Position numbers and translations under genes: made by a program. This document shows, one piece after another, positions 1 to 32,981 of a stretch of DNA of 32,981 nt. This stretch comes from Gammaproteobacteria bacterium (GTDB lineage: Bacteria > Pseudomonadota > Gammaproteobacteria > Steroidobacterales > JABDMI01). The stretch spans positions 1 through 32,981 of the forward strand of contig JABDMI010000009.1 of assembly GCA_013001575.1 (NCBI GenBank). The letters are read 5' to 3'. Each line of letters starts with the position of its first letter. Positions within the stretch are counted from its first letter, which is position 1. The notes beneath the pieces are model-generated. The model saw only the letters and a list, made by a program, of their open reading frames with translations, searched no databases and was not told the DNA's origin.

Positions 1-278
<278 letters not shown>

Positions 279-321
279 TTAATTTTTGGTCTATTTCACA
301 CCAAGGTGGCATAATTGATGT

Positions 322-356
322 TTAAGCGTCGCATTATCCTTGATAATGAGGCTTAA
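322..356. repeat. Nested inverted repeat between leuS and the ABC transporter gene
   Basis: A perfect 7-bp inverted repeat, CATTATC-CTT-GATAATG (332-348), is flanked by a second pair of arms, TTAAGC (322-327) and GCTTAA (351-356). The motif TTAAGCGT (322-329) recurs in direct orientation at 366-373. It lies between divergent start codons and overlaps the candidate promoter of the ABC gene, so it could be an operator. No regulator is recognised and function is inferred only from position and symmetry. Confidence 0.45.
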
Positions 357-369
357 CGCACCATATTAA
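340..369 (+). promoter_or_regulatory. Candidate sigma-70 promoter of the ABC transporter gene
   Basis: TTGATA (340-345) and TATTAA (364-369) are separated by 18 bp, about 55 bp upstream of the ATG at 425. The -35 matches five of six consensus bases and the -10 is weaker. The -35 overlaps the inverted repeat at 322-356, so a repressor bound there would block it. This comes from motif reading only. Confidence 0.35.
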
Positions 370-424
370 GCGTATCATTTCATCAGTTCGGTCTCACAAC
401 GACCCTCGCACGAATTCCTATTCC

Positions 425-2263
425 ATGTCAGAAAATTCCCAAACCTTCGATCCCAGCCTGGCAACCGAGCAAGCCGAGAGCAGCGAGAGTCAGACGCTCA
501 CGCCAAGCGAAGAGAACAAGCTTAAACTCTCATCCCTGAGCAAACTTTTACAATTCTTGAAGCCCTACCCCAAACAGGTCTTTATTGCTTGCGCCGCCTT
601 GTTATTCACCGCCGGTATCACCCTCGGCATCGGACAGGGCCTGCGTCTGGTGGTGGATAGTGGATTTGCCACAGGCTCATCTGCACAACTGTTGACCTCA
701 ATCCAAGTTCTCGGACTGCTCGCTTTATTGATGACCATTGGTGTTTTTATACGCTTCTATATGATGTCGTGGCTGGGTGAACGTGTGAGTGCCGACATTC
801 GACAACAGGTCTTTGACCATCTGGTGCAGCTGCATCCGAGCTTTTTTGAACTCAATCGCAGCGGCGACATCATGTCACGCCTGACCACCGACACCACATT
901 GTTACAGAATATTATCGGCAGTTCGATCTCAATGGCTTTGCGCAACATTATTATGGTCATTGGCGCATTGATCTTGTTGATCATTACCAACTGGAAACTG
1001 ACCCTGATCATATTTGCCAGCGTCCCATTCATTTTTATCCCGATCTTGTTGTTTGGTAAACGTGTTAGAAAACTATCTCGCGACAGCCAGGACTCCATTG
1101 CCGATGTTGGTACCTATGCGGGCGAGATCATTCAACAAATAAAAACGGTGCAAAGTTTTACTCGCGAAGACCAAGAAAAACTGGCCTTTGGCGTGGAAGT
1201 GACCAAAGCCTTTGATGTGGCCAGAAAACGGATTGCGCAACGGGCATTTTTGATCGCCGCCGTGATCCTTATGGTCTTCGGTGGCCTGTGTGCCATGTTA
1301 TGGGTTGGCGGCAACGGTGTTTTGAATGGCGTCATGAGTGCCGGTGATCTGACCGCGTTCGGTTTTTATGCTTTTCTGGTTGCGTCAGGCATGGGAACAC
1401 TTTCGGAAGCCTACAGCCAGATCTTGCAAGCCATTGGCGCCACCGACCGCTTGATGCAATTAATGCATGCCGATAACGAGATTTTACCACCGGCAAAAGT
1501 CTCTCATGTTGCGAAGGATCTCTCGGCTGAATTGAGCATCGAAAATATCAGCTTTCACTACCCTTCGCGTCCGGAGATTCCGGCCCTGCAAAATTTCTCA
1601 CTCGACATTCCCAATGGCCAGACTCTGGCTCTGGTGGGTCCGTCTGGTGCGGGTAAATCGACAATTTTTGAATTACTGCAACGCTTCTACGATCCACAAC
1701 AAGGATCGATAAGGTTTGGTGGCACGGATATCCGGGAGCTTTCGCCACAGGATCTGCGCCAACAGATTGCTGTGGTTGCCCAACATCCGGCTTTGTTCAC
1801 CGCCGATGTGAGTCATAACATTCGCTACGGTGATTCCAACGCAAGCGATGCACAGGTCATACAAGCCGCCAAGGCCGCCTACGCGCATGAATTCATTCAA
1901 CAGCTTCCGCAAGGCTATGAAAGCTTTTTGGGTGAACAAGGGGTACGATTATCCGGCGGACAAAAACAACGTATTGCCATCGCCCGAGCGATACTAAAAA
2001 ATCCGAGAATTTTGTTATTGGACGAAGCCACCAGTGCGCTGGACACCGAAAGTGAATATCAGGTACAACAGGCCTTGGAAAAACTGATGGAAAACCGCAC
2101 CACAGTGATCATCGCGCACAGACTCTCGACCGTTCTGCACGCCGATACGATTGCCGTTATGGATGAAGGAAAGTTGGTGGCACAAGGAACACATGATGAA
2201 CTCATCGCCTCGAATGCCTTGTATGCAAGACTGGCGGAGTTGCAGTTTAAATCAGGGAGTTGA
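425..2263 (+). CDS. ABC half-transporter, fused membrane and ATPase domains (MsbA/MdlB-like)
   Basis: A 612-residue inner-membrane ABC exporter subunit that would work as a homo- or heterodimer. A polar, Glu/Ser-rich leader of about 35 residues precedes a six-helix ABC type-1 membrane domain (about 50-340). The nucleotide-binding domain (about 368-605) has Walker A GPSGAGKST (405-413), signature LSGGQ (509-513), Walker B ILLLDE (529-534) and the H-loop histidine H565. All catalytic motifs are intact. The family exports lipids, drugs or peptides; the substrate cannot be read from sequence. MsbA itself is possible, but no lpxK neighbour supports lipid A flipping. The gene stands alone on the plus strand, between leuS and the lnt operon. 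No clear terminator is seen in the 35 bp before the converging gene. Confidence 0.9.
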   Translation: MSENSQTFDPSLATEQAESSESQTLTPSEENKLKLSSLSKLLQFLKPYPKQVFIACAALLFTAGITLGIGQGLRLVVDSGFATGSSAQLLTSIQVLGLLALLMTIGVFIRFYMMSWLGERVSADIRQQVFDHLVQLHPSFFELNRSGDIMSRLTTDTTLLQNIIGSSISMALRNIIMVIGALILLIITNWKLTLIIFASVPFIFIPILLFGKRVRKLSRDSQDSIADVGTYAGEIIQQIKTVQSFTREDQEKLAFGVEVTKAFDVARKRIAQRAFLIAAVILMVFGGLCAMLWVGGNGVLNGVMSAGDLTAFGFYAFLVASGMGTLSEAYSQILQAIGATDRLMQLMHADNEILPPAKVSHVAKDLSAELSIENISFHYPSRPEIPALQNFSLDIPNGQTLALVGPSGAGKSTIFELLQRFYDPQQGSIRFGGTDIRELSPQDLRQQIAVVAQHPALFTADVSHNIRYGDSNASDAQVIQAAKAAYAHEFIQQLPQGYESFLGEQGVRLSGGQKQRIAIARAILKNPRILLLDEATSALDTESEYQVQQALEKLMENRTTVIIAHRLSTVLHADTIAVMDEGKLVAQGTHDELIASNALYARLAELQFKSGS

Positions 2264-2298
2264 TTATTAAGAACAGCCTGAACGATTTAATTTTTCGG

Positions 2299-2673
2299 TT
2301 ACAACACCGCATAGGCAATAAAGCCACCGAAGCATACGGCCAGAATTCCGGCGATTCGGACATACGGCGCCATAATTTTAGCGATCCATTCGATCAGTCG
2401 GCGTAAACGATCTCTTCCCATTATTGCTATTGCGATTGCCCCGGCCAGAAATAACCAGCCTAAAACCGTCAGGGTTACCGGATACCTGGATTGTTCGGCA
2501 TACATCAATAACGCGATACCGATCACCAGTCTTACGCCAATAGCGGATACAAACAAAGCCAATGAGTTTGAATAGCGGTTTGCCAGTGTTAACACAATAC
2601 CGGGCTTGACCAAAATAAGCAGACCAACCATTACTACGAAAATTGCAAAAAAAACTAATAGAATATTTAGCAT
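2299..2673 (-). CDS. Small four-helix membrane protein of unknown function
   Basis: A 124-residue, very hydrophobic protein with four likely membrane helices (about 3-23, 40-60, 66-86 and 103-123). A short basic stretch, GRDRLRRLIEW, lies between helices 3 and 4. I do not recognise the family. It begins 7 bp after the lnt stop and is probably the last gene of the miaB-phoH-ybeY-corC-lnt operon, which suggests an envelope role, but nothing in the sequence proves this. It converges on the ABC transporter gene. Confidence 0.7.
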   Translation of the reverse strand: MLNILLVFFAIFVVMVGLLILVKPGIVLTLANRYSNSLALFVSAIGVRLVIGIALLMYAEQSRYPVTLTVLGWLFLAGAIAIAIMGRDRLRRLIEWIAKIMAPYVRIAGILAVCFGGFIAYAVL

Positions 2674-2680
2674 TGTTTTA

Positions 2681-4228
2681 TCACCTGGGTCTGTGTAGCA
2701 GCTTTATAAACAGCAAAAACAGTAAACACAATCCAACGATCATCCAGTTACCCAACATCACAAACGGGGTTGCGCCTTTGACTGGTTGTACCTTTGCACG
2801 CAAGACCTGCGGTTTGAATTGTTCGACAGTCGAGACGATGTTGCCTTTTTTATCAATCACTGCCGTGATGCCGTTATTGGTGGCGCGCAAGATGGGTCGT
2901 TCGGTTTCCAGGGCCCGCATGCGGGTGATCTGTAAGTGCTGATGTGGTGCCAGGGAGCCACCAAACCACGCATCATTGGAAATATTCACCAACAAATACG
3001 CCTGTGGCAACATTGCATTCACCCGATCAGTATACGCATCTTCATAACAAATGAATGCCCCGACCTGAAGATCATTCAATTGCAACACAGGCTGTTTTTT
3101 ACCGCCACGCTTGATGTCACTGTAGGGCAAATTCATCATCCTTAGCCAGTTGCGGATGAACCCGGGCACTGGAAAATACTCACCAAAGGGCACCAGGTGA
3201 TCTTTGTAATAGGCTTGTTCTTTAGACGTATTGAGATCGGAATCGATCACCAACAAACCGTTATAAATATCATCACCATTTTCGTTTGGTAAACGATCCA
3301 GCATTCCAACAAGTAAACTGGTGTCATCACCCAAGCGTGCCTTAACACTATTAAAATATTGCACCACATTTTGGCGCACACTGGGAATTGCGGCTTCCGG
3401 CCACACCATAAGATCGGCGTCGGCGTGCTCCACACTCAAGCGGGCGTACAATTCCATGGTTTTGGGTAATTGTTCGGGTAACCATTTTTTGTCTTGCGAC
3501 ACCCCGCCCTGGATCAGCGCGACACTTATTTCATTGTCAAAATCCACCGTCCACTGAGCCTGATTTAAAAAATAGCCCGACACAAACAAAGCAATCAGCG
3601 ACGCACCCATGCCAATGTTCCAGGTTTTACTCGCTGAAAACATTGAAGGTAATGAAGCGATCACAAACACCCAGACAAAAGTGCAAAAATACACGCCACC
3701 CAGCGGTGCGTAACCGGCGATCGGGGTATCCAGACTTAAATACCCCAAATTCAGCCACGGAAAGCCCGACAAGAACCAGCCACGGATCCATTCCATCAGT
3801 GTCCAGAGTGCGGCGACTACAAATACCCAAGTGAGTCTGGATAACTGCATATGACTGAACCAGCTTGTTAACACATAGCCCAGACCGGAATAGTAAGCCG
3901 CCATAATGCTCACCAAACCCAGCATCACGATCAAGGCCAGCCACACCGGTGCGCCACCAAAAGTGCCAACACTGATGTATGTCCAGTATGAACCGATGAG
4001 AAAAGCCGCAAAGCCATAAATAAATCCGGTGACTTTTGCCTGTTGCGGGGTTTGTTGTTGCCAAAGATATAAAATGGCCGCGACCGACAGCATGGAAGGC
4101 ACTATCAAGTAAAACGGGGCAAACCCGAAAGGCATTATTGCGCCTGCCAGTGCGGCAAACAAACGGGGATGTAGCAGAATTATTGACTGGGTCTTGGCGG
4201 CCAGGTCCTTGCGCGCAGAAACAGTCAC
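2681..4228 (-). CDS. lnt: Apolipoprotein N-acyltransferase Lnt
   Basis: A 515-residue inner-membrane enzyme that N-acylates the N-terminal cysteine of lipoproteins, the last step of lipoprotein maturation in Gram-negative bacteria. The N-terminal half is a bundle of membrane helices (about 18-225); the C-terminal nitrilase-fold domain carries the expected Glu-Lys-Cys triad: E278 in VWPEAA, K342 in YYKDHLVPFGEY and C394 in GAFICYED. The start is GTG at 4228; an in-frame TAG two codons upstream prevents any earlier start. Shine-Dalgarno-like AGGA sits only one base before the GTG, so initiation probably depends on coupling to corC, which ends 3 bp upstream. The two lipoproteins encoded at 14477-17674 would be substrates. 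Confidence 0.96.
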   Translation of the reverse strand: MTVSARKDLAAKTQSIILLHPRLFAALAGAIMPFGFAPFYLIVPSMLSVAAILYLWQQQTPQQAKVTGFIYGFAAFLIGSYWTYISVGTFGGAPVWLALIVMLGLVSIMAAYYSGLGYVLTSWFSHMQLSRLTWVFVVAALWTLMEWIRGWFLSGFPWLNLGYLSLDTPIAGYAPLGGVYFCTFVWVFVIASLPSMFSASKTWNIGMGASLIALFVSGYFLNQAQWTVDFDNEISVALIQGGVSQDKKWLPEQLPKTMELYARLSVEHADADLMVWPEAAIPSVRQNVVQYFNSVKARLGDDTSLLVGMLDRLPNENGDDIYNGLLVIDSDLNTSKEQAYYKDHLVPFGEYFPVPGFIRNWLRMMNLPYSDIKRGGKKQPVLQLNDLQVGAFICYEDAYTDRVNAMLPQAYLLVNISNDAWFGGSLAPHQHLQITRMRALETERPILRATNNGITAVIDKKGNIVSTVEQFKPQVLRAKVQPVKGATPFVMLGNWMIVGLCLLFLLFIKLLHRPR

Positions 4229-4231
4229 GTC

Positions 4232-5146
4232 CTAGAGTTTCAGAGTTTCGTGAGTTATGGTTTTTTCACCCAGTTTGCCGCTACCGTCCACATGACTGAC
4301 CTTTAAGGTGTGGATGCGACGGTTATCGACCTTATACACATGGAAAATAAAATCCTCGAATTCGAGTTCGTCTCCGACCACCGGCATGCGTCCAAGCTCG
4401 GACAAGACCAGACCTCCGATGGTGTCGTAATCCTTGTCTTCCAGTTCAACTTCGAAGTGTTGATTGAAATCTTCAATACGCGTTAGGGCACGCACCGCAT
4501 ACAGGTTTTCACCCTCTTTTAAAATCTCGATATCGTCGGGCACATCGTGTTCATCATCGATGTCTCCGACAATTCGTTCGAGTACATCTTCGATGGTAAT
4601 GAGTCCCGCAACTCCGCCGTATTCGTCCACCACAATGGCCATGTGATTACGACTGGAACGGAATTCAGTGAGTAAGGAATTGAGGCGTTTACTTTCCGGA
4701 ATAAACACCGGCGGACGCAAGCATTCGCGAATATCAAAACTCATGCGCTCGGATTTACCCAGGTATTCCGAAACGAATTTCAACATGTCTTTAGCCAGCA
4801 TGATGCCGACCACTTCATCTTTGTCGTCACCGATCACCGGAAAACGCGAATGTCCGACTTCGATCACCAGACTCAGGATCTGGTCCATTGGCATGTCACG
4901 TTCCAGCACAACCATTTGCGAACGCGGGATCATGATGTCGCGGGCCTGGAGTTCGGCCACTTCGAGCACGCCATCAAGCATGTCATGCACTTCGGCGTTG
5001 ATGCGGCCATCAGCCAGAGCATCGTCAATGTCGCTTTGGAAAGAATCGGTTTGAGAGCCGATATCGCGGGTGAAAAACTTTTTTAGCCGTGACCAGAAAC
5101 CCGTGTGTACGGGTTCGGTCACGCTTATCGAGGGTTCGTCTGGCAT
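4232..5146 (-). CDS. corC: CorC/YbeX-type CBS-domain protein
   Basis: A 304-residue protein of the HlyC/CorC family lacking the N-terminal membrane (DUF21) domain, as in E. coli YbeX. A pair of CBS domains (about 65-200, including ARDIMIPRSQM and VVDEYGGVAGLITIEDVLE) is followed by the C-terminal CorC_HlyC domain (about 215-295, with DYDTIGGLVL). E. coli YbeX was linked to cobalt/magnesium resistance and later to ribosome and RNA metabolism; its exact biochemical role is not settled. It lies between ybeY and lnt, the conserved enterobacterial arrangement, with a 25-bp gap from ybeY and 3 bp to lnt. Confidence 0.93.
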   Translation of the reverse strand: MPDEPSISVTEPVHTGFWSRLKKFFTRDIGSQTDSFQSDIDDALADGRINAEVHDMLDGVLEVAELQARDIMIPRSQMVVLERDMPMDQILSLVIEVGHSRFPVIGDDKDEVVGIMLAKDMLKFVSEYLGKSERMSFDIRECLRPPVFIPESKRLNSLLTEFRSSRNHMAIVVDEYGGVAGLITIEDVLERIVGDIDDEHDVPDDIEILKEGENLYAVRALTRIEDFNQHFEVELEDKDYDTIGGLVLSELGRMPVVGDELEFEDFIFHVYKVDNRRIHTLKVSHVDGSGKLGEKTITHETLKL

Positions 5147-5171
5147 TGCTGCTCTCTTGGGGAAGTCAGGG

Positions 5172-5639
5172 TTAATTTAACTGATAAGGGTCGGGAATGC
5201 CAAGTGCATTCAGGATGCGGATCTCCTCGGCCTCCATGTTGGCTCGCTCATTTTCTTGCTCATGATCCAGCCCCTGGACATGCAAGCAAGCATGCACCAG
5301 CATGTGCGCCCAGCGATGATTGAGGTCTTTTCCATATTTTTCAGCCTCTTGAGCCACAATTTCGGCACAGATCACGATGTCGCCCAGAATATCTATTCCG
5401 CTTCCGGGCGGCACATCGGAGGCAAAACTCAATACATTGGTGGTCTGGTCTTTGTGGCGAAAAACCCGGTTTAAGGTCTGGATTTCCGCAGTATCAACAA
5501 CCCGCAGAGTGAGCTCCAGATGTTGCTTGCCATCGAGTTGTGCCGCTTGCGCCCAATGCTGCAAATCGTCATCGTCAGGAATTTGTTTGAGCAGGTCAGC
5601 GACACTTATTTCGCGCTGCACATTTAAAAGAACGGGCAT
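5172..5639 (-). CDS. ybeY: Endoribonuclease YbeY
   Basis: A 155-residue single-strand-specific endoribonuclease involved in 16S rRNA 3'-end maturation and 70S ribosome quality control. The UPF0054 zinc-binding signature HxxxHxxxxxH is intact as HACLHVQGLDH, with H116, H120 and H126. FRHKDQTTNVLSF and GDIVIC are other family blocks. The length is typical. It sits between phoH and corC, partners in rRNA/RNA metabolism in this conserved cluster. Confidence 0.96.
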   Translation of the reverse strand: MPVLLNVQREISVADLLKQIPDDDDLQHWAQAAQLDGKQHLELTLRVVDTAEIQTLNRVFRHKDQTTNVLSFASDVPPGSGIDILGDIVICAEIVAQEAEKYGKDLNHRWAHMLVHACLHVQGLDHEQENERANMEAEEIRILNALGIPDPYQLN

Positions 5640-5684
5640 GGGATAACGATCACAAAAAAATTAACAGGCTAGGCAAATTTTGGT

Positions 5685-6650
5685 TTAGATTTTATCGTCT
5701 TGCATGGCTTGATGACGCGCATAGGCATTTACCACGCGTTGCACCAGCGGATGTCGGACCACGTCCAGAGATTCAAAATGCGTAATACCCACGGTGTCTT
5801 CATCTTTCAAAACAACCAGAGCTTCAAGCAATCCGGACTTGGTGTGTTTTGGCAGATCGGTCTGGGTTACATCGCCCGTGACCACCGCGCGTGAGCCGTA
5901 ACCTATACGGGTTAAAAACATTTTCATTTGTTCACGCGTGGTATTTTGCGCTTCATCCAGAATGACAAAACTTTCATTCAAGGTGCGGCCACGCATAAAG
6001 GCCAGAGGGGCAACTTCGATGACATTCTTTTCCATCAAGCGCTCAACTTTTTCAAACCCGAGTAATTCGTATAAGGCATCGTACATTGGACGCAAATACG
6101 GATCGATCTTGTCAGCCATATTTCCGGGCAAAAAGCCCAGGCGTTCCCCGGCTTCGACCGCAGGACGTACCAGAACAATGCGACGCACATGCCCACTGTC
6201 GAGGGCATCTACGGCACAGGCTACCGCCAGATAGGTTTTACCGGTTCCGGCCGGGCCAATACCAAAATTCAGGTCACGGGTTTGTATTTGTAAAATGTAA
6301 CGTTTTTGGTTATCACCGCGGGCATGCACTTGTTTGCGTCGGGTTTTGATCGACACTTCGTGCAGCGAGTCACCCTTATTGCGATGCAAGGCCTCTTGAA
6401 TCGATAAATGCACATCTTCGGGATCCAGCACGCCGGTTGCGGCTGTGATATAGAGATCCTCGATCAGGGATTTTACCCGGGTAAGTTTTTTACGTGGACC
6501 CGTAATGGTGAATTCATTACTGCGATTAGTGATCCCGACCTCAAACTGGTCAGAAATCGTCTGGATATTATGGTCGTAAGAACCACACAACAAAGCCAGA
6601 CGCGTGTTGTCTTCAGGTATCAGCGTAAATGTAATTGATGAGTCGGGCAA
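5685..6650 (-). CDS. ybeZ: PhoH-like ATPase (YbeZ)
   Basis: A 321-residue P-loop NTPase of the PhoH family. Walker A is GPAGTGKT (132-139) and Walker B is FVILDEAQN (228-236). An N-terminal region (about 1-100) resembles the KH-like RNA-binding part of the family. PhoH-like proteins are predicted RNA helicases/ATPases and E. coli YbeZ acts with YbeY. It is followed by ybeY after 45 bp and preceded by miaB, as in most gammaproteobacteria. Confidence 0.94.
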   Translation of the reverse strand: MPDSSITFTLIPEDNTRLALLCGSYDHNIQTISDQFEVGITNRSNEFTITGPRKKLTRVKSLIEDLYITAATGVLDPEDVHLSIQEALHRNKGDSLHEVSIKTRRKQVHARGDNQKRYILQIQTRDLNFGIGPAGTGKTYLAVACAVDALDSGHVRRIVLVRPAVEAGERLGFLPGNMADKIDPYLRPMYDALYELLGFEKVERLMEKNVIEVAPLAFMRGRTLNESFVILDEAQNTTREQMKMFLTRIGYGSRAVVTGDVTQTDLPKHTKSGLLEALVVLKDEDTVGITHFESLDVVRHPLVQRVVNAYARHQAMQDDKI

Positions 6651-6706
6651 AATATTTTCTTATGTTATTTTAATTATATGTTTTGATCTGGTCCAGCGCA
6701 TCCTGC

Positions 6707-8056
6707 TCAGGCCGCATCACTTTCAGACTTATAGCTTAGCATGCGTCCGCGCAGAGAGTTAGTCAAAGCCTCGGTAATTTGCACATCCACAAACTGTCCG
6801 ATCAGGCTTTCCGGGCCGTCAAAGTTCACCCAACGGTTATTATCGGTACGTCCCGAGATCTGGTTTTTGTCTTTAACCGAGATTTTTTCCACCAATACCC
6901 GATAGGTTTTACCAAGCATGGAATCGCTGATGGCTCGGGCTTGTTGACTGACGCGCCGTTGCAAAATTTGCAAGCGTTGTTTTTTGGTTTCCATCGGCAC
7001 GTCATCAGGGAGAGACGCAGCCGGTGTGCCTGGACGTTGGCTGTAAATAAAACTGAAGGAGGCATCAAAACCCACATCGGCGATCAGATTCATGGTGCTT
7101 TCAAAATCTTTGTCACTTTCACCCGGGAAACCGATAATGAAATCGGACGACAAACTGATGTCCGGTCGTACTTCTCGCAGTTTGCGAATTTTTTGTTTGT
7201 ATTCAAGCACAGTGTGTTTGCGTTTCATCAGCGACAAGATGAGGTCGGAACCGCTTTGCACCGGCAGATGTAAATAGTTTGCGAGTTTTGGCACTTCGGC
7301 AAAAGCCTGGATCAGCGCGTCGTTAAAATCAACCGGATGCGAGGTGGTGAAATGAATCCGCTCAATACCATCCACGGCTGCCACGTAATGGATCAGGGTG
7401 GCCAGATCGGCAATCGCGCCGTCGTGCATGGGGCCCAAATAGGAATTCACATTTTGCCCAAGCAGATTGATCTCTTTCACGCCCTGTTCGGCCAGCTGCA
7501 CCACTTCGGCGATCACGTCGTCAAAAGGACGCGAGATCTCCTCACCCCGGGTGTAAGGCACCACACAGAAAGTGCAATATTTGCTGCAACCTTCCATAAT
7601 AGAAACAAATGCGGTAGGTCCGTCGGCACGCGGTTCGGGAATGCGATCGAATTTTTCGATTTCCGGGAAACTGATATCCACCACGGCTTTTTTCTTGGCC
7701 TTGGTTTCGGCGATAAGTTCTGGCAAACGGTGTAAAGTTTGCGGTCCAAAAACCACATCCACAAATGGCGCGCGCTTAACAATCGCCTCACCTTCCTGGG
7801 AAGCAACACAACCGCCCACACCAATGACCAGATCGGGCTTATCTTGTTTCCAGTTTTTCCAACGACCGAGTTGCGAAAAGACTTTTTCCTGGGCCTTCTC
7901 ACGGATCGAACAGGTGTTGAGCAGCAACACATCGGCGTCTTCCGGTGTGTCGGTGAGTTCCAGACCATTGGCTGCATTCAGCACATCCGCCATTTTGTCG
8001 GAATCGTACTCGTTCATTTGGCAGCCGTAGGTTTTGATGTAAAGTTTTGCAGTCAT
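6707..8056 (-). CDS. miaB: tRNA-2-methylthio-N6-isopentenyladenosine synthase MiaB
   Basis: A 449-residue radical-SAM methylthiotransferase that adds the 2-methylthio group to i6A37 in tRNAs reading UNN codons. The N-terminal UPF0004 domain has the three cluster cysteines C12, C49 and C83. The radical-SAM motif CxxxCxxC is C157, C161 and C164, in [19 protein letters not shown]-terminal TRAM domain (about 383-445) ends the protein. The start [19 protein letters not shown] aligns with the E. coli protein. It is the first gene of the minus-strand operon running to 2299. No well-formed promoter is evident upstream. Confidence 0.97.
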
Positions 8057-8468
8057 TTTCGGTTTCTAATGGTCTCGGAGCATTCTGCTCAAAATAGCCG
8101 CGTATTTTAGCATTTTTACCACAATAAAGTTCTGAAAAACCTGCCAATTAAATAGAAAACCGCCACCTGCTGAAATTTAGCTGGTCCATTAGTGTCTATC
8201 AGCAAAAAAATGATGGTGGCTAAAATGCAATATCTATCTGAGTAACTAACTACAGCCCCAATTGAGTGTGTGCATGTGGCATAGGTCAACCTGGGGTACA
8301 AAAAAAATAACAAATAAACGACCCGGAGAAGGCTTTGTAGGGTTCATCTGACTTGGGCTCTTGTGTGTCTCCAATTGGCTACGATTTACAAAAAATGGGA
8401 TCAGAGTGTATTTTTAAATAGTTAAATATATACGTGTTTCCCGGTTATCGAAACGCAACCGTTCTATT

Positions 8469-8485
8469 GATAGGAATTATCTATC
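8469..8485. promoter_or_regulatory. Candidate OxyR-type half-site upstream of katG
   Basis: The perfect inverted repeat GATAG-N7-CTATC includes ATAG-N7-CTAT, the spacing of one half of the OxyR recognition pattern (ATAG-N7-CTAT-N7-ATAG-N7-CTAT). The second half is not recognisable at the expected distance on either side. It is centred about 100 bp upstream of the katG ATG and about 65 bp upstream of the inferred transcription start. Peroxide-responsive control of katG by OxyR is well known in gammaproteobacteria, so the assignment is plausible but unproven. Confidence 0.5.
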
Positions 8486-8505
8486 GTAAATCACAATAAA
8501 ATCAA

Positions 8506-8535
8506 TTGGCTCTATAAGTAAAAAGAGCTTATAGT
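8506..8535 (+). promoter_or_regulatory. Candidate katG promoter overlapping a second inverted repeat
   Basis: TTGGCT (8506-8511) and TATAGT (8530-8535) are 18 bp apart, with an inferred start near 8542. Inside the promoter lies the perfect inverted repeat CTATAAG-N9-CTTATAG (8512-8518 and 8528-8534), covering the spacer and the -10. TATAAG at 8513-8518 is an alternative -10 but lacks a good -35. A weak -35 fits an activator-dependent promoter; the repeat over the -10 would fit a repressor. Confidence 0.4.
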
Positions 8536-8576
8536 CAGACTGTTAATCATTCACATCGTCCAATGAGGAACTCATT

Positions 8577-10748
8577 ATGTCAGTCAGTAAATGCCCAGTG
8601 ATGCATGGCACCAATAAAGCATCCGCGACCGGAAGCACTGCCAACCAGCATTGGTGGCCTGAACAGATCAATCTTAAAATACTCAGTCAAAATGCACCAC
8701 AGGTCAGCCCTTTGGGTGAAGAGTTTGATTACGCGACAGAATTTAAAAAGCTCAACTTGAAAGCACTTAAAAAAGATCTCACCGATCTGATGACCGATTC
8801 TCAGGACTGGTGGCCTGCAGATTTTGGGCACTATGGAGGCTTGTTTATCCGTATGGCCTGGCACAGCGCCGGAACTTATCGTACTTATGACGGACGCGGC
8901 GGTGCACGTTCGGGTTCGCAACGTTTTGCGCCATTAAACAGTTGGCCGGACAACGGCAACCTCGATAAGGCGCGACGTTTGTTGTGGCCGCTTAAACAAA
9001 AATACGGAAATAAAATTTCCTGGGCCGACCTGATGATCCTAGCCGGGAATGTGGCGATGGAATCCATGGGTTTTAAAACCTTTGGCTTTGGCGGTGGCCG
9101 TGCCGATGTATTTGAGCCGGAAGAGGATATTTACTGGGGACCTGAAACCGAATGGTTGGATGACAAGCGCTATCTTAATAATGATGGCGGCGAAAGAGAC
9201 CTCGCCACACCACTTGGCGCCGTACAAATGGGTTTGATCTATGTGAATCCGGAAGGTCCGAACGGTGAGCCTGATCCCCTGAAGTCAGCTTACGATGTAC
9301 GTGATACCTTTGGCCGTATGGCGATGAACGATTATGAAACTGTTGCTCTGGTTGCCGGTGGTCACACCTTCGGTAAAGGTCATGGTGCCGGACCCGAAGA
9401 AAAAGTCGGAGTTGAACCGGAAGGCGCGCCGATGGAGAACATGGGCTTTGGCTGGATAAATTCACACGGCTCCGGGAAAGGTGGTGATACAACTACCGCT
9501 GGATTTGAAGGTGCGTGGACGGTCAATCCAACCCGATGGGATATGGGTTATTTCGATGTGCTCTTGGGTTACGACTGGGAAAAAACCACCAGTGCATCAG
9601 GACACGTGCAATGGACGCCAACCGCGGCATCCAAAGCCGATCAACCCGTTGCAGCACACGATGCATCGCGTACCGAACCATTAATGATGACCACGGCAGA
9701 TATGGCGCTTAAGCTTGATCCAGAGTATGCAAAAATCTCTAAACATTTCCATGAAAATCCTGGCGAATTCGCCGATGCTTATGCGCGTGCCTGGTTCAAG
9801 CTCACACACCGCGACATGGGTCCACTCGCAAACTTTCTGGGTGAAGAAGTACCGAGCGAAGAGCTCATCTGGCAAGACCCTGTGCCGAAACATGAAGGTA
9901 AATTGGTGAGTGCCTCCGAGATCACTGAACTCAAGAAAAAGATCCTGACATCCGGACTGAGCATTCCACAACTGGTCAATACCGCTTGGGCATCTGCCTC
10001 AACTTTCCGCGGTTCAGACTTACGTGGCGGCGCAAATGGATCACGTATTCGCTTGGCACCTCAGAAGGATTGGGACGTCAACACTGCTTCCGGCGTTCCT
10101 GAAGTAATTGCCAAACTCGAAGAGATCAAAAACGATTTCTCTGGCAATGTATCGCTCGCCGATCTGATCGTTTTGGGAGGCTGTGCCGCTATAGAAAAAG
10201 CCAGTGGACAATCCGTTCCATTTTCACCAGGACGTACCGACGCCACGGATGAGCAGACCGACGTAGAGGCATTCGAAGTTTTAGAACCAAAATTCGATGG
10301 CTTCCGCAACTACAAAAAAACCCAAGACCCTCGTTCTACCGAAGCCTTGCTGGTGGATAAAGCTCAATTACTCACATTGACCGCACCGGAAATGACCGTA
10401 CTGGTCGGTGGTTTACGCTCACTGGGAGCGAACGCAGCTGGCTCAACCCACGGGGTGTTTACCGATAAGGTCGGCACATTAAACAACGATTTCTTCGTTC
10501 ATTTGCTGGATATGTCTATCGAATGGAAAGCGACAGATTCAACTTCTGAGGAATTTACGGGGCTGGATCGCAAGACCGGTAAGTCTAAATTCACTGCGAC
10601 CCGTGCAGACCTGGTGTTTGGTTCAAATTCAATCTTGCGCTCTATCGCTGAAGTGTATGCTCAAAATGATGCACAAGACAAGTTCAAACAGGATTTTATC
10701 GCCGCCTGGAACAAGGTCATGGATCTGGATCGTTTTGATCTTAAATGA
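8577..10748 (+). CDS. katG: Catalase-peroxidase KatG
   Basis: A 723-residue bifunctional haem enzyme that removes hydrogen peroxide as catalase and peroxidase. The distal active site is R92, W95 and H96 in [11 protein letters not shown]; the proximal haem ligand is H263 in [11 protein letters not shown]95, Y222 and M248 have the spacing of the Met-Tyr-Trp cross-link needed for catalase activity. The duplicated peroxidase-like C-terminal domain (about 420-720) is present. There is no signal peptide, so it is cytoplasmic. The ATG is preceded by a GAGGAA ribosome binding site at good spacing. The gene is monocistronic, with an operator-like region upstream and a strong terminator downstream. Confidence 0.98.
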
Positions 10749-10772
10749 ATGCTTGATATTTAAATAGGCAAG

Positions 10773-10805
10773 AAAAAAGACCCGGCTTCTACGGGTCTTT
10801 TTTTT
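10773..10805 (+). terminator. katG intrinsic terminator
   Basis: An 11-bp stem (10774-10784 with 10792-10802, core GACCCG/CGGGTC, 7-base loop) is followed by a run of T, 25 bp after the katG stop. The A-run on the other side makes it potentially bidirectional. Confidence 0.9.
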
Positions 10806-10807
10806 AT

Positions 10808-10839
10808 AAAAAAAAGCCACATTCTCAGAATATGGCTTT
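10808..10839 (-). terminator. ssb intrinsic terminator
   Basis: The stem AAAGCCA/TGGCTTT (10813-10819 with 10833-10839), with a further TTCT/AGAA pairing inside, is followed on the minus strand by a run of T. It lies 25 bp beyond the ssb stop and back to back with the katG terminator. Confidence 0.8.
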
Positions 10840-10864
10840 GCTAGTCGGATGAACACAGGCGGGG

Positions 10865-11323
10865 TCAAAACGGAATATCATCATCAAAGGAATCAAAATC
10901 CGGTGCCGGTTTAGACGATTGTTGTTGAGGCTGTGACTGATTCTTGGCTGGCGGGTTGTAATCACCCTGCCCGCCACTGGCGCCACCGCGGCTACCCAGC
11001 ATTTGCATTTCATTGGCAACCACTTCGGTTGAGTAACGATCATTACCACTTTGATCTTGCCACTTACGCGTTTGCAAACGCCCTTCCACATACACTTGTG
11101 ATCCTTTACGTAAATATTCACCCGCAATCTCGGCCAAACGATTGAAAAACACCACCCGATGCCATTCGGTCTTTTCGTTCATCTCGCCGGTGTTCTTGTC
11201 TTTCCAGCCCGAGGTTGTGGCAATACTGATATTGGTCACCGCGCCACCGCTCGGCAGGTATTTGGTGTCTGGGTCATTGCCCAGATTACCCACTAAAATT
11301 ACTTTGTTTACCCCTCTTGCCAT
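10865..11323 (-). CDS. ssb: Single-stranded DNA-binding protein
   Basis: A 152-residue SSB that coats single-stranded DNA in replication, recombination and repair. The N-terminal OB fold (about 1-110) carries W40, W54, F60 and W88 at the same positions as E. coli SSB. A Gly/Gln/Pro-rich linker leads to the acidic tip DDDIPF, which recruits partner proteins. The start [15 protein letters not shown] is standard and a GGAG ribosome binding site precedes it. It diverges from uvrA, as in many gammaproteobacteria. Confidence 0.97.
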
Positions 11324-11491
11324 GCGTTTCTCCAGCCTGTTGTATCTTCAGAATTAAATAAAATAGCCATCTATTTTACCCAGTTTGGCTCACTCGAGTA
11401 CACCTGATTACAGCATTTAGACAGACATTTGAGTAATTATTTTCTCTGCCTGTAGAAAATTGCGGCAACTGCGAAAAAAGTCGCACATTGC

Positions 11492-11521
11492 TTGCCAAAA
11501 AGTCCGAAAAAAGCGTATATT
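11492..11521 (+). promoter_or_regulatory. Candidate uvrA promoter
   Basis: TTGCCA (11492-11497) and TATATT (11516-11521) are 18 bp apart, with an inferred start near 11528 and a leader of about 55 nt before the uvrA ATG. I see no canonical LexA box overlapping it. The assignment rests on motif match and position. Confidence 0.45.
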
Positions 11522-11583
11522 GATGGATTGCCTGAAATTCAACGAAGTACATCCAAATTCCATTCTGAGCCACTCTTACCACC

Positions 11584-14436
11584 ATGCCATTAGATACTAT
11601 CCACATTCGCGGCGCCCGCACCCACAATCTTAAAAACATTGATTTGGAATTGCCCCGCGAAAAACTCATTGTCATTACCGGCCTCTCGGGCTCGGGAAAG
11701 TCTTCATTGGCCTTCGACACAATTTACGCCGAAGGGCAACGTCGTTATGTGGAATCGCTCTCTTCTTACGCGCGTCAATTTTTGTCGATGATGGATAAAC
11801 CCGAAGTAGACCAGATCGAAGGTTTGTCGCCGGCCATTTCCATTGAACAAAAATCCACATCCCACAATCCACGTTCTACCGTGGGCACCGTGACCGAGAT
11901 CTACGATTACTTGCGTCTGTTGTTTGCCCGCGCCGGTATACCGCGGTGTCCTGACCATGGCAACGACCTAGAGGCGCAAACCGTGAGTCAAATGGTCGAT
12001 ATAGTGCTGCGCTTGCCGGAAGGCTCTAAGTTAATGATGCTGGCACCTGTGATCGATGATCGTAAAGGCGAACACGTTCAATTGATGCAGGAATTACTCA
12101 GCCAGGGTTTTATACGCGCACGCATTGACGGTGAAGTGTATGAACTGGATGATCCTCCGCAACTGGATTTACGTAAAAAACACACCATTGAAGCCGTGGT
12201 CGATCGCTTTAAAGTTCGCGATGACATGAAACAACGCTTGGCCGAATCGTTTGAAACTACTCTGGCCTTGTCGGGTGGGATTGCCAAAATCGTTGACATG
12301 GACGACGGCGAGGCTGAAGAAATTTTATTCTCGGACAAGTTCGCCTGTCCGCAATGCGGTTACGCCCTGACCGAACTGGAACCGCGCTTGTTTTCTTTTA
12401 ATAACCCGGTGGGTGCGTGCAACACTTGTGACGGACTCGGTACTGACCAGTATTTTGACCCCGACCGCGTGGTCATGAACGCCAACCTGAGTCTGGCTGG
12501 CGGGGCTATCCGTGGCTGGGACCGCAGAAATTCCTATTATTTCCAACTCATCAAATCCCTGGCCAAACATTACAAGTTTGACTTTGAAACCCCGTTTAAC
12601 AAGCTCACGAAAAAACTGCAAAAAATCCTGCTCTATGGCAGCGGCACTACCGCCATCAAGTTTGAATACCTCAGCACTAATGGTCGCGGCTTTAACCGCA
12701 CCCATCCTTTTGAGGGCATTATTCCAAACCTGCAACGTCGTTATCGCGAGACCACTTCAAATGCGGTACGTGATGAACTGTCCAAATACCTCAGTTCGCG
12801 TGCCTGTGACGATTGCAGCGGAACCCGTTTAAACCGGTCTTCTCGCAATGTGTTCGTAACCAATAAAAACATTGCCGACATTACCGGTCTGGCCATCGGC
12901 GATGCCAAACGCTTTGTTGAAAATCTGGTGATCCCGGGTTGGCGCGGGGAAGTAGCCAGTAAGATTTTAAAAGAGATTGATGAACGCCTGCGTTTTCTGG
13001 TTGATGTTGGCCTGGATTACTTAACTTTGGAACGCAGTGCCGAGACTCTTTCGGGCGGTGAAGCACAACGCATTCGCCTGGCCTCGCAGATCGGTTCGGG
13101 GCTGGTGGGTGTGATGTATATTCTGGATGAGCCCTCGATCGGACTGCATCAGCGTGATAACGACCGTTTGCTAAAAACCCTCACCCACTTACGTGACATC
13201 GGCAATACCGTAATTGTGGTCGAACACGACGAAGATGCCATTCTGAGTGCCGATCATGTGGTAGACATGGGTCCGGGTGCTGGCATTCATGGCGGCGAAG
13301 TGATCGCACAAGGCACCCCGGCCACGATCAAGAACAGCAAAAGGTCGGTGACCGGAAAATACCTCTCGGGCAAACTTAATATCGAGGCACCCGCTGAATT
13401 GACCCGCTATGATGAAAAACGCGTGGTGACGATTGAAAAGGCCACAGGCAATAATCTCAAAAACCTGAGCGTGGACATTCCCGTGGGTTTATTTACTTGC
13501 GTAACCGGGGTATCCGGGTCGGGCAAGTCCACTCTGATCAATGACACCTTATACAAATATTGCGCGCGCCACTTGAATAATGCCAGCACCAATCACGCGC
13601 CGTGCAAAGCCATTAAAGGCACCCAGCATTTAGACAAGGTAATCGATATCAGTCAAAGTCCGATCGGGCGTACGCCACGTTCCAATCCGGCAACTTATAC
13701 AGGACTGTTCACCCCGATCCGGGAGTTGTTCTCGAATACTCCTGAGGCACGTGCACGCGGCTACAAGCCCGGACGTTTCAGTTTTAATGTCAAAGGCGGT
13801 CGTTGTGAAGCCTGTCAGGGTGATGGCCTGTTGAAAGTGGAAATGCACTTTTTACCCGACGTGTATGTACCGTGTGATGTGTGTAAAGGCAAACGTTACA
13901 ACCGTGAAACCCTGGACATTCGTTATAAAGGCAAAAATATTCACGAAGTTTTGAATATGACCATTGAGAACGCCAATGTGTTCTTCAGAAATATTCCGGT
14001 TATCGCCAAAAAACTCAACACCTTGATGGATGTCGGCTTAAGTTATATCCGGCTGGGACAAAACGCCACAACCCTCTCGGGTGGTGAAGCACAACGCGTG
14101 AAACTGGCCAAAGAACTGGCCAAGCGCAGCACCGGAAAAACCCTGTACATTCTGGATGAACCCACCACCGGCTTGCATTTCCACGACATTGCCCAACTCT
14201 TGAAAGTTTTGCACCGCTTGCGTGATGAAGGCAATACCCTGGTTGTTATTGAACATAACCTGGACGTGATCAAAACCGCCGACTGGGTAATCGACCTGGG
14301 TCCCGAAGGTGGTGACAAGGGCGGCACATTGTTATGCACCGGCACACCACAGCAAGTCTCCACAGAAAAAGCTTCCTATACCGGCGCTTATTTAAAACCT
14401 TTATTTGCAAAACCCAAGAATAAAAAAAGGGCCTGA
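11584..14436 (+). CDS. uvrA: Excinuclease ABC subunit A
   Basis: A 950-residue damage-recognition ATPase of nucleotide excision repair that loads UvrB at lesions. It has two ABC modules: Walker A GLSGSGKS (33-40) and GVSGSGKST (642-650), with signatures LSGGE at 489-493 and 831-835. Zinc modules are visible as C255/C258/C279/C282 and C741/C744/C764/C767. Both Walker B regions ([10 protein letters not shown] and [10 protein letters not shown]) are intact. Length is typical and the protein ends with a basic KPKNKKRA tail. No obvious Shine-Dalgarno precedes the ATG. The last codons overlap a hairpin that serves the converging lipoprotein gene. Confidence 0.98.
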
Positions 14437-14451
14437 TTCTCATCAAGCCCT
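14421..14451 (-). terminator. Intrinsic terminator of the lipoprotein operon, overlapping the uvrA 3' end
   Basis: The stem AGGGC-TGAT/ATCA-GCCCT (14428-14451, one internal mismatch, 4-base loop) is followed on the minus strand by seven T residues (plus-strand A-run 14422-14428). It lies 26 bp beyond the stop of the gene at 14477 and spans the uvrA stop codon. On the plus strand it lacks a good T-run, so it should mainly stop minus-strand transcripts. Confidence 0.7.
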
Positions 14452-14476
14452 GAATTTATAACGCTTTAGTTAAAAT

Positions 14477-15049
14477 TTATTCTGGATCGGTTTCTTCAGC
14501 AGGCATGGAAACCACCTTGCTGCCATCGGTCTGTTCAATGACTTGGCCGGGCGTTTGCATGTAGTCTTTGAGGTCCTTGTCACCCACTACAATTTTAATT
14601 GCACTTGGTTTTTGATTCACGGCATTTTTATCACGTATCGTCAGGAACTGAATGCCTTCTTGTTGTGGAACAACAGTGATCTTTCGAGTATCCGCCTCAC
14701 CCAGTGCATTTAACTGGACTTCGGCGAGCGCATTACTGGTCAGGCTCAAACCTGGCGTGGTAGAAAACTCGGTCAGCAATTGGCTATTAGCCTGGCCCTT
14801 TAAATCAATCTCGATCTCGAAAGGCACACCAACCTTGGCACGTTCGGAAGAAGTGCGATGGCTGAATTTCAATGCGGACGCACCCTGCTTGAATTGTTGC
14901 ATAGCAGGTTTTTGCTCTTGTGATTCCTGTTGTTGTGATGCGGCCATCTTGTCAGTACTTGCTGAACTTGATGCATCAGTTGTCTCAATTTTGGATTGCT
15001 GACATCCAAACAAAAACAAGATTGGTAAAAGTAAATATAATTTTTTCAT
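14477..15049 (-). CDS. Small lipoprotein of unknown function
   Basis: A 190-residue protein with a lipoprotein signal peptide: basic MKK, a hydrophobic core (residues 4-14), and lipobox LFGC with the acylated cysteine at C16. A polar Ser/Gln/Glu linker (about 17-55) precedes a likely beta-rich domain (about 60-165) containing VGVPFEIEIDL and ITVVPQQEGIQFLTIRD. Residue 17 is Gln, not Asp, so outer-membrane sorting is expected if the Lol +2 rule holds. I do not recognise the family. It starts 39 bp after the metalloprotease-like gene and probably shares its transcript, suggesting an accessory role for that protein. Confidence 0.75.
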   Translation of the reverse strand: MKKLYLLLPILFLFGCQQSKIETTDASSSASTDKMAASQQQESQEQKPAMQQFKQGASALKFSHRTSSERAKVGVPFEIEIDLKGQANSQLLTEFSTTPGLSLTSNALAEVQLNALGEADTRKITVVPQQEGIQFLTIRDKNAVNQKPSAIKIVVGDKDLKDYMQTPGQVIEQTDGSKVVSMPAEETDPE

Positions 15050-15088
15050 GTAATCACCTTAATTGGAGATAATTGGTAAATAAGTTGT

Positions 15089-17674
15089 TCAGGGTGCTGT
15101 CACAATTTCAACAGTAAAGCATTCGTCACTTGAATTGGCGGTATTGCCCCTGAAAGTGTTATCGAATTCATACACTTCGGCCGTGTAATTCCCGGCCGTC
15201 ATGGTAAAAGTGCTGTCACCGGCATCACCCGGGTCTCCATCACCGCCTGGAGCGGCGAAGAATCCGGTATCTTGTCCCATTTGATAGATGGGCATGTCGA
15301 TATCCTGGGTGGCTCCTGATGACACCAGAAATGAATAATTGCCATTCGACGGAATGGTGAAATAAACAAAACGGAAGTTGGATAATTTGTTACCGCTATT
15401 GGCCGTTTGACCTGTACTGTCATAATCATCGACCGAACAAAGTTGTTTAAAACCGCCATCGACCACCAGCTCGGTATACACGGGCAAGACATTACTACTG
15501 GGCACCGCACCCGCATCATTGGTTTCATTTAATCCATAAATCCCGTCACCGGTGATGGACTGTCCGGCCAAAATGGCATTAATGGCGACCGTATCGCCAG
15601 AATTTTGTTGACGTAAATATTCAGAAAAACTAAAAATGCTTGTAAACGCTTCGGTCGTTATCTGCAGGCCGGTTAATACTTCATAGATAGGTGCAAGACC
15701 CAGACTTAATGTATCAACACCATCGTCTGCACTGTCATAAAAGTCATACAAAGCGGATTGCACACTGCCTTCACTGTACCAACCCGGATTACTCCAGCTG
15801 TTGGATTCCATATTAAAACTGAATCCTTGCGACTGCTGACTATCCAGGGAATCGCGATAAAAGGTGTCGTCAGTAATGATAGCCGACCAGGCATTACCAA
15901 ATCCTTCGCCAAAGGCCACACGCATATCGAGTCGATCACCACCTGCGTGAGCGCCACCAAGGCTGTCGGAACGTGACAATACATTCTCAAAATAATGCCC
16001 CCACTCATGCACAACTACATGGCCGTCGTATTCATCGGTATCCACATCCTGGGTTCCGAGTATAAAGAACTGGGGTCCGGCGAATTCGGCAGCGGAAGAC
16101 GGGAAAGTCGAATAGAACGAGGTACCAATGTCGCCATTGCGTAAATTGGTCAATTGGTCAGATGAGCCGCTTGTCGGGCTGTTATTAACACTCCAGTTGA
16201 CATCCACTGAAGGCATTGTCAAATTCGGATCAACCGCCAGCAACTTCAGTTTGCCGTCTACCAACCGATCAAGAATATGGAAAGGTGCAGCTGCTCGCGC
16301 ACCGGTATAACTGCTGCCACCCCAACCCGAACCGGCATTCATAGTGGGACGATTTATGTCACTGGTTAGTACCTCAAAACTTGAGCCATCGAGGGCATAT
16401 ATCGCCTGACTATTGGTGTTGTCAACAACCAACACATCCCAGCTGGCCGCTCCGGTGAGCAGCGTACGTGCCTTAATTCGGACAAAATAGCTCCCGCTAT
16501 TCGGATTGACGGTGAAGGAATAATTCCCGTCAATATCGGTTAAGTCACTGTGTATTATTGTTGCACCTTGAATCAGCTCAACAACCGCACGGCGAATCGG
16601 GTCTTGAGTAGTACCAGCATAATTCAAACCATTGGTCACGGTATTGTGTGGCACGTTATCGTAAGTCGCCTTTCCTGTGATAGTGACAGAGCTTGGTGCA
16701 GGTGACACAATGACATCTACACTATCGCTAGCACTCGACCCCTCGTTATCGGTGACCACTAACTCAAAGGTATAAGTGGTATCCGCAGTGACAACAGGTG
16801 CGGTAAAACTGGCCATCGCCATCGTGGCATTATTGATACTCACCATTTCAGGTCCTGCAGTTTGACTCCAGGCGTAAGATATAATTGTGCCGTCAATGTC
16901 AGACGAATTTGAACCATCAAGGTTTACAACCTGGTTTGAAGTTGCGCTTTGATCAGCACCCGCGTCTGCAGTTGGTGGAATATTCAGTGTCGGAACAGGA
17001 TTAACGGTAATCTCGACAACATCGGCGGTACTGTCTGTACCACGATCATCGGTTACGACCAGTGAAAAAGTCAATATCTCCTGACTACTGATAGCCGGAG
17101 AGGTAAAACTCGGGGTGGCTGTGTCGGCTCCGCTTAAAGTCACGTTCTGTCCCCCCGTTTGTGTCCAGACATAGGCGGCAACAGAACCATCCGGATCAGA
17201 GCTACCAGCACCATCAAGATTAACTGTGCTTTGTTCATCAACACTTTGATCGGGGCCAGCATTTGCCATAGGCGACTGATTGGTGGTGTTGACGGTAATA
17301 CTGACTGAGTCACTTCCCGTTGCGCCGTCATCATCAGTGACGGTCAAAGTCAGGACTACTGTGACACTACTGGCATTTCCTGTTGACGGGGCATCAAAAG
17401 TCGGCGCTGCTATTGATGCATCCGACAAGGTCACAGTCGGGCCAGAAGATTGCGTCCAGGCAAAACTGCTAATCGTGCCATCGGAATCACTACCGGTACC
17501 GGCCAGTGTCACGGTGGTATTTTCATCCACACTCTGGTCAGGTCCAGCATTAGACGTAGGCGCGGTATTCACAGGTGGTGGCGGTGGAGTACTGCCACCA
17601 CCGCCCCCGCCGCCACAGGCGCTGAGGAATAAACAAACTAAAACGAGTTGTGCCAATTGAAGTGATTTTTTCAT
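15089..17674 (-). CDS. Surface lipoprotein with PKD-type repeats and an HEWGH metalloprotease motif
   Basis: An 861-residue predicted lipoprotein with signal peptide and lipobox LSAC (C20), then a Gly run and a Pro run forming a flexible tether. Three PKD/REJ-like beta domains follow (about 36-130, 134-226 and 232-325), each starting with a block like NAGPDQSVDE and ending VTDDxG. Residues about 330-420 look like a carboxypeptidase-regulatory-like fold (DIDGNYSFTVNPNSGSYFVRI). The next region has HEWGH (556-560), a zinc-protease HExxH motif, and a candidate third ligand E590 in VAFGEGFGNAW. The C-terminal part (about 725-861) is beta-rich and resembles a pre-peptidase domain. It is probably an outer-membrane or surface zinc peptidase; substrate unknown and the peptidase family not assigned. 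Its stop is 39 bp upstream of the small lipoprotein gene. Confidence 0.8.
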   Translation of the reverse strand: MKKSLQLAQLVLVCLFLSACGGGGGGGSTPPPPPVNTAPTSNAGPDQSVDENTTVTLAGTGSDSDGTISSFAWTQSSGPTVTLSDASIAAPTFDAPSTGNASSVTVVLTLTVTDDDGATGSDSVSITVNTTNQSPMANAGPDQSVDEQSTVNLDGAGSSDPDGSVAAYVWTQTGGQNVTLSGADTATPSFTSPAISSQEILTFSLVVTDDRGTDSTADVVEITVNPVPTLNIPPTADAGADQSATSNQVVNLDGSNSSDIDGTIISYAWSQTAGPEMVSINNATMAMASFTAPVVTADTTYTFELVVTDNEGSSASDSVDVIVSPAPSSVTITGKATYDNVPHNTVTNGLNYAGTTQDPIRRAVVELIQGATIIHSDLTDIDGNYSFTVNPNSGSYFVRIKARTLLTGAASWDVLVVDNTNSQAIYALDGSSFEVLTSDINRPTMNAGSGWGGSSYTGARAAAPFHILDRLVDGKLKLLAVDPNLTMPSVDVNWSVNNSPTSGSSDQLTNLRNGDIGTSFYSTFPSSAAEFAGPQFFILGTQDVDTDEYDGHVVVHEWGHYFENVLSRSDSLGGAHAGGDRLDMRVAFGEGFGNAWSAIITDDTFYRDSLDSQQSQGFSFNMESNSWSNPGWYSEGSVQSALYDFYDSADDGVDTLSLGLAPIYEVLTGLQITTEAFTSIFSFSEYLRQQNSGDTVAINAILAGQSITGDGIYGLNETNDAGAVPSSNVLPVYTELVVDGGFKQLCSVDDYDSTGQTANSGNKLSNFRFVYFTIPSNGNYSFLVSSGATQDIDMPIYQMGQDTGFFAAPGGDGDPGDAGDSTFTMTAGNYTAEVYEFDNTFRGNTANSSDECFTVEIVTAP

Positions 17675-17774
17675 AATTTGTTTTATTTTGATGGGGTTTA
17701 AATAAACATTTGATTAAGTGCTTTTATTGTTATTAGCAGAATAAAGCCTGCCGCTGTACTTAAACTGAACAACG

Positions 17775-17780
17775 ATTATA
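17775..17780 (-). promoter_or_regulatory. Candidate -10 element of the PKD lipoprotein operon
   Basis: A perfect TATAAT on the minus strand lies about 95 bp upstream of the ATG at 17674. No good -35 is seen at 16-18 bp. The site lies between the rplQ terminator and the lipoprotein gene, where a new promoter is needed. Confidence 0.4.
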
Positions 17781-17855
17781 CGGGCTCGAAAAAGGAAAAT
17801 ACTGTATAAATTATCTGTAAATACAATAAGTTACAGTTGATTACAATTTGGGCAC

Positions 17856-17883
17856 AAAAAAACCGGCTGATGCCGGTTTTTTG
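17856..17883 (-). terminator. Terminator of the ribosomal protein/rpoA array after rplQ
   Basis: An 11-bp perfect stem (17857-17867 with 17872-17882, core ACCGGC/GCCGGT, loop TGAT) with flanking A and T runs lies 20 bp beyond the rplQ stop. Its A-to-T symmetry would let it work on both strands. It closes the ribosomal transcription unit and insulates the lipoprotein gene downstream. Confidence 0.92.
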
Positions 17884-17902
17884 CATTCATTTCGACGATT
17901 AA

Positions 17903-18265
17903 TCAGTCGTCGCTTAACTCGACCAACTGAATAATAGCCATTGGGGCTGCATCGCCGGGACGATGACCGGTTTTCAAAATACGGGTATAACCACCCGGAC
18001 GCTCTTTGAAACGTGGCGCGATCTCAAACAATTTACCCACAGCAACTTTGCTACGTAATTTGTCAAAAGCACGACGGCGGGTTGCAACGGTGTCGTTCTT
18101 GGCCATTGTGATTAATGGCTCAACGACACGGCGTAGCTCTTTGGCTTTGGGCACGGTTGTTTTAATGGTTTCATGCTCAAACAATGATGCCGCCATATTA
18201 CGGAACATGGCATGACGATGACTGCTGTTGCGATTTAGTTGACGACCACTCTTACGATGTCGCAT
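17903..18265 (-). CDS. rplQ: Ribosomal protein L17
   Basis: A 120-residue 50S protein near the peptide exit tunnel. The start [24 protein letters not shown] is the family hallmark, and [14 protein letters not shown] is also conserved. It is the last gene of the alpha operon, 40 bp after rpoA, and is followed by a strong terminator. The C-terminus ends acidic (ELSDD). Confidence 0.98.
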
Positions 18266-18305
18266 GGTATTACCTCAAATTCTTTGTTAGTTGTTACTAC
18301 GATTT

Positions 18306-19292
18306 TTAATCGTGCTTTAAATTAGCCGGTGGCCAGTTTTCAATTTTGGTACCCAGGGCCAAACCGTTTTCAGACAATACGTCCTTGATCTCGGTTAACG
18401 ATTTTTTACCCAGGTTTGGTGTACGTAATAATTCAACTTCCGTACGTTGCACCAGATCACCAATATAAATAATATTTTCCGCTTTCAGGCAGTTTGCCGA
18501 ACGCACGGTTAATTCCAGTTCATCAACAGGACGCAGCAGAATCGGATCAACATAAACATCTGCCGCCTGACCTTCAACTTCTTCCTGGCCTTCAAGGTCA
18601 ACAAAAATCTCCAATTGATCTTTCAGGATAGAACCCGCATGACGAATCGCTTCTTCTGGATCGATGGTACCGTTGGTTTCCACATCGATGATCAATTTGT
18701 CGAGGTTGGTGCGTTGTTCAACACGCGCCGCATCTACTTTGTAACTGACCTTCAATACCGGACTGTAAGACGCGTCCAGTTGCAGACTACCGATCTCGGC
18801 GGTTTGCTCTTCAAACCCGGTACGTGCAGCAGCTGGTTGATAGCCACGACCACGTTGGATCTTCAAGGTCATTTTTAATTCAGCATTATCCGACAAGGTC
18901 GCGATCACCAGGTCCGGGTTCATGACTTCGATATCATGATCAAGCTGAATGTCGCTAGCCAATACCTGACCAGGACCTTTTTTGTGCAAGATCAATTCGG
19001 CTGATTCACGGTTATGCATTTTCAAGGCGACAAGTTTGAGATTCAAAAGAATATCAACCACATCTTCCTGCACACCTTCAATACTGGTGTACTCGTGCAA
19101 AACGCCTTCTATGTTGGCTTCGGTAATTGCCGCGCCAGGCATAGATGACAACAAAATACGACGTAAGGCATTACCCAGGGTGTGCCCGAAACCACGCTCG
19201 AAAGGCTCGATTGTGATCCGTGCATTGTGATCATTCTGTGCATCGATCTTAACGATACGTGGCTTTAAAAATTCTGCAACTGATCCCAGCAT
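18306..19292 (-). CDS. rpoA: RNA polymerase alpha subunit
   Basis: The 328-residue alpha subunit, which nucleates polymerase assembly and contacts UP elements and activators. The N-terminal domain has the dimerisation block [20 protein letters not shown] (32-51). The C-terminal domain has R264 in RSANCLKAE, equivalent to E. coli R265, which binds UP-element DNA. The LENWPPA-type end is conserved as IENWPPANL. It lies between rpsD (71-bp gap) and rplQ, the standard alpha-operon position. Confidence 0.99.
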
Positions 19293-19363
19293 GTGAGATA
19301 ACCTCTTTAATGAATGTACTAAATCTGTTTAAATTCTTTAGATACTGAATAGAACGATCCGGA

Positions 19364-19984
19364 TTATTTGGAATACAATTCCACAACCAGATTTTCGTTA
19401 ACGTCTGGCAATATCTCGTCACGCTCTGGAACTGCCTTGAACACACCGCTCATGCCTTTAGTATCCACTTCCACCCACTCCGGAAAACCGCGTTGACCGG
19501 CAATTTCCAAAGCTGTCAGAATACGGTCTTGTTTGCGAGATTTTTCACGCACACTTATCGTGTCACCGGCCGCAACAACGTAGGAAGGAATATTGACAAT
19601 CTGCTCACCAACCTGGATGCCTTTATGGCTAACCAGTTGACGGGCTTCGGCACGGGTTGATGCAAAACCCATGCGATAAACCACGTTATCCAGACGCGTT
19701 TCCAGAAGTTTCAACAGGTTTTCACCGGTCGCACCACGGGTTTTAGCCGCTTTTTTGTAGTAGTTACGGAATTGCTTTTCCAGCACACCGTACATACGAC
19801 GTAATTTTTGTTTTTCACGCAACTGCAAACCGTATTCAGAGATACGTGCACGGCCTTGACCGTTACCACCCGGTTTTACCTGGGCTTTACATTTATCTTC
19901 AAGACTGCGAATACCGCTTTTCAGAAAAAGATCGGTGCCTTCGCGACGTGCTAGTTTACAGGTTGGTCCAGTATATCTTGCCAT
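19364..19984 (-). CDS. rpsD: Ribosomal protein S4
   Basis: A 206-residue primary 16S-binding protein, and the known autogenous repressor of the alpha operon in E. coli. It has the S4 RNA-binding domain ([30 protein letters not shown], about 93-122) and the conserved end NLVVELYSK. The N-terminus has few cysteines and no four-Cys zinc site, so it is the zinc-free form. It follows rpsK by 12 bp. Confidence 0.98.
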
Positions 19985-19996
19985 AATTGTTCTCCT

Positions 19997-20380
19997 TTAA
20001 ACGCGACGGCGTTTAGGCGGACGACAGCCATTGTGAGGAATCGGGGTAATATCACGGATTGACGTTACATTCAGTCCGATGTTATTCAGTGAACGTACTG
20101 CAGACTCACGACCAGGGCCGGGTCCGTTAACACGCACTTCTACGTTTTTAACACCGTATTCTTTAGCTGCGTTTCCGGCACGCTCGGCAGCCACACCGGC
20201 TGCGAATGGTGTGCTTTTACGCGAACCGCGAAAACCTGAACCGCCAGCTGTTGCCCAGGACAGGGCATTACCTTGACGATCAGTAATGGTCACAATGGTG
20301 TTATTAAATGACGCATTGATGTGGGCAATGCCCTCAACAACTGTCTTTTTAATCTTCTTTTTACGTGGCGCTTTTGCCAT
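19997..20380 (-). CDS. rpsK: Ribosomal protein S11
   Basis: A 127-residue 30S platform protein that helps form the mRNA exit channel. Conserved blocks are [32 protein letters not shown] and the basic end [13 protein letters not shown], which includes the Asn-Gly pair that forms isoaspartate in E. coli S11. It lies 45 bp after rpsM and 12 bp before rpsD. Confidence 0.98.
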
Positions 20381-20425
20381 AACAAATTACCTGATGCTAT
20401 TACTTAGTTTAAATGTTGAAACTGT

Positions 20426-20782
20426 TTATTTACGGATAGGACGACGCGGACCTTTTCGGGTGCGCGCATTGGTCTTGGTACGCTGGCCACGCAATGGCAA
20501 GCCACGGCGATGACGAATACCACGGTAGCAACCCAAATCCATCAAACGTTTGATGTCCATGGATATTTCACGACGCAGATCACCCTCAACGGTGAAGCTG
20601 CCAACCTGGTTACGCAAATTAGCGACTTCATCATCGGTCAGGTCGCGAACCTTGGTAGTACCATCAACACCGGCCGCGTCACATATCTTTTGTGAACGAG
20701 TTGGGCCAATGCCATAGATGCTACGCAGTGCGATCACTGTGTGTTTGTTTGCAGGAATGTTTATACCAGCTATACGAGCCAT
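20426..20782 (-). CDS. rpsM: Ribosomal protein S13
   Basis: A 118-residue 30S head protein that contacts 50S bridges and P-site tRNA through its basic tail. [26 protein letters not shown] opens the protein; [27 protein letters not shown] is the conserved tail. A GGAGT ribosome binding site precedes the ATG. It is the first gene of the alpha operon, 93 bp after rpmJ, a gap long enough for a leader RNA like the S4-controlled one in E. coli. I could not identify such a structure. Confidence 0.98.
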
Positions 20783-20875
20783 AAATCTTACTCCGAACCC
20801 TTTTTACAGGTTTTACTTTCTCTCTTGTTCAATCTTCGTTAATTAAATTCTTTGACAATAAAAATGCAGACAACC

Positions 20876-20989
20876 TTAACCCTGACGCTGTTTATGGCGC
20901 GGGTCGGTGCAGATCACACGCACTTGACGATTGCGTCTGATGACTTTGCAGTTGCGACAAATTTTCTTGACTGAAGCACGTACTTTCAT
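20876..20989 (-). CDS. rpmJ: Ribosomal protein L36
   Basis: A 37-residue 50S protein, read directly from the minus strand: [17 protein letters not shown], ending PRHKQRQG. C11, C14, C27 and H32 are the intact zinc ligands, so this is the zinc-binding (C+) form. It sits in the usual place between secY (39-bp gap) and rpsM. Length is normal for the family. Confidence 0.97.
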
Positions 20990-21028
20990 AATTGTCTCCT
21001 GGACAGCTACATTGCATTAACAATGTGC

Positions 21029-22372
21029 TTATTTGCCCTTGTTCTTGCCTTTTTTCTTGCCAGTGAAGTTTGATTTTTTCATCAAGCCTTCGTATTGGTG
21101 TGACATTGCATGAGCTTGCAGTTGTGACATGAAGTCCATAAATACCACCACAATGATCAGCAACGAGGTTCCGCCGAAATAAAACGGCACATTAAATTTC
21201 AAAATTAAAAATTCGGGTATCAGACACACAATGGTGACATAGATCGCTGCCCAGAAGGTCAGACGCGTTAATACCTTATCAATGTATTCACCGGTTTGTT
21301 TACCTGGACGAATACCCGGGATAAATGCTCCTGAACGCTTGAGGTTATCGGCGATCTCTTCCGGTTTTTGCACTAAAGCTACCCAGAAAAAACAGAATCC
21401 GACGATCATGGCGGTATACAGCATGATGTACAAAGGTTTTCCGGGGCTGATCTTGTCCGAAATATCCTGTAACCACGAAAACGATGAACTGGTTCCCGCG
21501 AAACTGGCAATCGTTACCGGCAACAGGATCAGACTCGAGGCAAAGATCGGTGCCATTACGCCCGACATGTTGACCTTGAATGGCAAGTGACTGCTTTGAC
21601 CCGCCATCATGCGACGACCTTGCATACGCTTGGCATAGTTAACCGCAATCTTGCGTAAGGCGCGTTCGAAGTAACAAACTCCGTAGATCACAACCAAGAC
21701 ACCAAGGAATATTAACAAGGCCGCAATCGACGAAAGCTGACCGTTATTGACCAGGGTGACCGAGTTACCAAACGCACCAGGCAGTCCGGCTACGATACTG
21801 GCAAGAATCAGTAAGGAAATTCCATTACCAATACCCCGCTCTGTAATTTGCTCGCCCAACCACATCAGGAACAAGGCTCCGGTGACCAAAGACACCACCG
21901 CAATGACCATGAATTGTGGTCCGGGGTTCATGGCAATACCCTGATTCTGCAAAGCGATCGAGGTAAAAAATGCCTGAACCGAGGCCAATCCGAGTGTGCC
22001 ATAACGCGTATACGTGGTCAGTTTGCGTTGACCAGCCTGGCCTTCTTTTTTCAATTCCATAAAGCGTGGAACCATTGCCGTTAACATTTGCACCACAATC
22101 GCGGTGGTAATGTAAGGCATGATGCCCAGCGCAAAAATACTTAAACGTTCCAGTGCGCCACCACTGAACATATTCATGACTTCAAAAATACCACCCTGGC
22201 CACTGCCAAGATCGAGAAGCTCACGAAAACGCTGTGGGTCTACACCTGGTACCGGAATAAACGTACCAATGCGGTAAACCAATAGGGCGCCCAGCAAGAA
22301 AAAGATCCGCCCTCTCAATTCCTTGAGACGCGATCCTGTCATTGCATTTGCCGGTGTTGGTGTTTTAGCCAC
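21029..22372 (-). CDS. secY: Preprotein translocase subunit SecY
   Basis: The 447-residue channel-forming subunit of the SecYEG translocon in the inner membrane, with ten predicted membrane helices. The opening RLKELRGRIFFLLGALLVYRIGTFIPVPGVD, the plug/early region IFEVMNMFSGGALERLSIFALGIMPYI and the cytoplasmic loop with EQITERGIGNGISLLI are characteristic. The basic tail (KKKGKNKGK) is species-specific. It follows rplO by 33 bp in the spc operon. Confidence 0.98.
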   Translation of the reverse strand: MAKTPTPANAMTGSRLKELRGRIFFLLGALLVYRIGTFIPVPGVDPQRFRELLDLGSGQGGIFEVMNMFSGGALERLSIFALGIMPYITTAIVVQMLTAMVPRFMELKKEGQAGQRKLTTYTRYGTLGLASVQAFFTSIALQNQGIAMNPGPQFMVIAVVSLVTGALFLMWLGEQITERGIGNGISLLILASIVAGLPGAFGNSVTLVNNGQLSSIAALLIFLGVLVVIYGVCYFERALRKIAVNYAKRMQGRRMMAGQSSHLPFKVNMSGVMAPIFASSLILLPVTIASFAGTSSSFSWLQDISDKISPGKPLYIMLYTAMIVGFCFFWVALVQKPEEIADNLKRSGAFIPGIRPGKQTGEYIDKVLTRLTFWAAIYVTIVCLIPEFLILKFNVPFYFGGTSLLIIVVVFMDFMSQLQAHAMSHQYEGLMKKSNFTGKKKGKNKGK

Positions 22373-22405
22373 TCTGTTTATCCTGTGTACGTAATACTTG
22401 TATGT

Positions 22406-22840
22406 TTAGTCGACGATCTTGCCGCCAGCCGCTTCAATCGCTGCACGTGCACCTTTAGTCACACGTACGCCTTGTACGGTTACTGCTTTATCAAGCTTGC
22501 CAGAAGCAAAGATCTTGACCGTTTTGGCATTGGCCTTGATCAAGTTGGCTTTTTTAAGCGTTAACAGATCGATCACATCATCTTTAACATTATTCAATTC
22601 GCCCAAACGCACTTCAGCGTAGTGTGCCGACACGCGCGCGGTAAAACCGACTTTAGGTAAACGACGTTGTAAAGGCATTTGACCGCCTTCAAAACCGACT
22701 TTGTGATATCCACCGGAACGGGCGTGCTGACCTTTGTGTCCACGACCACAGGTTTTACCCAGAGTAGAGCCAATACCACGGCCGCGACGTTTGCCTGCCG
22801 TATTTGAGCCTTTACTTGGTTTTAATGTATTTAAACGCAT
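22406..22840 (-). CDS. rplO: Ribosomal protein L15
   Basis: A 144-residue late-assembly 50S protein. The Gly/Arg-rich N-terminus [21 protein letters not shown] is the family hallmark, as is [15 protein letters not shown]. It lies between rpmD (25 bp) and secY (33 bp). Confidence 0.98.
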
Positions 22841-22865
22841 TTCAATTACCTTCTAAATCGAATTT

Positions 22866-23051
22866 TTAAGCTTCTTCTACTTTTAGCAAGTAAGAAACCT
22901 TGTTGATCATGCCACGGTTTTCCGGGGTATCAATTACTTCAACACTGTGATGCATACGACGCAATCCCAATCCGGCAACACAGGCTTTGTGCGCCTTGAG
23001 TCTGCCGTTGGTACTTTTCACTAATGTGACTTTTACTTTTTTGTTAGCCAT
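22866..23051 (-). CDS. rpmD: Ribosomal protein L30
   Basis: A 61-residue 50S protein, with the ferredoxin-like core [32 protein letters not shown]. The ATG at 23051 (MANKKVKV) is chosen over the in-frame GTG at 23063 because it gives the family's usual N-terminus; no strong Shine-Dalgarno favours either. It lies 47 bp after rpsE. Confidence 0.96.
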
Positions 23052-23098
23052 TGGTTTGTCCACTACTCTTAAATAATTTCAATCGTTAAGCTATTGTA

Positions 23099-23608
23099 TT
23101 AACCGACGATCTCGGAAACAGCTTTACCACGCTTGGCGGCAATACTTGCAGGTGAATGCATGCCTTCCAGGGCTTTAATGGTTGCGCGCACCAGGTTGAT
23201 CGGGTTACGCGAGCCATAACTCTTGGCCAATACGTTACGTACGCCGGCACATTCCAAAACAGCACGCATGGCACCACCGGCAATTACGCCCGTACCTTCC
23301 GAGGCTGGCTGCATGTAAACACGCGAAGCGCCATGGCGGCCTTTGAGCGTGTATTGCAATGTGTCATCTTTAAGATTGACGTTAACAATATGACGACGTG
23401 CTTGTTGCATGGCTTTCTGGATCGCAACTGGCACTTCTTTTGCCTTGCCATATCCGAATCCAACTTTACCATTCTGGTCGCCGACCACAGTTAGTGCGGT
23501 AAAGCCGAATTGACGACCACCTTTCACTACTTTGGATACACGGTTTACCGTGACCAGTTTCTCAACCAGGTCATCAGTCTTGTTTCTATCACCACGTTGC
23601 TCTGCCAT
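23099..23608 (-). CDS. rpsE: Ribosomal protein S5
   Basis: A 169-residue 30S protein important for decoding accuracy and mRNA unwinding. The S5 RNA-binding domain [20 protein letters not shown] and the C-terminal block [20 protein letters not shown] are intact. It lies between rplR (59 bp) and rpmD. Confidence 0.98.
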
Positions 23609-23667
23609 AATCTTCTCTTACTTCTAAGTGTGCACTTGCGTACTTAAAAAAATTTCAATAAAACCTG

Positions 23668-24021
23668 TTAAAAGTCCAGACCGCCTTCACGCGCGCTGTC
23701 TGCCAGGGCCTTGACCCGACCGTGATACTGGTATCCGGCACGATCAAAAGCCACTTTGCTTAATCCTGCAGCTTTTGCCTTGTCTGCAATTGCAGCTCCT
23801 ACAGCTTTAGCGGCATCAATGTTTCCGGTGTATTTCAAGCCGTCATTGACCGTTTTGTCCAGCGTACTGGCAGCGGCCAGAACCTGGCTACCATCAGCAC
23901 TGAAAACTTGTGCATAGATATGACGCGGGCTGCGGGTCACGGTTAAACGTGGAACTCCAAGCTCACGGATCTTTGCTCTGGTACGACGGGCGCGTCGTTG
24001 GCGTGATTCACTTTTATTCAT
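23668..24021 (-). CDS. rplR: Ribosomal protein L18
   Basis: A 117-residue protein that binds 5S rRNA with L5 and L25. The basic N-terminus [16 protein letters not shown] and the C-terminal [26 protein letters not shown] are family hallmarks. It lies 52 bp after rplF. Confidence 0.98.
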
Positions 24022-24073
24022 TACTGTTCTCTACTAAAAATTCTTGCAAATAATTGAAAAATTAAAAGCCTAA

Positions 24074-24607
24074 TTATTTCTTTTTCGCTTCTTTCATTGC
24101 GACGTATTCGCCAAGGTAGCGAACGCCTTTGCCCTTATAGGGCTCTGGTGGACGGTAAGCACGAATTTCCGCAGCTACCTGTCCAACTTTTTGTTTATCG
24201 ATTCCGCTGACCACCACTTCTGTCTGGCTCGGGGTTTCAACCTTGATACCTTCAGGCACCTGATGTTCAACCGGGTGCGAGAAACCGAGGTTCAAATTCA
24301 ATTTGTTACCTTGTGCCTGGGCACGATAACCAACGCCACGCAGTTCGAGTTTTTTCTCAAAACCTTCACTAACGCCGGTAACCATATTCTGGACCAGTGA
24401 ACGCATGGTGCCAGCCAGAGCAATTGCCTGACGACTGTTGTTGCGTGGTTGTACAAGCAGAGAGTTCTCTTCTTGCTCTATGGTCACATCAGTATGCAAT
24501 TGCATTTGCAAACTGCCTTTGCTGCCTTTGAAAGAGAGTTCTTGACGATTGATCGTCACTTCTACACCTTTTGGCATCTCGACCGGTTTTTTAGCCACTC
24601 TAGACAT
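24074..24607 (-). CDS. rplF: Ribosomal protein L6
   Basis: A 177-residue 50S protein near the factor-binding site. The two L6 repeats are visible, and the signature [16 protein letters not shown] near the C-terminus is diagnostic. It lies 35 bp after rpsH. Confidence 0.98.
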
Positions 24608-24642
24608 TACTAATTACCTTAATTTGTTATCGCTAATGGTTC

Positions 24643-25038
24643 TTAAGAGACAAAGCACAGAACTTCGCCGCCCTGACCCTGTGCACGCGCTTCGCGATCT
24701 GTCATTACACCTTTGGACGTTGAAACAATCGCAACACCCAGCCCGCCCAATACTTTAGGCAGTTCGTCTTTTGCTTTATAACTACGCAGACCCGGACGAC
24801 TAACACGCTTGATCACTTCGATCACCGGACGGCCCTGGTAGTACTTGAGATCAACCAGTAAATTCTTGTGCGCGCCTTCCTGAACTTCATTGAAGTCAGC
24901 AATATAGCCTTCGTTCTTCAGCACATTCAAAATGGCCTTTTTCTGTTTGGAAGAAGGAATACTTACATTCGCTTTATTTGACAATTGCCCGTTACGAATT
25001 CGGGTTAACAGGTCAGCGATAGGATCAGTCATGCTCAT
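24643..25038 (-). CDS. rpsH: Ribosomal protein S8
   Basis: A 131-residue primary 16S-binding protein; in E. coli it represses translation of the spc operon. [18 protein letters not shown] opens the protein and [27 protein letters not shown] closes it, both conserved. It lies 36 bp after rpsN. Confidence 0.98.
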
Positions 25039-25074
25039 GATGTTTTACTCTTGTCTCTTGTGCTTTAAAAGTGT

Positions 25075-25380
25075 TTACCAACTGGCCTTGGACAGTCCTG
25101 GCAATTCGCCACGCATGGCGTACTCACGTAATTTGTTACGACCCAGGCCAAACTTGCGATAGTAGCCGTGCGGGCGTCCAGTCAGGTTACAACGGTTATG
25201 CAAACGGCTGGGCGATGCATTACGTGGTAACTTTTGCAGTTTCTGTTGCGCCTCAAAAATCTCGTCGTCGGTAGACTTTGGATTTTTTATGATCGCTTTC
25301 AGGGCTGCACGTTTCTGGGCAAACTTGGCAACCGTGCGCTCTCTTTTAAGCTCACGTTGTTTCATTGATACCTTGGCCAT
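25075..25380 (-). CDS. rpsN: Ribosomal protein S14 (long, zinc-free form)
   Basis: A 101-residue 30S head protein. The C-terminal block [24 protein letters not shown] is diagnostic. There is only one cysteine, so this is the zinc-independent long form typical of proteobacteria. It lies 38 bp after rplE. Confidence 0.98.
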
Positions 25381-25418
25381 AACTATTCTCTTGGGTTACT
25401 CGTACTTGTCTTTAAAAA

Positions 25419-25958
25419 TTATTTCTTGAACGGAAAGTTGAACGCTTCCAGCAATGCTTTGCCTTCTTCGTTGGTCTTAGCCGTGGTTGTGATGGTGATG
25501 TCCATACCGCGTAGCGCATCTACTTCGTCGTAGTTGATCTCCGGGAAGATAATTTGCTCTTTTACACCCATGCTGTAGTTACCACGACCGTCAAATGATT
25601 TCGGGTTCAAACCGCGGAAGTCACGCGTACGTGGAATCGAGATGTTTACCAGACGATCCAGGAACTCATACATTCTGCTTTTACGCAGAGTTACTTTACA
25701 ACCGATTGGATAACCTTCACGGATCTTGAATCCCGCTACCGATTTACGTGCCAATGTGGTTACGGGACGTTGACCGGCGATCTTGGTCATATCGGATTTG
25801 GCATTCTCCAGGATCTTTTTATCAGCCAGAGCCTCACCCACACCCATGTTCAAGGTGATCTTGGTGATGCGTGGAGCCTGCATGTTACTTTTGTACGAGA
25901 ATTTCTCCATCAACTGAGGAAGAACTGTCTCGTTATAAAATTCTTTTAAACGTGCCAT
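25419..25958 (-). CDS. rplE: Ribosomal protein L5
   Basis: A 179-residue 5S rRNA-binding protein of the central protuberance that touches P-site tRNA. Conserved stretches are [33 protein letters not shown] and [19 protein letters not shown]. It lies 55 bp after rplX. Confidence 0.98.
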
Positions 25959-26013
25959 GGTTAATTACTCTTAAAAACTCTTTAATATTACTTTTACTTG
26001 GCTAAACCCGGGA

Positions 26014-26340
26014 TCACAGATCCTTGGTAACAATCTCTTGGTTAGAACGATAGAAACGCACTTTACGTCCGTCATCCAGAGTTCTGAAACCGATGCGGTC
26101 ACCTTTTTTGGTGATCGGGTTGTAATGCATAACATTGGAAATATCCAATGGCATGGTTTTTTCCACGATGCCACCCGGTACGCCGGCATTCGGATTGGGT
26201 TTCTGGTGTTTTTTCACCAGATTGATACCCTCAACCAGAATGTTCTGATCTTCCAGCATGACCTCCAGAACCGATCCACGGTTACCTTTGTCTTTGCCTG
26301 CCACTACGATGACTTCGTCACCTTTCTTAAAACGTTGCAT
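26014..26340 (-). CDS. rplX: Ribosomal protein L24
   Basis: A 108-residue 50S assembly-initiator protein. The KOW motif [21 protein letters not shown] (about 7-27) and [31 protein letters not shown] are family hallmarks. It lies 18 bp after rplN. Confidence 0.97.
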
Positions 26341-26358
26341 ATCTATTAACTCCCGGCC

Positions 26359-26727
26359 TTAAAGTACTTCTGGTGCCAGTGAAACGATTTTCATAAATCG
26401 TTCGGTACGCAGCTCACGGGTTACCGGGCCAAAAATACGAGTACCGATCGGTTCGAAGCGCGCATTCAACAAAACTGCCGCATTGCCATCGAAACGGATC
26501 AATGAACCGTCTGGACGACGCACACCTTTACGTGTACGAACTACTACAGCGTTATACACTTCGCCTTTTTTAACTTTGCCGCGTGGAATCGAATCTTTGA
26601 CACTCACCTTGATGATGTCGCCCACGTTGGCATAACGGCGCTTAGAACCACCCAACACCTTGATGCACATCATTCGACGGGCGCCACTGTTGTCGGCTGC
26701 GTTAAGCATGCTTTGCATTTGTATCAT
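26359..26727 (-). CDS. rplN: Ribosomal protein L14
   Basis: A 122-residue 50S protein at the subunit interface. [27 protein letters not shown] and the end [12 protein letters not shown] are strongly conserved. It is the first gene of the spc operon by E. coli convention, 54 bp after rpsQ. No separate promoter is obvious in that gap, so S10 and spc genes may be co-transcribed. Confidence 0.98.
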
Positions 26728-26781
26728 TGCCGCTGTTCCTCTAAAAAATCTTTTTAATTAAAATCTTGATGTTCAATTCGA

Positions 26782-27051
26782 TTAAATTGCAGCGCGCTCG
26801 ACGATCTCGTGCAAAGTCCAGGCTTTGGTTTTCGAGATCGGGCGACATTCAGTGATCTTGACCAGATCCCCGATGTTGCAATCGTTGTTTTCGTCATGTG
26901 CTTTAAGCTTGGTTGATTTGGTGGTGTACTTACCATACAACGGGTGCTTGACACGACGCTCGACAGATACCGTAATCGACTTGGTCATCTTGTTACTGAC
27001 AACTTTGCCGGTTAGGGTACGAATTACTTTATTTTGTGTAGCTTCACTCAT
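26782..27051 (-). CDS. rpsQ: Ribosomal protein S17
   Basis: An 89-residue primary 16S-binding protein with an OB fold. [22 protein letters not shown] and [17 protein letters not shown] are diagnostic. Its ATG overlaps the rpmC stop by four bases (ATGA), implying translational coupling. Confidence 0.98.
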
Positions 27052-27269
27052 TTTTCACTACCTGCTGAATTCTTTTCTTCCAGAATGGTTTTGATGCGTG
27101 CAATATTACGACGGGCAATCGTGAACTCATGTGGCTTCATTGCCTGACCAGTAGCCGCTTGTAAACGCAATTTGAATTGCTCGTCACGTATGCTGAGTAA
27201 TTCAGTGTTTAACTCATCAGCGGTTTTCTTGCGCAGCTCGGCTGCTTTTAATATTTGACCTGATTTCAT
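27048..27269 (-). CDS. rpmC: Ribosomal protein L29
   Basis: A 73-residue 50S protein near the tunnel exit and trigger-factor docking site. [29 protein letters not shown] is the conserved helical core. The ATG at 27269 is preferred to the in-frame GTG at 27272; it shares one base with the rplP stop (TGATG). The N-terminal MKSGQILK extension is somewhat longer than in many homologues. Confidence 0.95.
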
Positions 27270-27682
27270 CACATCACCTGACGGGAAACGAATTTGGTTG
27301 GAATCGGTAATTTAGCTGCCGCCAAACGGAATGCTTCACGAGCGATCTCTTCGCTCACACCTTCCATCTCGTACAGCATACGACCGGGTTGAATCTGGGC
27401 TACGTAATACTCCACGCTACCTTTACCTTTACCCTGACGAACTTCGAGAGGTTTTTTGGTGATCGGCTTGTCCGGGAAGATACGGATCCAGATTTTACCG
27501 CCACGTTTAACATGACGCGTCATGGCACGACGTGCGGCTTCGATCTGACGCGCTGTAATGCGTCCACGACCAAGTGCTTTTAAACCGTATTCACCGAATG
27601 AGACCGAGCTACCCCGGTTGGCAAGACCACGGTTCTTGCCCTTCATCATTTTGCGATACTTAGATCTTTTAGGTTGTAACAT
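27269..27682 (-). CDS. rplP: Ribosomal protein L16
   Basis: A 137-residue 50S protein close to the A-site and needed for late assembly. [19 protein letters not shown], the block [24 protein letters not shown] and [20 protein letters not shown] are hallmarks. It lies 16 bp after rpsC and overlaps rpmC by one base. Confidence 0.98.
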
Positions 27683-27698
27683 TTCTAATTACCCCAGG

Positions 27699-28379
27699 TT
27701 ACGCCGCGCCACGGGTGGTCGCAGCCGACAAGCTTGGCATTCCGCCATAAACTTCGCCTTTGAATATCCATACTTTGATACCGATGATCCCGTAAGTTGT
27801 CAGGGCTTCGGCAAAACCGTAATCAATATCAGCACGTAAAGTGTGTAGCGGCACACGACCTTCGCGATACCACTCAGAACGTGCGATCTCGGCGCCATTC
27901 AGACGACCGGAAACTTTAACTTTGATGCCCTTGGCACCCAAACGCATGGTGTTGGTTACGGCGCGCTTCATGGCACGACGGAACATCACACGACGGATCA
28001 GTTGTTGCGAAATTCCTTCAGCAACCAGTTGTGCGTCCAGCTCGGGCTTGCGAATCTCGGCAATACTCATACGCACATCGTTGATATGCATTTTGGTGAG
28101 CTTGGCAACTTCGCCGCGTAAACGTTCGATGTCTTCACCTTTTTTACCGATCACGATCCCCGGGCGTGCCGTGTGGATAGTAACGTGCAGTTTTTTGGCT
28201 GGACGCTCGATCTGAATAAAGCTGACGGACGCCTGCGATAATTTCTTTTTCAGAAACTCGCGCACTTTATGATCCGCGTGCACATACTTCGCATAGTCTT
28301 CCGAATTGGCGTACCACTTCGAAGACCAATCACGAGTTATGCCGAGGCGAATTCCGACTGGATGTACTTTTTGACCCAT
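27699..28379 (-). CDS. rpsC: Ribosomal protein S3
   Basis: A 226-residue 30S protein at the mRNA entry channel. [23 protein letters not shown] opens the protein. The KH-2 domain includes [21 protein letters not shown]. It lies 51 bp after rplV. Confidence 0.98.
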
Positions 28380-28430
28380 ACGTTTTCTCTAAACTTTGAT
28401 TACGTTCGTTAAACTAATAATTTGTGGCGC

Positions 28431-28763
28431 TTATTGGTCAGCGACCTCTACCATAATGTGACTTGTGCGTTTCAGGATGCGGTTACCACGCCCTTTGGCA
28501 CGAGCACGCATACGCTTGTATACCGGCCCGGCGTCGATCATGATGCTGGATACTTTAAGTTCATCAATATCAGCGCCGTGATTGTGCTCGGCATTGGCAA
28601 TGGCTGACTCCAATACTTTTTTGACCAGCGCAGCACCTTTCTTGGGCATGAACGACAAAGTGGTTAATGCTTCACTCACGTCTTTGCCACGGATCATGTC
28701 AGCGATCAGGCGACATTTCTGTGGCGAGATGCGGGCATGTTTATGTTTTGCTATTACTTGCAT
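28431..28763 (-). CDS. rplV: Ribosomal protein L22
   Basis: A 110-residue 50S protein whose loop lines the nascent-peptide tunnel and affects macrolide sensitivity. [19 protein letters not shown] and the loop/tail [18 protein letters not shown] are diagnostic. Two starts are possible. The ATG at 28763 (MQVIAKHK) matches the family N-terminus and lies 9 bases from the AAAGG ribosome binding site; the ATG at 28772 is only 4 bases away and would add three residues. Confidence 0.96.
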
Positions 28764-28780
28764 GTCATTCAACCTTTAAA

Positions 28781-29056
28781 TTAGCGCTTGGCTTTTTTGT
28801 CTGCAGCGTGACCTTTATAGGTTCGCGTTGCGGCAAATTCACCAAGTTTATGGCCTACCATATTCTCCGAAACCAGTACCGGAACGTGTTGACGCCCGTT
28901 ATGCACTGCAATGGTCAGACCCACCATATCCGGAGAGACCATGGAGCGACGCGACCAGGTTTTGATCGGGCGTTTGTTGTTAGTCTCAATTGCGGTTTGC
29001 ACTTTCTTTTCGAGGTGCAGATCAATAAATGGACCTTTTTTCAATGAACGTGGCAT
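28781..29056 (-). CDS. rpsS: Ribosomal protein S19
   Basis: A 91-residue 30S head protein that forms a complex with S13. [15 protein letters not shown] and [23 protein letters not shown] are diagnostic. It lies 16 bp after rplB. Confidence 0.98.
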
Positions 29057-29072
29057 ATCTTTTAACCTTTAA

Positions 29073-29903
29073 TTACTTACGCGCTTTACGACGACGAACA
29101 ATCATTTTGTCCGTACGTTTGTTACTACGGGTTTTCTTACCTTTGGTAGGCATACCCCATGGACTTACCGGATGACGACCACCGGAAGTACGACCTTCAC
29201 CACCACCATGCGGGTGATCGACCGGGTTCATGGCAACACCACGTACCGTTGGACGAATACCACGCCAGCGGGTAGCACCGGCTTTACCTAATTTACGCAG
29301 ACTGTGTTCGTCGTTTCCGACCTCACCAACCGTGGCACGACAATCGGCCATGATCTTGCGCATTTCACCTGAACGCAAACGCAAAGTAGCGTACATGCCT
29401 TCACGTGCGGCCAATTGAGCAGAAGCTCCGGCACTACGTGCGATCTGGGCACCTTTACCAGGTTTCATTTCAATGCAATGCACCAGCGTACCAACCGGAA
29501 TATTGCGTAATGGCATGCAATTACCCGGTTTGATCGGGGCGTGGGTACCGGAAATGATCGGGTCACCGGCCTTAACACCCTTGGGTGCAATAATGTAACG
29601 ACGTTCGCCGTCTGCATAGATCACCAATGCCAGGTGTGCACTGCGATTAGGATCATACTCAAGACGTTCGACTTTTCCAGGAATGCCGTCCTTGTTGCGT
29701 TTGAAGTCAACAATACGGTAATGCTGTTTGTGACCACCGCCGCGATGACGCGTTGTGATACGACCGTTATTGTTACGACCACCGCTTTTGCTTTTCTTTT
29801 CCAGCAACGGCGCATACGGTGCACCCTTGTGTAGATCAGCAGTTTTTACCGAAACGGTAAAACGACGACCTGGTGATGTTGGTTTTGCTTTATGTAATGC
29901 CAT
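29073..29903 (-). CDS. rplB: Ribosomal protein L2
   Basis: A 276-residue 50S protein required for subunit association and peptidyl-transferase function. [19 protein letters not shown] (about 222-240, including the universally conserved histidine near 230) and [20 protein letters not shown] are hallmarks. It lies 20 bp after rplW. Confidence 0.99.
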
Positions 29904-29923
29904 GATAATTACTCAGTCTTTAA

Positions 29924-30229
29924 TTACTCAAGCCCCAGAAAATCAACTTCCTGGCCTTCTGACAATGTCACGTAGGCTTTTTTCCAGTTTTTGCGTTTAC
30001 CAATATATTGGCCAAAGCGTTTGGATTTGCCTTTAACGTTGAGGATATTCACAGAATCGACTTTCTTGTCCAGCATCAATTCAACCGCCGCCTTGACTTC
30101 GGGTTTGGTTGCGTCAACACGGACTTTAAATGCCACTTGACGGTTACCCATCAACAGCATGCTTTTTTCTTTAATATGCGGCTCTACCAGAATTGTGGAG
30201 AGACGCTCAGTCAGAACTTGTTTGCTCAT
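29924..30229 (-). CDS. rplW: Ribosomal protein L23
   Basis: A 101-residue 50S protein at the tunnel exit, the docking site for trigger factor and [13 protein letters not shown] and the loop [23 protein letters not shown] are conserved. The ATG overlaps the rplD stop by four bases (ATGA). Confidence 0.97.
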
Positions 30230-30831
30230 CCCAGTTTCTCCTCAAGAATACGTACCGCTCCAACTGTCATGACCACGCGATCGTAGTACAACAAGCTGAC
30301 CGGATCGATAGACGACACATCGATAACATTGACACGCGGAATATTGCGTGACGAAAGATCAAGGTTCTGGTCATAGCCTTCAATTATGATGAGGGCATTA
30401 TCCATTTCCATGTCTTTTAATTTATTAACCAGTACTTTGGTCTTAGGCTCGTCCACTGAAAATTCTTCAACGATGACCAGGCGCTCTTGACGCACCAGCT
30501 CGGATAACAATGACTGCATCGCGGCGCGATACATCTTCTTGTTAACTTTCTGGGTGTAATCACGCGGTTGAGCGGCAAAAGCACGGCCGCCACCAACCCA
30601 GATCGGGCTACGGATAGTACCGGCACGAGCTCGGCCAGTACCTTTTTGACGCCACGGCTTAATACCACCGCCACTGGCAGCAGCGCGGTTCTTCTGGGCT
30701 TTGGAACCTTGACGGGCTCCAGCCAGATAAGCATTGACGACCTGATGAACCAGGCTCTCATTAAAATCACGACCGAAAGTTACTTCGGAAACAGTGACGC
30801 CATTTGAATTACCATGCATTTGTAATTCCAT
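30226..30831 (-). CDS. rplD: Ribosomal protein L4
   Basis: A 201-residue 50S protein; in E. coli it also represses the S10 operon through the leader RNA. The extended loop with [26 protein letters not shown] is diagnostic. The ATG at 30831 is chosen over the in-frame TTG at 30837: it is 10 bases from a strong AAAGGAGG ribosome binding site and gives the same length as E. coli L4. It starts 2 bp after the rplC stop. If L4 autoregulation exists here, the leader at 31488-31752 is the obvious target. Confidence 0.97.
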
Positions 30832-30833
30832 GA

Positions 30834-31487
30834 TCAAGCGCCTCCTTTGTTTTTATATTTAACGGCATTATTCACGATCAAGTCACCACCTTTGGCTCCA
30901 GGTACTGCACCCTTGATCAATAACAGATTGCGTTCCGCATCGATCTTGACCAGCTCAAGGTTTTGATTGGTAGTGCGTTCTGCACCCATGTGGCCCGCCA
31001 TTTTCTTGCCTTTGAAAACACGACCCGGGGTTTGGTTTTGCCCGATAGAACCCGGCGCACGATGCGCGAGCGAGTTACCGTGGGTAGCGTCTTGCATACG
31101 GAAGTTCCAGCGCTTAACACCACCCTGGAAACCTTTACCGATTGAAGTGCCGGTCACATCGACCTTTTGACCCTCATTAAGAGTTTCAACCGTAAACTCT
31201 GTACCAACTTCGATATCGGCAGCGTCATCGTCTAGACGGAATTCCCACAAGCCACGACCGACTTCCTGGTTTGCCTTGGCGTAATGCCCGGCAACCGCTT
31301 TGGTGACACGTGAAAGTTTACGCGACCCGGTGGTCACTTGAACTGCACTATAACCATCGTTTTCCACAGTTTTAACCTGTGTCACGCGATTCGGTAGTAC
31401 TTCCACAACTGTCACTGGCACGGATTCGCCCGCATCAGTAAAAAGTCGTGTCATGCCGCATTTGCGACCTACTAGCCCAATAGCCAT
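30834..31487 (-). CDS. rplC: Ribosomal protein L3
   Basis: A 217-residue 50S assembly-initiating protein. [18 protein letters not shown] and [19 protein letters not shown] are hallmarks; the second contains the Gln methylated by PrmB in E. coli. A good AGAGG ribosome binding site precedes the ATG by 8-9 bases. Unusually, 265 bp separate it from rpsJ, with a promoter and a terminator-like hairpin in between. Confidence 0.98.
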
Positions 31488-31608
31488 GTGTTTATACCTC
31501 TGTCCTCGGAGCCTGCTATGGCGCCCGTCAACGTAAAAATCTGATTTTGTTGCACTTTTGAAGCCTGATTAGAGACTCGTAAGTTATTGACAAATCAAGT
31601 TTTTTTGC

Positions 31609-31641
31609 AAAAAAAACACCCGTGCACAAATCGACACGGGT
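31609..31641 (-). terminator. Terminator or attenuator hairpin upstream of rplC
   Basis: On the minus strand the stem ACCCGTG/CACGGGT (31635-31641 with 31618-31624, 10-base loop) is followed by G and then eight T residues (31616-31609). It lies about 120 bp upstream of rplC and about 50 bp downstream of the promoter-like TATAAT. A terminator inside a leader is the pattern of transcription attenuation. It could instead simply end rpsJ transcripts. Confidence 0.65.
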
Positions 31642-31696
31642 ATTTCTACTAAATTTTAATTCCGACCAACGATGTGCCGGTTAATGGTAGCCCACT

Positions 31697-31724
31697 ATTA
31701 TAACAACTTTTTGGCTTACCGCAA
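31697..31724 (-). promoter_or_regulatory. Strong candidate promoter between rpsJ and rplC
   Basis: On the minus strand TTGCGG (31724-31719) and a perfect TATAAT (31702-31697) are 16 bp apart. The inferred start is near 31690, giving a leader of about 200 nt before rplC. The leader contains the hairpin with a T-run at 31609-31641. Confidence 0.6.
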
Positions 31725-31726
31725 TA

Positions 31727-31746
31727 CCCAAATCCATAGATTTGGG
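31727..31746. repeat. Perfect hairpin just after rpsJ
   Basis: The inverted repeat CCCAAATC-N4-GATTTGGG (8-bp arms) begins 6 bp beyond the rpsJ stop. There is no T-run on the minus strand, so it is more likely an mRNA 3'-end stabiliser or processing site than a full intrinsic terminator. Confidence 0.6.
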
Positions 31747-31752
31747 CTTTAA

Positions 31753-32064
31753 TCAGTTCAACTTGATCTGAACGTCCACACCAGTGGGCAATTCCAGCTT
31801 CATTAAGGCATCAACCGTTTTATCGGTTGGCTCAACGATATCCATCATGCGCTTGTGGGTACGGAGCTCATATTGATCTCGTGCGTCTTTATTAACATGT
31901 GGCGAGATCAAAACAGTAAAACGCTCTTTTTTGGTCGGCAAAGGAATAGGTCCTTTCACACGAGCACCAGTGCGTTTAGCGGTTTCAACGATCTCTTTGG
32001 CCGACTGATCGATCAATGCGTGATCGAATGCTTTCAGACGGATGCGAATATTTTGATTCGCCAT
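31753..32064 (-). CDS. rpsJ: Ribosomal protein S10
   Basis: A 103-residue 30S head protein, also the NusE subunit of antitermination complexes. [44 protein letters not shown] and the loop [19 protein letters not shown] are diagnostic. The ATG at 32064 is chosen over the in-frame TTG at 32076: a GGAG ribosome binding site fits it and the length equals E. coli S10. It lies 63 bp after tuf and is separated from rplC, so it may be co-transcribed with tuf. Confidence 0.97.
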
Positions 32065-32127
32065 GGACTTCTCCAATTAAAGTTTTAACAAAAGCGGTAG
32101 ATGCAACACGCACCCACCTGATTAATA

Positions 32128-32981
32128 TCACGCGATGATTTTGGCTACTACACCAGCGCCAACGGTACGGCCACCTTCACGGATCGCAAAACGCAAACCG
32201 TCTTCCATCGCGATCGGGGCGATCAGCTCAACATTCATTTTGATGTTGTCGCCAGGCATAACCATCTCAACGCCTTCCGGCAGGATCACTTCACCCGTCA
32301 CGTCCGTGGTACGGAAGTAGAACTGTGGACGATAGCCTTTGAAGAATGGTGTGTGACGACCACCCTCATCTTTGCTCAAGATATAGGTCTCGGCTTCGAA
32401 CTTGGTGTGCGGGGTGATCGAACCCGGCTTCGCCAGTACCTGACCACGCTCAACTTCTTCACGCTTGGTACCACGCAGCAATACACCTACGTTATCGCCC
32501 GCTTGACCTTCGTCGAGCAGCTTACGGAACATCTCAACACCGGTACAGGTGGTTTTGGCGGTGTCTTTAATGCCAACGATCTCGATCTCTTCGCCAACTT
32601 TCACAATACCGCGCTCAATACGACCGGTAACTACCGTGCCGCGACCCGAGATAGAGAACACGTCCTCTACCGGCATCAGGAAAGCACCGTCGATGGCGCG
32701 CTCTGGCAACGGAATGTAGGTATCCAGTACTTCAACCAATTTGTAGATACTCGGTACGCCGATGTCGCTTTGGTCGCCTTCGATGGCTTTCAGAGCCGAA
32801 CCGGTCACGATCGGGGTGTCATCACCCGGGAATTCGTACGCTGACAACAGATCACGAACTTCCATCTCAACCAGTTCCAGCAATTCTTCATCATCAACCA
32901 TGTCGGCTTTGTTCAGATAAACCACGATGTAAGGAACACCAACCTGACGCGACAACAAAATGTGCTCACGCGTTTGTGGCA
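32128..32981 (-). CDS. tuf: Elongation factor Tu, C-terminal part (runs off the window)
   Basis: The last 283 residues of EF-Tu, the GTPase that brings aminoacyl-tRNA to the ribosome; roughly 110 N-terminal residues lie outside the window. The visible part starts at [17 protein letters not shown]. It has the G4 motif NKAD, the G5 region SALKA, and complete domains II and III (ending [14 protein letters not shown]). The stop is 63 bp upstream of rpsJ. This is the tuf copy of the str region; a second copy elsewhere is common but cannot be checked here. Confidence 0.98.

Follow-up and report, generated by a model that had tools for sequence, protein, structure and literature searches.

Organization of the rpsJ–rplC region

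The end of the window (the whole stretch of 32,981 nucleotides that was analysed) is occupied by a minus-strand cluster of translation genes, tuf–rpsJ–rplC–rplD–rplW–rplB, in which rplW is assigned by position. rpsJ, coding for S10 (NCBIfam PRK00596/TIGR01049), spans positions 31753–32064; its ATG start codon at 32064, preceded by GGAG, is preferred to the TTG start of a longer, mechanically called open reading frame reaching 32076. rplC, coding for L3 (NCBIfam TIGR03625), lies at 30834–31487 and heads the block rplC–rplD–rplW–rplB and onward. The two genes, both on the minus strand, are separated by exactly 265 bp (31488–31752), and the sequence coordinates confirm the arrangement given in the preliminary description, with a hairpin, a promoter and a second hairpin with a T8 run following one another in this gap. 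All gap features listed below are on the minus strand.

Directly 3′ of the rpsJ stop codon there is a perfect 8-bp hairpin, CCCAAATC-TATG-GATTTGGG (31746–31727), devoid of a T-run. A hairpin of another sequence, GTCAGTT-TTAATC-AATTGAC, occupies the same place in the congener (locus L003), and the structure likely serves the upstream transcript as a 3′ end or as a barrier, a function proposed from its sequence and position. It is followed by the putative promoter (31724–31697), comprising the −35 element TTGCGG (31724–31719), a 16-nucleotide spacer and the −10 element TATAAT (31702–31697), and then by the discriminator AGTGGGCT. From the distance to the −10 element, transcription is predicted to start at about 31690, which would give an rplC leader RNA of ca. 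203 nucleotides (31488–31690). Within the leader lie H1, a weak promoter-proximal hairpin ACCGGCACATCGTTGGTCGG (31661–31680), identical in the congener, and an intrinsic terminator or attenuator (31643–31609, dG −14.4), composed of the stem-loop ATACCCGTGT-CGATTTGT-GCACGGGTGT (31643–31616) and a T8 run, the end of which at 31609 is 121 nucleotides ahead of the rplC start codon. Closer to rplC, alignment with the congener delineates a 7-bp hairpin with one bulged C, CGGGCGCC-ATAGCA-GGCTCCG (31506–31526), and a putative ribosome-binding site, AGAGG (31497–31501), is situated 9 nucleotides before the ATG.

On the other side of rpsJ, the tuf–rpsJ gap is 63 bp long and has no evident promoter, and the idea that rpsJ is carried on the tuf transcript would be compatible with such a gap. 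The tuf–rpsJ gap also contains a hairpin of ten pairs, three of them G-U, followed by GCTTTTGTTA (32118–32096), which could be a weak terminator or a pause site and could also part rpsJ from tuf.

Properties and conservation of the promoter and terminator

Dinucleotide shuffling of the gap sequence gave a terminator as good as the native one in 0.3% of cases, and in 0.03% when a stricter cut was applied; of the ten such sites in the 33-kb window, only one is more stable. The partition function gives its stem a pair probability of ca. 1.0 within the leader, and the search for a competing antiterminator fold in the leader by the same means revealed none, the terminator stem staying near probability 1. 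Since there is no strong competing fold, termination would be the default state and read-through would set expression. An alternative fold in which H1 pairs with the terminator arm was abandoned, as on inspection by eye it is not kept in the congener.

The promoter taken alone does not exceed chance: its −35 element is weak, with 3 of 6 consensus matches, 43% of the shuffles score equally, and TATAAT alone occurs in 11% of them. Its credibility comes from its conservation in relatives and not from a single-sequence score. A consensus scanner overlooked both the promoter and the terminator owing to its narrower cut-offs; with the same narrow cut-offs it detected no promoter-like site between the terminator and rplC, and transcripts from the gap promoter must consequently cross the terminator.

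L003 is the only congener carrying the locus, so the conservation of the terminator is assessed in a single pair of sequences. The segment from the −10 element through the T-run (31702–31609, 94 nucleotides) is 88% identical in the two (84 of 96 alignment columns), with both the hairpin and the T-run intact, whereas identity at fourfold-degenerate sites amounts to 36% in rpsJ and 46% in rplC. The rest of the gap shows 47% identity before the −10 element and 54% after the T-run, conservation falling off immediately past the latter; the last 22 nucleotides, with the putative rplC ribosome-binding site, are 77% identical. The much higher identity of the module than of the fourfold-degenerate sites and flanks argues for purifying selection acting on the promoter and the terminator as a single unit.

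The rpsJ–rplC gap in the order

The gaps were extracted from 118 genomes representing 16 families of the order to which the window belongs, and range from 68 to 715 bp. TATAAT is present in 83 of the 118 gaps (4.4 expected from shuffles), and a TATAAT-like sequence with GGCT within 6 nucleotides, N(1-6), in 79 (0.35 expected). The window conforms to the order motif TATAATnnnSGGCT, with TATAATAGTGGGCT at 31702, and in many genomes of the order a −35 element TTGAAC overlaps the last rpsJ codons. The preliminary assertion that rplC and the genes following it have a promoter of their own is thus supported by the conservation of this promoter across the order. A stable hairpin after the start site is also an order-wide property (mean z −2.8 over 95 genomes); H1 is the positional counterpart of the strong GGCCCGG…CCGGGCC hairpin of the relatives, although in the window it is weak (z −1.1). 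Some relatives have a boxA-like motif in GGCTCTTTA, but it was dropped from consideration, as it is not kept in most families.

Conservation of the terminator in relatives is split: the hairpin and T-run are kept in the congener, but most of the order lacks the T-run, terminators of this kind being found in only 10 of the 118 gaps (3.1 expected). Among 23 rplC leaders from the whole class, strict terminators are situated upstream of the H3 hairpin described below in six (0.1 expected). The T-run attenuator therefore reads as something that individual lineages have repeatedly added to an rplC leader of general occurrence.

In Enterobacterales the gap is 10–38 bp long, with about 12–38 bp in the named genomes (Vibrio, Shewanella, Colwellia, and others) and 32 bp in E. 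coli, while in Pseudomonas, Marinobacter, Oceanospirillum, Salinicola, and others it is 71–146 bp. The special separation of rpsJ from the rest of the operon, proposed earlier for this DNA, does not hold, since in the order rpsJ and rplC usually lie far apart with a promoter between them, the short gap is typical of Enterobacterales, and a leader in the gap is common outside that group.

Two further features were noted in gaps of the order. The Woeseiaceae-like loci L194, L214, L215, and L234 have gaps of 350–700 bp with long inverted repeats in which GGAATGGCTC…GCTTTATTTCC is the basic unit; a palindromic element appears to be repeated here between rpsJ and the promoter. In family f15 (L008, L055, L065, L076, L078) the central part of the rplC leader has a conserved pairing of another kind, GGGTCAG…GGCTGACC, possibly another leader type.

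Structured rplC leaders in related bacteria

In many relatives, which share with the window the same gap and the same conserved promoter, a hairpin termed H3 is located just ahead of the rplC ribosome-binding site. It consists of a 7-bp stem with a C-G or U-A closing pair and the loop CAAUYGNA, and at seven of its eight pairs both partners vary; its covariation score is 0.764, compared with 0.268 for shuffled and at most 0.143 for slid alignments, and it rises to 0.885 with class-wide members added. When the H3 model built from the order was run on 369 genomes of the class, it produced 30 matches, 24 of them in the rpsJ–rplC gap right before rplC, of which 23, in 14 families, lie outside the order. 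Two further families, with a Betaproteobacteria-like L3 start, came from a sample of the whole phylum and bring the total outside the order to 16; by our own assignment on the basis of the L3 start, these two are apparently Betaproteobacterial. The H3 loci upstream of rplC (L229–L247, L249–L252, L258, L289, L290, and L294) thus come from many Gamma- and apparently Betaproteobacterial families, and in the Woeseiaceae-like family f7 there are two tandem copies. The model also matched sites away from rplC (L248, L253–L257, L291–L293, and L295–L298), which are probably chance hits or coding sequence. Equating H3 with 23S rRNA nucleotides 786–794 (CCAATCAAA) was considered, but the segment is too short for a test.

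The H3 model does not find the hairpin with the CAAUYGNA loop in the window. The congener has H3 (18.0 bits) together with the terminator, whereas the window has the T8 terminator without H3; in the alignment of the two the H3 3′ arm is replaced by another hairpin, that at 31506–31526, which occupies the H3 place of the relatives and has no H3 loop. The loop and 3′ arm of H3 would have disappeared from the window.

A leader of another kind is found in Pseudomonas and its allies, in the same gap and ahead of the same downstream operon. There, positions around 330–384 of the LSU rRNA model are matched by the gap with E values down to 1e-7, and, in the reverse direction, a model of the Pseudomonas-type leaders finds E. 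coli 23S rRNA nucleotides 285–358 (41.5 bits, E 8e-9), a segment which we take to be the domain I region bound by L4. E. coli 23S rRNA served as the reference, as the assembly from which the window comes has no 23S gene. The loci with such a mimic comprise L217 (1937–1985), L193 (1936–1990), L182 (1935–1997), and others of alignment A2, from Pseudomonas, Oceanospirillum, Salinicola, Marinobacter, and other genera. When the class was searched with the mimic model, 28 of the 30 loci obtained were true 23S genes and the remaining two were rplC leaders. Unlike the Pseudomonas-type leaders, the window does not copy 23S nucleotides 285–358, and neither the mimic model nor this LSU segment matches the window or 57 other loci of the order. 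Nor does the window leader contain a decayed 23S mimic in its 3′ part (GTGCAAC…GGGCGCCATAGCAGG), which scores 1.2–3.3 bits.

Relation to known ribosomal protein leaders

The feedback control of the S10 operon by L4, a textbook case, has been regarded as a late acquisition of the enteric branch. The leader in E. coli, an L4-controlled attenuator with the HD and HE hairpins upstream of rpsJ, resembles the window in that a ribosomal protein operon has its own promoter and, in its leader, an intrinsic attenuator, which in the window is a predicted one. The two differ in that the E. coli leader precedes rpsJ, so that S10 is inside the operon, whereas the leader of the window starts after rpsJ and S10 is outside. 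Model searches found no HD/HE-like element in the window, and for an HE-like L4 recognition hairpin there is no R1/R3 match in it (best 5.2 bits), while the congener does match. H3 and the E. coli S10-leader hairpin CCCAUCAAUCGUAAUGGG (L228, 4821–4838) agree in their closing pair and in the loop CAAUCGNA, and the match between them reaches 14.7 bits (E 0.0013 over 401 nucleotides). Its weight is lessened by the Vibrio and Shewanella S10 leaders checked, in which the CAAUCGNA-type HE loop is absent, and the link between H3 and the E. coli loop stays a lead.

A review describes L4- and NusA-dependent termination in the structured 5′ UTR of the S10 operon, with competition from 23S rRNA, and the E. 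coli-like site as not conserved in Pseudomonas (PMC10931766). An earlier search, as summarised there, covered the S10 leader and not the gap following rpsJ. The leaders discussed here are the same kind of element as published ribosomal protein leaders (e.g., Eckert and Weinberg 2020, PMC7247131; the rpsJ motif RLC-47-1, PMC11109978); in the accessible portion of a published table of such leaders, rplC has an entry only for Archaeoglobi, and our literature search for an rplC, L3, or L4 leader found none. The comparison with Rfam suggested in the preliminary description brought no ribosomal leader to light, as no Rfam 15 family exceeds its gathering threshold in the window and none matches in 12 relatives; neither H3 nor the 23S mimic as a leader is catalogued in Rfam 15.

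Proposed function and alternative explanations

The gap probably constitutes the own promoter of rplC and the intrinsic attenuator leader of an operon starting at rplC. RNA polymerase would start at about 31690 and, on the way through the ca. 203-nucleotide leader, would meet the intrinsic terminator within ca. 80 nucleotides; a part of the transcripts would, as we infer, end there, and the fraction reading through would set the mRNA supply of the genes for L3, L4, L23, L2, and those that follow, a large block that could in this way be turned down separately. The earlier statement that the leader can terminate early agrees with the presence of an intrinsic terminator in the path of transcription, in a module conserved in the congener. 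Control, if any, would most likely be exerted by a factor that targets the polymerase while it pauses or terminates; free L4 is the preferred candidate, given the parallel with the S10 leader of E. coli. L4 is suggested by three analogies, namely with the E. coli operon, with the 23S mimic carried by Pseudomonas and its allies, and through the CAAUCGNA loop shared by H3 and CCCAUCAAUCGUAAUGGG. The structured leaders in the gaps of sister lineages, H3 or the 23S mimic, are as expected of an autogenous leader. The attenuator reading is countered by the weak −35 element, by the single congener to which the comparison of the terminator is confined, by the rarity of T-run terminators in the order, and by the lack of any recognised protein-binding element in the window, where the H3 and 23S-mimic models give no match. 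The suggestion of L4 sensing, as it was first made for this leader, is accordingly one of analogy, and L4 control in the window itself seems plausible but rather less likely than not. Nothing in the analysis bears on NusE dosage or antitermination, so the supposed importance of uncoupling NusE (S10) gains no support from it.

The strong intrinsic terminator downstream of rpsJ might instead be chiefly the 3′ terminator of the tuf–rpsJ transcript, that is, a means of insulation, with the rplC promoter merely lying upstream of it and read-through being constitutive and unregulated. This explanation accords with the failure to recognise an antiterminator or a protein site, and with most of the order being devoid of the T-run, so that regulation needs none. 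However, an insulator would be expected upstream of the promoter, where the 8-bp hairpin is indeed located, yet without a T-run, whereas a terminator past a conserved promoter would throttle very abundant mRNAs; furthermore, the promoter and the terminator are conserved together. We regard insulation as unlikely, albeit the most serious of the alternatives.

The compactness of the conserved unit, bounded by a promoter and a terminator and followed by an abrupt drop in conservation, would also suit a separate RNA of ca. 80 nucleotides, acting in trans or as a protein sponge, but no other rplC promoter is evident downstream and the relatives keep the promoter and leader contiguous with rplC, without a T-run, which makes this explanation very improbable. 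Least credible, and already disfavoured, is a chance assembly of features in a neutral spacer: the ease with which shuffles equal the promoter score speaks for it, while the order-wide conservation of the promoter and the high identity of the module against saturated neutral sites speak against it.

Of greater interest than the attenuator of the window itself is the broad occurrence of uncatalogued rplC leaders. It is conceivable, at a little short of even probability, that across much of Gamma- and Betaproteobacteria outside Enterobacterales the rpsJ–rplC gap is an uncatalogued autogenous leader site, holding the CAAUYGNA hairpin in many lineages and a near-copy of the L4 region of 23S rRNA in Pseudomonas and its allies, with L4 as the ligand of both and with the attenuator added in the genus of the window. 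If so, L4 control of the rplC operon would be far wider than has been held. If the gap leaders are the ancestral or alternative control points, S10 (NusE) would escape the feedback in most of the bacteria concerned, and it would be clear why Pseudomonas has no leader of the E. coli type, the earlier search having dealt with the S10 leader and not with the gap after rpsJ.
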